Source: Bacillota bacterium (lineage in GTDB: Bacteria > Bacillota > UBA4882 > UBA10575). From it: a stretch of DNA of 52,745 nucleotides. Position numbers and translations under genes: made by a program. Of the stretch, positions 1 to 52,745 are shown piece after piece (position 1 is the stretch's first letter; the number at the start of each line of letters is the position of its first letter). The notes beneath the pieces are model-generated. The model searched no databases. It was given only the letters and a program-made list of their open reading frames with translations, and was not told where the DNA came from. The DNA is taken from positions 1-52,745 of the forward strand of contig JAAYGU010000080.1 of assembly GCA_012727535.1 (NCBI GenBank), given 5' to 3'.

Positions 1-150
1 GTGTCTATCCTTAGATGGACAAAACCGCTCCGCCAGGTTCTTCCCTTTCTCGATGATCAGAATTTTACCGGTGAGTTTCACCAGTTCCAGGGCGGCAAAG
101 ATTCCAGCCGGACCACCGCCGACAATAATGACATCATACTCTGGCTTCAT
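1..150 (-). CDS. FAD-dependent dehydrogenase, N-terminal part (COG2509-like)
   Basis: The gene runs off the window start, so only its first 50 codons are seen. It begins at ATG 150, with a GAGG SD before it and 21 bp after the trkH stop. The N-terminus reads DVIIVGGGPAGIFAALEL, a GxGxxG dinucleotide-binding fold, followed by an acidic-ended second strand (ILIIEKG). The ERFCPS stretch resembles uncharacterised FAD-dependent dehydrogenases of the COG2509 type. The substrate is unknown. Co-orientation and spacing suggest it is third in a trkA-trkH operon. The FAD fold is clear; the subfamily call is tentative because the rest is missing. Confidence 0.75.
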   Translation of the reverse strand, partial: MKPEYDVIIVGGGPAGIFAALELVKLTGKILIIEKGKNLAERFCPSKDRH

Positions 151-171
151 CAATAGTCCTCACTCCCTTTG

Positions 172-1608
172 TTATTTTCGCCAAAAGTGCGAGGAAAACA
201 AGACGAGAATCGGGAGGATCTCCAACCTGCCGACCAACATTAGAAAGCTGAGCATCCACTTGGCGGGGGCAGTAAAGGCCGCATAATTACTGTACGGTCC
301 AACATTCGCCAAACCAGGGCCGATATTGCCAATGGCCGCCGCCGAAGCAGTCAGTGCGGTCACCATCTCCTCGCCGGTTGCCATTAGAAAGAGCCCACCG
401 AAGGCAAAAAGAGCAATGTAGATGAAGAAAAAAGCCAATATCTCATGGAGCACGGTATCCGGCAGGGGCGAGTGCTCTACCTTAGTTTGAAAGACCTGCC
501 GGGGATGGATCGTCTTTTGCACAAGACGAGTAGCATACTTAAACAGCACAATCAGGCGGGCAATTTTTATTCCCCCGGCGGTGGAGCCGGCGCATCCACC
601 GAAAAACATCAGGATAAACAGAATACCTTGGGCGAAAGTCGGCCAGGCCGCGAAGTTGTCGCTGGAAAAACCGGTTGTGGTGATAATGTTGACTACTTGG
701 AAGACAGCGCGCCGCAGCGCTTCCCCCACCGGTAAGGCCATTTCCGTTACTAAGGCTACTGCAATTAGAAGAGAGGCCAAGATAATAATGCCCGCAAAAA
801 CCCGGATTTCGGTATTATGCAACAAAGGCTTGAAACTTCTCTTCTTCACCACCCGGTAATAAAGGGAAAAATTTATTCCGGCTAAAAAAGTAAAAAGGGT
901 AATGATGATTTCAATCGGGAGACTTTGAAAGGCTTCAATACTGATGTTCCGCGAAGAAAATCCCCCGGTGGCAAGTGTACCGAAAGCGTGAATCACACTT
1001 TCAAACAGCGACAGCCCCGCTAAGTGAAGGGCGATCGCCGCGACCAAGGTCAACACGGTGTAAATGAGCCACAGAGTCATGGCAGTATTTTTTAAACGTG
1101 GGACAATCCGTTCCGGAACCAGCCCCGGCACCTCCGCTTCGAAGAGCGAGGCCCCCTGCCGAAAGGAGAAGAGGGCTAGGGAGAGAACGATGATCCCCAT
1201 CCCACCTAACCAATGGATTAAACTCCGCCATAATAGAATGCCTCGAGGTACACCTTCCACAGCCGGGAGGATGGTTGCTCCGGTAGTAGTAAACCCGGAC
1301 ATCGTCTCAAAAAAGGCATCGGTATAAGTGGCAACGATTCCCGACAGGAAGAAAGGTAAAGCTCCCAAGAATACGATCAACACCCACCCGACACCGACCA
1401 CGGCAAACCCTTCCCGTCGCCGGAAATCTCCGACCGGTTTAATTAAAGTAAGTCCCCCTCCGACCAAGAGAGTCATGATGATCGCGCCACAAAAAGCAGG
1501 TAGATCAACGCCGTGGTCGATCAATGCTACGAGCAAGGGGAAAAACATGGTTAAACCCAAATTTAGGATAATCTTCCCAATCGAATGAAGAACCAGGCGT
1601 ACATGCAC
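172..1608 (-). CDS. trkH: Trk potassium uptake protein, membrane subunit
   Basis: A 478-residue integral membrane protein of the TrkH/KtrB family, which forms the K+-conducting pore in the cytoplasmic membrane. Several long hydrophobic helices are visible. The filter-type loops appear as SGFTTTGATIL (about residues 104-114), GTLATGGFSS, and ITTTGFSSDNF with FFGGCAGSTAGGIK after it. These match the repeated selectivity-filter glycines of the family. The start is GTG 1608, preceded by GAGGG at good spacing. It follows trkA by 15 bp and is presumably co-transcribed, so channel and NAD-binding gate subunit are made together. Confidence 0.95.
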   Translation of the reverse strand: MHVRLVLHSIGKIILNLGLTMFFPLLVALIDHGVDLPAFCGAIIMTLLVGGGLTLIKPVGDFRRREGFAVVGVGWVLIVFLGALPFFLSGIVATYTDAFFETMSGFTTTGATILPAVEGVPRGILLWRSLIHWLGGMGIIVLSLALFSFRQGASLFEAEVPGLVPERIVPRLKNTAMTLWLIYTVLTLVAAIALHLAGLSLFESVIHAFGTLATGGFSSRNISIEAFQSLPIEIIITLFTFLAGINFSLYYRVVKKRSFKPLLHNTEIRVFAGIIILASLLIAVALVTEMALPVGEALRRAVFQVVNIITTTGFSSDNFAAWPTFAQGILFILMFFGGCAGSTAGGIKIARLIVLFKYATRLVQKTIHPRQVFQTKVEHSPLPDTVLHEILAFFFIYIALFAFGGLFLMATGEEMVTALTASAAAIGNIGPGLANVGPYSNYAAFTAPAKWMLSFLMLVGRLEILPILVLFSSHFWRK

Positions 1609-1623
1609 GACTATCCCTCGAAT

Positions 1624-2970
1624 CTATTTATTGTTAAACAACCATTCTATCGTTGGGATTGCACTTTTCAGGGCAAAAATAATGACACGATCATGCGGCT
1701 GGATTAAGGTGTCACCCCGGGGCACAATAATCCGCCCCTGATGAAGAATACTCCCGATCACGATTCCGGGCGGAAGATTCAATTCCCGCAAACACTTTTG
1801 CGTCGCCGGCGAATGTTCAGTCGGAATCACTTCAATGATCTCCGCATCCCCAGATTGTAAAAGATTGATACTGACAATATTACTCTTCCGGACCAGCTTT
1901 AACATGGTGTTAGTCAACAAGAGCCGGGGCGTAATTGTAGCGGTGACCCCAATCATCTCGGCCAAGGGAATATAGTCCTCCCGGCCAATCCCACAGATAA
2001 TCTCCTCCACGCCTGCTTTATGCGCCAGTAAGGAAGCGATCAGATCCAGATTCTCCTCACCCTGTAAGGAGAGGAAGATATCGTCCGGCCCTAAATCTTC
2101 CTCCTCTAAGACTTCTTTTTTCGTCGGGTCGGCGCAGATGATACTACATCCTTCCAGCTCACCAGCAAGGGTCCGGCAAAGCTCAACCCGAGGGTCAATG
2201 ATCTTAACCTCCAAGTTGTTCTTTTTCTCGCGCAACAACCTTAGTAAGTATTGAGTAATTAAACCGCCACCGGCAATGACAATCCGCCGAAAATGCGGGG
2301 TTTTCTTTTTGATTAACTCGTTTAAATTGTGAAAACCCTTGGTTTCACCAAGGACAAAAATTCGGTCTTCCGGCAACAACCTAGTATTGCCCCCGGGAAT
2401 CAAGGCTTGCCCATCACGGAGAATCGCCACAACCGTCAGCTTTTCCAGGTTTAAATCGCTAATCCGTTGGCCGGCAATCTCTAGCTTCTCGCCGACTTTT
2501 AAACCGACCAGACTGAGTTTTCCCTCATGAAAATACTCCATATCGGTGGCCATCGGTACTGCGAGCAAACGGAAAATTTCCTGGGCGGCCAGGTGTTCTG
2601 GGTTGATGATCAGATCAATGCCGTATTGAGAGAAGGATAACAAATGTGGATGAGGGGAGGTATAATCGGAGTTTCTAACCCGGGCCACCGTCATCGGCAC
2701 ACCATACTGTTTTGCCGTCATACAGGCGATCATATTCAACTCATCATTTTCTGTGACCGCCAGAATAATATCGACCGCTTTGATGTCGACTTCTTCCAAG
2801 GTACGGGCACTCGCGCCGTTGCCCACCACAGTCATCACATCTAAATGCTCCGCCGCTGCTCTCAGGGCTTCCGGATCTTTATCGATCAAGATGACATCTT
2901 GATCTTCTCCCGAGAGTATTTTGGCGATATCAAACCCGGCTCTCCCGGCGCCAACAATTAAGATGCGCAT
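1624..2970 (-). CDS. trkA: Trk potassium uptake protein, NAD-binding gating subunit
   Basis: A cytoplasmic ring-forming regulator of TrkH with two RCK halves. Each half has an N-terminal Rossmann domain (ILIVGAGRAGFDIAKIL at the start; RRIVIAGGGLITQYLL near residue 230) followed by a TrkA_C domain. Its 448 residues match the usual full-length two-lobed TrkA. I chose ATG 2970 because AGGGGG lies 6 nt upstream and the Rossmann strand starts directly after it. A GTG at 3000 would add ten residues without a better SD. A sigma-A-like promoter at 3150-3178 gives a leader of about 170 nt. Confidence 0.95.
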   Translation of the reverse strand: MRILIVGAGRAGFDIAKILSGEDQDVILIDKDPEALRAAAEHLDVMTVVGNGASARTLEEVDIKAVDIILAVTENDELNMIACMTAKQYGVPMTVARVRNSDYTSPHPHLLSFSQYGIDLIINPEHLAAQEIFRLLAVPMATDMEYFHEGKLSLVGLKVGEKLEIAGQRISDLNLEKLTVVAILRDGQALIPGGNTRLLPEDRIFVLGETKGFHNLNELIKKKTPHFRRIVIAGGGLITQYLLRLLREKKNNLEVKIIDPRVELCRTLAGELEGCSIICADPTKKEVLEEEDLGPDDIFLSLQGEENLDLIASLLAHKAGVEEIICGIGREDYIPLAEMIGVTATITPRLLLTNTMLKLVRKSNIVSINLLQSGDAEIIEVIPTEHSPATQKCLRELNLPPGIVIGSILHQGRIIVPRGDTLIQPHDRVIIFALKSAIPTIEWLFNNK

Positions 2971-2999
2971 GGTTTTCCCCCTACTTAAGATCGGATACA

Positions 3000-3080
3000 C
3001 TAAAACAACTTGTTCTTAGAGTTCCGTTCGCGTGATCTGCTTTGGGGTCTTCCCCAAAGAATAGCGTCCAGCATGACCAT
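3000..3080 (-). CDS. possible 26-residue leader peptide upstream of trkA
   Basis: In the trkA leader an ATG at 3080 opens 26 codons, MVMLDAILWGRPQ followed by a basic tail (SRSRERNSKNKLF). The TAG stop shares its G with an in-frame GTG of trkA at 3000. A hairpin (TTTGGGG-AAGA-CCCCAAA) lies inside it. No good SD precedes the ATG, so translation is doubtful. It could equally be a structured untranslated leader. Confidence 0.3.
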   Translation of the reverse strand: MVMLDAILWGRPQSRSRERNSKNKLF

Positions 3081-3149
3081 CTTACGATTTAAATAGACCA
3101 AGACCGAAAACGAGGAGTTTGGTAAAATACTTCTTCTGCCGATTAGTAT

Positions 3150-3178
3150 ATTATATTTTTCCCCAGGGGGTAAAGCAA
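3150..3178 (-). promoter_or_regulatory. promoter for trkA-trkH
   Basis: On the minus strand, TTGCTT (3173-3178) and TATAAT (3150-3155) are separated by exactly 17 bp. Transcription would start near 3143 and leave a leader of about 170 nt before trkA. Confidence 0.65.
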
Positions 3179-3217
3179 TCCCTTCTCCGGCGACATAAGG
3201 CAGTATAATAACTTGAT

Positions 3218-3256
3218 AAAAAAGTAAAAGAAGGGCTTCTCCGTAAAGAAGCCCTT
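3218..3256 (-). terminator. terminator of ileS
   Basis: A 10-bp stem (AAGGGCTTCT / AGAAGCCCTT, loop TTACGG) lies 22 bp after the ileS stop. A T-rich tail follows it on the minus strand. The stem also has several T residues on the plus side. Confidence 0.85.
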
Positions 3257-3278
3257 TTTAGTAAGCACTCTGATCTTT

Positions 3279-6200
3279 TTAGACTTTCTCCACCGCTAAG
3301 CCGGTCGGATAGCCGTTAATCTCCCACTCTTCCATTTCCGCTGTCTTTTCTGTCCGTTCTTCGAGCGTGACGGCCAAGGTTTCCTCAAGAATATAATCTT
3401 TAAAAGCCTCGATCGCCTCCCGCACTGCGTTCTCGGCAAAATAAGCAATCTTAATGCGGTCCGTCAATTCGAATTGGGCATTCTTCCGCATATTCTGCAC
3501 TTTGGAAACGATCTCCCGGGCCAAACCTTCTTGAACTAGTGCGGGGGTGAGGTTGGTGTCAAGGATCACATAATGATCCCGGTCCATTTCGACAGCAAAA
3601 CCAGGCTTTTCTTCCGTCCGCACTTCGAGATCTTCAGCGGTTAGTTCGACCGGTGTACCGTCCACATTGAGCGTCACTTTCTGCTCGGCTCTTAAGCTTT
3701 TGACCAAAGCCGCGGCGTCACTGGTGGCTAGGGCCTGGCCGATCCCTTTTAATAGCTTACCGTATTTGGGCCCCAATACTGGGAAGTTTGGTTTTACCGT
3801 ATAGGAGACATACTCATCCGGGGCAGGAACATAGAGCAACGATTTGATATTGAGCTCCTCTTTCACCAGTTCCTCCATTGGTTTTAAGAGTTCTTCGTTC
3901 TTCTGGTCAATCCGGAGCGCAGCCAGAGGTTGTCTGACTTTAAGCTGAACCCGGTTCCGGGCCGCACGCCCGAGGGAGACCAGCTTGATCACTAGACCCA
4001 TATGCTGCTCCAACTCCGGATTAATGAGGGTTTCCTCAGCTTCCGGGTAGAGTTCAAAATGCACCGAACGCTTTTTCTCGGGGCTTTGCACTAGATTCTG
4101 GTAGATATCTTCCGCCAAGAAGGGAGCAAAGGGTGCCATTAGCTTGGCGACGGTGACCAGAACTTCCCACAAAGTACGATAAACCGCCTGTTTGCTACGG
4201 TCCATCTCCGGTGCCCAGAAGCGCTCGCGGGTGCGCCGGACATACCAGTTGGAGACGTCGTCAATCATAAAGTTCTGGATCGCCCGGACGGCCTTGGTCA
4301 GGTCATAGCCCTCCATATCCTTGCGGATCTGTTTCGTCACCGAATGCAGACGGGAGATGACCCACCGGTCAATCTCTTCCCGTTCGGCTACAGGAATCTC
4401 ATAGGATTCCGGGTCGGCTTGATCAATATTCGCATAAAGCGTAAAGAAGGAGTAGACATTTAATACTGTGCCAAAGAATCTTGAGCAGACCTCTTTTAAT
4501 CCTTCCTCGTCGAACCGGGTTGGTGTCCAGGGTGGCGAAACGGCCAGCAGATACCAACGGGTGGCATCGGCGCCGTACTGCTCAATCAAACTCCAAGGCT
4601 CAACCGTATTTCCTCTTGATTTCGACATCTTTTGCCCATTCTTATCGAGAACCAGGTCATTGACGAGGACACTCTTGTAGGGTGATTGGTCAAAGAGGAA
4701 GACCGAGATTGCTAAGAGAGAATAAAACCAGCCTCTGGTCTGGTCAATCCCTTCGCAGATAAAATCCGCCGGGAAAAGCTCGGCAAAATCATCCTGATGC
4801 TCAAAGGGATAATGCCACTGCGCAACAGGCATGGAGCCGGAATCGAACCAGCAGTCGATCACTTCCGGGGTACGGGTCATCCTCCCACCGCACTCACACT
4901 GCAGGTGAATTTCGTCGATATAAGGGCGGTGTAGTTCAATCGTGGCCGGATCCACGGTCTCCAGCGCCCGGTCAGCCAACTCCTGACGCGAACCAACAGA
5001 GGTCAGCCGGTCACAAGCTTCACACCTCCAGATATTAAGCGGGGTTCCCCAGTACCGGTCACGGGAGAGCGACCAGTCGATCAGGTTTTCCAACCAGTTC
5101 CCGAAGCGACCGGTTCCGACATGCTCCGGATACCAATTGATCTTTTTGTTACATTCAATCAACCGGTCTTTATATTTTGTAACGGCAATATACCATGATT
5201 TACGGGCATAGTAGAGCAAGGGTGTATCACACCGCCAACAGTAGGGATAGGTGTGGCTAATCCGCTCTTTCCGGTATAGTTTGCCCTCGCGTTTCAGATA
5301 GTCGGTGATCTCCTCATCGGCATCACGAACAAAACGGCCAGCCCAAGGTGTGATCTCCGCCGTAAATTTCCCTTCTTTGTCGACCGGCTGCAGGACAGGC
5401 AGGTTATGCTCTTGGCCTAAGCGGTAGTCATCCTCCCCGAAGGCTGGAGCGATATGCACAATCCCGGTTCCGTCCTCCGTGGAGACAAAGTCGGCACCGT
5501 AGACATGAAAGGCTGGGCTCTCCGCCTTAATGAAGGGTAGGAGCTGCTCATATTGCATTCCGATTAGTTCCTCGCCCTTAAACTCAGAAAGAATTTCGGC
5601 CTCTTTGCCCAGTACGGCCTCGACCCGCTCACGCACCAAGATATAGATGCGCTCGTCGTCTGGTCGGCGGGCCCGGACATAGGTAAAGGCCGGATTGATC
5701 GCCAGGGCGACGTTGGATGGAAGGGTCCAGGGGGTCGTCGTCCAGACCAGGAAGTACGTCCCCGGTTCCCCGACTACCTGCATCTTTACATAAATCGAGT
5801 TGATCTTCTCCTCTTTATACCCCTGCGAAACCTCATGCGAAGCCAGGGGGGTGCCACAGCGGGCGCAATAGGGCATGATTTTATGCCCTTCGTAGATCAG
5901 CCCGGCGTCGAAGTATTTCTTCAGAATCCACCAGACGGATTCGATATAGTCATTATCGAGGGTAATATACGGATCATCCATATCAAGCCAGTAGCCGATC
6001 CGTTCCGTCATCCGGCGCCATTCCCGTTCATAGGTGAAGACAGAATTACGACACTCCCGGTTAAAGGCCTCAATCCCGTATTCTTCAATTCCTTGTTTGG
6101 AGGAGAGTCCTAATTTTTTCTCGACTTCAATCTCCACCGGCAACCCATGGGTGTCCCAACCTGCTTTCCGGTCAACTTGATAGCCTTCCATCGTTTTGTA

Positions 6201-6419
6201 ACGGCAGACCGTATCCTTGATGGTCCGGGACAGGACATGGTGAATCCCTGGTTTGCCGTTGGCGGTCGGAGGCCCTTCATAAAAGATAAACTTGGGCGCT
6301 CCCGCCCGCGCTTCTACACTCAGCTTAACCATATCTTCGTCCAGCCAGCGCTGGAGGATCTGTTCTTCTCGGTCGTTAACCGAACCTTTTACATTAATCT
6401 CTCGAAACTTTCCACCCAT
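3279..6419 (-). CDS. ileS: isoleucyl-tRNA synthetase
   Basis: A class Ia aminoacyl-tRNA synthetase that charges tRNA-Ile. Its 1046 residues begin at ATG 6419 with AAGGAG before it. In-frame codons up to 6491 overlap the T-box terminator and are not expected to be translated. The HIGH-type motif appears as GIHH within PPTANGKPGIHH, and KMSKS as KNGQKMSKSRGN (middle of the protein). The editing insert lies between them. The length and HIGH variant fit the longer IleS2/eukaryote-like clade, which includes mupirocin-insensitive enzymes; that clade call is inference. It is a single-gene unit under T-box control. Confidence 0.96.
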   Translation of the reverse strand: MGGKFREINVKGSVNDREEQILQRWLDEDMVKLSVEARAGAPKFIFYEGPPTANGKPGIHHVLSRTIKDTVCRYKTMEGYQVDRKAGWDTHGLPVEIEVEKKLGLSSKQGIEEYGIEAFNRECRNSVFTYEREWRRMTERIGYWLDMDDPYITLDNDYIESVWWILKKYFDAGLIYEGHKIMPYCARCGTPLASHEVSQGYKEEKINSIYVKMQVVGEPGTYFLVWTTTPWTLPSNVALAINPAFTYVRARRPDDERIYILVRERVEAVLGKEAEILSEFKGEELIGMQYEQLLPFIKAESPAFHVYGADFVSTEDGTGIVHIAPAFGEDDYRLGQEHNLPVLQPVDKEGKFTAEITPWAGRFVRDADEEITDYLKREGKLYRKERISHTYPYCWRCDTPLLYYARKSWYIAVTKYKDRLIECNKKINWYPEHVGTGRFGNWLENLIDWSLSRDRYWGTPLNIWRCEACDRLTSVGSRQELADRALETVDPATIELHRPYIDEIHLQCECGGRMTRTPEVIDCWFDSGSMPVAQWHYPFEHQDDFAELFPADFICEGIDQTRGWFYSLLAISVFLFDQSPYKSVLVNDLVLDKNGQKMSKSRGNTVEPWSLIEQYGADATRWYLLAVSPPWTPTRFDEEGLKEVCSRFFGTVLNVYSFFTLYANIDQADPESYEIPVAEREEIDRWVISRLHSVTKQIRKDMEGYDLTKAVRAIQNFMIDDVSNWYVRRTRERFWAPEMDRSKQAVYRTLWEVLVTVAKLMAPFAPFLAEDIYQNLVQSPEKKRSVHFELYPEAEETLINPELEQHMGLVIKLVSLGRAARNRVQLKVRQPLAALRIDQKNEELLKPMEELVKEELNIKSLLYVPAPDEYVSYTVKPNFPVLGPKYGKLLKGIGQALATSDAAALVKSLRAEQKVTLNVDGTPVELTAEDLEVRTEEKPGFAVEMDRDHYVILDTNLTPALVQEGLAREIVSKVQNMRKNAQFELTDRIKIAYFAENAVREAIEAFKDYILEETLAVTLEERTEKTAEMEEWEINGYPTGLAVEKV

Positions 6420-6445
6420 TTTGCAAACTCCTTTCCCACTTAAAA

Positions 6446-6698
6446 CAAAAAAACCGTCCGCAAAGGGACGGTGATTAGACCGTGGTACCACCCATTTTGG
6501 TAAGGTTCACTGCAGTCGCTCCTTACCCACTCAAGACCTGATAACGGTGGTAATCCGTCCGGACTTACTACAAATTCGGCCCGGAGGCTCGAGGCTGATC
6601 TTCATACGGCCGTAGTTATCCCTTTCCACCAACCGGGACTCTCTGTCTACCCGTTACCGCACTACTCTTCCTCTCATCGCCTGATGACTTGTATAATC
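6446..6698 (-). promoter_or_regulatory. T-box riboswitch of ileS
   Basis: The leader carries the T-box core GGGTGGTACCACGG (about 6481-6494), whose variable base T would pair with discriminator A73 of tRNA-Ile. Upstream is a long stem I with the GTGGAAAGGGA stretch. An ATC triplet at 6597-6599 sits where the specifier codon should be, matching isoleucine. A terminator stem (CCGTCC / GGACGG, 6454-6471) followed by seven to eight T residues ends just before the ileS SD. Uncharged tRNA-Ile should favour the antiterminator and switch ileS on. Confidence 0.93.
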
Positions 6699-6704
6699 TT
6701 ATTT

Positions 6705-6733
6705 ATTTTAGCTTATTATGTAGCGAAAGTCAA
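6705..6733 (-). promoter_or_regulatory. promoter of the ileS T-box leader
   Basis: On the minus strand TTGACT (6728-6733) and TAAAAT (6705-6710) are spaced by 17 bp. The start would fall near 6698, at the 5' end of the T-box leader. Confidence 0.75.
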
Positions 6734-6805
6734 TCGTCTGGTTTTGAAAAGTCACGCCGACTGCCAACTATCCGGCCAATAAATCTTGCTGCTGCTTTCC
6801 CCTGG

Positions 6806-7771
6806 CTAGAAACCAGGAGTAGTCCGGTCCACCGACAGCGGATGGCGCTCGATCACGCGGTTGAGAGGGTAGTAATAGTCCACGCCCAACTCTTTAACCG
6901 TGCACTTCCCATCCGCATCCTCAATCGTTAACCAAGAACGGACCCGTAGGCCGTCGGCCCCGGGGATCAAGACCCGCTCTTCTCCCGGTCTTAAACTGTA
7001 GTTCTCACGGTAAATGATCCTAGCCGGCCAGCGGTTTAGCACCTCATGATGCCAGGTAACCTTGGGTGGTTTCACCCGGCCGTAAAAAGCAATATATAAA
7101 GTTTGTCCTTTATTTTCCGCCCAGATCAAAAGGGGAGCCTCGGTACTATTACGGAATTTAAAGTCCTTATAAACTGCGATCGTCGCATCCTGTCCGGGGG
7201 GAACATACGGCACCGGCATGCTATGCGGCCAGCGTTCAATGATCTCCAGATTGGCCAGGACCGCCACATTATAAAGGGTGCTGGCAACCTTACATACTCC
7301 GCCACCGACTGATGATCGGACCTCCGAACCATAGTAGGCAGGTCCGTCTTTAAAACCGCGTTCCGTAGTACGTGGTCCAATTGCGGAATTGGTGGAGAAG
7401 ACCGCACCCGGAGCAATCACCTGACCTCTAATCTTTTGCGCTGCCAGTTTAATATTATGTTCTTCTCCTCCCTGCGGATGGGGAAGAGTGGTCTGAAAGG
7501 CTGCCAGTCGGACCGTCGTCCGGAAGAGCAAGCTTAAACGGCGAAATTCAGGATATTCTTCCCACCATAACCGGGTCTGGTCAACGACTGGTTTCCCGTA
7601 AGGGTGCTCGGCCTCTTCTTCCTCAACCTGGAAGCGGGGCTCATCTCCGATCCGTGCCTCCGAGTAGTCTCTTAACCGATCGAGAGCTTGGGGGTGGAGG
7701 GCGTACACCAACAAGCCAAGCCCCACCCCGAAAATGAGGGGTATACTGATCTTTTTCAAGCTATAGGCCAC
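6806..7771 (-). CDS. VanW family protein, membrane-anchored
   Basis: A 321-residue protein with one N-terminal membrane segment (about residues 7-27) and the rest probably outside the cytoplasmic membrane. The VanW core is visible as PGAVFSTNSAIGPRT, GFKDGPAYYG and GGGVCKVASTLYNVA, followed by HSMPVPYVPPGQDA. Near the C-terminus sits a G5-like or beta-rich stretch. VanW proteins occur beside vancomycin-resistance genes and widely in Bacillota, but their biochemical role is unknown. The start is GTG 7771 with AGGGAGG close upstream. It appears to be transcribed alone, divergent from yigZ. Confidence 0.88.
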   Translation of the reverse strand: MAYSLKKISIPLIFGVGLGLLVYALHPQALDRLRDYSEARIGDEPRFQVEEEEAEHPYGKPVVDQTRLWWEEYPEFRRLSLLFRTTVRLAAFQTTLPHPQGGEEHNIKLAAQKIRGQVIAPGAVFSTNSAIGPRTTERGFKDGPAYYGSEVRSSVGGGVCKVASTLYNVAVLANLEIIERWPHSMPVPYVPPGQDATIAVYKDFKFRNSTEAPLLIWAENKGQTLYIAFYGRVKPPKVTWHHEVLNRWPARIIYRENYSLRPGEERVLIPGADGLRVRSWLTIEDADGKCTVKELGVDYYYPLNRVIERHPLSVDRTTPGF

Positions 7772-7893
7772 TTTTCCTCCCTAAGCACAATGACTAGTAA
7801 CGGGTAGTTTCCCCAAGACAGCACCAAAATAATTTAAAAGCCTTTCTCCCAGTACTAACACCGCCGCTCTTTTTGGCGGGGGACTATGATCTA

Positions 7894-7902
7894 TGGTATA
7901 AT
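7894..7902 (+). promoter_or_regulatory. possible extended -10 promoter for yigZ
   Basis: TGGTATAAT (7894-7902) is an extended -10 element. Only a weak TTGGCG lies 18 bp upstream. It would give a leader of about 200 nt before yigZ; I see no conserved structure in that leader. The rest of the 335-bp gap from vanW holds only a small CCGCC/GGCGG repeat near 7861-7879. Confidence 0.45.
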
Positions 7903-8106
7903 TCGCTCAGAGAAGCGGTGGAAAACTCCTCGTCCCTTAAAAAGCTATCCTCAAGAAAAACAGGAGTTGATCAAATTAATGTGGAAGTAGAGGCATAAGC
8001 CCACCGGTTTGTAGTTTAAGGTTTTAAAGGTATAAACTTCAATCATTATTCGACTCTTTAGTATAGACTTTAGTCCTTTGAAAGCAAGTTCAAACAAGGA
8101 GGAACT

Positions 8107-8712
8107 ATGGATACCACTTATTTCATAGTCGCCCGTGCTTTGCGCTGGGAACAGAAGATCGAACGCTCGCTGTTTATTGGCGATACTTGTGTAGTGACTT
8201 CTTCCGAAGAAGCTCAGGCTGTTGTCAACCAAATTAAGGAAGAACATCCCCAGGCCAACCACCACTGCTATGCTTACCGGATTGGTCTAGGCAATTATCC
8301 TACTACTTACTATAGTGACCAGGGGGAGCCTTCCGGAACAGCCGGGCAACCAATCCTCAACGCCCTGCTCCATGAAGAGTTAACGAATACAATCGTGGTG
8401 GTCACCAGGTACTTTGGGGGGAAAAAATTAGGAATCAGGGGTTTAATCGATGCTTATCATTCCACTGCCCTCCAGACTTTAAAGCATGCCGGAAAGAAGC
8501 CGTTGGTTCCTTCTTTTACCTTGCAGATTGAGCTGGCTTACCCCCAACTTCCGATCATTAACCACCTTTTACAGACTCATGAAGCAGAGACTGTGGGCCA
8601 AGACTACGGTGCCACCGTGAAATTAACCGTCAGGGTTCCGGAGAAATTCCGCGAGTCCTTGAGCAACGCGCTCGCGGCCATCAGGGAAGTACAGTGGCAA
8701 GAGATCGATTAA
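8107..8712 (+). CDS. yigZ: YigZ/IMPACT family protein
   Basis: A 201-residue cytoplasmic protein of the IMPACT (UPF0029) family. The N-terminal domain holds the family core: AYRIG, DQGEPSGTAGQPIL (about residues 74-87) and VVTRYFGGKKLGIRGLIDAY. The C-terminal DUF1949-like ferredoxin-fold domain covers roughly residues 135-200. In yeast and mammals the IMPACT domain binds GCN1 and affects translation control. The bacterial role is not established, although nucleic-acid or EF-G-like binding has been proposed. The start is ATG 8107, with AAGGAGG seven bases upstream. Confidence 0.92.
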   Translation: MDTTYFIVARALRWEQKIERSLFIGDTCVVTSSEEAQAVVNQIKEEHPQANHHCYAYRIGLGNYPTTYYSDQGEPSGTAGQPILNALLHEELTNTIVVVTRYFGGKKLGIRGLIDAYHSTALQTLKHAGKKPLVPSFTLQIELAYPQLPIINHLLQTHEAETVGQDYGATVKLTVRVPEKFRESLSNALAAIREVQWQEID

Positions 8713-8866
8713 TGCCGATCGCCCGGGACCGATTTTTTCCCACAGCATATCCTATTACTAAAGAGGTGGACTTAACAAGGATTAAGTGGCCTCTCTTCTT
8801 CACCAAAATCCTTCTCCGGCCTTGTCCGCACCAAAGGCCATTTACTTTCAACTCCGAATCCAGGTT

Positions 8867-8892
8867 AAAAGGCGGTTTACCCGCCTTTTTTT
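8867..8892 (+). terminator. terminator downstream of yigZ
   Basis: AAAGGCGG / CCGCCTTT with a five-base loop, followed by a run of T ending at 8892. The 309-bp gap 8713-9021 otherwise holds an imperfect hairpin at about 8760-8797 (AGAGG..ACTTAA / TTAAGT..CCTCT) and the tRNA promoter. Confidence 0.85.
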
Positions 8893-8976
8893 ACGCTCCA
8901 CGCCAAGGCTTGGTTTGATAGGCATTACTTACCTTAGACCGACATAAAATGGCCATTGCGGTTTGCTGATCTTTTC

Positions 8977-9005
8977 TTGACATCAGTCTCCTTCTTTGCT
9001 AGAAT
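8977..9005 (+). promoter_or_regulatory. promoter of tRNA-Leu
   Basis: A consensus TTGACA (8977-8982) and TAGAAT (9000-9005) with 17-bp spacing. They lie 16 bp before the tRNA 5' end. Confidence 0.85.
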
Positions 9006-9021
9006 AAATAACGAACTCAAT

Positions 9022-9108
9022 GCCGAAGTGGCGGAATTGGCAGACGCAGTAGACTCAAAATCTACCGCCCTCAAAAGCGTGCCGGTTCGAGTCCGGCCTT
9101 CGGCACCA
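9022..9108 (+). tRNA. tRNA-Leu (anticodon CAA)
   Basis: An 87-nt class II tRNA with encoded CCA. The acceptor stem is GCCGAAG / CTTCGGC with discriminator A. The anticodon stem GTAGA / TCTAC encloses the loop CTCAAAA, whose middle triplet CAA reads UUG. The variable arm is long, as expected for leucine, and the T arm is GCCGG TTCGAGT CCGGC. Confidence 0.97.
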
Positions 9109-9120
9109 AGACTTTAAAAC

Positions 9121-9149
9121 AATCCCCGAACAAGGGGATTTTTCTTTTT
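9121..9149 (+). terminator. terminator of tRNA-Leu
   Basis: The stem AATCCCC / GGGGATT with a short loop is followed by TTTCTTTTT, 12 bp after the tRNA. Confidence 0.88.
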
Positions 9150-9521
9150 AATACTACTATTTTAAAGTCCTACCGTTTTCTATAATGTAACTTTACCTAG
9201 CGGAACTTACTAATTGAGCCACTATATAATAATAGTGATTAATAGTGCTTTTCGAAGAGTTCAAGTCAATTAGGCGTTCAATCTCCGTCTCTTACATATA
9301 TTACCTTCGGGAAAACCAGTGGGGCTGTGAAGAATATTGAGGAGAATTGATGGCCAACACAAGTGAAAATAGGCACAAAGCGCCCATTTTTTGCCTAAAT
9401 CAATTGTTAACTCCGTCTTTACTCATTGGAAACGTTGTCTCATAGGATTTCCTTTTTTTCTTTAGAATATTGTCCAATTGGGGGGGGAGAAGAAGATCCT
9501 AATAACTTTGGAGGTGTAAAA
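9150..9521 (+). other. 372-bp AT-rich gap before the pyrophosphatase gene
   Basis: No gene is seen. TATAAT-like boxes occur at 9181-9186 and 9225-9230, but neither has a convincing -35 box. A weak hairpin (TAGGC / GCCTA, about 9370-9413) lies upstream of the SD. I recognise no riboswitch. Confidence 0.4.
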
Positions 9522-11505
9522 ATGTCGCTTCTATGGTCTGACTTATTCTGGGTTGTCCCTCTGGTTGGTATCATAACACTTCTTGTAGTCTGGGTTTATT
9601 ACCGCGGTGTGCGGTCTGCTGATCCTGGCGATGAGAAAATGCAGGAGATCAGCCAGGCGATTCGTTCCGGTGCCTTTGCCTTTATCCGGCGCGAATATAC
9701 CAGTGTTGGCTGGGTTTTACTGGTTGCCATTCCCGTTATCTTTTTCGTCTTGGGTGGCGCTTCAACCCTTTCCTTTATAGTCGGCGCAATATTCTCCCTT
9801 TTGGCCGGCTTCATTGGAATGAACGCTGCCACTCTGGCGAATGTCCGCACGGCCCAGGCTGCTAAAAAAAGTGCCGCCGACGCCATACATATTGCTTTTC
9901 CAGCTGGCTCAATCATGGGTTTGACGGTTGTCGGCCTCAACTTGATCGGCATATCCGTCTTATATCTTCTCTTCCCTGATCCAGAATTGATTACGAGCTA
10001 TGGTTTGGTTGCTTCCTTAGTGGCGCTGTTTGCCCGCTTCGGTGGCGGCATCTTCACAAAAGCTGCTGATGTCGGTGCCGACTTGGTCGGTAAACTTGAA
10101 GAAGGTATCCCGGAAGATGATCCGCGCAACCCGGCAGTTGATCGCTGATAACGTCGGGGATAATGTCGGGGATGTTTGCGGGATGGGCAGCGACTTGTTT
10201 GAAAGCGAAGCCGAAGTAATGGTGGCTGCTATGACGATCGGTACCACCTTAACTGCCGTCTATGGCGCAAAAGCAATTGTTGGCCCGGTTCTCCTTTTTG
10301 CGATTGGGGTTTTGGCTTCGGTTCTCGGAATTTATTATGTGAAGCTGTTCAGAAGCCATAACGCTTATAAGGCCATCAACGCGGGTAACTATCTAACCTG
10401 CGCGCTCGCTGTCATTGGTGGATTTTTCTTCAGTAAGTTTTACTTAAATGATCTCAGAATGTTCTGGGCAGTAATGGTTGGCCCCGTTGCCGGTTTACTG
10501 GTTGGGATGGCTTCGGAGTATTATACCTCCGATGAGCAAAAGCCGGTACACAATCTGGCTGCTTCAGCCGAAACCGGTGCCGCCACAATCGTCATTGACG
10601 GGGTGGCCATTGGTCTAAAGTCTACGGTCTTGCCGATTCTGATTACTTCCGCCGCCGTTTTAATCTCCTATTACTTTGGTGATTTCTACGGCTTGGCTTT
10701 GAGTGCCGTTTCAATGCTTTCCATCTCTGGAATTACCATTGCGGTTGACGCTTATGGCCCGGTCGCCGATAACGCCGGCGGAATCGCCGAAATGGCCGGA
10801 CTGCCAGAAGAAGTGCGTGACGTCACCGATGCTTTGGACTCGGTTGGTAACTCGATGGCAGCGGTAACGAAGGGCTTTGATATCTCTGCCGCCGCGCTGA
10901 CTGCTCTGGCTCTGTTTGCCGCTTATGCCAGCGCCGCTAAACTGGAAACGATCAATTTACTCTCGCCGCACGTCATTATCGGCCTCTTTATCGGCGGTGT
11001 TTTGCCTTTCTTCTTCTCAGCACAAGCTTTGGATGCCGTTGGCCGGGCTGCTGGCCATATGATTGAAGAGGTCCGTCGGCAGTTTCGGGAGATCCCCGGT
11101 CTGCGTGAAGGAAAAGCCAAACCCGATTATGAGCGGTGTGTCGACATTTCGACCCGCATGGCCCTTAAAGAAATGGTCTTCCCCAGTCTGGTTGCGTTAT
11201 TTGCCCCGATCATCATTGGTTTCACCCTGGGGACGGAAGCCCTGGCCGGAGTATTAGGCGGATCGTTGTTAACCGGGATGCTGATGGCTCTCTTTCTTTC
11301 GAATTCCGGAGGTGCCTGGGATAATGCGAAAAAATACATTGAAGCTGGTGCCTATGGTGGAAAAGGTTCCGAAGCCCATGGTGCTGCAGTTATCGGCGAT
11401 ACAGTAGGGGATCCCTTCAAAGACACGGCCGGTCCCAGTTTGAACATTCTCTTCAAACTGATCGAGATTGTCGCCCTGGCCATTGCCCCCATATTGATCC
11501 GCTAA
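9522..11505 (+). CDS. hppA: membrane-bound ion-pumping pyrophosphatase, interrupted by a +1 frameshift
   Basis: The enzyme hydrolyses PPi to pump H+ or Na+ across the cytoplasmic membrane. Together the two frames give about 660 residues and many membrane helices. Frame one starts at ATG 9522 (GGAGGTG upstream) and ends in DVGADLVGK and [11 protein letters not shown] before running into TGA TAA at 10146-10151. The expected continuation ([12 protein letters not shown]) lies in the next frame from 10141 to the stop at 11505. One extra base near 10137-10140 explains this. Without correction it encodes two halves, neither functional alone. [14 protein letters not shown] and [10 protein letters not shown] depart from common forms of the family. 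The first half carries the last intact substrate-site residues before the break. Confidence 0.88.
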
Positions 11506-11531
11506 AACCCTTTTGTTGAGGAAAAAAGAAG

Positions 11532-11560
11532 GCCCCGCGTTATTTAACGCGGGGCTTTTT
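11532..11560. terminator. bidirectional terminator between hppA and the DUF6062 gene
   Basis: An 11-bp perfect stem (GCCCCGCGTTA / TAACGCGGGGC) has a T run on both strands. It lies between two convergent genes and can serve both. Confidence 0.92.
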
Positions 11561-11572
11561 CTTGCTCTTGCT

Positions 11573-12277
11573 TTAGACTGGTTTAGACTTTTTATGAAAG
11601 GCAGTCCGCTGCTCTTTCTCTAGGTGGGGTGAGCCGACCCAGAGTCCAACCGCCCGGATCCACGCATCCCGTTCTTCCCCCGGGGGTTCACCAACATTAC
11701 GGAAATCCGATTTCCGAATGAACTCTTTCAGTTCGGCGCTTAGTTTCGCCATACGGTCAATCTGCACCTCCCGTAAGGTAGCACGCAGATCTCCGTCGGT
11801 TGCTTGCCGTTCAGCCAACTGATAATGGGGTAGGCACAGACCTGCAGAGGAACGGTAGGCTTCGCGGAACTCACCATTGTTTAACGCCCGGAGTAGTCCA
11901 AAGATGTAACGCCGTTCCATCTCCCGCTCTTCACGACAGGCCAGGCAATGTTCCTCTTTCCCTGCCAAAAAGGCAGCACTTTTGTGTTTGCCGATCAGCC
12001 CTTTTTTCTCCAGGTGTTGGCGGAAAGAGTCAACCAGATCCGCATAAAGAATAGAATGTCCCAAAGGATCCCCCATTTTCTGCAAGGTCCACGCGTGTTC
12101 GCGGCAGAAACCTTTGGTGGCCCGGAGACGATCCCTGGTTTGGTTATCATTAACAAACTCATACATCAGATTATCCAAAAAGCGGCGGGTTGCTTCCGCG
12201 ATACACCGGCAAACCGGGCAGGTAGCGCCAGCCAACGCTTCTGCTAAATTGTATTGGATGACATCCTTATTTGTCAT
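11573..12277 (-). CDS. DUF6062 family protein with paired cysteine motifs
   Basis: A 234-residue soluble protein of unknown function. It appears to be an internal repeat: each half has a CxxC (CPVC near residue 20; CLAC near residue 115) followed by a Cys-x-x-His (GFCREHAW; GLCLPHYQ). This suggests two metal or redox centres built from C-x2-C and C-x2-H. The pattern fits the DUF6062 family of anaerobic Firmicutes. Starts at ATG 12277 and GTG 12286 are both possible and neither has a strong SD. It is a single gene ending at the shared terminator with hppA. Confidence 0.75.
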   Translation of the reverse strand: MTNKDVIQYNLAEALAGATCPVCRCIAEATRRFLDNLMYEFVNDNQTRDRLRATKGFCREHAWTLQKMGDPLGHSILYADLVDSFRQHLEKKGLIGKHKSAAFLAGKEEHCLACREEREMERRYIFGLLRALNNGEFREAYRSSAGLCLPHYQLAERQATDGDLRATLREVQIDRMAKLSAELKEFIRKSDFRNVGEPPGEERDAWIRAVGLWVGSPHLEKEQRTAFHKKSKPV

Positions 12278-12372
12278 GGCCTTCACCCACTATCTTTCCA
12301 TATTTAACTCATGTGTTCTAGTAGCAAAATTGTTTTCCAATTTTACAGCTTTTCTTGTTTAAATCATAACAT

Positions 12373-12398
12373 AAAAAGGTGGGTCTGCCCACCTTTTT
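12373..12398 (-). terminator. terminator of fabK
   Basis: AAAAAGGTGGG / CCCACCTTTTT is a near-perfect inverted repeat 92 bp after the fabK stop. It is symmetrical, so it could act in both directions. Confidence 0.85.
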
Positions 12399-12489
12399 AA
12401 CTGATAAGCTTTTTGCTTTATAATTATCACTATTAAATAAGATGATTCCGTCTTCACACCTACCACTAACCATACAATTCCCCTAGAAC

Positions 12490-13419
12490 TTAATCGCCGC
12501 GTGGTGGAAGCAGTGCTCGGCATTCGCTGATCAAACTCTCAATAATTTTAGCTGCCGGTTCAATCCGTTCAACCAGGGCAGCCGCCTGGCCGGCCATCAC
12601 TGAGCCTTCCTTCACATCTCCCCGCACGGCCGCCGCTAAACGCCCAGCCCCCAAAGTTTCCAACTCGGCTGGTGAAGCACCATCCGCCTCGCGGGCGAGA
12701 AATTTTTGGGCAAATTGATTCTTCAAGACCCGCACCGGATGTCCGGTTGAACTTCCCGTCACGACCGTCGCCCGATCTTTTGCTTTCAACACCATCTCTT
12801 TATAGGCGGGGGCAACCTGACACTCTTCGGCACAGAGGAACCTGGTCCCCACTTGTACTCCTTCCGCCCCTAAGATCATCGCCGCCGCCATCCCCCGTCC
12901 GTCGGCGATCCCGCCGGCAGCAATCACCGGGATTTTTAGCTTGTCCACCAATTGAGGGATTAAGACCATGGTCGTCTCCGTACCAATGTGGCCTCCGGCT
13001 TCCATTCCTTCCCCGATTACCGCATCCACTCCAGAACGTTCCAGCCTTTGCGCTAGGGAGACGGAGTTCACCACCGGAATAACCTTGATCCCGGCTTCCT
13101 TCCAGGTCGGCAAATATTTCCCAGGATTGCCCGCCCCAGTGGTCAACACTGGTACCTGCTCTTCAAGGATGACCTGGAGCACTTCTTCCAGATGGGGCGA
13201 GAGGAGCATCAGGTTTACACCAACCGGTTTGGAGGTTATTTCCCGCGCTTTTTTTATCTCGGCACGCAGCCAGTCCCCGGGTGCATTACCAGCGGCGATC
13301 AGCCCCAATCCTCCAGCCTCGGAGACGGCTGCGGCCAGTTCGGCGGTGGCCACCCAAGCCATTCCCCCTTGCAGAATGGGGTATTCGATCCCTAATAACT
13401 CAGTTATTCTCGTCTTAAT
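12490..13419 (-). CDS. fabK: enoyl-ACP reductase II (FabK), probable AUU start
   Basis: An FMN enzyme that completes fatty-acid elongation by reducing enoyl-ACP with NAD(P)H. It belongs to the nitronate monooxygenase/2-nitropropane dioxygenase fold. Motifs typical of FabK follow in order: YPILQGGMAWVA, AGGLGLIAAGNAP, TTGAGNP, GMEAGGHIG, PVIAAGGIADGRG and GAEGVQVGTRF. Family members start just before TRITELL. Here that point carries ATT (13417-13419), preceded by AAAGGAGG at seven bases. An ATG 60 bp further up (13479) would add 20 residues but has no SD. From the ATT the protein has 309 residues, the usual length. It is transcribed alone. Confidence 0.9.
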   Translation of the reverse strand: MKTRITELLGIEYPILQGGMAWVATAELAAAVSEAGGLGLIAAGNAPGDWLRAEIKKAREITSKPVGVNLMLLSPHLEEVLQVILEEQVPVLTTGAGNPGKYLPTWKEAGIKVIPVVNSVSLAQRLERSGVDAVIGEGMEAGGHIGTETTMVLIPQLVDKLKIPVIAAGGIADGRGMAAAMILGAEGVQVGTRFLCAEECQVAPAYKEMVLKAKDRATVVTGSSTGHPVRVLKNQFAQKFLAREADGASPAELETLGAGRLAAAVRGDVKEGSVMAGQAAALVERIEPAAKIIESLISECRALLPPRGD

Positions 13420-13510
13420 TTTCCTTCCTCCTTTACCTGAACCGAGCGCCACTCCCGCAAAAGGTGTCCGGTTAGTCATGAAGATAGAATGGGCTTGTTC
13501 AAGAAATAAT

Positions 13511-13546
13511 ATCTAAGATCATAGATCAATGGTTAAAGCCAGTCAA
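13511..13546 (-). promoter_or_regulatory. fabK promoter with overlapping palindrome
   Basis: On the minus strand TTGACT (13541-13546) and TATGAT (13518-13523) are 17 bp apart. The -10 box sits inside the palindrome ATCTA-AGATCA-TAGAT (13511-13526), which covers the -10 box and the predicted start site and could be a repressor operator. Confidence 0.65.
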
Positions 13547-13605
13547 TCCCAGTCTCTTCCGATCATCGGAGCAACTATCGCAATTAAAGCAATTTCCTTA
13601 TAAAA

Positions 13606-14160
13606 TCAAAGATTTTCTAAGCTGAGCGGCTCGTTAGTCGAAATATGTCCCATCAGAGACTCTCGTTTCTCCCCATCCACCAAAAACTGAACCTGTTCGA
13701 TCCCGGGTAAACCAGTGATCGTTTTCACGATTTGGTGTACCAATAGTGTTTCTTGAAGAGAACCACCATACAGATTTTCACTGGAAAAATCAATATAAGC
13801 CAAATCCCCTTCCACCCAGGCCCGGTGAATAGTGAGTCGGTCGTGGAGCGCGGTGGATAATCCTTCGTCCGCTGGCGGCTCTCTTAATTCTTGAAGCACC
13901 ACATTGATTAAGTTATCTTCTTTAAACTTAACCTCACGCTCGACCGCCTTAAACTTGGGGAGATCTTCCCGCCCGGTCTGAATATACTCTTGGTTAACAA
14001 AGTATAGTCTGACTATGGTCGTGCGCTCTTCAGTTGCCGGCGAGGGAGTAGGCGGTGGTTCTTCTCCGCCGCGCCGGAAAAATCCGGGATAGACCAAGAG
14101 CAGAAACAGACCAACCGCCAGTACCAGGAGAATAAGTAAATAACCGCTTTTTTTCTCCAT
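13606..14160 (-). CDS. gerM: GerMN domain protein (spore germination/sporulation)
   Basis: A 184-residue protein with an N-terminal membrane anchor (residues 6-26), a Pro-rich linker and one GerMN domain (about 50-170). Recognisable parts are VRLYFVNQ, LINVVLQEL, DLAYIDFSSE and HQIVKTITGLPGIEQVQFLVDGE. In Bacillus, GerM contributes to assembly of the mother cell-forespore channel and to germination. This protein has a single copy of the domain rather than two and is not an obvious lipoprotein. The start is ATG 14160 with AAGGAGA upstream. It supports a spore-forming host, although GerMN domains also occur outside sporulation. Confidence 0.88.
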   Translation of the reverse strand: MEKKSGYLLILLVLAVGLFLLLVYPGFFRRGGEEPPPTPSPATEERTTIVRLYFVNQEYIQTGREDLPKFKAVEREVKFKEDNLINVVLQELREPPADEGLSTALHDRLTIHRAWVEGDLAYIDFSSENLYGGSLQETLLVHQIVKTITGLPGIEQVQFLVDGEKRESLMGHISTNEPLSLENL

Positions 14161-14307
14161 CTTACTTCTCCTTTCATGTTACTTGCTCGCTTCTTACGGC
14201 AACTGCGCTTTTCTATTTAGGGCCCAAACCAGATGCGGGTCGCGCAGTCCCGCGCTTAAGTTTAGTTTAACCGAAATTACCAACCTTTTTTAGCTTTCAG
14301 GATGGGA

Positions 14308-14619
14308 TTAATTCCCGATCGGCACCAAGCCGGCTTGGTCCAACAGAGCTTTCAAGGCGAGGAGGGGAATCCCCCCTTCAAATTTAACCTCCCCGTTCAA
14401 CAGGAGAAGCGGAAAAAGCCGCCCTTCGTCCACCAGCTTTTGGGCGAGGGGGTGGACCGGGGTTTGGTTGAGATCGATAAACTCCACCACCAGCTGCTCT
14501 CCATAGGCCAGGCGCATCCCTTGCCTTAAATAGTTAATCTGTGTTTTAAGTTTCAGCGGCTCTGCGCCGCAACTCTTTTCGTCACCGTTGGCGATGATGA
14601 TGATCTCTAGCGGGTTCAT
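14308..14619 (-). CDS. small thioredoxin-fold-like protein (YuzD-like)
   Basis: A 103-residue cytoplasmic protein starting at ATG 14619 (GGAGGCGGAG upstream), 28 bp after dnaB and probably co-transcribed. The beta-strand LEIIIIANGD is followed by a single Cys (SCGAEPLKLKTQI). Later come VVEFIDLNQTP and LFPLLLLNGEVKFEGGIP, a layout like thioredoxin or YuzD folds. YuzD has a CxxC, but here only one Cys remains, so disulfide oxidoreductase activity is doubtful. I do not recognise a specific function. Confidence 0.6.
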   Translation of the reverse strand: MNPLEIIIIANGDEKSCGAEPLKLKTQINYLRQGMRLAYGEQLVVEFIDLNQTPVHPLAQKLVDEGRLFPLLLLNGEVKFEGGIPLLALKALLDQAGLVPIGN

Positions 14620-14647
14620 TTTCTCCGCCTCCCTAAAAGCGTTCTGC

Positions 14648-15997
14648 TTAATTTTCCGGCTTCCGGAACCGCTCCAGCCCCACAAACTTACTGTACTCTT
14701 TTTGGAAGAGGAATTCGACCGAACCTAAAGGACCGTTGCGGTGTTTAGCAATAATGAACTCGGTGATGTTTTTCTTTTCCGTCTCCGGTTCATAGTAATC
14801 TTCCCGGTATAAGAAACAAACCAGATCGGCATCCTGTTCCAAAGAGCCTGACTCCCGCAAGTCCGACAGGGTGGGGCGTTTGTTTTGTCGTTGCTCGACC
14901 GCCCGGGAGAGCTGAGAGAGCGCAATCACCGGCACCGAGAGCTCTCGGGCCAGTGCCTTTAACCCCCGTGAAATCTCTGATACTTCTTGTTGCCGGCTTT
15001 CGACCCGTCCACGCCCTTGCATCAATTGAAGATAGTCGATGACAATCAGACCGAGCCCCCGTTCGGCCTTCACCCTTCGCGCTTTCGCCCGGACTTGCAT
15101 GACGGAAAGGTTCGGTGAATCATCAATATACATCGCTGCTTCACTGAGCCGTCCCAAAGCGTGGGAAAGCCGGGGCCAATCTTCCTCTTTGAGATTCCCG
15201 GTGCGAATCCGCTGGTTGTCTACTCCAGCCTCCGAACAGAGCAGTTTCATCGCCAACTGTTCCTTCGACATTTCCAGGCTGAAGACGATCACCGGCAACT
15301 TAAGTTGAACGGCAACATGTTCGGCGATATTCAAGGCAAAAGTGGTCTTCCCCATACTGGGACGGGCCGCCAAAATGATCAGATCCGAAGGCTGCAGCCC
15401 GGCGGTGATCCGGTCCAAATCGGCAAACCCGGTCGGTACGCCGGTGACGGCACCCCGCGATTCATAAAGCTTTTCAACTTGTTCAAAGGTCTTAATTAAA
15501 ATATCTTTCAGGTTAATGACTGTCTGCCCGGACCGCCGGTTGGTAATTGCAAAGATCGTATTTTCCGCCCGGTCAATAATACTTTCCACTTCATCTTGGG
15601 CTTCGTAAGAGGAGGTGACAATTTCGGTCGCGGCATGGATTAACTGCCGGAGAAGGGATTTCTCTTCCACGATCCGTGAGTAATGTTCAACATGTGCAGC
15701 CGTAGGGACGGCACTCGCCAGTTCGGTGAGGTATGTAATCCCGCCGACTTTTTCGAGGGCGTTTTTCTGCCTTAATTCTTCGGTCACCGTTACTAAATCA
15801 ACCGGTTCCCCTCGATTCGTCAAGTCGAGTACCGTCTGGTAAATGAGGCGATGATTTTCTCGATAAAAATCCTCCGGCCGCAAGATCTCCATAGCCCGGT
15901 AAATCGCCTCTTTCTCCAAGAGCATCGCCCCCAGGGTCGAACGTTCGGCCTCGATATTCTGTGGGGGAATCCGGTCTAATAAGATACTATCACTCAT
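14648..15997 (-). CDS. dnaB: replicative DNA helicase
   Basis: A hexameric 5'-3' helicase of the replication fork (called DnaC in Bacillus). Its 449 residues hold an N-terminal DnaB domain (IEAERSTLGAML, about 12-115) and a RecA-like ATPase domain. The Walker A is ARPSMGKTTFA, the Walker B is LGLIVIDYLQLM, and LSQLSRAVEQR follows. The start is ATG 15997 with AAGGAAGG upstream. It follows the rplI-lonC genes as in many Clostridia, but a terminator and about 210 bp separate it from lonC. No intein or insertion is visible. Confidence 0.97.
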   Translation of the reverse strand: MSDSILLDRIPPQNIEAERSTLGAMLLEKEAIYRAMEILRPEDFYRENHRLIYQTVLDLTNRGEPVDLVTVTEELRQKNALEKVGGITYLTELASAVPTAAHVEHYSRIVEEKSLLRQLIHAATEIVTSSYEAQDEVESIIDRAENTIFAITNRRSGQTVINLKDILIKTFEQVEKLYESRGAVTGVPTGFADLDRITAGLQPSDLIILAARPSMGKTTFALNIAEHVAVQLKLPVIVFSLEMSKEQLAMKLLCSEAGVDNQRIRTGNLKEEDWPRLSHALGRLSEAAMYIDDSPNLSVMQVRAKARRVKAERGLGLIVIDYLQLMQGRGRVESRQQEVSEISRGLKALARELSVPVIALSQLSRAVEQRQNKRPTLSDLRESGSLEQDADLVCFLYREDYYEPETEKKNITEFIIAKHRNGPLGSVEFLFQKEYSKFVGLERFRKPEN

Positions 15998-16153
15998 TTT
16001 ATAACCTTCCTTGCTCGTATTTAAGAAATTGCAAAATCCCCTACACTCCCGCATGCTGGAGCAACGGTTACAGCATGGTCGTAAAGGTTTGCTTGAATTC
16101 TTGCATCCGTTAGGTACTACCTCGCAAAAAGAAGAGCAAATTCTTAAGCCGTT

Positions 16154-16185
16154 AGTTAAAATAAGCCGCAGAAAAACTGCGGCTT
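16154..16185 (-). terminator. terminator of lonC
   Basis: AAGCCGCAG / CTGCGGCTT with a TTTTT loop is followed on the minus strand by ATTTT. It lies 26 bp after the lonC stop. Confidence 0.85.
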
Positions 16186-16210
16186 CGTTTCTATTGTTGT
16201 CGGGTCTTCG

Positions 16211-18136
16211 TTAATGAATAAAGAAGACTTCTTCCATTATTTCTTTGACGGTTGAAGCAGTTTTCACTGTAATCCCATCCAACACCGCAGGAACATCCCG
16301 TTCATTCCCTCGCGGAATATACACCAGATTGACCCCGGCTTGTTTAGCGCCGTAGATCTTTTCCGGAATGCCACCGACTTCTTTCACTTTCCCCTGGATC
16401 GTTACTTCACCGGTGATGGCAACATCCTGACGTAACGGACGTTGGAGAAGGCTACTGATAATGGCCAGAGTAATCGCCACTCCAGCGGAGGGGCCGTCAA
16501 TCCGTCCTCCGCCGACGATATTAACGTGAATATCGTAATCGGCTATATCCAGACCGGTGAGGAGACGGACGACTGAAGCCGCATTAAAGACTGAGTCCTT
16601 GGCCATGGAACCCGCCGTTTCATTAAACCGTAATTTTCCTTTACCTTTTTCGGCCGGGAAACTAACTGCTTCAATTTCAATGAGCGAACCAACAAACCCA
16701 CTGACGCCAAGGCCAAACACCTTTCCGATCTCTCCGTCCGCAGTCCCTCTAACCGTTACATAGGGGGAAAGCCGGCTCGCTCTGATCACTTCCATGAGAT
16801 GTTCTTCGCGGATCCGAAGGTCGGAGCCAACTTCTCTCTTCGCTTGTTGATAGAGAGCTAATCCGTAGGCATCAGCTAACATCCCCACCGCCTTACGGCC
16901 TTCAATGGCGTAATCACTAATCAAGTCTGCCACTTCCGGATCTAACTCTGCGTTCAGACGCTGGGCAGCATCGCTCACGATCCGCTTAATGGATTGACTG
17001 GTTAAAGGCTCAAAATACACTTCGGCACAGCGGGAACGTAAGGCTGGACTCAACTCCGAGGGGTCTCTAGTGGTCGCAGCAATCAAGATAAAATCTGCCG
17101 GTGCTCCTTCTTCAAACAATTTCTTGATATATTTCGGCACTCCAGGGTCATCCGGATCGTAATACGCAGAATCAAATTTTACCCTTTTATCCTCTAAGAC
17201 CTTCAACAGCTTATTCATTAAGACAGGATCCATCTCCCCAATTTCATCAATGAAAAGCACTCCACCGTGGGCTTCCGTCACCAGCCCCGGTTTCGGTTCG
17301 GGGATCGCGCCTTCCGCCAAATCCCTCCTGGCACCCTGGTAGATCGGATCATGGACCGATCCTAAAAGCGGATTCGTCACTTCCCGTGGATCCCACCGTA
17401 AAGTGGTCCCATCAACCTCGATAAAGGGTGCCTCCGCGGCAAAAGGTGTATAATGAATCTTCTTGGCTTCCTCCAAAACCAACCGGGCGACCGTAGTCTT
17501 ACCGACGCCGGGCGGTCCATAGACAATCACATGCTGCGGAAAAGGAGAAACCAATTTAGCCAGTAAAGCACGGATCGCTGCCTCCTGCCCTACTACTTGA
17601 TCCAGGGAGGAAGGTCGGAGCTTCTCCAAGGCGGAACGGGAAAGAGAAACCTGTTCCATTTTTTCTAATTCGGCGTATTTTTTGAGCGTATAGGGGTTGT
17701 CAGGTCCGTTGAGCTCTTTAAGAACCTGCAACTTAATTTCTTTGACATACTCTTCATGTCTGTGCTGCATCCGCTCAGCAATCTTCTTTTCGATCTTTTC
17801 TTCGACGGTTTTGCTGGCAATTAGATCAGCAATCTCTTCCTCAATCTCATCTAAAACCGTAGGTAAGTCGCCGGTCTGCGGCACCTGGGCAAGGGTTGGG
17901 TCTTCATAGACTAACCGTTGCAACGCTAATACTCTTTCTTCCAAAACTTTGGAACGCATTAATTGCAGTGCATCCAGTTTGCCGGCTTTCATCACCAATT
18001 TATCGGAACCATAGAGATTCGCCAAGAGCGAATAGAGCGCGGTTACCTGACGGTGCAACTGATCTTCTTGAGGAAAACGGTCACGCCGGGAGATCCTCCG
18101 GCTCTCTTCGTCAACACCTCTGAGCACACTTTTCAC
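16211..18136 (-). CDS. lonC: ATP-dependent Lon-family protease, LonC type
   Basis: A 641-residue AAA+ serine protease. Order: helical/coiled-coil N-terminus (to about 170), AAA+ ATPase with Walker A YGPPGVGKTT and Walker B GGVLFIDEIG, then the Lon protease domain. The catalytic Ser lies in GPSAGVAI and the Lys in GIPEKIYGAKQAG. The N-terminus lacks the classical LonA substrate-binding domain. The region LLANLYGSDKLVMKAGK matches the LonC group found mostly in endospore formers. There is no membrane anchor as in LonB. The start is GTG 18136 with GGGAGG. It sits 27 bp after rplI and is probably co-transcribed with it. Confidence 0.9.
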   Translation of the reverse strand: MKSVLRGVDEESRRISRRDRFPQEDQLHRQVTALYSLLANLYGSDKLVMKAGKLDALQLMRSKVLEERVLALQRLVYEDPTLAQVPQTGDLPTVLDEIEEEIADLIASKTVEEKIEKKIAERMQHRHEEYVKEIKLQVLKELNGPDNPYTLKKYAELEKMEQVSLSRSALEKLRPSSLDQVVGQEAAIRALLAKLVSPFPQHVIVYGPPGVGKTTVARLVLEEAKKIHYTPFAAEAPFIEVDGTTLRWDPREVTNPLLGSVHDPIYQGARRDLAEGAIPEPKPGLVTEAHGGVLFIDEIGEMDPVLMNKLLKVLEDKRVKFDSAYYDPDDPGVPKYIKKLFEEGAPADFILIAATTRDPSELSPALRSRCAEVYFEPLTSQSIKRIVSDAAQRLNAELDPEVADLISDYAIEGRKAVGMLADAYGLALYQQAKREVGSDLRIREEHLMEVIRASRLSPYVTVRGTADGEIGKVFGLGVSGFVGSLIEIEAVSFPAEKGKGKLRFNETAGSMAKDSVFNAASVVRLLTGLDIADYDIHVNIVGGGRIDGPSAGVAITLAIISSLLQRPLRQDVAITGEVTIQGKVKEVGGIPEKIYGAKQAGVNLVYIPRGNERDVPAVLDGITVKTASTVKEIMEEVFFIH

Positions 18137-18163
18137 GTTAATTCCTCCCTATGACCTTTGACC

Positions 18164-18613
18164 TTACCCCTCAGGCACCACGTGGACTTCTATATTTGCG
18201 GTAACGCCCCGGTAAAGGTGGACCTTTATTTTATGCTCCCCCATGGCCTTGATGGGGTCTGACGGGTTAAGTTGTTTCTTATCAATTTCGATCCCTGTTT
18301 TCTTCTGGAGCTCTTCGACAATGTCTTTGTTGGTAATTGAGCCAAAATGCTTACCACCTTCGCCTGTTTTTCGCGGAAACTTCAGGGTTAGAGCTTCAAT
18401 CTTGGCGGCAATTTTTTTGGCCTCTGCTTCCTCTTGCGCTTCTTTCAATTCCAGGCGGGCTTGTTCTGCTTCCCACTTTTTAAGATTAGCCGGGGTGGCC
18501 GGGACGGCCAATTTTTTGGGGAACAAGAGGTTACGGGCGTAACCGTCGGCGACCTCTTTAATCGTCCCTTTTTTCCCCAGTGTTTTGACGTCACTAAGCA
18601 AAATAACTTTCAA
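18164..18613 (-). CDS. rplI: ribosomal protein bL9
   Basis: A 149-residue large-subunit protein. It starts [16 protein letters not shown] and continues [18 protein letters not shown], the conserved N-terminal rRNA-binding domain. The central helix is rich in Glu/Ala/Lys, and a C-terminal domain follows ([21 protein letters not shown]). The start codon is TTG 18613, with GGTGGAG at seven bases. It is followed by lonC. The gap to the mazG-like gene (18614-18840) holds nested inverted repeats (CGGCCA / TGGCCG around CCAAGAA / TTCTTGG, 18794-18837) but no clear promoter. Confidence 0.97.
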
Positions 18614-18840
18614 CTGGAATCTCCACCTCCCACACTTTCTACACCATACCTTACTTAAATCTTCCTGAGATATTTTTGGGTTTGAGTTTTTTCCTCACTA
18701 CGACATAGTTAATTCGAGCTTCGTTCTCATTTCTACAGGATTTTCATCATTTGATATTTTAAAATTTTAACACGCTGCTGGCAGAATGCCATTCGGCCAA
18801 TACTAAGAGCTTCCAAGAAGGGATTTCTTGGTGGCCGAGG

Positions 18841-19161
18841 TCAGCGTTGGTTTTTTCCTTGCACATGATTTAAACAGGTAGAAATATCTCCGTACCATTT
18901 TTCAAGCTGATGATCAGTCTCGAGCAGGGAATGGAGTTGTTCTTCTACAGTCTGATCAAGCTCGGCATAGCTAATCCCTAATCTTTTTCCCAGAAAATAA
19001 CAGGTGAGCATAATCGTAGCTAAGGCTTTAGCAATGGCCTGCTGATTATGTTTGATTAAGGCTTTAAAGAAAAAGGATACCCCTTCAATCAGCTCGGTTT
19101 TCAGCCATTCGAGCGTGCGCAAATTACGAGTAATATCGAGATCCTGATTGGGGCGGGCCAT
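18841..19161 (-). CDS. MazG-like family protein
   Basis: A 106-residue all-helical protein. RNLRTLEWLKTELIEGV and KALATIMLTCYFLGKRLGI, with EKWYGDIS near the end, match the short MazG-like proteins of Clostridia. These resemble all-alpha NTP pyrophosphatases, but the usual EExxE metal site of MazG is not obvious here, so activity is uncertain. The start is ATG 19161 with AAGGGGGG upstream. It lies between the S18 and L9 genes, a common clostridial arrangement. Confidence 0.78.
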   Translation of the reverse strand: MARPNQDLDITRNLRTLEWLKTELIEGVSFFFKALIKHNQQAIAKALATIMLTCYFLGKRLGISYAELDQTVEEQLHSLLETDHQLEKWYGDISTCLNHVQGKNQR

Positions 19162-19228
19162 TAGTAACCCCCCTTATGTCCACATCTATTCAACACCGGA
19201 AGGCGTTTTCCTTCCGGTTTACTTTGGG

Positions 19229-19255
19229 AAAAAGAAAGGAGGCTTTTTGGCCTCC
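19229..19255 (-). terminator. terminator of the rpsF-ssb-rpsR operon
   Basis: GGAGGC / GCCTCC with a CAAAAA loop is followed by TTTCTTTTT on the minus strand, just after rpsR. A second hairpin (CCGGAAGG / CCTTCCGG, 19196-19217) lies upstream of the mazG-like gene without a clear T run on that strand. Confidence 0.85.
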
Positions 19256-19268
19256 ACCTTGTTTAATC

Positions 19269-19496
19269 TCAGTCACTAGAATACGGTAACATTGCTAACT
19301 GTCGAGCCCGTTTTATCGCCACTGTTAACTGACGTTGGTGATGGGCGCAATTCCCTGAAATCCGGCGGGGAAGGATCTTCCCTCGTTCCGTGATAAATTT
19401 ACGCAACCGACCAACCTCTTTATAATCAACGGTTTCGATCTTATCAACGCAAAACGAACAAACGCGCCGTTTCTTTCTTCCTCGTTCTCGTGCCAC
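19269..19496 (-). CDS. rpsR: ribosomal protein bS18
   Basis: A 75-residue small-subunit protein that pairs with bS6. It carries RRVCSFC near the N-terminus and [10 protein letters not shown] later. This makes it the Cys-containing form (CxxC plus a later Cys and His) that may bind zinc. The start is GTG 19496, preceded by GGAGGTGG. It is third in the rpsF-ssb-rpsR operon. Confidence 0.97.
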
Positions 19497-19528
19497 TAGG
19501 CCACCTCCTCTGACCGTTTATACGCTTT

Positions 19529-19942
19529 TTAGAAGGGTAAATCATCCAGATTGATCTCGCCGAAATCGTCTCCGGACAGATCATCATCCGGCCCGTTGCC
19601 GACGGCCATCTCTCTTTTACTTTCACTGGCGCGGTCCAAAAACTGGACACTCCCGGCAACAACCTCGGCTACTCTTCGTCTTTGACCATCTTGTGTTTCG
19701 TAGCTCCGGATCTGCAACCGGCCGTCCACCGCCACTAATCTTCCTTTATGCAGATGATTAGCGCAGGTTTCAGCCAGTTTTTGCCAGACTACGATCGGGA
19801 TAAAGTCCGCTTCCCGCTCTCCAGCCTGGTTGGTAAATGGCCGATCCACTGCCAGGGTGAAGTTGGCCACCGCTACCCCATTCGGGGTATACCTTAATTC
19901 CGGATCGCGCGTTAATCTGCCAATTAAAATGACATGATTCAT
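19529..19942 (-). CDS. ssb: single-stranded DNA-binding protein
   Basis: A 137-residue SSB with a complete OB fold ([47 protein letters not shown]-like strand). A flexible acidic tail ends in DDLPF, the tip that recruits partner proteins. It binds single-stranded DNA at replication and repair sites. It lies between the S6 and S18 genes, as in Bacillus. Confidence 0.97.
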
Positions 19943-19962
19943 TTACTATCCACCACCCTTGA

Positions 19963-20250
19963 TCAGGTGTTTTGTTTGATGATCAAATGACGAATAACAT
20001 CATCGGAGATTTTTAGAACACGATCCAGTTCTTGCGCAGTTGAACTGGGCGTATTCATCTCCACAAACAAATAGAAGCCTTCGGTAAATCCCTTAATCTC
20101 GTAGGCCAGCCGACGCTTACCCCAACGGTCGATTTTGGTGACTTCACCATCGCCGTCTTTAATAACTTCCTCCACTCGCGTAATGGCTTTTTCCAAGTTT
20201 TCCTCTTCAAGCTGGGGATTGAAGACGATGACGCTTTCGTACTTTCTCAT
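19963..20250 (-). CDS. rpsF: ribosomal protein bS6
   Basis: A 95-residue small-subunit protein. It begins MRKYESVIVFNPQLEEENL and includes GKRRLAYEIKGFTEGFYLF, then a C-terminal VLKISDDVIRHLIIK. It is first in the rpsF-ssb-rpsR operon. The start is ATG 20250 with GGGAGGAGG upstream. A leader hairpin at 20282-20305 may take part in S6:S18 feedback. Confidence 0.97.
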   Translation of the reverse strand: MRKYESVIVFNPQLEEENLEKAITRVEEVIKDGDGEVTKIDRWGKRRLAYEIKGFTEGFYLFVEMNTPSSTAQELDRVLKISDDVIRHLIIKQNT

Positions 20251-20281
20251 TCTGCAGACACCTCCTCCCTCTGGACTAATG

Positions 20282-20305
20282 GCCGCAGTTTATTGCTACT
20301 GCGGC
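20282..20305 (-). promoter_or_regulatory. rpsF leader hairpin, possible S6:S18 autoregulatory element
   Basis: A 7-bp stem GCCGCAG / CTGCGGC with a ten-base loop lies 32 bp before rpsF, between promoter and SD. An S6:S18-binding leader motif is known upstream of rpsF in many bacteria, so this is a reasonable candidate. The conserved CCG element was not verified. Confidence 0.5.
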
Positions 20306-20323
20306 AGGGAAGCACACGTTATA

Positions 20324-20352
20324 ATTATAACATTATACCCTTAATTAAACAA
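20324..20352 (-). promoter_or_regulatory. promoter of rpsF-ssb-rpsR
   Basis: TTGTTT (20347-20352) and TATAAT (20324-20329) are 17 bp apart on the minus strand. The -35 box overlaps the end of the upstream DUF951 gene. Confidence 0.6.
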
Positions 20353-20563
20353 GTTCTGGGGGCTCGAGGTTGCCCGATTTAATGATTTTTTTCAACCTTT
20401 TTTCCACCTTGCTCCGGGGTATTAAAATTAAATGTCCACAAGTTAAGCATTGCAGCCGGATATCCATCCCGACGCGTAAAACTTCCCAATCCGTTCCTCC
20501 GCAGGGGTGTGGTTTTTTCAACCGGATCTGATCGCCGACCGAAAGCTTCAGAGGTTCTTTCAT
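20345..20563 (-). CDS. DUF951 family protein
   Basis: A 72-residue protein with the DUF951 signature: KKPHPCGGTDWEVLRVG, then LQCLTCGHLILIPRSKVEK. The three cysteines (HPCGG and CLTCG) suggest a small zinc-binding fold. The function is unknown. Its ATG overlaps the lipM stop (ATGA), so the two are translationally coupled. Confidence 0.88.
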   Translation of the reverse strand: MKEPLKLSVGDQIRLKKPHPCGGTDWEVLRVGMDIRLQCLTCGHLILIPRSKVEKRLKKIIKSGNLEPPELV

Positions 20564-21420
20564 ACGCTTTCGACCTCCATCTCCTTATTTTTCACCCCGT
20601 TCTCCCAACTCCTTAAGCCGCGGGTTTCATTCCACGCGGGGTTAGCGTATTTCTCACGGGCCAGTCGCTGAGCAATCTTAACCTCTTCGGCAGTTAAAGG
20701 CATTTCCTGCCACTCAACACCCAACTCGTCACTGAGTCCTCTTTGTAAAACAGAAATTATGGTTTGCCTTTCCGGATAAAATCCTAAGGCCTCTTCTAGG
20801 CCAATAATGCTCTGTTGCAACTCTGCGATCTCAATCGGCGAAGGGCTACTGTCTTCCAGCAAGTTTAGTAAGACCCCGGCATCGAAAGTGAACGGAATGG
20901 AGCCGTGTTGGAGCAGGGAGTGAGCCCGGCGCACCTGCGCACTCCCGACCAATTTTCGTCCGCTGCACGTAAGTTCGTACCAAGACCGGGAAGCAAAACA
21001 GGCCGACGACGGAAGACTTACAGACCGTTGGGGCGCTTCCGCCAACTCGACCTGGAGACCAAGTAGGCTAAAACCCTTTTTTAAACCGTGCGCTATCCGC
21101 TGATAATCCGTGAGAACCGGTCCATGGAAACCGTCACGCGCCCCGGTTACTAAAGAATAAGTAAGTTCATCATGATGGAAAACGGCCCGTCCCCCACTGG
21201 GTCTTTTCACCCAAGCAATGCCTTTTTCCCGGTAGAAAGCGCGTTTTTGAACAGAGGGTGGATTCTGGAAACAACCAAAAGATAAAGCAGAAGGCGTCCA
21301 TCCATAAAAGCGAAGAGTCATCGGGGACTTCCCCATGCTATAACTGACTAAAACCGCCTCATCGACCGCCATATTCCAAGCCGCGCTCCCCCTCATCCAG
21401 GGAAGTAAACGGCCGATCAT
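20560..21420 (-). CDS. lipM: octanoyltransferase LipM / lipoate-protein ligase A family
   Basis: A 286-residue member of the BPL/LPL cofactor-transferase family. It has TLRFYGWTPSALSFGCFQ, KRPSGGRAVFHHDELTYS, a Cys in SSACFASRSWYEL, and GRKLVGSAQVRR followed by LLQHGSIPF. The Cys before WYEL matches the catalytic Cys of Bacillus LipM. LipM moves octanoyl from ACP to GcvH; a ligase acting on free lipoate is the alternative. The gene overlaps gcvH by ATGA, pairing the transferase with its acceptor. Confidence 0.86.
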   Translation of the reverse strand: MIGRLLPWMRGSAAWNMAVDEAVLVSYSMGKSPMTLRFYGWTPSALSFGCFQNPPSVQKRAFYREKGIAWVKRPSGGRAVFHHDELTYSLVTGARDGFHGPVLTDYQRIAHGLKKGFSLLGLQVELAEAPQRSVSLPSSACFASRSWYELTCSGRKLVGSAQVRRAHSLLQHGSIPFTFDAGVLLNLLEDSSPSPIEIAELQQSIIGLEEALGFYPERQTIISVLQRGLSDELGVEWQEMPLTAEEVKIAQRLAREKYANPAWNETRGLRSWENGVKNKEMEVESV

Positions 21421-21797
21421 TTTTCCCCAACCAACTCCTGGTACTCCTGGGCAGTCAAAAGATTGTTTAACTCGTCTGGATTAGAGACTTCAATTACCGC
21501 GATCCAACCTTTTCCGTAAGGATCCTGGTTAATCAGTTCCGGACTATGTTGTAGCTCATCGTTGACCTCTATGATCTCACCGGAGACCGGAGCATACACA
21601 TCAGAAACCGCTTTAACCGATTCAATGCTCCCCATTCCGGCTTTGACTTTAATCTTTTCGTTAACGGCGGGCAGTTCAACATAGACCACATCGCCCAATT
21701 CAGCCTGGGCATATTCCGTGATCCCTACCCTGACCCGGTTATTTTCCACTTGTATCCATTCATGCTCCGACGTGTATTTTAAATTAGACGGAACCAT
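21417..21797 (-). CDS. gcvH: glycine cleavage system H protein
   Basis: A 126-residue lipoyl carrier protein. It has LKYTSEHEWIQ, GITEYAQAELGDVVYVELP, then SIESVKAVSDVYAPVSG, in which the Lys of VKAVS carries lipoate. No gcvT or gcvP is in the window. H protein is also the entry point for lipoate assembly through LipM, which overlaps it here. The start is ATG 21797. Reading further upstream would cross the promoter at 21852-21880. Confidence 0.95.
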   Translation of the reverse strand: MVPSNLKYTSEHEWIQVENNRVRVGITEYAQAELGDVVYVELPAVNEKIKVKAGMGSIESVKAVSDVYAPVSGEIIEVNDELQHSPELINQDPYGKGWIAVIEVSNPDELNNLLTAQEYQELVGEK

Positions 21798-21851
21798 GAT
21801 TAAATACCCCCATTCTTCCTTCCTCAGATTAAGTACCAGACTTTTATGTTT

Positions 21852-21880
21852 ATCATATAATGAAGAGACTAACTTGTAAA
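21852..21880 (-). promoter_or_regulatory. promoter of gcvH-lipM-DUF951
   Basis: TTTACA (21875-21880) and TATGAT (21852-21857) are 17 bp apart on the minus strand. No glycine riboswitch is visible in the short leader. Confidence 0.7.
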
Positions 21881-21918
21881 GAGCCAGTAGAGATTTTTCC
21901 CAAAAGGAGGGGTAAAAT

Positions 21919-22005
21919 ATGTGCCACCTGTTAGCTTGCCTATTAAATCCTATCCTAAAAAGGAAAGGAAAAACCATGATTCTGATTCGCCAACGCCACC
22001 GGTAG
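21919..22005 (+). CDS. putative 28-residue basic peptide
   Basis: A short frame with a strong SD (AAGGAGG, eight bases before ATG 21919). The peptide begins MCHLLACLLNPIL and continues KRKGKTMILIRQRHR, so it has a hydrophobic start and a strongly basic tail. A terminator follows 41 bp later, and mlaE begins 200 bp downstream. TATAAT at 21856-21861 could be its -10 box, although the -35 is weak. It may be a leader peptide for the mla operon or a small independent gene. I know no family for it. Confidence 0.45.
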   Translation: MCHLLACLLNPILKRKGKTMILIRQRHR

Positions 22006-22046
22006 TCAGAACAAAGCTTACTGGGATGGACGACACCCTTGAAAAG

Positions 22047-22067
22047 CCTCCGCTGCGGAGGTTTTTT
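22047..22067 (+). terminator. terminator or attenuator before mlaE
   Basis: CCTCCG / CGGAGG with a CTG loop is followed by six T residues. It sits between the 28-codon frame and mlaE, so it ends a short transcript or attenuates mlaEFD. Confidence 0.8.
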
Positions 22068-22205
22068 CTTTTTACAAAAAATTCGTCTTATTCCTGGGGT
22101 GTTTTAAATATTTATAACTAAGGGGAGAATTACCTGCTTACTCTCTGCGGAGCCGAATGGTGTTTCTTTGTTCCAGGGTAAATTGCGGATTATATGGAGG
22201 AAAAA

Positions 22206-23018
22206 ATGACTGCTAAACCAAGATTGCAACTTACTACATCCCGCCAGTCGCTCTCTGCACTGATTGGCGCAGCGGTTTTAACCTTTATCTCCGCCCTCGG
22301 GGAAGTTTTTTTGTATTATTTAGCTACACTCCGCTCCGTACTACAGCGCCGCTTAGATTGGCCACGGACCATTTTAGAGATGAATGCGATCGGTGTCAAC
22401 TCCTTGCCGATTGTCACCGTTATCTCCTCTTTCACCGGAATGGTCATCTCACTTCATTTAAGCCAAATGTTTGTCGATTTTGGCGTAACCTCGCAAATGG
22501 GACACGTGCTTGCCCTGGCTTTCTTCCGTGAGTTGGGGCCAGTATTAACCAGTGTAGTGGTGGCCGGTCGAGCGGGATCGGCCATCGCAGCAGAAATCGG
22601 CGCAATGGCGGTCACCGAACAAATTGATGCTTTAAAAACACTCGCGACCGATCCGCTGGATTTTTTGATTGCACCCAAAATTATCGCCTCCTTCTGTCTG
22701 TTACCGTTACTGATCATTGTTTCAAACCTGACCGGTTTATTGGCTGGAATGTGGTTAGCGATTTATTTCCGCACAATCACTGTTCTAACTTTTCTCGATT
22801 CGATCCTCACTTATATCCAGCCTTGGGATCTGCTCGGCGGAATGATCAAAGGTTTCTTTTTTGGGTTAATCATTGCCGGAATCGGAACCTACTATGGTTT
22901 ACATACGGAAAACGGCGCCGCCGGGGTCGGAGCCGCCGCCACCAAAGCCGTCGTCACCAGTACTATCTTACTTTTTATGAGCAATTATCTGCTCTCTCTG
23001 CTGCTCTACGACTTCTAA
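22206..23018 (+). CDS. mlaE: MlaE-type phospholipid transport permease
   Basis: A 270-residue inner-membrane permease of the MlaE/YrbE family. Typical stretches are VNSLPIVTVISSFTGMVISL, QMGHVLALAFFRELGPVLTSVVVAGRAGSAIAAEIGAM (given only as family hallmark positions 98-135), EQIDALKTLATDPL and a last helix region YLLSLLLY. The start is ATG 22206 with GGAGG five bases before it; an upstream ATG overlaps that SD. It is first in mlaE-mlaF-mlaD and should form the ABC core with MlaF. Confidence 0.93.
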   Translation: MTAKPRLQLTTSRQSLSALIGAAVLTFISALGEVFLYYLATLRSVLQRRLDWPRTILEMNAIGVNSLPIVTVISSFTGMVISLHLSQMFVDFGVTSQMGHVLALAFFRELGPVLTSVVVAGRAGSAIAAEIGAMAVTEQIDALKTLATDPLDFLIAPKIIASFCLLPLLIIVSNLTGLLAGMWLAIYFRTITVLTFLDSILTYIQPWDLLGGMIKGFFFGLIIAGIGTYYGLHTENGAAGVGAAATKAVVTSTILLFMSNYLLSLLLYDF

Positions 23019-23079
23019 CATCACCCAAATGGAGCGTACACTTAAAGAAGACTTACCAGTAGATGATAAGGGGAGTCTC

Positions 23080-23841
23080 ATGATTGAATTTAAAGATGTC
23101 ACTTATACTGTTTCCGGGAGAGAAATTCTTTCACAGCTTAACTTAAAGGTACCGCTGGGCAAGACGATCGTGATCATCGGTCCCAGTGGGTGCGGGAAAA
23201 GCACCTTGCTCCGTTTAGCCATGGGCTTGATTAAACCCACCGCCGGCCAAATTCTGCTTAACGGGCAGCCACTTACGGATCCACTGACCGGTAAAAACAA
23301 GTTTTCCCGCGGGATGGTTTTTCAATCCTCAGCCCTCTTTGATTTCTTATCAGTTTACGATAATATCGCTTTTGGCTTACAACGGAGAAAAAACCTCACC
23401 CCGGAGGAGATTAAACACCGGGTGAGCCGGGAATTAGAACGGGTCGGACTGGGTGCCGACCCTTCGCTCCTAACGAAACGGCCAGCCGAACTCTCCGGGG
23501 GCATGCAAAAAAGAGTAGCACTCGCCCGGACACTGGCTATGGAGCCTAAAATCATCCTTTATGACGAGCCCACCAATGGTCTGGATCCGATTATGGCCGG
23601 GGTAATCACCGAACTAATCCTTCAGGTGCAGCGGAGCCTGGGGGTCACCTCGCTGCTGGTGACCCATGATTTAAAAACAGCCCTTCGGGTAGGCGATGAG
23701 ATCGGCCTGCTTTTTCAGGGAAAGATTAGGGAGTTGGGTCCACCCCTCGCCATCATGGAGTCAAAAGACCCGCTCCTGCGCCAATTCGTCGAAGGCGTCC
23801 CTACCGATCCGCTTAGAACAAACGGGGAGTGGTGCTTATGA
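23080..23841 (+). CDS. mlaF: MlaF-type ABC transporter ATPase
   Basis: A 253-residue ATPase with Walker A GPSGCGKST, signature LSGGMQKR, Walker B IILYDEP and switch His in VTHD. The DEPTNGLDPIMAG stretch is typical of MlaF. It energises lipid movement by MlaE. ATG 23080 has GGGGAG upstream; an earlier in-frame ATG at 23029 lacks an SD. The stop overlaps the mlaD start (ATGA). Confidence 0.93.
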   Translation: MIEFKDVTYTVSGREILSQLNLKVPLGKTIVIIGPSGCGKSTLLRLAMGLIKPTAGQILLNGQPLTDPLTGKNKFSRGMVFQSSALFDFLSVYDNIAFGLQRRKNLTPEEIKHRVSRELERVGLGADPSLLTKRPAELSGGMQKRVALARTLAMEPKIILYDEPTNGLDPIMAGVITELILQVQRSLGVTSLLVTHDLKTALRVGDEIGLLFQGKIRELGPPLAIMESKDPLLRQFVEGVPTDPLRTNGEWCL

Positions 23842-25271
23842 TGCTCAACACTGAAGCCAAAGTAGGCTTTTTCGTCCTCATCATCCTTACGATCACGATT
23901 CTTGGGCTGATGTGGCTAAAGGGGAAGCTCCTTCTTGATCGTCATCAATTACTCGAAGCAGAATTCACCCATGTGGGAGGATTACGCGCCGGCGCTCCGG
24001 TGCAAATGTCTGGCGTCGATATCGGTCGGGTCGACCGGGTCTCCCTCACCCCAGAGGGGAGAGTCCTGGTCCGTTTGCGCTTAAACCCAAAGATCCACTT
24101 GAAAGCCGATTCTTCTCTACAAATTGTAACCGCCGGTATGCTCGGGGAGAAGATAATCGAGGTGCTCCCCGGAAAAGAAGCAACCCAGCTTCCCAAGGGG
24201 GCAATTCTACGGGGAAGTGAACCTTTTTCTACGGAAACCTTGCTCCAAGAGACGCTCGTCCTTCTAACCTCAGTACAGCAAGCGGCGGGGGCGCTCAATG
24301 AACTCTTCTCCGATCAGAAACTACAGGAAAACTTAATGATAACCTGCGAGAATTTAGTCCAGATCTCGGCTCATCTGGTCACCTTCAGCTCCGCTCTCAA
24401 CTCTGCCAAGCTGTCATCTGCCATTAATAATCTGGAACAGATCACGGCGGAGCTGGCCACTGTCGAATTTAGTAAGGTGAACACTTTAGTTAATTCCCTA
24501 TCGGAGGTACCCACCATCTTCAAGCAGGTTAATTCAGTATTAAGCGGTTTGGATTCTTTACAAGTCGAGCTGAATACTTTTATGACCGAACTCCGGGCCG
24601 AAGGGCGAACCGTCGAGACCTTCCAGGTAATTCTGGACGAACTTGAACCAACCGTGGCCAATCTTAGGCTACTTTCTGACCAATTAGTAAATGGTACACC
24701 TAATCTCGCCACTCTGCTCTCCACCGGTCACAAAACTCTGGAGTCGGTTCATTCCATTACCGACGGGGTAAATAACTTCCTGGAAGAGGCCGCCGGTCCG
24801 GATAGTGCCAATACTTTTAAAAGCGCGGCCGACCGCGCTGGACGGGTCCTTAACCTAGCTGACGAATTTTTTGAAGCTTACGACCGTCTCTCCTTCAGCA
24901 ATCAAGTCGCCGTCTCCTCCACCGAAAACGATTGGGGACTAGATTATCGGTCCAAAATCTCCTGGGGAACGGGTGATTTTCTCTTTTTTTCCTGCGAAGA
25001 TTTCGGTGACCGCAACCGCCTCTCCTTCCAGTATGGTTTGGTAGAACACCCCTGGCAGCTACGGTTAGGGATCCGCCATAACTGGTTGGGCCTCGGTGTA
25101 GATTACCAGTGGCCCAATTTTAGTTTGCAGACTGACCTATGGCACCCCAACCGCCCAGTACTAGATCTTTATGCCAGATACAACCACACACCCTTCCACT
25201 TTCGCCTGGGCCTCCACAATTGTGCATCACCCAATCGCCAATGGTCCTTCAGCGCCGGCTGGACGTTTTAA
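23838..25271 (+). CDS. mlaD: MlaD with MCE domain and C-terminal beta-barrel-like region
   Basis: A 477-residue protein with four parts: one N-terminal membrane helix (about 9-28), an MCE domain (about 38-116, with GGLRAGAPVQMSGVDIGRVD), a long helical stretch (about 120-345), and a C-terminal region of alternating polar/aromatic strands (about 360-477) ending in WTF. Escherichia coli MlaD is about 180 residues and stops after the MCE domain. In the diderm Firmicute Veillonella, a long MlaD ending in an outer-membrane barrel forms a bridge between the membranes. The same layout here implies an outer membrane. No MlaA, MlaB or MlaC is nearby. Confidence 0.88.
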   Translation: MMLNTEAKVGFFVLIILTITILGLMWLKGKLLLDRHQLLEAEFTHVGGLRAGAPVQMSGVDIGRVDRVSLTPEGRVLVRLRLNPKIHLKADSSLQIVTAGMLGEKIIEVLPGKEATQLPKGAILRGSEPFSTETLLQETLVLLTSVQQAAGALNELFSDQKLQENLMITCENLVQISAHLVTFSSALNSAKLSSAINNLEQITAELATVEFSKVNTLVNSLSEVPTIFKQVNSVLSGLDSLQVELNTFMTELRAEGRTVETFQVILDELEPTVANLRLLSDQLVNGTPNLATLLSTGHKTLESVHSITDGVNNFLEEAAGPDSANTFKSAADRAGRVLNLADEFFEAYDRLSFSNQVAVSSTENDWGLDYRSKISWGTGDFLFFSCEDFGDRNRLSFQYGLVEHPWQLRLGIRHNWLGLGVDYQWPNFSLQTDLWHPNRPVLDLYARYNHTPFHFRLGLHNCASPNRQWSFSAGWTF

Positions 25272-25363
25272 CCGGTGCGAAAGCAGGCAGCGCTTGTAGA
25301 TGTTTTAAGTTCTTGTCAAACCCGGAACCGGGAAGTGGGTGCCAAACAGCATAAAACTGCATG

Positions 25364-25924
25364 CTACAAATCGCGGATCCGAGTTAAGATGGCAGGCGTA
25401 ACCCCGGCAATCACCAAGGATTTAGCCAGATCCCCAAGCATAAAGGGGACCATCCCCATAGTAAGCTGCACTAAGGAAACCGGGGTTTTAAATATTAGTT
25501 GATTAAGTAGGTAAAGGTAAGGGATGGCCACCAGGTAAATTGCCCCCATTCCGACCACGGCAATGCCCAGGCATTTGTAGAAGGATGGCTTAGTCAGCAA
25601 ACTGCTCAGCCGCCCGACGACTGCCGCCGCCAATACAAACCCAAGAATAAAACCGAAGGTTGGCCGTAATATATACCCCGGTCCTCCGCCCCCGGTAAAA
25701 ACCGGGACTCCACTCAAACCAAGGAGCAAGTAAACCCCCTGGCTCAGCGGAGCATCTCGCGGGCCCAAAATTAACCCGGCCATAATCACCATGAGGGTCT
25801 GGAGGGTAAAAGGAATAGGCGGAATAAAATCAACCCGTAAATAAGCACCAATCCATGTTAATGTAGAAAACAAAGCAATTAAAACCATCCGTTCTGTACG
25901 GTTCCGTTTCTCCTTCTCCATCAT
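25364..25924 (-). CDS. bioY: biotin transporter BioY
   Basis: A 186-residue membrane S-component that binds biotin, with about six helices. Typical stretches are FIPPIPFTLQTLMVIMAGL, GPRDAPLSQGVYLLLGLSG and FTGGGGPGYILRPTFGFILG. ATG 25924 directly follows the birA stop. No dedicated bioMN energising genes are near, so it would share an ECF module or act alone. It is co-transcribed with birA from a BirA-controlled promoter. Confidence 0.96.
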   Translation of the reverse strand: MMEKEKRNRTERMVLIALFSTLTWIGAYLRVDFIPPIPFTLQTLMVIMAGLILGPRDAPLSQGVYLLLGLSGVPVFTGGGGPGYILRPTFGFILGFVLAAAVVGRLSSLLTKPSFYKCLGIAVVGMGAIYLVAIPYLYLLNQLIFKTPVSLVQLTMGMVPFMLGDLAKSLVIAGVTPAILTRIRDL

Positions 25925-26908
25925 CTATCCCTCCGTTAAGTACTGAGCTGTTAAATTCACATCGCCGGCAATTACCTTCCGGCTCTGGCCGTCCTGGTCG
26001 ATAATTAAACCACCGTCTTCGTCAATCGCGACCGCTATTCCAGAAAAGGTCTGTGCGCCATTGGTCACGGTAACATGCCGGCCCAAAGTATAGGTATACT
26101 GGCGGCAGTACTCCAGAATCCGGTCAAACCCGTCGGTTAGCGCCCGGAAATATTCTACCTCCAACACTTCCAAATAACGGCGGAGCAAAGCCTTCCGGTC
26201 AACCGGGCTTTTCTTGATCATCCACAAGGAACCGGCCTGCTCCCGGATTTCCTCCGGAAAATCCTCCGGTTTTTGGTTCACATTCAGACCCACCCCTAAA
26301 ACAACCGATTCCAGACGCCCCATCTCCCCGGTTAACTCAGTCAAGATCCCCGAAAGCTTCCGTCCGTTCCAATAAAGGTCATTCGGCCATTTAACCAACG
26401 GCCTCACTTCTAATTCGGCAAAAATAGCCTGGGAGAGGGCGACCGCCGCCACTAAAGTCAACTTCGACAGCTGAGCCGGGGGTAACTGGGGTCTAAGAAT
26501 CAAACTCATCCAAATCCCCGTTCCGGGCGGTGAGAACCACCTCCTGCCCAACCGGCCCCGGCCCGCGGTCTGGCTCTCCGCCAGAACAACCGTTCCTTCG
26601 GGACAAGAAACCAGCAACTCTTTCGCCCGCTGGTTGGTGGAGGATAGTTCATCATAATACTCGATCGTTTTACCGAGCAGTTTGGTCCGGAGCCCTTGGG
26701 CAATCTCCCAAGGATAAAGCCTGTCCGGCCGGGAAAGAAGTCGATATCCCTGCCGGGGATAAGCTTCAATTTCATAACCCAAGCCCCGGAGGGTCTCCAC
26801 CTGCTTCCAGACTGCCGCCCGCGTCACCCCCAATTGCACGGCTAGCTCTTGCCCAGAGAGAAATTGGTGCTCAGTCAATAGACCAACCAGTCGTCCTAAT
26901 GTCATCAC
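25925..26908 (-). CDS. birA: biotin-protein ligase and biotin repressor
   Basis: A 327-residue two-function protein. The N-terminal helix-turn-helix (about 1-60) reads LSGQELAVQLGVTRAAVWKQ. The central ligase domain has TAGRGRLGRRWFSPPGTG, VKWPNDLYWNGRKLSGIL and GVGLNVNQ. The C-terminal small domain ends at DVNLTAQYL. It makes biotinyl-AMP and transfers biotin to carboxylases. The HTH shows it is the repressor class. The start is GTG 26908 or the adjoining ATG 26905. Confidence 0.95.
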   Translation of the reverse strand: MMTLGRLVGLLTEHQFLSGQELAVQLGVTRAAVWKQVETLRGLGYEIEAYPRQGYRLLSRPDRLYPWEIAQGLRTKLLGKTIEYYDELSSTNQRAKELLVSCPEGTVVLAESQTAGRGRLGRRWFSPPGTGIWMSLILRPQLPPAQLSKLTLVAAVALSQAIFAELEVRPLVKWPNDLYWNGRKLSGILTELTGEMGRLESVVLGVGLNVNQKPEDFPEEIREQAGSLWMIKKSPVDRKALLRRYLEVLEVEYFRALTDGFDRILEYCRQYTYTLGRHVTVTNGAQTFSGIAVAIDEDGGLIIDQDGQSRKVIAGDVNLTAQYLTEG

Positions 26909-27021
26909 AACACAACCTTCATTTCGTCTTTTTTTAACTTGAGAATAGCAAAAAATTCACCGGAACAATGAACATTCGACTCCGGCTGTACCCTAGTTTA
27001 CTGGGAGGTTAGGCTACCATC

Positions 27022-27075
27022 AGTCTAATTGATCACTTTTTCTTTGTCAACCTTTATTTTTGTTATGGTTGACAT
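27022..27075 (-). promoter_or_regulatory. birA-bioY promoter with BirA operator
   Basis: TTGTCAACC (27044-27052) and GGTTGACAT (27067-27075), 14 bp apart, form a Firmicute-type BirA palindrome. On the minus strand TTGACA (27045-27050) and TAGACT (27022-27027) are 17 bp apart, so the left operator half covers the -35 box. BirA should repress its own operon when biotin is plentiful. Confidence 0.85.
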
Positions 27076-27187
27076 TACTGCTAACCGCCCTTTTCGGTGG
27101 GCTAGGCCCAGGACTCTCAATTACGTGCCCAGCTTAAAGCGTTATGTAAAATTTTTGTAGGAAGATAATTAATAAGTGGTTTTTTGA

Positions 27188-27216
27188 TTGCATTACGCCA
27201 TTAACAAAGGTACAAT
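27188..27216 (+). promoter_or_regulatory. promoter of the TM1266-ABC transporter operon
   Basis: TTGCAT (27188-27193) and TACAAT (27211-27216) are 17 bp apart. The start would be near 27223, at the foot of a long hairpin. Confidence 0.65.
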
Positions 27217-27361
27217 AAAGGTAGACATCTGCGGAGTCAGGTCCGCCTTACTCCAAAGATCATCTACTCTATCTAACCTGAGGCCAAGGCTTTGCCTGAA
27301 GCAAAGGAGTGTCTTCCCTGAACACCAAGAGAAGAAGCCTGTCTTAGGATAGGCTTTTTTT
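27217..27361 (+). ncRNA. structured leader RNA, candidate riboswitch or attenuator
   Basis: Three hairpins precede an intrinsic terminator. The first is long (27221-27267), with paired arms GTAGA, ATCT, GGAGT, AGG against CCT, ACTCC, AGAT, TCTAC and small internal loops. The second is CTTTGC / GCAAAG (27290-27306) and the third GTGT / ACAC (27309-27325). The terminator is AAGCCTGTC / GATAGGCTT (27335-27356) with a T run to 27361. AGGCTT at 27287-27292 duplicates the terminator 3' arm and could pair with its 5' arm as an antiterminator. I do not recognise a known class (not TPP, SAM, FMN, glycine, cobalamin or T-box). Confidence 0.6.
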
Positions 27362-27376
27362 GATGGAGGTTTTGCG

Positions 27377-27628
27377 ATGGAAGCCAAAAGAATAGGGGTC
27401 ATTGCCGTCGTAATTGAAGATCCGGCTGCTGTACAGGCCACCCTCAATCAGTGGATCAGTGAGGCCGGATCAATTATTGTTGGGCGCATCGGTATTCCCT
27501 ATCGGGAAAGAAATGTTGCCCTCTTAGCTTTATTAGTCGACGGATCAAACGATGAAATCAACGCTCTAACCGGTCGTTTAGGTACACTTCCCGGCGTCAA
27601 TGTGCGGGCGGCCTTGGCGAAAAATTAA
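27377..27628 (+). CDS. TM1266 family small regulator (iron-only hydrogenase system regulator-like)
   Basis: An 83-residue protein. It reads IGVIAVVIEDPAAVQATLN, IIVGRIGIPY and VALLALLVDGSNDEINALTGRLG, matching the short ferredoxin/ACT-like TM1266 family. Family members often neighbour [FeFe]-hydrogenase maturation genes, but none is in this window. ATG 27377 has GGAGG upstream. It is first in an operon with the ABC transporter, which suggests a ligand-sensing role. That role is inferred only. Confidence 0.85.
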   Translation: MEAKRIGVIAVVIEDPAAVQATLNQWISEAGSIIVGRIGIPYRERNVALLALLVDGSNDEINALTGRLGTLPGVNVRAALAKN

Positions 27629-27646
27629 AATGGAGGGATTTTCAAC

Positions 27647-28612
27647 ATGCGTAAAAATTCTCTTCTCGCCTTATTCCTGGTCTGTCTTTTGCTCCTTACC
27701 AATTCCTTGACGGCCCGCGAAGAGTCTACGGTGGAGGTAATGGTTCTCTCCGGCGTCACCGGACTATCTTTCTTACCCCTGCTGGAGGAGGAGCCTTCCA
27801 TCGAACCGGGGATCAAAATCAACTACACGGTCGTCAAAAGCCCCGACCAGATGAGGGCCAAGATTATTTCCGGTGAAGCCGACATCGCCGCGGTCCCGAC
27901 CAATCTCGCCGCTATCCTTTATAATAACGGGATTCCCATTCAATTAGCGGCCATTACCAATTGGGGAGTTATGTATCTCGTGGAGCAAGGCTCTCAGATC
28001 ACTTCATGGTCTGATCTACGCGGGAAAACGATTGGCGTTACCGGCAAGGGTAGTACCCCGGATATCCTCTTCCGCTATTTTCTGACCGTGCATGGACTCG
28101 ATCCAGAACGGGATGTTCAAATTCAATACTATCCTACTCCTGTGGAATTAGCTCAGCTCGCGATTGCCGGTAAAGTTGAGATCGCTACCCTGCCGGAACC
28201 ATGGGTGACCGAAGTCGTGACCAGAAACCCCAGCTTTAGAGTCTGCCTTGATTACCAGAAGGAGTGGGAGCGCTTAGAACAGAGGGAAGAGTCCTATGCC
28301 CAAAGCGCCCTGGTCGTCCAGACCGCTTTGGCGCAAAAACACCCAGAATTTTTACAAAAATTCCTCCGCCAAGCGGATGCCGCCAGCGCTTGGGTGGTCA
28401 ATAACCCGGCCGCCGCCGGAAAACTGGCCCAAACCCACATTATGATCTCCGCTGAAGCAGCAGGCGCAGCGATTCCCCGGTGCAATCTTCGGTTTAAGGA
28501 GGCGGCCTTAGTCCGCGCCGAAGTGGAGTATTATTTGGCGAAACTTCTCTCTTTCCAACCGCAGTCGATTGGAGGGAAGCTCCCGGATGAAGGATTCTAC
28601 CTACAAAAATAA
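27647..28612 (+). CDS. NitT/TauT-type ABC transporter substrate-binding protein
   Basis: A 321-residue periplasmic-binding protein (NMT1/TauA-like fold). The signal peptide (LLALFLVCLLLLTNSLTA) has no lipobox Cys, so it should be released as a soluble protein, unusual for a single-membrane Firmicute. The mature protein has GEADIAAVPTNLAAILY, LRGKTIGVTGKGSTPD and VEIATLPEPWVTEV, the usual ligand-contact stretches. The ligand is unknown; sulfonates, nitrate-like anions and pyrimidine/thiamine precursors are handled by relatives. It is followed by permease and ATPase. Confidence 0.87.
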   Translation: MRKNSLLALFLVCLLLLTNSLTAREESTVEVMVLSGVTGLSFLPLLEEEPSIEPGIKINYTVVKSPDQMRAKIISGEADIAAVPTNLAAILYNNGIPIQLAAITNWGVMYLVEQGSQITSWSDLRGKTIGVTGKGSTPDILFRYFLTVHGLDPERDVQIQYYPTPVELAQLAIAGKVEIATLPEPWVTEVVTRNPSFRVCLDYQKEWERLEQREESYAQSALVVQTALAQKHPEFLQKFLRQADAASAWVVNNPAAAGKLAQTHIMISAEAAGAAIPRCNLRFKEAALVRAEVEYYLAKLLSFQPQSIGGKLPDEGFYLQK

Positions 28613-29342
28613 TTTAATTACCCTCAGTTCCATACTCCTATTAGTCCTTGGCTGGGCACTAGCAGCCAAGCGGGCTGGGAAGGAGATCATCCTTCCCAGC
28701 CCGCTCGTTACCTTTAAACAACTGCTCAGCTTATTAACCTCGGCTAATTTCTGGCAACATCTCAGCGCCACCCTGCTCCGGGGATTAGCCGGTTTCGGCC
28801 TTTCTTACTTAATGGGTTTAATGATTGGTCTCTTTTCTGGTCTTAACCGTCACTTTAAAACCTTTTTTCAACCATGGTTAACCGCAATCCGCAGTACCCC
28901 CTCGATGGCCCTGATCCTCTTGGCTTTAATCTGGTTTAAGTCCAATGCGGTTACCTTATTCGTCACTTTCCTGGTTGTCTTCCCCATTGTCACCCAGAAT
29001 GTTAGCGAGGGTCTCCAGCAAGTTGACCCCCGGCTCAAGGAGCTTGCCCGCCTTTATCAGGTCAGCACTACCCGGGTGCTCCGCGAGATGTATCTCCCGG
29101 CCATCCTGCCTTACCTCGCCACTGGTGCCGCGGCCGGCCTTGGTTTAACCTGGAAGGTAATGATCGCCGCCGAGGTACTGGCCAACCCACCCACGGGGAT
29201 TGGGACTCAGATGGATACGGCCCGGATCTTCCTACAAACCGCAGAGGTTTTTGCCTGGACGATCGTGGTGATCACGATCAGCCTCTTTTTTGACCGTCTG
29301 CTCTATTCCCTTTTGCGCCGCCAATTATTTTATTGGGAGTGA
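28587..29342 (+). CDS. NitT/TauT-type ABC transporter permease
   Basis: A 251-residue permease with six helices (SsuC/TauC-like). It shows TAIRSTPSMALILLALIWF and the cytoplasmic loop ELARLYQVSTTRVLREMYLP, followed by LPYLATGAAAGLGLTWKVMI. The ATG at 28587 overlaps the binding-protein gene by 26 bp; an in-frame TTG at 28569 is an alternative. Its TGA stop is in the same frame as the following ATPase. Confidence 0.88.
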   Translation: MKDSTYKNNLITLSSILLLVLGWALAAKRAGKEIILPSPLVTFKQLLSLLTSANFWQHLSATLLRGLAGFGLSYLMGLMIGLFSGLNRHFKTFFQPWLTAIRSTPSMALILLALIWFKSNAVTLFVTFLVVFPIVTQNVSEGLQQVDPRLKELARLYQVSTTRVLREMYLPAILPYLATGAAAGLGLTWKVMIAAEVLANPPTGIGTQMDTARIFLQTAEVFAWTIVVITISLFFDRLLYSLLRRQLFYWE

Positions 29343-29348
29343 TCGGCC

Positions 29349-30071
29349 ATCAGCCTGACTGAATTTAGTTTAAACCGGATAACAAAAGCTTATGGAGAAC
29401 TTCAGGTCTTAGACGGCCTTTCTTTAGAGGCCAAAACGAACAGCATCGTCGCTTTCCTTGGCCCTTCCGGTTGTGGAAAGACGACTTTACTTTCGCTAAT
29501 CGCCGGCTTAAAAGCACCAGATAGCGGAGAGATTCTGGGGATGGAAAACAAAACCCTGAGTTACCTCTTTCAGGAACCCAGGTTGCTTGATTGGTTGACC
29601 GTCGCCGGTAATCTTGGTTTTGTCCTGAAAGACCGTCTGACCGGTGCAGAACTAGAGAAGAGGATTGACTATTATCTGAGGCATATGGAGATGCTGGCCT
29701 ACCGCGATGTTTACCCCCGGAGGCTCAGTGGTGGACAGCGTCAACGGGTCGCCATGGCCCGGGCGTTGGCTTACCCTTCCCGTTTGTTGTTGATGGACGA
29801 ACCCTTTAAATCACTTGATTTAGGTTTAAAATTTGAGTTAATCAACCGTTTTCTTCAGCTCTGGACCAGTGAGCCCCGGACGGTGCTCCTGGTGACCCAT
29901 GATCCGAAAGAAGCTCTCCTCCTAGCCGATGAGATTTACGTCCTTTCGGAAAAACCGGCGCAAATCAAAGGTTATCACCAAATCTCCGTGCCCCGCCCCC
30001 AGCGGCAGCTGGCCGATCTTGCCCTCCTCCAACTGGAACAAACGATTATCCGGGAATTAATTGACCAGTAA
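29349..30071 (+). CDS. NitT/TauT-type ABC transporter ATPase, no canonical start codon
   Basis: A 240-residue ATPase. The reading frame opens right after the permease stop (29342) and gives SLTEFSLNRITKAYGELQVL, then Walker A LGPSGCGKTTLL, signature LSGGQRQRV, Walker B LLLMDEP and the switch VTHD. Before Walker A there is no in-frame ATG, GTG or TTG; the first ATG (29541) would delete Walker A. ATC 29349 (nine bases after GGGAG) or CTG 29355 fits family starts. Rare initiation, a base error or readthrough of the permease TGA are all possible. The rest of the gene is intact. Confidence 0.82.
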   Translation: MSLTEFSLNRITKAYGELQVLDGLSLEAKTNSIVAFLGPSGCGKTTLLSLIAGLKAPDSGEILGMENKTLSYLFQEPRLLDWLTVAGNLGFVLKDRLTGAELEKRIDYYLRHMEMLAYRDVYPRRLSGGQRQRVAMARALAYPSRLLLMDEPFKSLDLGLKFELINRFLQLWTSEPRTVLLVTHDPKEALLLADEIYVLSEKPAQIKGYHQISVPRPQRQLADLALLQLEQTIIRELIDQ

Positions 30072-30162
30072 CGAACAGAGCTTTTTTAGCAAGCACTGAG
30101 GGTTTTACTCATCTGTTTTTCCTGGTTGCCCGCCACATAACCCTAGTTTATACCTTACATTT

Positions 30163-30369
30163 TTAGGTGTTATCTTCGTCTTTTAATTTATTGTGCAAGT
30201 CGCGGATCAGTTGCTTCCTTTCCTCCGTCGCCTCCCGATCCACTTCAATCCGGAGCACATCCCCTTCCGCAGCACCAGGGAACAGGAGCGCTGGAACGGT
30301 CACAAAGGTGCCGTCCTCCAGTTCAACAACCGCATAATCATTTTCCAACCGATCAATCGTCACCCGCAT
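30163..30369 (-). CDS. DUF3006 domain protein
   Basis: A 68-residue protein beginning MRVTIDRLENDYAVVELEDG, followed by VTVPALLFPGAAEGDVLRIEVDRE. This is the DUF3006 beta-rich pattern. The function is unknown; family members often neighbour competence or metallohydrolase genes, but none lies next to this one. ATG 30369 has AAGGAGGGG upstream. It is transcribed away from the following AT-rich region. Confidence 0.82.
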   Translation of the reverse strand: MRVTIDRLENDYAVVELEDGTFVTVPALLFPGAAEGDVLRIEVDREATEERKQLIRDLHNKLKDEDNT

Positions 30370-30444
30370 CCGCCCACCCCTCCTTCGTCAAAGTGTAAAC
30401 CCGCATTCTACACCCTTCACATGCCAACTTAAATTAATACCTTC

Positions 30445-30473
30445 AAAAACTATAAACACCGCCGGTGGGCGGT
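30445..30473 (-). terminator. possible terminator after the lipoprotein gene
   Basis: ACCGCC / GGCGGT with a CACC loop is followed on the minus strand by GTTTATAGTTTTT. The T run is interrupted. Confidence 0.5.
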
Positions 30474-30487
30474 AAGGTTCACACTGC

Positions 30488-30882
30488 TTACAGTTTTATT
30501 AAAGTAGTAGAATTATCTGGTATATCCGGTGCAATTGCTGTGTATTGTATAGTTGTTCCGTTAATTTTTTTGAATTCGTATACTACAGTATTATTTTCTA
30601 TATCTATACTTACCTTATACAATGTATCGGTAATAGTTTCTTCAACCGGTGTATTTTTTAACGCTTCTTTGAAGTTAAAATAAACCCCTTTTCCACGCAT
30701 TATAATATTATTACTCGTAAATATGAATGTGATAAATGCTGACTCAGGTTCAGGCTCGTCCGACCATTCCCCCCATATCCAATTAGGTGGATGAAATGGA
30801 GAAGGTTCTGGGGATTTTTTCCGCAACCCGCGAAACACCCCATAAGGGAAATTATAATAAGCATCCAAGCTAGTTTCTTCAA
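30488..30882 (-). pseudogene. putative lipoprotein gene with a frameshift in an A-run
   Basis: Two frames together give one lipoprotein of about 131 residues. The first frame starts at TTG 30882 (GGAGGG upstream) and encodes KKLAWMLIIISLMGCFAGCG, a lipid-modified signal peptide with LMGC or FAGC as lipobox. The second frame continues KSPEPSPFHPPNWIWGEWSD and runs to 30488. They meet at a run of six A residues near 30815-30820; a seventh A would restore one frame. It may be a recent pseudogene, a base error, or a slippage site. It is AT-rich compared with the flanking genes. No family is recognised. Confidence 0.55.
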
Positions 30883-31109
30883 AACATTCCCTCCTTTTCC
30901 CATCCATACTATTATAAAACAATTCAATGTAAAAAGAAAGTTTAAATAACCGGAAATTCTTCTGTCAAAAGTGTGGATTTGCGTCTGATTCGATCGCTGC
31001 GCCGCAATTACGCGAATTATAAGTATAGAATAAGAAGTAAAGATTTCCCCGTATAGGTTACTGCATTATTGCTAACAATACCCATAAAATGGGATGGGGA
31101 GCGATTTCT

Positions 31110-31544
31110 ATGAAAATTGACAAACCAACTACCGCATCCTTGATCGGCGCCTTTTCGACCATACCTTACGAAATTCTGACCAGGGTGTTTAAATTATTAG
31201 GACACGGGAAATACAGTATATATGAATTAACCAGTTTAGTGATTACGTTAAATCGACCCGACACCATTCTGGGTTTTTTTATCTCCGTGCTCATAGGTGC
31301 AAGTATTGCTGTGATTTTTTATTATGCTGTTATTAAGTGGTTTGGCTGGGGTAATTTACTATTAAAAAGCGTCTTCCTCAGCTTACAAAGCTGGGTATTG
31401 CTAGAAGGCATTTTTATGTGGCTTGTTGAAGGGTGTAATTTTGTTCCTTTACGGCCAATGGGTGACTATTACTCTCAGTTCTTTAGCGTTATTGCTTTTG
31501 GCATTACCATGGGATTGCTGACACAAAAGTATTTAAAAAATTAG
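31110..31544 (+). CDS. hypothetical membrane protein
   Basis: A 144-residue protein with four likely membrane helices (about 10-30, 50-80, 86-110 and 118-140). It begins MKIDKPTTASLIGAFSTIPY. GCNFVPLRPMGDYYSQ forms a loop before the last helix. ATG 31110 has GGGGAG upstream. Short YqhR-like or phage-neighbour membrane proteins of Clostridia look similar, but I do not recognise the family. It lies in the AT-rich stretch before tRNA-Thr. Confidence 0.65.
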   Translation: MKIDKPTTASLIGAFSTIPYEILTRVFKLLGHGKYSIYELTSLVITLNRPDTILGFFISVLIGASIAVIFYYAVIKWFGWGNLLLKSVFLSLQSWVLLEGIFMWLVEGCNFVPLRPMGDYYSQFFSVIAFGITMGLLTQKYLKN

Positions 31545-31549
31545 CAAAA

Positions 31550-31587
31550 AGCCCAGTCACCTTCTGAATAGAGAAGGTGGCCGGGCT
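31550..31587. terminator. terminator hairpin between the membrane-protein gene and tRNA-Thr
   Basis: AGCCC..CACCTTCT / AGAAGGTG..GGGCT forms a long stem just after the membrane-protein stop. On the minus strand it is followed by TTTTTGC. The plus-strand T run is weak (GTTGTT). Confidence 0.65.
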
Positions 31588-31640
31588 GTTGTTAATCTGA
31601 GGGAAAACAAGCAGATCTACGCCCTCATTACAAAATGAAC

Positions 31641-31665
31641 AAAAAAAGTTTCCGTTCCCGGAAAC
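31641..31665 (-). terminator. terminator of tRNA-Thr
   Basis: GTTTCCG / CGGAAAC with a four-base loop is followed by seven T residues on the minus strand, 11 bp after the tRNA 3' end. Confidence 0.88.
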
Positions 31666-31676
31666 CCTAATTTCGC

Positions 31677-31752
31677 TGGAGCCAGCGATCGGACTTGAAC
31701 CGATAACCTGCTGATTACAAATCAGCTGCTCTGCCAATTGAGCTACGCTGGC
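31677..31752 (-). tRNA. tRNA-Thr (anticodon TGT)
   Basis: A 76-nt tRNA with encoded CCA. The acceptor stem is GCCAGCG / CGCTGGC with discriminator T. The anticodon stem CTGAT / ATCAG encloses TTTGTAA, giving anticodon TGT. The D arm and T arm (TATCGGTTCAAGTCCGAT) are standard. Confidence 0.97.
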
Positions 31753-31823
31753 CTTTTTTTGTTTTAGTCTAACACTAAAGAATTATAGCATATATTTAGT
31801 ACTAGTTCAAGATGGTCTTTCTC

Positions 31824-33080
31824 TTAATTCCCGGTTTTAATCCCCGTGAGGCGTTTTCTGACCGCCTCCCATTCGCCGACAGCCATGGCCAATTCTTTGA
31901 TCTGTAAATACTCCTTTTTCCCCGGCCGCTCGGCGAAGTTAAGCATCTCTAAGAAAAGGGCTGGCCGTAGTTCTCCGGTTTTCCGGTAAAGCCGCGCCAA
32001 ACGATAACGTAAAATATACCGATCACCGGGCGTAGTAAACTTTGCTAAGTTTGCTCTGAGCGCTGCTCTGGCTTGTTCATATTTTTTATGCTGTTCCAGC
32101 AGATCAACCAGGATCAAAAAAGGGGCCAGCTGTCGGTCACAGGCCGTCATCAACTGCTCAAACTCTTCTTGTTTTCCAAAACTAAGTAAGAGCAAGCCCT
32201 GCAGACGGAGTTTTTTCAAATCCTTTTCGCCCTGTTCCCCAGAAGAAAGGAGGGAGCGTAAAGTCTCGGGGCCGACCAAGCCCTTGGCCAACAGTTGGAT
32301 GAGGAGCTCTCCAAACTGCTCCTCTTCCGCGGCGGCCAGTGGGATTTGGAGATAAACCGCCAGAATATTTTCGAGCATTCCTCGGTCTAGTCTGGTGTTA
32401 AAGGATAATACGCATCGGGTAAATGTTTGCCAGAAAAGGGGCAGCAGCAGGCTGCGCACTTCCGGCGCCTGAACTAACAACTCGCTCAGCTGTTGGAGGA
32501 GGGTGGCCAGGACAGCTCGGCCTTCTGCTTCCTGCTCCGGCATTCTCGCAGCAATCAGGTTTAAAGCCGCCTCGTAACGCTCTGCAAAAAGTCGCCAGTT
32601 AACCCAAGGGGAACCCTGCTTAAAGTCCAGATTATAGACTATAGTAAGCAGACCCGCACCGGTCAGTTGCGGGCTAACCTTTTCCTGCCCTTGTAATAGC
32701 CTGTACAGTAAAGCCCCTTCTTCCTCAACTACCTGCCGCAAAAGGGCAACGGCTTCCTCCCGGGAAAGGGCTTCAATTCTCGCTCTTAACCGCTCAGCCG
32801 GTATAAACTTTTCAGGTGCTACCAACCACCCCCAGAGCAGCGCTGCCGCGTGCCGGCAGGGGACTCCGCTCTCCGTACAGGAACAGTCAATCGTGAGGGT
32901 CTTCCCGGCCAGCCGGATCCGCACACGGTAAGTTCCCGACAGGTCAAGAACTGTTCCCTGCCAGCTTCCTTCCGCTTGCATCAGGTCTTTAACCAAACCA
33001 CCCTGCCAATACTCCCGGCCTTGTTTCCATGTTTGCGCGCCGAAGAACTCCCTGATTTCTTTACCGCTAAGTACGGACAT
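31824..33080 (-). CDS. SWIM zinc-finger protein
   Basis: A 418-residue soluble protein. The SWIM motif (CxC...CxH) is seen as DCSCTESGVPCRHAAALLW near residues 65-85. The remaining part is helical and rich in Leu/Glu, with TPR-like pairs (RYRLARLYRKTG). SWIM proteins often precede SNF2 helicases, but none is next to it here. The start is ATG 33080 with AAAGGGGG upstream; translation from further up would add a non-conserved tail. A tRNA lies downstream and nrdD upstream. Confidence 0.85.
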   Translation of the reverse strand: MSVLSGKEIREFFGAQTWKQGREYWQGGLVKDLMQAEGSWQGTVLDLSGTYRVRIRLAGKTLTIDCSCTESGVPCRHAAALLWGWLVAPEKFIPAERLRARIEALSREEAVALLRQVVEEEGALLYRLLQGQEKVSPQLTGAGLLTIVYNLDFKQGSPWVNWRLFAERYEAALNLIAARMPEQEAEGRAVLATLLQQLSELLVQAPEVRSLLLPLFWQTFTRCVLSFNTRLDRGMLENILAVYLQIPLAAAEEEQFGELLIQLLAKGLVGPETLRSLLSSGEQGEKDLKKLRLQGLLLLSFGKQEEFEQLMTACDRQLAPFLILVDLLEQHKKYEQARAALRANLAKFTTPGDRYILRYRLARLYRKTGELRPALFLEMLNFAERPGKKEYLQIKELAMAVGEWEAVRKRLTGIKTGN

Positions 33081-33180
33081 GCCTGTAGCCCCCTTTAACC
33101 GGTAAGGTATGGTCATCGCAGACCGGAAGCAACTCGTGTTCGATTTATCACCAAAACTACATTGTCCGTAATCAAGCGTA

Positions 33181-33203
33181 AGAAAAAGGCCCAAGCGGGC
33201 CTT
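33181..33203 (-). terminator. terminator of nrdR-nrdD
   Basis: AAGGCCC / GGGCCTT with a GCTT loop is followed by T residues on the minus strand, 18 bp after the nrdD stop. Confidence 0.88.
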
Positions 33204-33220
33204 CGTTAAAATGGTTAATC

Positions 33221-35323
33221 TTAGAGGTGAGTCTTGCGGTTAGCCAATTCCATTTTTTTGGCATCGTTAAACCGGTCCACCGTCGATAAATAACCGGTGA
33301 TCCGCCGGACTCTCCGGATCTCCGTTGAACCACAGGAAGGACAATCTTCCGCAAAGATTCCCTGGTCGCCACAGACGCGGCACTCGTCAATCGGGAAATT
33401 AATCCCGGCATACCCCATATCGGCCTCGGCCATCTGCCGAATGATCCGCTCACAAGCTTCAAGGTTATCAATCGGGGGTGCGGAAAACTCGACATAACTA
33501 ATGTGTCCAGCATTAGTCAACCGGTGATAGGGCGCTTCGAGGTTGATCTTGTCGAAACAACTGATCTCCTGATGAACAGGGACGTGAAAACTATTGGTGT
33601 AATATTCGCGATCGGTTACCCCTAGGATACTACCGAAGATTTTACGATCAAGAGCAACAAACCGTCCAGAAAGGCCTTCCGCTGGCGTGGCCAGCAACGT
33701 GTAGTTCAGATCATACTCCTCGGCTAGCTCATCGACACGTTGCCGCATATGGCTGATAATCTCCAATCCCAACTGTTGCGCACCCGGATCTTCTCCGTGG
33801 TTAACCCCAGTAAGCGCCGTTAGGGTTTCCGCTAAACCAATAAAGCCAATCGAAAGCGTCCCATGTTTGATCACCGGACCGATCGGATCTTCCGGTTTGA
33901 GACGCTCGGAATCAAGGTAAAGGTTTTGTCCCATTAGGAAAGGCATATCCTTCACTTTTAACTTACTTTGGATCCGATAGCGGTGGTATAACTGACGACC
34001 AGCCAAGACTAGGATCCGATCCAATTCACGATAGAAGGTTTCCAAGTTGCCATGGGCTTTGATCCCCAATCGAGGTAGGTTAATTGTCGTAAACGACAGG
34101 TTGCCCCGACCGGTGGTAACCTCCGCTCCGTGCCGGTTAGCAATCACCCGTGTCCGACAACCCATATAACCCACTTCCGCTCCATAAGGCGCATTAAAGG
34201 AGGAATCCATAAAGGAAAAAGTGGGGTTCAGCCGACGGGCGGTCACCCGCATCGCTAATTGGAAAAGATCATAATTAGGATCGCCGGGATCAAGGTTGAT
34301 CCCTTTCTTGACACGGAAAATAATGTTCGGGAAGATCGGCGTCTCCCCATTCCCCAGTCCCCGTTCGTGGGCTAACAAAAGGGAACGGGTGATCAGTCTT
34401 CCTTCCGGAGAGGTATCGGTCCCTAGATTAATACTGCTAAAAGGTACTTGCGCCCCCGCGCGGCTGTGCATAGAGTTTAAATTATAAATCAAAGCCTCCA
34501 TCGCCTGGTAGACATCATCTTCCGAACAGCCCTCGGCGAAAGGGGCCATATCCCGATCGAAGAAGGGGAAGGATTGCCCGCCGTGCATGTCATTCTGGGA
34601 GCTCTGGAGGATAATTGCAGCTAAGGCCGCAGCCGATGAGATCCGTTTCGGTGGCCGGATATAACCATGACCGGTATTGAAGCCCTCCGTTAATAACTTT
34701 CCTAACGGGATCTGGACACAAGTTAAAGTCTTACCGTAAAATTCCAGGTCGTGAATATGTATATCGCCCTCGATATGCGCCTGCGCATACTCCTCAGGAA
34801 TTAAACGGTTCAGGTAATATTTTTTACTGGCCGCTGATGCGATCTGTAACATCTTCGCGGACGGTGAGTTACTGACATTTGCATTTTCACGACTGGTTTC
34901 CACCAGAATCTCTTCCACTACATCCATCAGTTCTGACCGCGCCTCACGCAGGCGGGTCCGGCGGTCACGGTACAGGATATAGGCCTTGGCTGTTTTGGCA
35001 TGCCCGGTTTCAATCAATACTTTCTCGACCGCATCCTGGACCTCTTCCACGCTTGGAATACCCGCCGCTTTAGTCTTCGTAATATATTTCACCACAACCT
35101 GAGCTAACTCTTCGGCCAGTTGCCGGTCTTCACCACCGACCGCCTGGGCGGCTTTAAAAATAGCATCGGCAATCTTTTTGATGTCGAATTCGGCAATTCT
35201 GCCGTCCCGCTTCTGAATGGAGCGAAATACTCTGACCGATGAGGCAGACGGTTGGTTACGAAAAGCAAGTAACTGACCTTTTTTTACCTCTAACTTGTTC
35301 AAATCTTCCTGGACTTTCGCCAT
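33221..35323 (-). CDS. nrdD: anaerobic ribonucleoside-triphosphate reductase
   Basis: A 700-residue class III enzyme that makes dNTPs without oxygen. An N-terminal ATP-cone (about 35-125, KRDGRIAEFDIKKIADAI) is followed by the catalytic barrel (SFPFFDRDMAPF, GHGYIRPPK). The C-terminal zinc site is CRVCGDQGIFAEDCPSCG, and the glycyl-radical loop is RRITGYLSTVDRFNDAKK. The activase NrdG is not in the window. ATG 35323 has GGGGGA upstream. It overlaps nrdR by 68 bp. Confidence 0.96.
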   Translation of the reverse strand: MAKVQEDLNKLEVKKGQLLAFRNQPSASSVRVFRSIQKRDGRIAEFDIKKIADAIFKAAQAVGGEDRQLAEELAQVVVKYITKTKAAGIPSVEEVQDAVEKVLIETGHAKTAKAYILYRDRRTRLREARSELMDVVEEILVETSRENANVSNSPSAKMLQIASAASKKYYLNRLIPEEYAQAHIEGDIHIHDLEFYGKTLTCVQIPLGKLLTEGFNTGHGYIRPPKRISSAAALAAIILQSSQNDMHGGQSFPFFDRDMAPFAEGCSEDDVYQAMEALIYNLNSMHSRAGAQVPFSSINLGTDTSPEGRLITRSLLLAHERGLGNGETPIFPNIIFRVKKGINLDPGDPNYDLFQLAMRVTARRLNPTFSFMDSSFNAPYGAEVGYMGCRTRVIANRHGAEVTTGRGNLSFTTINLPRLGIKAHGNLETFYRELDRILVLAGRQLYHRYRIQSKLKVKDMPFLMGQNLYLDSERLKPEDPIGPVIKHGTLSIGFIGLAETLTALTGVNHGEDPGAQQLGLEIISHMRQRVDELAEEYDLNYTLLATPAEGLSGRFVALDRKIFGSILGVTDREYYTNSFHVPVHQEISCFDKINLEAPYHRLTNAGHISYVEFSAPPIDNLEACERIIRQMAEADMGYAGINFPIDECRVCGDQGIFAEDCPSCGSTEIRRVRRITGYLSTVDRFNDAKKMELANRKTHL

Positions 35324-35804
35324 TGATCGATCCCCCACTATTTCTCATTTTTTTCGTCCCAAGGAGAGTCTCGAGTTCGCGCATAAAAATATCAAGATCT
35401 TTAAATTGCCGATAAACTGAAGCAAAACGCACATAGGCCACTTCATCGGTCTCCTTGAGTTTTTCCATGATTAACTCGCCAACCACCGAACTAGGAATTT
35501 CGTTCTCGTTCCGTTTCCGGATCTCTTGCTCTACTATATTGGCGATCATTTCAACAGTTTCGAAAGATAACGGTCTTTTTTCGCAGGCTTTGCGCAGTCC
35601 ATTCACAATTTTCTCCCGGTTAAACGGCTCTCGGCGCCCATCTTTCTTAATGATGATTAAAGGCTCCTCTTCAATCCGTTCAAAGGTCGTAAATCTTCTT
35701 TCGCAAGCCAAACATTCACGCCGGCGGCGTATAGCCAACCCTTCTCCGGAAGAACGTGAATCAACCACTTTGCTTTCCGGATGATTGCAAAACGGACAGC
35801 GCAC
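35256..35804 (-). CDS. nrdR: transcriptional repressor NrdR
   Basis: A 182-residue zinc-ribbon and ATP-cone repressor of ribonucleotide reductases. The zinc ribbon is CPFCNH...CLACERRF. The ATP-cone spans about 48-140 (IIIKKDGRREPFNREKIVNGL). It senses ATP and dATP. Most NrdR proteins are about 150-160 residues. This one has an extra tail of about 30 residues that runs into nrdD in another frame. The start is GTG 35804 with GGGGGAG. It is co-transcribed with its target nrdD. Confidence 0.94.
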   Translation of the reverse strand: MRCPFCNHPESKVVDSRSSGEGLAIRRRRECLACERRFTTFERIEEEPLIIIKKDGRREPFNREKIVNGLRKACEKRPLSFETVEMIANIVEQEIRKRNENEIPSSVVGELIMEKLKETDEVAYVRFASVYRQFKDLDIFMRELETLLGTKKMRNSGGSINGESPGRFEQVRGKKRSVTCFS

Positions 35805-35842
35805 TTTTTCTCCCCCTTGCTGCTCCGACTTATTACTCCACC

Positions 35843-35893
35843 CTATATTTAGTAGCCTTTATCAATTATAACCACAAGATATTGATTTGTCGA
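35843..35893 (-). promoter_or_regulatory. nrdR-nrdD promoter with two NrdR boxes
   Basis: TCGACA (35888-35893) and TATAAT (35865-35870) are 17 bp apart on the minus strand. Two matches to the NrdR-box core (CWATATWTWG), CTATATTTAG (35843-35852) and CAAGATATTG (35875-35884), are 32 bp apart, about three helical turns. The second lies between -35 and -10 and the first near the start site, as expected for repression. Confidence 0.75.
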
Positions 35894-36040
35894 ACCTCTT
35901 CTTCCGCCAAAAAACTGGTTTTTGTCCATTTTTCACCTTTCTCCGTCAATAAGGAGCACAAGTTTCCTTTTTCCGCACTTTATTCTAATCTGAAGATCTT
36001 TATTGTTCTCTCTTCGCTCGGCCCAAACTGTCCGCCAACC

Positions 36041-37264
36041 TCAACAACTGCTGCCAGCCACATAACCGGTGGAAAAAGCAATCTGTAGATTATAGCCCCC
36101 GGTGTAAGCATTGGCATCGATCACTTCCCCAGCAAAAAACAAGCCCTGCACCAGTTTTGATTCCATCGTTGAGGGCTTAATCTCTTTAACCGAAACCCCG
36201 CCGGCGGTGACAATCGCCTCGCTGAGCGGTCGCAGGTCTGTAATCTCCAGCGCCAAACCCTTCAGGAGGGTAACCAGGCCTCCCCTTTCTTCTTTTGTAA
36301 TGTGGCTCACCTGTTTCTCCGGCGGAATCGCTGAGAGACGGACCACAATAGGAATGAGTTTCCGGGGAAGCAGATCGTCCAGGGCATTGGCAAAAATCTT
36401 CTTCGCATATTTCTGAAAATCCCTTTGGAGCCGCGCATCCAACTGTTCAGGGGTTAGCGCCGGCTTTAAATCAATGAGCAGCCGGTAGGGAGTGGCCGGG
36501 CGTAGATGAGTACTGGCGGAGAGAATAATCGGTCCGGAGACGCCAAAATGCGTAAAGAGCATCTCCCCAAAAGCACTGTAAACTCTCCGCCCCTCGTGGG
36601 AGAAGAGCTTAATCGCTACGTTCTTTAGGGTCAGCCCTTGCAGTTCGTGGATCCAGTCTTCCCGGACTTCTAACGGCACCAGGGCCGGTTGCAATGGGGT
36701 AATTGTATGCCCATGCTCGGCGGCCAGACGATAACCGTCCCCGGTCGAACCAGTCAACGGATAGGAGCATCCTCCGGTGGCGATGATCACTTTCGCAGCG
36801 GGCAAAATATCCCCGTTTTTCAACTTAACCCCGGAGACCGCCCCCGCATCGACTAAAACTTTGGTGACCTCCCCCTGGATCACCCGCACGCGATTTTCAT
36901 TCAAGTATTTTTCCAGGGCCCGCACGACATCCATAGAACGGTCGGAGGCGGGAAAGACTCTGCCCCCCCGTTCGACTTTGGTTTTGAGCCCCAGCCGCTG
37001 GAGCAAGGCGAGCAGATCCTGATTCGAGAATTGGGTAAAAGCGCTGTATAAAAACTTGCCATTCACCGGAATATTGGCAATTAAACCGTCCAGATCTGTA
37101 ATATTGGTCACGTTACAGCGGCCCTTTCCGGTAATGAGCAGTTTTTTACCCAGGCGCTCGTTTTTTTCCACTAAAGTAACAGCCCGTCCCCGACGCCCAG
37201 CGCTACCGGCCGCCATCATCCCGGCAGGGCCGCCCCCAATAACGATCACTTGTTCTCCGGCCAA
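36041..37264 (-). CDS. NAD(P)/FAD-dependent oxidoreductase (HI0933/BaiN family)
   Basis: A 407-residue flavoprotein. The N-terminal dinucleotide fold is VIVIGGGPAGMMAAGSAGRRG. LITGKGRCNVTN follows, then ATGGCSYPLTGSTGDGYRLA and the C-terminal FFAGEVIDANAYTGGYNLQIAFSTG, all family hallmarks. A relative (BaiN) acts on bile-acid intermediates, but most members are of unknown substrate. The start is TTG 37264 with a weak SD. The upstream gap to mtaD (37265-37784, 520 bp) holds the candidate ncRNA described separately. Confidence 0.9.
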   Translation of the reverse strand: MAGEQVIVIGGGPAGMMAAGSAGRRGRAVTLVEKNERLGKKLLITGKGRCNVTNITDLDGLIANIPVNGKFLYSAFTQFSNQDLLALLQRLGLKTKVERGGRVFPASDRSMDVVRALEKYLNENRVRVIQGEVTKVLVDAGAVSGVKLKNGDILPAAKVIIATGGCSYPLTGSTGDGYRLAAEHGHTITPLQPALVPLEVREDWIHELQGLTLKNVAIKLFSHEGRRVYSAFGEMLFTHFGVSGPIILSASTHLRPATPYRLLIDLKPALTPEQLDARLQRDFQKYAKKIFANALDDLLPRKLIPIVVRLSAIPPEKQVSHITKEERGGLVTLLKGLALEITDLRPLSEAIVTAGGVSVKEIKPSTMESKLVQGLFFAGEVIDANAYTGGYNLQIAFSTGYVAGSSC

Positions 37265-37461
37265 CCAACCTCAACTCCTTCTCCATAATTTCACAGGGTC
37301 TGTTTAAAATAAACGCTAATTGCGTGGTGGCTTTGTGCGAACTTACGCCCGGATCTAGACCGCAATTCAGGCTAAGGGCTAGTGGCAGGATAAAAGCAAG
37401 GGCAATAGATCTAAACAAAGTAAGCATCTTCAGCTTACCGCTTTCCTTAAGATATTATGGC

Positions 37462-37641
37462 AAAAAAAAGGGCCACCCGATGGTGGCTAAAGAATTACAA
37501 CCTTAATTGGTTTACCCGAGAAACACCTACCCCGACTGCCGGCGTGGTCAGAGGCAGGGCGAACATCACGCCTCAGCCCGGCGCCTGGCGTCGTCGTGAC
37601 GCTCTGCAAACCCGATGTGGCCTTATCCACACGGAGTTTGT
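37462..37641 (-). ncRNA. candidate independent 180-nt structured RNA
   Basis: Between mtaD and the BaiN-like gene, a promoter-like pair and a terminator on the minus strand bracket a GC-rich segment with no credible coding frame. Internal stems include TGTGG / CCACA, GCGTC / GACGC, GGCGTG / CACGCC and GGTTT / AAACC. The terminator is GCCACC / GGTGGC (37472-37487) with eight T residues. The length resembles 6S RNA, but I could not match the conserved 6S, SRP or tmRNA parts. The RNA class is unknown. Confidence 0.5.
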
Positions 37642-37647
37642 ATCTAA

Positions 37648-37676
37648 ATCATAGCAGATTGCCGGAGTTCCTGCAA
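37648..37676 (-). promoter_or_regulatory. promoter of the candidate ncRNA
   Basis: TTGCAG (37671-37676) and TATGAT (37648-37653) are 17 bp apart on the minus strand. They lie about 110 bp after the mtaD stop. Confidence 0.55.
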
Positions 37677-37784
37677 TGGACAGGAAGAACTATTATTTAG
37701 GCTGGAAAGCCTATTAATTGCTGTTTTTGTCGATTTACAGCCTTTTTCGCCATCTTTCTCCTGGTTTGCCATAATATACTCCGA

Positions 37785-39083
37785 TTAACGCTTTAATAGG
37801 TCAGCGGCGGTCCTAGCGGCGGCCTTGATGACCTCACTCTCATCCCATTTGGTGATCTTTCCGGCCTGGACCAACCATTCTCCGTTCACCATCACATCCG
37901 TGACATCACTGCCCCGGGCCGCGTAGACCAGGAGTGAGACCGGGTTTAAACAAGGGGTCAGATGGCTTTGGTTCAGGTCAATCATAATTAGATCGGCTTT
38001 TTTTTCCGGTTCCAAACTGCCTATTTGCTCGGCAAGCCCTAAAGCGTGTGCCCCGTTGATCGTCCCCATCTTCAAGGCGGTTTCGGCCGAAAGGACCGTC
38101 GGATCCTGGTTTGCTACTTTATGCAGAAGGGAGGCCAACCGCATCTCGGCAAACAAATCTAGCCGGTTGTTACTGGCCGCCCCGTCGGTGCCCAAACTTA
38201 CCAGTAAACCTTCCTGTAGCATCTTAGCGACTGGGGCAATGCCACTGGCCAGTTTGAGGTTGCTGGCTGGGTTGTGGGCCACCGCCACTTTTTGCCGGGA
38301 CAAGAACGAGATCTCACCCTCGTCCAACCAAACCCCATGGGCGAGCAGCACCGGACGGGAAAAAACTCCGTGCTCCGCCAGATAAGCAACCGGTCTTTTG
38401 CTATATTCTTTGCTGATCTCTTCCAATTCATTCCGCGTCTCTGCCACATGGATATGGAGCGGTAGTTGATAATGCCGACTGGCGGCCACCACCTGCCGGA
38501 GGAACTCGGGTGGTACAGTATAAGGGGCATGCGGGCCGAGCATGGTGGTAATTCTGCCTTCTGCTTTGCCTTTCCACTTCTTGCCTGTTTCGATCGCTTC
38601 CTCAAGCTTCTTTTCTGCTTCAGGTCCCGCGCCCAACAGACCCCGGGCTAACACAGCCCGGATCCCGGACTCCTCCACCGCTCTGGCGACTTCATCCATG
38701 AAGAAATACATGTCGGCAAAAGTCGTAATCCCGGAACGCAGCATTTCACAGATGGCCAGTCTTGTTCCGGCATAGACATCCTCCGGGGTTAACTTCTCCT
38801 CCAAGGGCCAGATCTTCTCTTTTAACCAGGAATCGAGAGCCAAATCATCCGCTAAGCTACGAAATAAGACCATGGCGGCATGAGTATGCGTATTAATCAG
38901 GCCGGGCATTACCAACTTATCCTGGGCTTCGATTACTTCCGCCCCCGGTTCAATCATCGCCTCCTGCCACTGACCTACCTCCGCAATCTTATCGTCAACG
39001 ATCTTCAGATAAGCATCATGGATTGGCGCCTGGCCTTCAGCCATGCTGATTAGCCACTGGCAATGAATAAGTATCGTTCCCAT
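37785..39083 (-). CDS. mtaD: 5'-methylthioadenosine/S-adenosylhomocysteine deaminase
   Basis: A 432-residue amidohydrolase that deaminates the adenine ring of MTA and SAH. The metal site is seen as GLINTHTHAAM, LPLHIHVAET, HGVW and LGTDGAASNN, in the usual order. ATG 39083 has AAAGGAG upstream. It follows ahcY by 20 bp, so deaminase and nucleoside hydrolase are made together. A cytosine/guanine deaminase is the main alternative, but context and motif spacing favour MtaD. Confidence 0.92.
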   Translation of the reverse strand: MGTILIHCQWLISMAEGQAPIHDAYLKIVDDKIAEVGQWQEAMIEPGAEVIEAQDKLVMPGLINTHTHAAMVLFRSLADDLALDSWLKEKIWPLEEKLTPEDVYAGTRLAICEMLRSGITTFADMYFFMDEVARAVEESGIRAVLARGLLGAGPEAEKKLEEAIETGKKWKGKAEGRITTMLGPHAPYTVPPEFLRQVVAASRHYQLPLHIHVAETRNELEEISKEYSKRPVAYLAEHGVFSRPVLLAHGVWLDEGEISFLSRQKVAVAHNPASNLKLASGIAPVAKMLQEGLLVSLGTDGAASNNRLDLFAEMRLASLLHKVANQDPTVLSAETALKMGTINGAHALGLAEQIGSLEPEKKADLIMIDLNQSHLTPCLNPVSLLVYAARGSDVTDVMVNGEWLVQAGKITKWDESEVIKAAARTAADLLKR

Positions 39084-39103
39084 TGGAATATCTCCTTTCC
39101 ATC

Positions 39104-40345
39104 TTAAAAGCTATTAAGATACTTCTCCTGACTTGCGGTCAAAGTATCAATCCGCACGCCAAAAGCCTCCAGCGCCAGTCGGGCAACTAGCTGGTCGGTT
39201 TCCGACGGAACCGGATACAAGCCGGGGGTAAGTTTTCCCGCTTGTTCCTCCAGATAAAGTAGGGATAAAATCTGCAAAGCAAAAGAAAGATCCATAATCT
39301 CCACCGGATGACCGTCGCCAGCCGCCAGGTTAACGAGGCGGCCCTCGGCTAACAGATACAAGCGACGGCCGTCGTCGAACCGGAACTCGGTGATATTCTT
39401 TCTAGCCTCTCTTTTTTCTACGGCCAACTTCGTTAGGGCCACTTTATCAATCTCAACATCAAAATGTCCGGCATTGGCCAAAATCGCCCCGTCTTTCATC
39501 GCCCGGAAATGTTCTTCCCGCCACACTCCCGTGCATCCGGTAACGGAGATAAAGAAATCACCGATCCGGGCTGCTTCCACGGCAGGCATCACCGCATAAC
39601 CATCCATCAATGCTTCGAGGGCTTTGATCGGATCTACTTCGCAGACCACCACACGCGCCCCCAGTCCCTTAGCCCGGGCAGCCACTCCTTTCCCACACCA
39701 ACCATAGCCGGCAACAACTACGGTCTTCCCGGCAATGACCAGATTAGTGGTGCGCATAATTCCATCCCAGGAAGATTGGCCGGTGCCGTAACGATTATCA
39801 AAAAGATGTTTGCAGAAGGCATCATTGACAGCAATCATCGGAAAGGCCAATACACCCTGACCGGCCATGGCCCGTAAACGTTGAACGCCGGTCGTCGTTT
39901 CTTCGCACCCACCTTTCACCTCCGGTAGTAACCCCCGTTCACTGGTATGAAGAAGGTTGACCAGATCCCCGCCATCATCAATGACATAATCTGGTTTAAT
40001 TTGTAAGGTAGCGGTCAGATGGGCAACATACTCGGCATTGCTCGCATTATGCCAGGCAAAAACCGGAATCCCCTCCTTAACTAACGCAGCAGCGACATCA
40101 TCTTGGGTTGATAAGGGGTTACTACCGGTCACCGCCAGCTGTGCTCCTAATTCCCTTAAAGTAAGGGCCAAGTAAGCAGTTTTTGCTTCTAAATGAACGG
40201 AAACAGCCACCCGCCTTCCCTGCAGTGGTTGCTCCGCACTATATTTCTCCCGAATCCGGTTAAGGATGGGCATATGTTTACTCACCCAGTCGATTTTTTT
40301 GCTCCCGGCAGCCGCTAAGTTTAGATCGCGAATTTGGTACACCAT
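39104..40345 (-). CDS. ahcY: adenosylhomocysteinase, short form
   Basis: A 413-residue NAD-dependent hydrolase that splits SAH to homocysteine and adenosine. Motifs are VSVHLEAKTAYLALTL, GGDLVNLLH, GCEETTTGVQRL, and the NAD fold VVVAGYGWCGKGVAARAKGLGA (seen as GYGWCGKG). FDVEID and LAAGDGHPVEIMD complete the site. It lacks the C-terminal tail that contacts NAD in classic enzymes and ends at EKYLNSF. This short form occurs in archaea and Thermotoga, where some members prefer S-inosylhomocysteine. Co-transcription with mtaD fits such use. Confidence 0.94.
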   Translation of the reverse strand: MVYQIRDLNLAAAGSKKIDWVSKHMPILNRIREKYSAEQPLQGRRVAVSVHLEAKTAYLALTLRELGAQLAVTGSNPLSTQDDVAAALVKEGIPVFAWHNASNAEYVAHLTATLQIKPDYVIDDGGDLVNLLHTSERGLLPEVKGGCEETTTGVQRLRAMAGQGVLAFPMIAVNDAFCKHLFDNRYGTGQSSWDGIMRTTNLVIAGKTVVVAGYGWCGKGVAARAKGLGARVVVCEVDPIKALEALMDGYAVMPAVEAARIGDFFISVTGCTGVWREEHFRAMKDGAILANAGHFDVEIDKVALTKLAVEKREARKNITEFRFDDGRRLYLLAEGRLVNLAAGDGHPVEIMDLSFALQILSLLYLEEQAGKLTPGLYPVPSETDQLVARLALEAFGVRIDTLTASQEKYLNSF

Positions 40346-40364
40346 AGCTGGGTCGCTCCTTTCT

Positions 40365-40547
40365 TCAGTTTGCTGTTGCTTTCGGAGTTAAGGGTTCAGA
40401 TTTACCACAATTACAATATATTAATCGCTCCCCAAATCGTTCAATCTTATTCTCCGGTTTCAAATAAAAGTTCAGGTTGTTGAGCAAAGAGGCCGTTATT
40501 TGCCCTTTGAATTTAAATAGATCCTGAAGGAGACGGGCTAATTCCTC
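40365..40547 (-). CDS. unrecognised 60-codon frame before ahcY, no start codon
   Basis: An open frame of 60 codons between a promoter and ahcY. It ends 19 bp before ahcY, with the ahcY SD just after its stop. Its later part reads NKIERFGERLIYCNCGKSEP, which looks protein-like and includes a CxC. The frame opens directly after a TAG and has no ATG or GTG; only a TTG without an SD occurs inside. AGGAGG at 40544-40549 lies at the mRNA 5' end in a hairpin. It may be a gene remnant or chance. Confidence 0.25.
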   Translation of the reverse strand, partial: EELARLLQDLFKFKGQITASLLNNLNFYLKPENKIERFGERLIYCNCGKSEPLTPKATAN

Positions 40548-40558
40548 CTAGATCAATA

Positions 40559-40587
40559 ATTATAATATAAAAAACTACGTATTGAAA
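40559..40587 (-). promoter_or_regulatory. promoter of ahcY-mtaD
   Basis: TTTCAA (40582-40587) and TATAAT (40559-40564) are 17 bp apart on the minus strand. The transcript would begin near 40552 with a 12-pair imperfect hairpin (about 40520-40554) that contains AGGAGG. Confidence 0.6.
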
Positions 40588-40686
40588 GAAATTTGGAAAA
40601 TTAACCAGAAGGCAAAAACCTTCTTAACTTTTTGGATGAAATATACGAATAAAAGAATAGTAGGCCGATCCCGTCCTGCTAGTTTG

Positions 40687-40702
40687 TGAAGTTACCACTT
40701 CA
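40687..40702 (+). promoter_or_regulatory. palindrome upstream of the XRE regulator
   Basis: TGAAGT-TACC-ACTTCA is a perfect inverted repeat 96 bp before the XRE gene. It could be the operator of that regulator. The rest of 40588-40797 is AT-rich and shows nothing else I recognise. Confidence 0.5.
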
Positions 40703-40797
40703 AATATTTAAATTTCACAGCCTATCATCGGACCAGCCGAATCAGCAATGCAGTGGAAGAAATATTTATGCGGGTAGCAGGTAATAAATGAATAACG

Positions 40798-41139
40798 GTG
40801 GTGAGTGAAGTGTCTTTTGGGGCTAAACTTCGAGCTTTACGAGAGGAACAGGGATTATACCAAAAAGATTTAGCTCTCAAATTAGATTTAACCCAGAAAA
40901 CAATCAGCAACTATGAGAATAATGAACGCTTCCCTGATCAAAAAACGTTGAGCCGGATCGCTGATTTTTTCAATGTTTCTGTCGATTTTCTCCTGGACCG
41001 CACCGATATCCGTAATCCATTCGAAATCGTCGCCGCGCATCGCACCGACGACCCAATGACCGATCTACCGGAAAAGGCCAGGGACTCGGTGTTGGCTTTT
41101 ATTAAGCTTGTTAAGGAGGAGCTGGGAATCGAAGAATAA
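40798..41139 (+). CDS. XRE family transcriptional regulator
   Basis: A 113-residue DNA-binding protein with an N-terminal helix-turn-helix (about 8-65): GAKLRALREEQGLYQKDLA, LTQKTISNYENNERFPD. Its C-terminal tail is helical. The GTG at 40798 or another at 40810 could start it; the latter has GGTGG at eight bases. It is followed by an ImmA/IrrE-like gene 58 bp later, a pairing seen in repressor/anti-repressor modules of mobile elements and stress regulons. Confidence 0.88.
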   Translation: MVSEVSFGAKLRALREEQGLYQKDLALKLDLTQKTISNYENNERFPDQKTLSRIADFFNVSVDFLLDRTDIRNPFEIVAAHRTDDPMTDLPEKARDSVLAFIKLVKEELGIEE

Positions 41140-41197
41140 ACTGACATCCTCTTGAACGTACCTTGGCCTGAGATATCCAAAAAATGGGGGATCAACA

Positions 41198-41671
41198 ATG
41201 GCTGAGAAGCTAATGGCAATCATGAAGGAGCATAGCATCACTTTAAAATTCTGGGACTTTCATCCTCCGATCGAAGCCGTCTACTACTGTTATCCCGGAA
41301 AAAATCCGGTAATTGGGATCGACTATAAAATCAAAAACGAAAAAAAGCACTTCCGTTGCGTACTGGCAGAAGAACTCGGTCATTTTTTTACCACCGACCA
41401 CGGAAGCATCGTCTCCCACTATCATGTGCGCGATCGGATTGGTTTCTGTCGCCAGGAATACAAAGCGATGGAGTGGGCGGTAAATTTTCTGCTCCCTGAT
41501 CCGGATTTTGAACGGGCTGTGCTCAGTATGCCCCCGTGGGAACTGGAGGAGTACTTCCAAGTAGACAGCGACTTTATCGCCTTCAAATTGAAACTGAAAA
41601 AGGATCAATTATTACAAGTTATGCCCGGGTTTTTTCCCATTCTTCCCGGCGAATCAATCCCCGCTCGGTAA
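41198..41671 (+). CDS. ImmA/IrrE family protein with variant metal motif
   Basis: A 157-residue protein. The site normally HExxH reads EELGH in RCVLAEELGHFFTT, so the first His is replaced by Glu. This form recurs in some ImmA relatives. Further down are EYKAMEWAVNFLLPD and ELEEYFQV, typical of the family. ImmA proteins cut XRE repressors. ATG 41198 has GGGGGAT upstream. Its last 53 bp overlap the end of mtnA on the other strand. Confidence 0.82.
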   Translation: MAEKLMAIMKEHSITLKFWDFHPPIEAVYYCYPGKNPVIGIDYKIKNEKKHFRCVLAEELGHFFTTDHGSIVSHYHVRDRIGFCRQEYKAMEWAVNFLLPDPDFERAVLSMPPWELEEYFQVDSDFIAFKLKLKKDQLLQVMPGFFPILPGESIPAR

Positions 41672-42659
41672 TGACCGCGGTAACCAACCGGGTTGGGGTA
41701 AGATCAAACGCCGGATTATAAACCTTGACCCCGGCCGGGGCAATCTGCTTCCCCTGAATCTGTGTAACCTCATCCCCACTCCTTTCCTCAATCGGGATTT
41801 GAGCTCCACAGGGAATATTATAATCAATCGTCGAGGTTGGAGCGGCCACATAAAAGGGAAGGCCATGCTCCCGGGCCAGAACCGCTAAAGTATAGGTCCC
41901 GATTTTGTTCACCACATCCCCATTGGCCGCAATCCGGTCTGCCCCGGTTAGTACCGCTTGAATCTTCCCTTGCTGCATAAGATAGCCCGCCATATTATCC
42001 GTGATTAAAGTGACTGGGATCTGCTCTTTCATCAATTCCCAAGTAGTAAGCCGAGCGCCCTGCAGAAGCGGCCTGGTCTCACAGGCCACCACCCCAATCT
42101 TTTTCCCCTGTCGGACCGCTGTCCGGATCACTGCTAAGGCGGTTCCATGGGCTACCGTTGCTAATGCCCCTGTATTACAGATGGTCAAAACGGTCATCCC
42201 GTCAGCTAATAAGGCCGCACCCTGCTCTCCGATTTTTAGATTAGCTTCGATGTCTTCATGGTAGAGCCGCACTGCTTCCTTTTCTAAGGCCTGCGCCAGC
42301 TGTTCCGGCGTAGCCCCAAGCCCGGCCGCCAGCACCTTTTTCATCCGCGCCAACGCCCAAAACAGGTTAACCGCCGTCGGCCGTGTCTCCGCTAGTTCCC
42401 TGAAGACCGGTTCCAAATCAGTAACTAAGTCGCGTTTGCTTGCCAATAATTCGTACGCACCCAAAACCACCCCAAAAGCTGCGGCGACACCAATCGCCGG
42501 CGCACCCCTCACGGCTAATCTCCGGATCGCCTCCGCCACCATCCGATAATCGGTACAGGTTAAATAGACCTCCTCCTCCGGCAGTTTGGTCTGATCAAGC
42601 AGGATTAGTTCTTTATTCTGCCACTGGAGGGCAGAGATGCTCCCGTCCACTGGAATCAC
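41619..42659 (-). CDS. mtnA: methylthioribose-1-phosphate isomerase
   Basis: A 346-residue enzyme that converts methylthioribose-1-phosphate to the ribulose form in methionine salvage. It has VRGAPAIGVAAAFG, the Cys site ICNTGALATVAHGTAL, TDNMAGYLM and GADRIAANGDVVNKIGTY. GTG 42659 overlaps the mtnP stop (GTGA), so translation is coupled. The later salvage genes (mtnB, C, D, E, X) are not in the window. Its 3' end overlaps the ImmA-like gene. Confidence 0.95.
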   Translation of the reverse strand: MIPVDGSISALQWQNKELILLDQTKLPEEEVYLTCTDYRMVAEAIRRLAVRGAPAIGVAAAFGVVLGAYELLASKRDLVTDLEPVFRELAETRPTAVNLFWALARMKKVLAAGLGATPEQLAQALEKEAVRLYHEDIEANLKIGEQGAALLADGMTVLTICNTGALATVAHGTALAVIRTAVRQGKKIGVVACETRPLLQGARLTTWELMKEQIPVTLITDNMAGYLMQQGKIQAVLTGADRIAANGDVVNKIGTYTLAVLAREHGLPFYVAAPTSTIDYNIPCGAQIPIEERSGDEVTQIQGKQIAPAGVKVYNPAFDLTPTRLVTAVITERGLIRREEWEKTRA

Positions 42660-43450
42660 CCTTTAAAAATTCTTTCGGCCGGCGGTGCCATCTCCTGACA
42701 GGCGCAACTTCGCCCCTCAGGAATTATCTCCAAGGCCCGCTTCAACAGTTTCTTCAGACGTTCGCTATTTTCGTCCATGATCGCCACTACTTCCTCATGG
42801 GAGAGCGGACCGGTCGCGATCCCGGCGGCAAAATTAGTGACAATCGACAACGTCGCATAACAGAGCCCGGCCTCCCGTGCTAAAACTACTTCGGGAAGGT
42901 TGGTCATTCCCACTAAATCCCCATCCAATTGGGCAAACATTCGGATCTCGGCGGGCGTTTCGAAGCGTGGTCCTTCGGTACAAACATAAACCCCGCCGTC
43001 GTGGGCTTTAATCTCAAGATCCTCCGCTGCGGTCAGCAGGACTTTTCTCAGTTCCGGACAGTATGGTTCGGTATAGTCCATGTGGACGACCCCGAATTCG
43101 CCACCCTCAAAAAAGGTATGCGGCCGGTTTTTAGTAAAATCAATAAACTGGTCAATGACGACTACCTCGCCCGGTGTCATCTGCGGATTTAAACTCCCTA
43201 CGGCTGCGGTGGCCAGAATCCGCTCCACTCCCAGGCGGCGTAATCCCCAGATATTAGCCAAATAATTAATGCGGTGGGGGGGAACCGAATGATCCGCTCC
43301 ATGACGGGGTAAGAAAGCCACTTTCCTACCGGCAAAAACCCCTACCACCGGGGTAACCATCCCATAGGGGGTTTCGACTTTAATCTCCCGCTTCTCAGTT
43401 AACATCGCCGGGTCGTAGACCCCTGTTCCACCAATAATCGCAATTTCCAT
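42656..43450 (-). CDS. mtnP: methylthioadenosine/methylthioinosine phosphorylase
   Basis: A 264-residue phosphorylase of the MTAP/PNP family. It has IAIIGGTGVYDPAM, FLPRHGADHSVPPHRINY, VCTEGPRFETPAEI and MTNLPEVVLAREAGLCY. The base-recognition loop reads TNFAAG; human MTAP has Asp (TDYD) there, whereas enzymes for 6-oxopurines have Asn. That suggests methylthioinosine or inosine as substrate, in line with mtaD nearby. ATG 43450 is preferred because AGGGGAG is then six bases away; an adjacent ATG is at 43453. Confidence 0.92.
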   Translation of the reverse strand: MEIAIIGGTGVYDPAMLTEKREIKVETPYGMVTPVVGVFAGRKVAFLPRHGADHSVPPHRINYLANIWGLRRLGVERILATAAVGSLNPQMTPGEVVVIDQFIDFTKNRPHTFFEGGEFGVVHMDYTEPYCPELRKVLLTAAEDLEIKAHDGGVYVCTEGPRFETPAEIRMFAQLDGDLVGMTNLPEVVLAREAGLCYATLSIVTNFAAGIATGPLSHEEVVAIMDENSERLKKLLKRALEIIPEGRSCACQEMAPPAERIFKG

Positions 43451-43574
43451 CATGTTCTCCCCTTTTTTGACCACTTTTGACTTCCTCCCTTCATGACCTT
43501 TTATTCCTCCTGTCGCCTTTCTTTCCCCTGTTGGCTGTTTGTGAAGAAAACTGTCAAGGAGGATTCCACTCAGG

Positions 43575-43602
43575 GGGCGGCTCTACTAGCCGCCCTTTCT
43601 TT
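43575..43602 (+). terminator. hairpin with plus-strand T run upstream of mtnP
   Basis: GGGCGGCT / AGCCGCCC with a five-base loop is followed by TTTCTTT on the plus strand. No plus-strand gene precedes it, so it may instead fold in the mtnP leader. A second repeat (AGGGTGAC / GTCACCCT, 43619-43643) overlaps the end of the next gene. Confidence 0.45.
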
Positions 43603-43636
43603 CCTGCTTAAATTATTTAGGGTGACCTTCATCCCG

Positions 43637-43897
43637 TCACCCTTGATATTGATCCTTTCTACTCTGTGCTTTCCGGGTTAGAGAGGACAACCGGAAGAAT
43701 TGGGCGCCTCCTTGGCTGACGCCCCCCTCGTGACGCCTACTGCTAATGATTAACCTTATTCCCAAGAACGCCAGGCAAGTAGCAAAAGCAAACGACCACC
43801 AGCGGTTGGAACGGCCAATCATCATACAAAGGTAGAGTAGTAAACAGATACTGACCGCGCTTATTCCTTTGATGAACGGCGGTAATTTTTTCTCCAT
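43637..43897 (-). CDS. small membrane protein of unknown function
   Basis: An 86-residue protein with two hydrophobic segments (about 10-27 and 34-51) and a charged, Arg-rich C-terminal tail. It starts MEKKLPPFIKGISAV at ATG 43897, with GGAGG nine bases upstream. It follows the pseudokinase-like gene by 85 bp on the same strand. No family is recognised. Confidence 0.55.
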   Translation of the reverse strand: MEKKLPPFIKGISAVSICLLLYLCMMIGRSNRWWSFAFATCLAFLGIRLIISSRRHEGGVSQGGAQFFRLSSLTRKAQSRKDQYQG

Positions 43898-43982
43898 CCT
43901 TAATTACCTCCAGCCTGATCATTCGGTATCAGCGGAAAAAATCCTGCCAAAAATAAAAACCCGGTCTCCCGGGTATCTAAGA

Positions 43983-45368
43983 TCAATCCTCTTCGTTTTC
44001 TTTTTCTTTCTGTCCGTGACGGGCGGTAATTGCCCACCGTTGACCTTTTCTCTCCAAGACCAGCTCTTCCAGGGTCGTGTAGGTCCGCCATTGCTGGCCA
44101 GTCCAGCGGTGCCAAACTAAGCTCACTTCAAGTTGGGTCCAGTTCGGTTTTCTCCTTACTTCACGGACCGCGGTGACTTCAAGCACTGGTTCTCCAAGCA
44201 GCTGAGCAGCAGCCGCAATCCGTTCTTCTTTCGCCGCCACCAGATCGGCCCACAGCTCCGCCCGGGTGAAAAAGGGAGTTCCCGGAAAGGTCGGTGCGGA
44301 AATTTGCGCCAACAGTTCGGCCACCACCTCTGTTGCCTCTGGCGCCCCCCTTTTCATGGGGAATAAAGACATGGCCCCCCAGAGGAGGAGCAATCCCCCA
44401 AGGCCAACCACCACGACCCGTCCCTTCCGCCCAAGGTTCCATCCATATCTATTCTCTACTTTGACGGCCTTCCTCAGCCGCCCCGGCCAGCGGATCCGTA
44501 GGGCCCTGATCTTCTTCAGCCCCCGCCTTCCCCGCTCTCCTTTCTCCGGTTGGGCCGGGTGGACGGGGGACAGGGGTAAGGCCATCTTCACCGTGGACCT
44601 CTCCCAGTACGCCTCCACCTCAGCAGCGGACGGGCGGGCCTCCGGGGCAACCGACAAGAGCCGAACTAGTAGTGCGGACAAGCCTGAAGGCAGTTCCGGA
44701 GAAAAAACAGTGGGCGGTATCACTTCACCTCTAAGCAAGGCTCTGGTTGGCCAACCATTCTCCAATGGATAGGGAAGCTGTCCGGTACAGCACAGATAGA
44801 GCAAAAGTCCGAGGAAGAAGAGGTCCCCTTGTTGGCTCAGTGGTTCTCCGGTAAAGCTCTCTGGTGGGTGGCAACCGGTCAGACCAAGGGGAAGGTTGGT
44901 CAGCGGAGAACTCAAGTAAGTTAAGAGCATCGGATCGGGAGTAAAAACTCCCTCTTCTCCCCAGAAAATCCTTTTCCAGTCCGGTGGGCCCACCACTAAA
45001 CTCAAGGCATGGTACCGGCGGTAAGAGCGGATCAGCGGTTCGATCCGTTGGGTCCTCTCCACTACAGGAAGCCTCCAAAAAGAGGAGGCGAAAAGTGATT
45101 CCCCCGGGACAGCCTTCCACCCAAGCAGGGTCTTTCCTTGATAAATAACCGGTCCCTCTACCTTTAAAAGCCCGGCTGTTGCGGAATAATTGGCTAATAA
45201 TTGGCGGCGCGCTTCCGCCTGGCGCCGGAAAGCGGCCGCTTCCCCGCCCCGTAATTTAGTGGCCAGCGGTTCCCAGCGGTAAACCCCCCCACTTTCTAAA
45301 CTTTTGCCGTAGAAGCAAAAGAGGCCATCCGCACAGCTTTCCCCGGAAAAAAGATATTTATGGGCCAT
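43983..45368 (-). CDS. protein kinase-like membrane protein, probable pseudokinase
   Basis: A 461-residue protein in three parts. The first (to about 260) resembles a Ser/Thr kinase: GDLFFLGLLLYLCCTGQLPY fits the kinase subdomain IX region and PEARPSAAEVEAYW the last helix. However, the ATP Lys motif, HRD loop and DFG loop are not recognisable, so catalysis is unlikely. Next comes an Arg/Lys-rich linker and one membrane helix (about 316-336, VVVVGLGGLLLLWGAMSLF). The C-terminal extracytoplasmic domain (about 350-450) looks like an NTF2-type fold. The start is ATG 45368 with GGGGGT. Its role is unknown. Confidence 0.65.
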   Translation of the reverse strand: MAHKYLFSGESCADGLFCFYGKSLESGGVYRWEPLATKLRGGEAAAFRRQAEARRQLLANYSATAGLLKVEGPVIYQGKTLLGWKAVPGESLFASSFWRLPVVERTQRIEPLIRSYRRYHALSLVVGPPDWKRIFWGEEGVFTPDPMLLTYLSSPLTNLPLGLTGCHPPESFTGEPLSQQGDLFFLGLLLYLCCTGQLPYPLENGWPTRALLRGEVIPPTVFSPELPSGLSALLVRLLSVAPEARPSAAEVEAYWERSTVKMALPLSPVHPAQPEKGERGRRGLKKIRALRIRWPGRLRKAVKVENRYGWNLGRKGRVVVVGLGGLLLLWGAMSLFPMKRGAPEATEVVAELLAQISAPTFPGTPFFTRAELWADLVAAKEERIAAAAQLLGEPVLEVTAVREVRRKPNWTQLEVSLVWHRWTGQQWRTYTTLEELVLERKGQRWAITARHGQKEKENEED

Positions 45369-45472
45369 GGCGTACCCCCAGATTAACTGTCTGAGGATCT
45401 AGAATAACCCAAATTCCAAACAATAATCATTGCCAGGTAAAAAAGGAAGTAGTTAATTTGATTTCTTTAATC

Positions 45473-46234
45473 CTAGAGAACAGACTGCACAGTACTGGTG
45501 AACTTCTCCAAAATCAGGCCGACATCAACGGAGTAAGAGATGTATTTAACTCCCCGCTTAATCCAGTCCTTAGCCGCCGCGGGTGTTTCCACAAAGGTCC
45601 CGATTAACTTCCCCTTTTCCCCGGCTTTTTCGACGATGGAGCGCATCTTAGCAATTAACTCCGGATGGTCTACTTTCCCTGGGATCCCCAAAGATTGTGA
45701 AAGGTCATAAGGGCCAATGAAAAGCACATCAATCCCTTCCACCGCCAAAATAGCATCGAGGTTATTGATCCCTTCAACCCCTTCCAAATGCGCGATGACA
45801 GTCACATTCGCATTCGCATACTGGAAATAATCTGTTTTGGGGAGGCGTGAATACTCCGCCGCCCGCACAAAACGACAGACCCCCCGGTTGCCTTGGGGAT
45901 AATAGCGACACGCCTGCGCCAGTTTTTCCGCTTGTTCTTTGGTGTTAATCGCAGGGACTTGTACCCCATGCGCTCCGATATCTAACGCCCGCAGAATATA
46001 ATGTTCTTCATTTTTCGGCACCCTGATCACAGGACTGATCCTGGCCAATTCGCAAGCGCGGATGGCATTCTGAGCCGATTCAAAACTAAGAGGTCCATGT
46101 TCCAGATCGATAATTGCAAAATCGAAACCGGCCAGCCCGGCCAGTTCATAGATGGCTGGTTCGGCTAGTTTGCAAAAAGGTCCGATTACGACTTCTCTCT
46201 TCCGAAGTTTATGTAGGAGTTTGTTGTTTTGCAT
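45473..46234 (-). CDS. HpcH/HpaI-type aldolase
   Basis: A 253-residue class II (metal-dependent) pyruvate aldolase. Motifs are GFDFAIIDLEHGPLSFE, VIRVPKNEEHYILRALDIGA, HGVQVPAINTKEQAE and LEGVEGINNLDAI, then FIGPYDLSQSLG. These resemble 2-keto-3-deoxy sugar aldolases (GarL, YfaU, HpaI). It would cleave the 2-keto-3-deoxy acid made by the dehydratase upstream into pyruvate and an aldehyde. It is last in the sugar cluster, separated from the reductase gene by a weak hairpin. Confidence 0.9.
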   Translation of the reverse strand: MQNNKLLHKLRKREVVIGPFCKLAEPAIYELAGLAGFDFAIIDLEHGPLSFESAQNAIRACELARISPVIRVPKNEEHYILRALDIGAHGVQVPAINTKEQAEKLAQACRYYPQGNRGVCRFVRAAEYSRLPKTDYFQYANANVTVIAHLEGVEGINNLDAILAVEGIDVLFIGPYDLSQSLGIPGKVDHPELIAKMRSIVEKAGEKGKLIGTFVETPAAAKDWIKRGVKYISYSVDVGLILEKFTSTVQSVL

Positions 46235-46270
46235 CGTCTTCTGTCTTCCCCACTTATCTGTATTGATAGA

Positions 46271-46302
46271 AACAAGACCTGGAAGTACTCCCAGGCCCTG
46301 TT
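46271..46302 (-). terminator. weak terminator between reductase and aldolase genes
   Basis: AACA..CCTGG / CCAGG..TGTT forms a stem 19 bp after the reductase stop. The T run is short, so some readthrough into the aldolase gene is likely. Confidence 0.45.
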
Positions 46303-46321
46303 GGATACCGAGCTATTAATT

Positions 46322-47365
46322 TCACTTCGTCCGATCATTCGCGGCCGTCTCGTAATAATCAAAGGAGGGGCCTAGCTTTTCTTTGAGATGATCGGTAACC
46401 TTGTTCAATTTTTCAACTACTTCCAAAGGTAAAGGTTTTTCAACTGCTTTCACATTGGCTTCAAGTTCTTTGACATTACGGGAACCGGCTAATACGCAAG
46501 TGATGGCCGGATTAGCCATCGCCCATTTGACCGCAATCTCCGGCATAGAGAGCCCACAATCCCGGGCAATTTCACGGATTTCGGCCAGCGCCGCATTGGT
46601 CTCTTCTTCCGCGCCAAATTCACCATGGCGCACTTCCTTACACTTCCGAGCATCAAAGTGCCGGGTCCGTCGTTGCCAGGTTGGTACATCATCCAACGTC
46701 GGATAAATATCGGCTAAAATCCCCTGTAACAGAACCATATACCCAATTACGCCAATACCCTTTTCAGCGCAGTGCGGCAGAATATCGTATTCAATCGCCC
46801 GGCAAAGCAGATTATAAGGAAGTTGGTTAATCGCAATTTCCGTTCCCGTATCCAGAGCTTCTTCCAACTTGTTCGCAGCAAAGTTGCTCACACCGACAAA
46901 ACGGATTTTCCCTTGTTCCTTAAGCTTCCGCAGAGCGGCAAAGGCCTCGTCCACCGCAGGGACCTCAATCTCCTCATCGGTAAAATGGGCGATGGCCTTT
47001 CGGGTAATCGGCCAATGGACCATATACAGATCAATATAGTCCGTTCCCAGCCTTTTTAAGCTTTGTTCGCAATGCCTGACCAAACTATCCGGGCTGGTAT
47101 TGGAAGGACTGATCTTCGTACCAATGATGACCTTATCCCGCGGGACTCCTTTCAGAGCCTGGCCTAAAGATTCCTCACTTTTACCATCGTTATAAGCCTC
47201 GGCCGTATCGAAGTAGTTCACGCCCAAATCGACGGCGGCCCGGACTACCTCATTGACGTCTTTCTGCGCTTGTTCACCCCAGTAATGACCGCCACCAAAG
47301 GCCCAACAACCCAACCCTAATACTCCTAGTTTTAAATCAAATTTTCCACTTTTTCTATATTCCAT
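46322..47365 (-). CDS. aldo/keto reductase
   Basis: A 347-residue NAD(P)H-dependent reductase with a TIM barrel. The catalytic tetrad is visible: Asp in YFDTAEAYNDGKSE with its Tyr, Lys in VIIGTKISP and His in DLYMVHWP. FVGVSNF and the C-terminal CVLAGSRNVKELEAN complete the cofactor site. In this cluster it probably interconverts the aldehyde product and alcohol, or reduces a keto sugar. ATG 47365 is preferred, with GGAG upstream; it follows ilvD/edd by 19 bp. Confidence 0.92.
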   Translation of the reverse strand: MEYRKSGKFDLKLGVLGLGCWAFGGGHYWGEQAQKDVNEVVRAAVDLGVNYFDTAEAYNDGKSEESLGQALKGVPRDKVIIGTKISPSNTSPDSLVRHCEQSLKRLGTDYIDLYMVHWPITRKAIAHFTDEEIEVPAVDEAFAALRKLKEQGKIRFVGVSNFAANKLEEALDTGTEIAINQLPYNLLCRAIEYDILPHCAEKGIGVIGYMVLLQGILADIYPTLDDVPTWQRRTRHFDARKCKEVRHGEFGAEEETNAALAEIREIARDCGLSMPEIAVKWAMANPAITCVLAGSRNVKELEANVKAVEKPLPLEVVEKLNKVTDHLKEKLGPSFDYYETAANDRTK

Positions 47366-47384
47366 GCATCGACGCTCCATTCGC

Positions 47385-49040
47385 TTAATCCCAGAAAATT
47401 GTTGCTCCTTTATCTGCCGAGGAAGTATTTTGTTTGTAAAGCTTCAACCAGCCACTCGCTTCTTTCTCCACTCTGACCCATTCTTGTCTTCTGCGGGCAA
47501 ATTCCTCATCCGAGACCTCGACGTTGAGCTTTCTTTGGGCAATATCAATCTCGACGATGTCCCCGTCTTTGATCAGAGCAATATTACCGCCTTCATAGGC
47601 TTCCGGCGCGACATGCCCGATGGCCAGACCCCCGGTGGCTCCGGAGAAACGGCCGTCCGAGACCAGAGCAATTTTGGTACCCAAACCTTTCCCCAAGACG
47701 GCAGCCATAAACGTCTCCATATGGGGCATGCCCGGCGAACCCTTCGGACCTTCGTAGCGGATAATCACAACATCCCCGGCTACGATCTCGTCTTTCAAAA
47801 TCGCCTGCCACGCCTCATCCTGCGAGTCATACACCTTCGCCGGCCCAGTAAATTTCCAAGCTTCCGGTGCCACTGCGGAAAACTTCACGATCGCGCTTTC
47901 AGTCGCCAAGTTACCTTTTAAGACTGCCAAACCGCCCTGCTCGTTAATGGGGTTTTTGACTTCGCGGATCACTTCTTTATTCTTATTCTCCGCTTTGGCA
48001 ATCTTATCAGCAATCGTGCCGAACATCCCGCGGACCGTCACATCAATCTTCCCGGCCGCTGCCAGCTCTTTCAGAACCGCGCCCAAACCGCCCGCTTGAT
48101 CGAATTCCACCATGGTGTAGGTCGGATGATTCGGATAAATGCTACTGATCACCGGAACCTCCCGGCTGATCTGATCGAAATATTCGGCGGTAATATTGAT
48201 CCCGGCTTGGCGGGCAATCGCTGGAATATGCAAGATCGAATTGGTGGAGCCGCCGGTCGCCATCATATAGCGGACCAAATTTTCAAAATTGGCCTTCGTT
48301 ACCACGCTTAACGGCCGGATCTCCTCCTTCACCAGCTGGACAATTTTGCGAGCTGCTTCCCGGGCCATCTCATGCCATTCCGGGCTTTGTGCCCTAACAC
48401 TGGCGTTCCCATCCGGTGAAAAGCCTAAAATTTCGGCAGCGGCGCACATCGTATTGGCGGTCCCCATAAAGGGGCAGGCCCCCGGGGTCGGACAAGCGTG
48501 CCGCACGACATCCTTATAATCTTCCCGACTCATTTCCCCGGCAATGTAAGCAGCGTAAGCTTGTTTCTGGTGGGTTAAAGTGATCATTTTACCCTTGTGG
48601 GAGCCGGGTGCCATGTAGCCTCCCGTAAAAATAACCGCCGGAATGTTGACCCGCATGATACCCATTAACATTCCCGGGATCACCTTATCGCAGCTTCCCA
48701 GTAAAATCATTCCATCAAGCATGTTTAGTTCAGCGGTTGTTTCCACCTCAGCAGCGATCAGATCACGGCTCGGCAGGGTATAACGATCCCCCGGCGTATT
48801 GGAGCAAATACCATCACAGATCCCCATGACCGGCAATTCCCGGGCCAAACCCCCTGCTTGATTAATCTCCTCTTTAATCGCCTCGATTACCTCTTTGAAA
48901 TGAAAATGCCCCGGGTTCATCTCATTCCACGAATTCACAATCCCAATGACCGGTCGCTCTGCTTCCTCAGCCGATACACCCATGGCGTACAGTAAGGCAT
49001 TGCGATGATCGATTGATTCTTCATTCCATTTACGAATCAT
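47385..49040 (-). CDS. IlvD/Edd family dehydratase, probably a sugar-acid dehydratase
   Basis: A 551-residue iron-sulfur dehydratase. The cluster cysteines and motifs are [30 protein letters not shown] and [43 protein letters not shown] lies near the end (seen as [11 protein letters not shown] and GHVAPEA). True IlvD makes branched-chain keto acids, but no ilv or leu genes are near. Transporter, dehydrogenases and aldolase nearby favour a sugar-acid (xylonate-, arabonate- or gluconate-type) substrate. Both activities are possible. Confidence 0.88.
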
Positions 49041-49140
49041 CTGTTGATCTCCCTTTCGCTATTTTTTTATGACAATAACCTTCTTGATCAGCTGTAACCT
49101 AAGCAGGGCTTTTTGCGTTGTCTTCTGTTTTATTTGTGGT

Positions 49141-49162
49141 AACGCTTCTCAAAGGAGAAGTT
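49141..49162 (-). repeat. inverted repeat upstream of the dehydratase gene
   Basis: CTTCTC-AAAG-GAGAAG (49145-49160), extended by flanking AAC and GTT, lies 100 bp before the dehydratase start in a 149-bp gap. No T run follows on the minus strand, so an operator or processing site is more likely than a terminator. Confidence 0.4.
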
Positions 49163-49189
49163 ATTCGTTTCAAAGTTCAGCTCAAAGCT

Positions 49190-50308
49190 TTAAAGTAACC
49201 TGCCGTCAAAATCAGGCCTATTCTCCGGCTCCAGCGGGAATTTGATTGGTCGGCGGTCACGATTGGAACGATAAATCGCGGTAAAGATCTCCACCGTCTT
49301 TCGGCCTTCTTCACCATCGATTAATGGTTGCCGATCATTAATAATCGCCTCGATAAAATCTTCAATCTGCCGTTCATGGAAATAAACCATCGGATCAATC
49401 TTCTTAAAAAACTCAGCATCCTCTCGTTTCCATTCTTCACGCAACGCTTCTTCCCCTTTGATCGTCCAAAGATCATTGAAGGGAGGCTCGGTAATACTGG
49501 ACATCCCGGCGATAAACATCGCTCCGCCGTCGGTTTGGACTCCAACCGAGGCACCATTCTCGCCATGGATATGTACCTTACCGTATAAGGCTGGATTCTG
49601 GGAGTTACTGACCACAATATTACCAAAACCGCCGTTCTTAAATCTGATCACAGCTACAGCAGTATCTTCAACTTCGATATACGGATGGTTTAGATTAGCC
49701 CAATATCCGAAAACCTCTTCCACCGGCCCCATATACCATTGTAAAAGATCCAATTGGTGGGGGGCCTGGTTGACTAAAACACCCCCGCCTTCCCCGGCCC
49801 AAGAACCGCGCCAGGGATCACTGCGATAATACGCTTCATCCCGCCAGCCGAGCATAGTTACCATGCCGAGAACCGGCTTTCCAATCTTTCCAGCGTCGAT
49901 CGCCTGCTTGATACGGAGCGAAGGAGGGTAAAACCGCCGTTGACAAATGGTACCAAGCTTGACTCCATTGGCTTTGGCCGCTTCGATGATGGCGTCACAA
50001 TCAGCCAAGGAGGAAGCCAAGGGTTTTTCCACCAAGACATGCATTCCCGCCTGGGCCGCCTGCACCGCTGTCTCAGCATGGGCCGGGTGCGGGGTGCAAA
50101 TAATTACCGCCTCGACCCCGCCTTTGCTGGCCATCTCCTCAATGCTGGCATAAGCTTTAACCCCATACTGCTCAGCAAAGGCCTCTGCTTTGTTGAACGT
50201 CCGGTTGTAAACTGCTGTGAATAAGGAGGTGGGAAGATTTTTTAGGGCTTGGGCGTGCAAATGCGCCCCTTTCCCACACCCGATAATTCCAGTTTTAACT
50301 CTTTCCAT
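49190..50308 (-). CDS. Gfo/Idh/MocA family oxidoreductase
   Basis: A 372-residue NAD(P)-dependent dehydrogenase. The nucleotide-binding motif is TGIIGCGKGAHLHAQAL and the catalytic EKP motif is VLVEKPLASSLADCD. GGGVLVNQAPHQLDLLQWYMG carries the active-site stretch with the conserved His (seen as NQAPHQLDLLQW). Substrate candidates are aldose sugars or inositols. In this cluster it probably oxidises a sugar in the first or second step. The start is ATG 50308 after AGAGGAAAG. Confidence 0.92.
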   Translation of the reverse strand: MERVKTGIIGCGKGAHLHAQALKNLPTSLFTAVYNRTFNKAEAFAEQYGVKAYASIEEMASKGGVEAVIICTPHPAHAETAVQAAQAGMHVLVEKPLASSLADCDAIIEAAKANGVKLGTICQRRFYPPSLRIKQAIDAGKIGKPVLGMVTMLGWRDEAYYRSDPWRGSWAGEGGGVLVNQAPHQLDLLQWYMGPVEEVFGYWANLNHPYIEVEDTAVAVIRFKNGGFGNIVVSNSQNPALYGKVHIHGENGASVGVQTDGGAMFIAGMSSITEPPFNDLWTIKGEEALREEWKREDAEFFKKIDPMVYFHERQIEDFIEAIINDRQPLIDGEEGRKTVEIFTAIYRSNRDRRPIKFPLEPENRPDFDGRLL

Positions 50309-50359
50309 ACTCGCTCTTTCCTCTCAATCTAAATTCGATGAAACGGCGCATCACCATGT

Positions 50360-51391
50360 TTAGGGAGCAAAAATCACTTTCATCAATCCCGGCTCTTTAT
50401 TATAAAGCCTCTGCATCCAGGTAGCGCCTTCGGCCAGCGGAACGACGGCGCTAATCAACGGATCGACCTTAATTTTCCCCCGTTCAATTAGATCCAGGCA
50501 AATTGGGTATTCGCCGTTGGAAGCACAGGACCCCAAGACCGATATCTCGCGGGTCACCACCGACTGCAAGGGAAAATCGATTTGTGGGTTCAGATTCCCC
50601 ACTAACGTTAAGGCACCACCCTTGCGCAAGACCTCCACGGCTGTTTTAACTGTTGAGGTGATACCAACCGCTTCAAAAGCAAGATCGGCGCCCCGGCCGT
50701 CGGTAAGTTTCATTACTTCGGCGATCAGGTCGCTGCAATCGGCGGCTAGACAATGGGTTGCACCAAATTCACGCGCCAGCGCGAACTTGTTTTGGTCAAG
50801 ATCGATCGCGATAATTTTACTACAACCAGCTTGACGCAGTACTTGCACAATAAATAACCCAATCATCCCCACACCGACCACCACTGCAGTGTCGTTTAAG
50901 ACTAATGGTGATCTGTTCACCGCGTGTACGGCGATGGAAACCGGCTCGACCATTGCTGCTTGCTCGAAAGATAGCCCCACGGGTAAATGATAAGCAATCC
51001 GCTGCGGAATCGCAATGTATTCGGCAAAGGCCCCGCTCTGCCGATACTCTGCGCAAGAAACGCCCAACACCCGGCGCTGATCGCAGAGGTTGACCTGGCC
51101 CTTCCGGCAATAATAACAATCACCACAGTAAATAGTAGAATCAAAAGTTATACGGTCGCCAACGGCAAAGCCTTTGACCTCTGCCCCGACCGCGGCCACC
51201 ACCCCTGCCGCTTCATGCCCCATGATAATGGGAGGAATGCGCCGCCCGGTACTCCCGTCCATGCCGTGGACATCACTGCCACAGACGGAACAGGCTTTGA
51301 TCTGTACCAGCAATTCATCCGGACCATATTCTGGTTCTGGTACATCTTCGTAACTAAACTTATTATACTCCTTTAAAACTAAAGCTTTCAT
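50360..51391 (-). CDS. zinc-dependent sugar/alcohol dehydrogenase
   Basis: A 343-residue medium-chain dehydrogenase. The catalytic zinc Cys sits in ACSVCGSDVHG, with GHEAAGVV next. The structural zinc site is CGDCYYCRKGQVNLC with four Cys. The NAD fold shows VVVGVGMIGLFIVQVLRQAG. It resembles sorbitol, threonine and L-sugar dehydrogenases, so it could oxidise a polyol or aldose to a ketose or lactone. It lies between the transporter and the Gfo/Idh gene on the same strand. Confidence 0.92.
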   Translation of the reverse strand: MKALVLKEYNKFSYEDVPEPEYGPDELLVQIKACSVCGSDVHGMDGSTGRRIPPIIMGHEAAGVVAAVGAEVKGFAVGDRITFDSTIYCGDCYYCRKGQVNLCDQRRVLGVSCAEYRQSGAFAEYIAIPQRIAYHLPVGLSFEQAAMVEPVSIAVHAVNRSPLVLNDTAVVVGVGMIGLFIVQVLRQAGCSKIIAIDLDQNKFALAREFGATHCLAADCSDLIAEVMKLTDGRGADLAFEAVGITSTVKTAVEVLRKGGALTLVGNLNPQIDFPLQSVVTREISVLGSCASNGEYPICLDLIERGKIKVDPLISAVVPLAEGATWMQRLYNKEPGLMKVIFAP

Positions 51392-51442
51392 ATTTATAAC
51401 GTCCCTTCGGGTTACTCACATACTATTTAAGTTTGAATGAAC

Positions 51443-52309
51443 TTAGCCCTTCACACCGCTCATCACGACCGCTTTCACAATCCATTTCTGGAACAGTAAA
51501 AATAGGATCAAAATGGGGATAATACTGATCACCGTAGCAGCCGTGGCCAAATGATATTCAATATAGTATTGGTTATTAAAGGCGGCCAACCCTAAGGTAA
51601 TAACCTTCATCAAATCGGTATTCGTACAGACCAACGGCCAGAAAAATTCATTCCAGGTCCATAGAAACTTAATAATCGTCAAAGCTGCCAGCGAGGGTTT
51701 GATTGCCGGCAAAATAATGCGGAAAAAGATCCCGACTTCCGAGGAACCGTCAATCCGCGCCGAATCGATATAATCATTAGGAATCCCCTCAACCGCCTCG
51801 CGCATCAGAAAGACACCAAAGGCACTCACGAATTGAGGCAGCATCAATCCGACATACGTATTGATTAATCCGAATTTCACCACCCATTGATACAGTGGAA
51901 TGACGATGGCTTGAAATGGAATCATTAACAAAGCAAGGATACTAAAGAACCAGAACTCCTTAAGGGGAATTTTAAATTTAGCAAACCCGTAGCCGGCCAT
52001 CGCCGAGACAACGACGCTGCTGAAGGTACTGACCCCAGAGACCACAATGGTATTCCAGACATATAAATGAAATGGCTGACGCTTAAAGAGATCAATATAG
52101 TTCTGGAAATTTAACCAGTTGTTCGGCCAGAGTTTAAGTGGAATCGCATGAATCTCGGCTGGCGTTTTTAAAGATGTTAGGACCATCCAGACAAAGGGCA
52201 CTAACATAAACATGGCTCCGATCACTACCAACGAGTTCAATAACAGGTTAACGTTGAAAACTTTACTAAGTCTTCTCTTGTTCTCTATTAAAACGGTACT
52301 TGTTTTCAT
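51443..52309 (-). CDS. sugar ABC transporter permease (MalG/LacG type)
   Basis: A 288-residue inner-membrane permease. Six helices are likely; the cytoplasmic EAA loop reads DSARIDGSSEVGIFFRIILP, which is typical of CUT1 carbohydrate importers. ATG 52309 has AGGTGG upstream. It follows the second permease by 27 bp. The ATPase and sugar-binding protein are not in the window; they may lie beyond the right edge, and a shared ATPase is common. Confidence 0.93.
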   Translation of the reverse strand: MKTSTVLIENKRRLSKVFNVNLLLNSLVVIGAMFMLVPFVWMVLTSLKTPAEIHAIPLKLWPNNWLNFQNYIDLFKRQPFHLYVWNTIVVSGVSTFSSVVVSAMAGYGFAKFKIPLKEFWFFSILALLMIPFQAIVIPLYQWVVKFGLINTYVGLMLPQFVSAFGVFLMREAVEGIPNDYIDSARIDGSSEVGIFFRIILPAIKPSLAALTIIKFLWTWNEFFWPLVCTNTDLMKVITLGLAAFNNQYYIEYHLATAATVISIIPILILFLLFQKWIVKAVVMSGVKG

Positions 52310-52336
52310 GTTCTAACCACCTTTATCGGGCAAACT

Positions 52337-52745
52337 TTAATAGGCTGTTTTACGAACAAACACCCATTGGAGTAAACTCGCGATTAAAAGAGAAACGAAG
52401 ATAAAGATTGCGACCACGGAGGCTTCGCTGAACTTAAACCATTGAAAACCCGTGTCATAAAGGTACATCATGATGACCCGGCTGGCATTGGCCGGTCCCC
52501 CGACCGTTGTCGCATAAACCTGGTCAAAAACCTTAACATTGGTAATAAGCTCTAAGATCGTGACCATTACGATCTGCGGATTTAACAGCGGCAACGTAAT
52601 ATGACGGAAGGTCCTGAAGGCATTGGCGCCGTCAATCCGCGAGGCTTCTAGCAGTTCATCCGGCACACTTTGCAAAGACGCCAAAAAGATAATCGTATCG
52701 AATCCAATCCGTAGCCAAATATTGATAATTGCTAAAGAAGGCATA
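52337..52745 (-). CDS. sugar ABC transporter permease (MalF/LacF type), 5' part outside the window
   Basis: Only the last 135 codons are visible. The EAA-type loop is ASRIDGANAFRTFRHITLP, and IMVMYLYDTGFQWF-like sequence follows (seen as MMYLYDTGFQWFKFSEAS). It ends QWVFVRKTAY. The frame continues past the right edge, so the ATG near 52744 is not taken as the start. It pairs with the MalG-type permease next to it. Confidence 0.9.
   Translation of the reverse strand, partial: MPSLAIINIWLRIGFDTIIFLASLQSVPDELLEASRIDGANAFRTFRHITLPLLNPQIVMVTILELITNVKVFDQVYATTVGGPANASRVIMMYLYDTGFQWFKFSEASVVAIFIFVSLLIASLLQWVFVRKTAY

Follow-up and report, generated by a model that had tools for sequence, protein, structure and literature searches.

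Locus and operon

The window, meaning the whole 52,745-nt stretch of Bacillota DNA analyzed here, carries an operon that begins with a TM1266-family gene and continues with the genes of an ABC transporter. Ahead of it lies a leader that runs from a 5′ hairpin through a conserved core to an intrinsic terminator, and then to TM1266. The features are as follows.

27188–27216, plus strand: candidate promoter, TTGCAT (27188–27193), 17-nt spacer, TACAAT (27211–27216), from sequence and relatives
27227–27260, plus strand: 5′ hairpin with outer stem AUCU/AGAU, a 2x2 internal loop, then GGAGU/ACUCC and AGG/CCU (z = -3.2; covariation)
27277–27307, plus strand: core element, a putative aptamer, CCTGAGGCCAAGGCTTTGCCTGAAGCAAAGG (21 invariant columns; covariance-model matches)
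27287–27293, plus strand: AGGCUUU, 5′ strand of the proposed antiterminator, within the core (7 bp with GAAGCCU)
27331–27360, plus strand: intrinsic terminator hairpin and U-run (-17 kcal/mol, z = -4.4)
27334–27340, plus strand: GAAGCCU, 3′ strand of the proposed antiterminator, also within the 5′ arm of the terminator (arm pairing, shuffle control)
27377–27628, plus strand: TM1266-family protein, first gene (TIGR03959 95.6 bits, PF21699 91.3 bits, both above cut-off)
27647–28612, plus strand: ABC substrate-binding protein, NMT1-like (PF13379)
28587–29342, plus strand: ABC permease (PF00528)
29349–30071, plus strand: ABC ATPase, start codon uncertain (PF00005)

The TM1266 family (TIGR03959) takes its name from the iron-only hydrogenase system. 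The binding protein resembles substrate-binding proteins for PQQ, sulfonates, thiamin precursors and nitrate. Its structural model (pLDDT 91.6) has as its closest solved fold the uncharacterized 3hn0, followed by PqqT with PQQ, TauA and SsuA; judged by this predicted structure, its nearest counterparts bind molecules that are small and mostly anionic, a cofactor among them. Where its start codon would be expected, the ATPase frame (29343–29541) lacks an ATG, GTG or TTG, and relatives indicate ATC near 29349. Divergent birA-like and bioY-like genes adjoin the operon (25364–26908, minus strand), and a birA-like gene lies beside the leader in most relatives of the same family.

Transcription probably starts near 27223, as read from the sequence. 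An earlier, sequence-only reading of this DNA had described a good promoter. A promoter is present but only a modest one; its spacing and a similar -35 box recur in relatives, most of which share the layout TTGCNN-17-TANAAT. The leader features lie where that reading had placed them, and the leader, the 5′ hairpin and the terminator are all more stable than shuffled sequences (z = -3.1, -3.2 and -4.4, respectively; the leader folds at -53.7 kcal/mol vs -40.5 ± 4.3 for shuffles). What it took to be two short hairpins is instead a single conserved 31-nt element, CCUGAGGCCAAGGC...GCCUGAAGCAAAGG.

Distribution

We count 18 copies of the core, spread over 17 genomes. Sixteen of these genomes are among the 29 of the class, and the last belongs to another class. 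A blastn search of 61 relatives turned up leaders both within the family and in further families of the class. Core covariance models (R1 and R2) matched in 15 of the 29 class genomes, and G002, whose core is split, brings the count to 16. The genome of another class (G139, from two samples of 398 phylum genomes) has the whole leader before TM1266-ABC, and G018 carries a second core copy. All matches well above chance precede a TM1266-ABC or ABC operon (17 of the 18 copies are upstream of an ABC operon), except for one that precedes hydEGF.

TM1266 itself is present in 28 of the 29 class genomes, including every class genome with the RNA. It is the first gene downstream of many copies and lies outside the operon in several relatives (L006–L011). 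Several g2 genomes (L145, L149, L150, L153) have a TM1266 gene apart from the transporter, near prephenate-dehydratase-like and phosphate-permease-like genes. The core was not found at the separate TM1266 loci or the hydrogenase loci of relatives, nor upstream of more distant ABC orthologs. Orthologs of the transporter that fall outside the clade bearing the RNA (in G004 and the f5 family) likewise have no such leader. Distant orthologs of the f5 family (L215, L216, L219, L221) follow a carB-like gene (carbamoyl-phosphate synthase large subunit), a neighbor that may hint at the cargo of the f5 transporters.

Scanning 84,980 species genomes for an exact pattern returned 73 stretches, of which 11 were strong in the model scan (at least 52 bits) and two more, L043 and L067, are divergent true members. 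Named records among the pattern-scan matches are Hydrogenispora; the others are Bacillota MAGs. L029, L048 and L066 were rejected, as all three lack the leader layout and L029 lies within a ribosomal-protein-like gene. The remaining stretches were taken as chance on score alone. Two weak matches in the phylum, L196 and L197, overlap genes of other kinds and were also rejected. As far as the scan pattern can reach, the RNA seems restricted to this part of the Bacillota.

Conserved structure of the leader

By sequence, the core is the best-conserved part of the leader, with 21 invariant positions among 16 aligned sequences. Its two halves are near-repeats of CCUGARGCNAAGG, and its predicted fold is a pseudo-symmetric hairpin, (((...((..((((...))))...))..))). 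The RNAalifold consensus is (((...((..(((......)))...))..))), and all eight pairs are retained in 16 of 16 cores. These pairs show no variation, so they leave no covariation signal by which the core fold could be confirmed. Folded alone, the core is weak (z = -0.5). In G002, an insertion of about 75 nt with its own hairpin separates the near-repeat halves (leader L014), and both halves are intact.

The compensatory changes in related leaders that the sequence-only reading had proposed as a check on the stems are found in the 5′ stem. In an alignment of 14 sequences, which takes in L013 and the copy before hydEGF (L110), six pairs are changed on both sides, for a total of 15 cells. Slid controls gave at most four cells and shuffle controls 4.7 doubly changed cells, and none of 500 shuffles reached either the cell count or the covariation score. 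The hairpin is extended to 27220–27268 in the window genome, and single-sequence folds of L013, L110, L111 and L006 show the same architecture. Most leaders with the hairpin have 58–66 nt between promoter and core. The hairpin is absent from L015, L043 and L067, where the core lies 8–21 nt past the -10 box. Since these three leaders begin almost at the core, the 31-nt core alone may suffice as a minimal unit.

A terminator is found at the equivalent position in related leaders. As the sequence-only reading had noticed, AGGCTT occurs both in the core (27287–27292) and in the 3′ arm of the terminator (27351–27356), and either copy can pair with AAGCCT at 27335–27340. The alternative AGGCUU/AAGCCU pairing is borne out, with the correction that the terminator contributes its 5′ arm to it, not its 3′ arm. 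In most leaders, the core AGGCUU(GUC) pairs with the terminator 5′ arm (GAC)AAGCCU over 5–9 bp. The pairing total is 322, compared to 223 ± 11 for shuffled arm sequences, and none of 1000 shuffles reached it; a reduced set of 11 leaders gave 184 vs 139 ± 8, again with 0 of 1000. For these totals, the pairing arms were set by hand. The terminator/antiterminator logic is thus supported across relatives, with pairing above the shuffled-arm controls.

Individual leaders vary in how they pair. L005 has a matched U-to-A change in the antiterminator. Six of the 18 copies (L004, L111, L012, L013, L043, L067) have only about 5 bp, and an AGGCC:GGCCU pairing is available in L111, L012 and L013. L110 pairs through a different core strand (GGGACGG:CCGUCCC).

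Comparison with known RNA families

We searched the 4227 covariance models of Rfam 15 at the gathering score and at E ≤ 10. The leader had no match at the gathering level and nothing credible at E ≤ 10, in line with the earlier remark that no known class fits. Neither of the two outcomes that the sequence-only reading had named as refuting it, unconserved stems in related leaders or a match to a known class, was observed. Its best match was Ysr49, at 18.2 bits vs a gathering score of 95. No riboswitch family matched at either threshold, the TPP, HMP-PP and xanthine (NMT1) riboswitches included. Elsewhere in the window, the same scan finds two tRNAs and a T-box leader (6461–6686, minus strand, 121 bits).

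Several known systems share part of this anatomy. The preQ1-I riboswitch, at about 34 nt, is a short aptamer near the transcript start that overlaps its antiterminator and terminator. Small riboswitches of this kind resemble the leader in having a very short conserved core and overlapping terminator control, but preQ1-I-type riboswitches differ from it in sequence and fold. TPP and HMP-PP (thiS) riboswitches are alike in their terminator control and in their place upstream of thiamin genes or of NMT1/ThiY-like transporters; however, they accompany thi genes, whereas this RNA accompanies TM1266 and hydEGF and matches neither covariance model. The RAT hairpins bound by LicT-type proteins are likewise internal-loop hairpins of about 30 nt that overlap a terminator, but this operon has no PTS or antiterminator protein gene, and there is no sequence match. 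The NMT1 motif (xanthine riboswitch) is named after the NMT1-type transporter genes downstream of it (PMC7373994), a gene context shared with this leader, which differs in having no Rfam match.

We found no RNA controlling [FeFe]-hydrogenase maturation or TM1266-linked transport in the literature covered, which lay largely outside subscription journals. The main texts of a 26-genome and a 50-genome RNA survey do not mention hydrogenase.

Possible hydrogenase connection

The second copy in G018 (L110) sits immediately upstream of hydE-hydG-hydF, which encode the maturases of [FeFe]-hydrogenase (HydE TIGR03956 364 bits, HydG TIGR03955 640 bits, HydF TIGR03918 531 bits). A model built without this copy scores it at 38.6 bits (E = 6.8e-6 for one genome). 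The whole leader is present there, including the 5′ hairpin. The association with hydEGF is one locus; the maturase loci of other relatives have no copy. Among class genomes, HydG falls into two score groups (about 640–700 and 480–505 bits), which are perhaps two enzyme lineages.

Four PF02906 hydrogenase genes are present in the window genome (G000, 98% complete); one of them was checked and has the cysteine motifs. HydE and HydG had no match in this genome, and HydF none above the cut-off. HydG and HydF were also not found in G001, G002 and G013, which share the leader and have [FeFe]-hydrogenase catalytic-domain genes. Completeness of these four genomes is 94–98%, and HydE was searched by its own model in G000 only. 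We treat the missing maturases as a lead because these are draft MAGs, in which neighboring genes can drop out with one contig.

Interpretation

The leader is almost certainly a conserved, structured cis-regulatory RNA. We consider it fairly probable, on comparative sequence grounds, that it is a metabolite riboswitch of a class in none of the reference libraries searched. Two features of a riboswitch-like transcription attenuator are present: a conserved structured 5′ UTR element stands before functionally linked genes in 18 copies, and the proposed antiterminator, which shares bases with the core, and the terminator are mutually exclusive. In the mechanism we propose, when ligand is scarce the core AGGCUU would pair with AAGCCU, the terminator would not form and the TM1266-ABC operon would be read. 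Bound ligand would hold the core folded and sequester AGGCUU, so that the terminator forms and transcription stops; both the ligand and this direction of control are inferred.

Other explanations account for part of these observations. A protein might bind the core and control termination in the manner of LicT/SacY-type antiterminators on RAT hairpins, with TM1266 as the first candidate. The short core that overlaps the antiterminator would fit this, its near-repeated halves suit a dimeric protein, and TM1266 is a small ACT/NikR-like ‘putative regulator’ at the head of many copies and encoded in every class genome with the RNA. However, TM1266 is far more widespread in the class than the RNA (28 vs 16 of 29 genomes), sits outside the operon in L006–L011, and would leave the 5′ hairpin as a second conserved domain to explain; to our knowledge, no RNA binding has been described for the family. 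We regard protein control as unlikely. Less likely again is a structured leader with no ligand, acting by constitutive attenuation or as a transcript-stabilizing hairpin. A terminator alone cuts read-through, such leaders occur in many operons and the lone core folds weakly, but 21 invariant positions in 31 nt, kept across classes and reused before hydEGF, go beyond the needs of a plain terminator, and the alternative pairing is retained. A leader peptide or a T-box, the classical forms of attenuation, would also place a terminator and an antiterminator ahead of a transporter operon, yet we give this explanation hardly any credence: by eye, no ORF in the relatives’ leaders looks conserved, for which reason a leader peptide was rejected, and Rfam (RF00230) places a T-box at 6461–6686 and none at the leader.

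The remaining alternative overlaps with the riboswitch reading as a sub-case of it. Here the ligand is a transporter cargo unrelated to hydrogenase, and the copy before hydEGF is a chance recruitment. The predominance of ABC operons downstream speaks for this, as do the resemblance of the binding protein to PQQ, sulfonate, thiamin-precursor and nitrate binders, and the more distant transporter orthologs that have no RNA, several of them adjoining the carB-like gene. Against it, many copies stand before an operon whose first gene belongs to a hydrogenase-system family (TIGR03959), and hydEGF carries the entire leader with its 5′ hairpin. We hold this to be rather unlikely, if somewhat less so than control by a protein. 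The sequence-only suggestion that the ligand is what the transporter imports is plausible but incomplete, since the second RNA copy precedes hydEGF in one relative.

Within the riboswitch reading, it is because of that copy before hydE-hydG-hydF that a ligand tied to assembly of the [FeFe]-hydrogenase H-cluster suggests itself. We put this forward tentatively, as a possibility that falls somewhat short of probable. Plentiful ligand would then shut off its own synthesis together with uptake of the ligand or its precursor, much as vitamin riboswitches place synthesis and import under joint control. A more specific version is a long shot: the RNA would sense an H-cluster intermediate, and the TM1266-linked importer would supply a cofactor precursor, letting bacteria without HydE, HydG and HydF fill their [FeFe]-hydrogenases by salvage. 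A synthetic diiron complex activates isolated apo-hydrogenase (PMC7399679), and such salvage is therefore chemically conceivable.

Should the leader prove to be a riboswitch, few would have a core as small as its 31 nt. The identity of the ligand would then reveal the substrate of this unassigned transporter, and could expose an unrecognized metabolite or a salvage route in H-cluster assembly.
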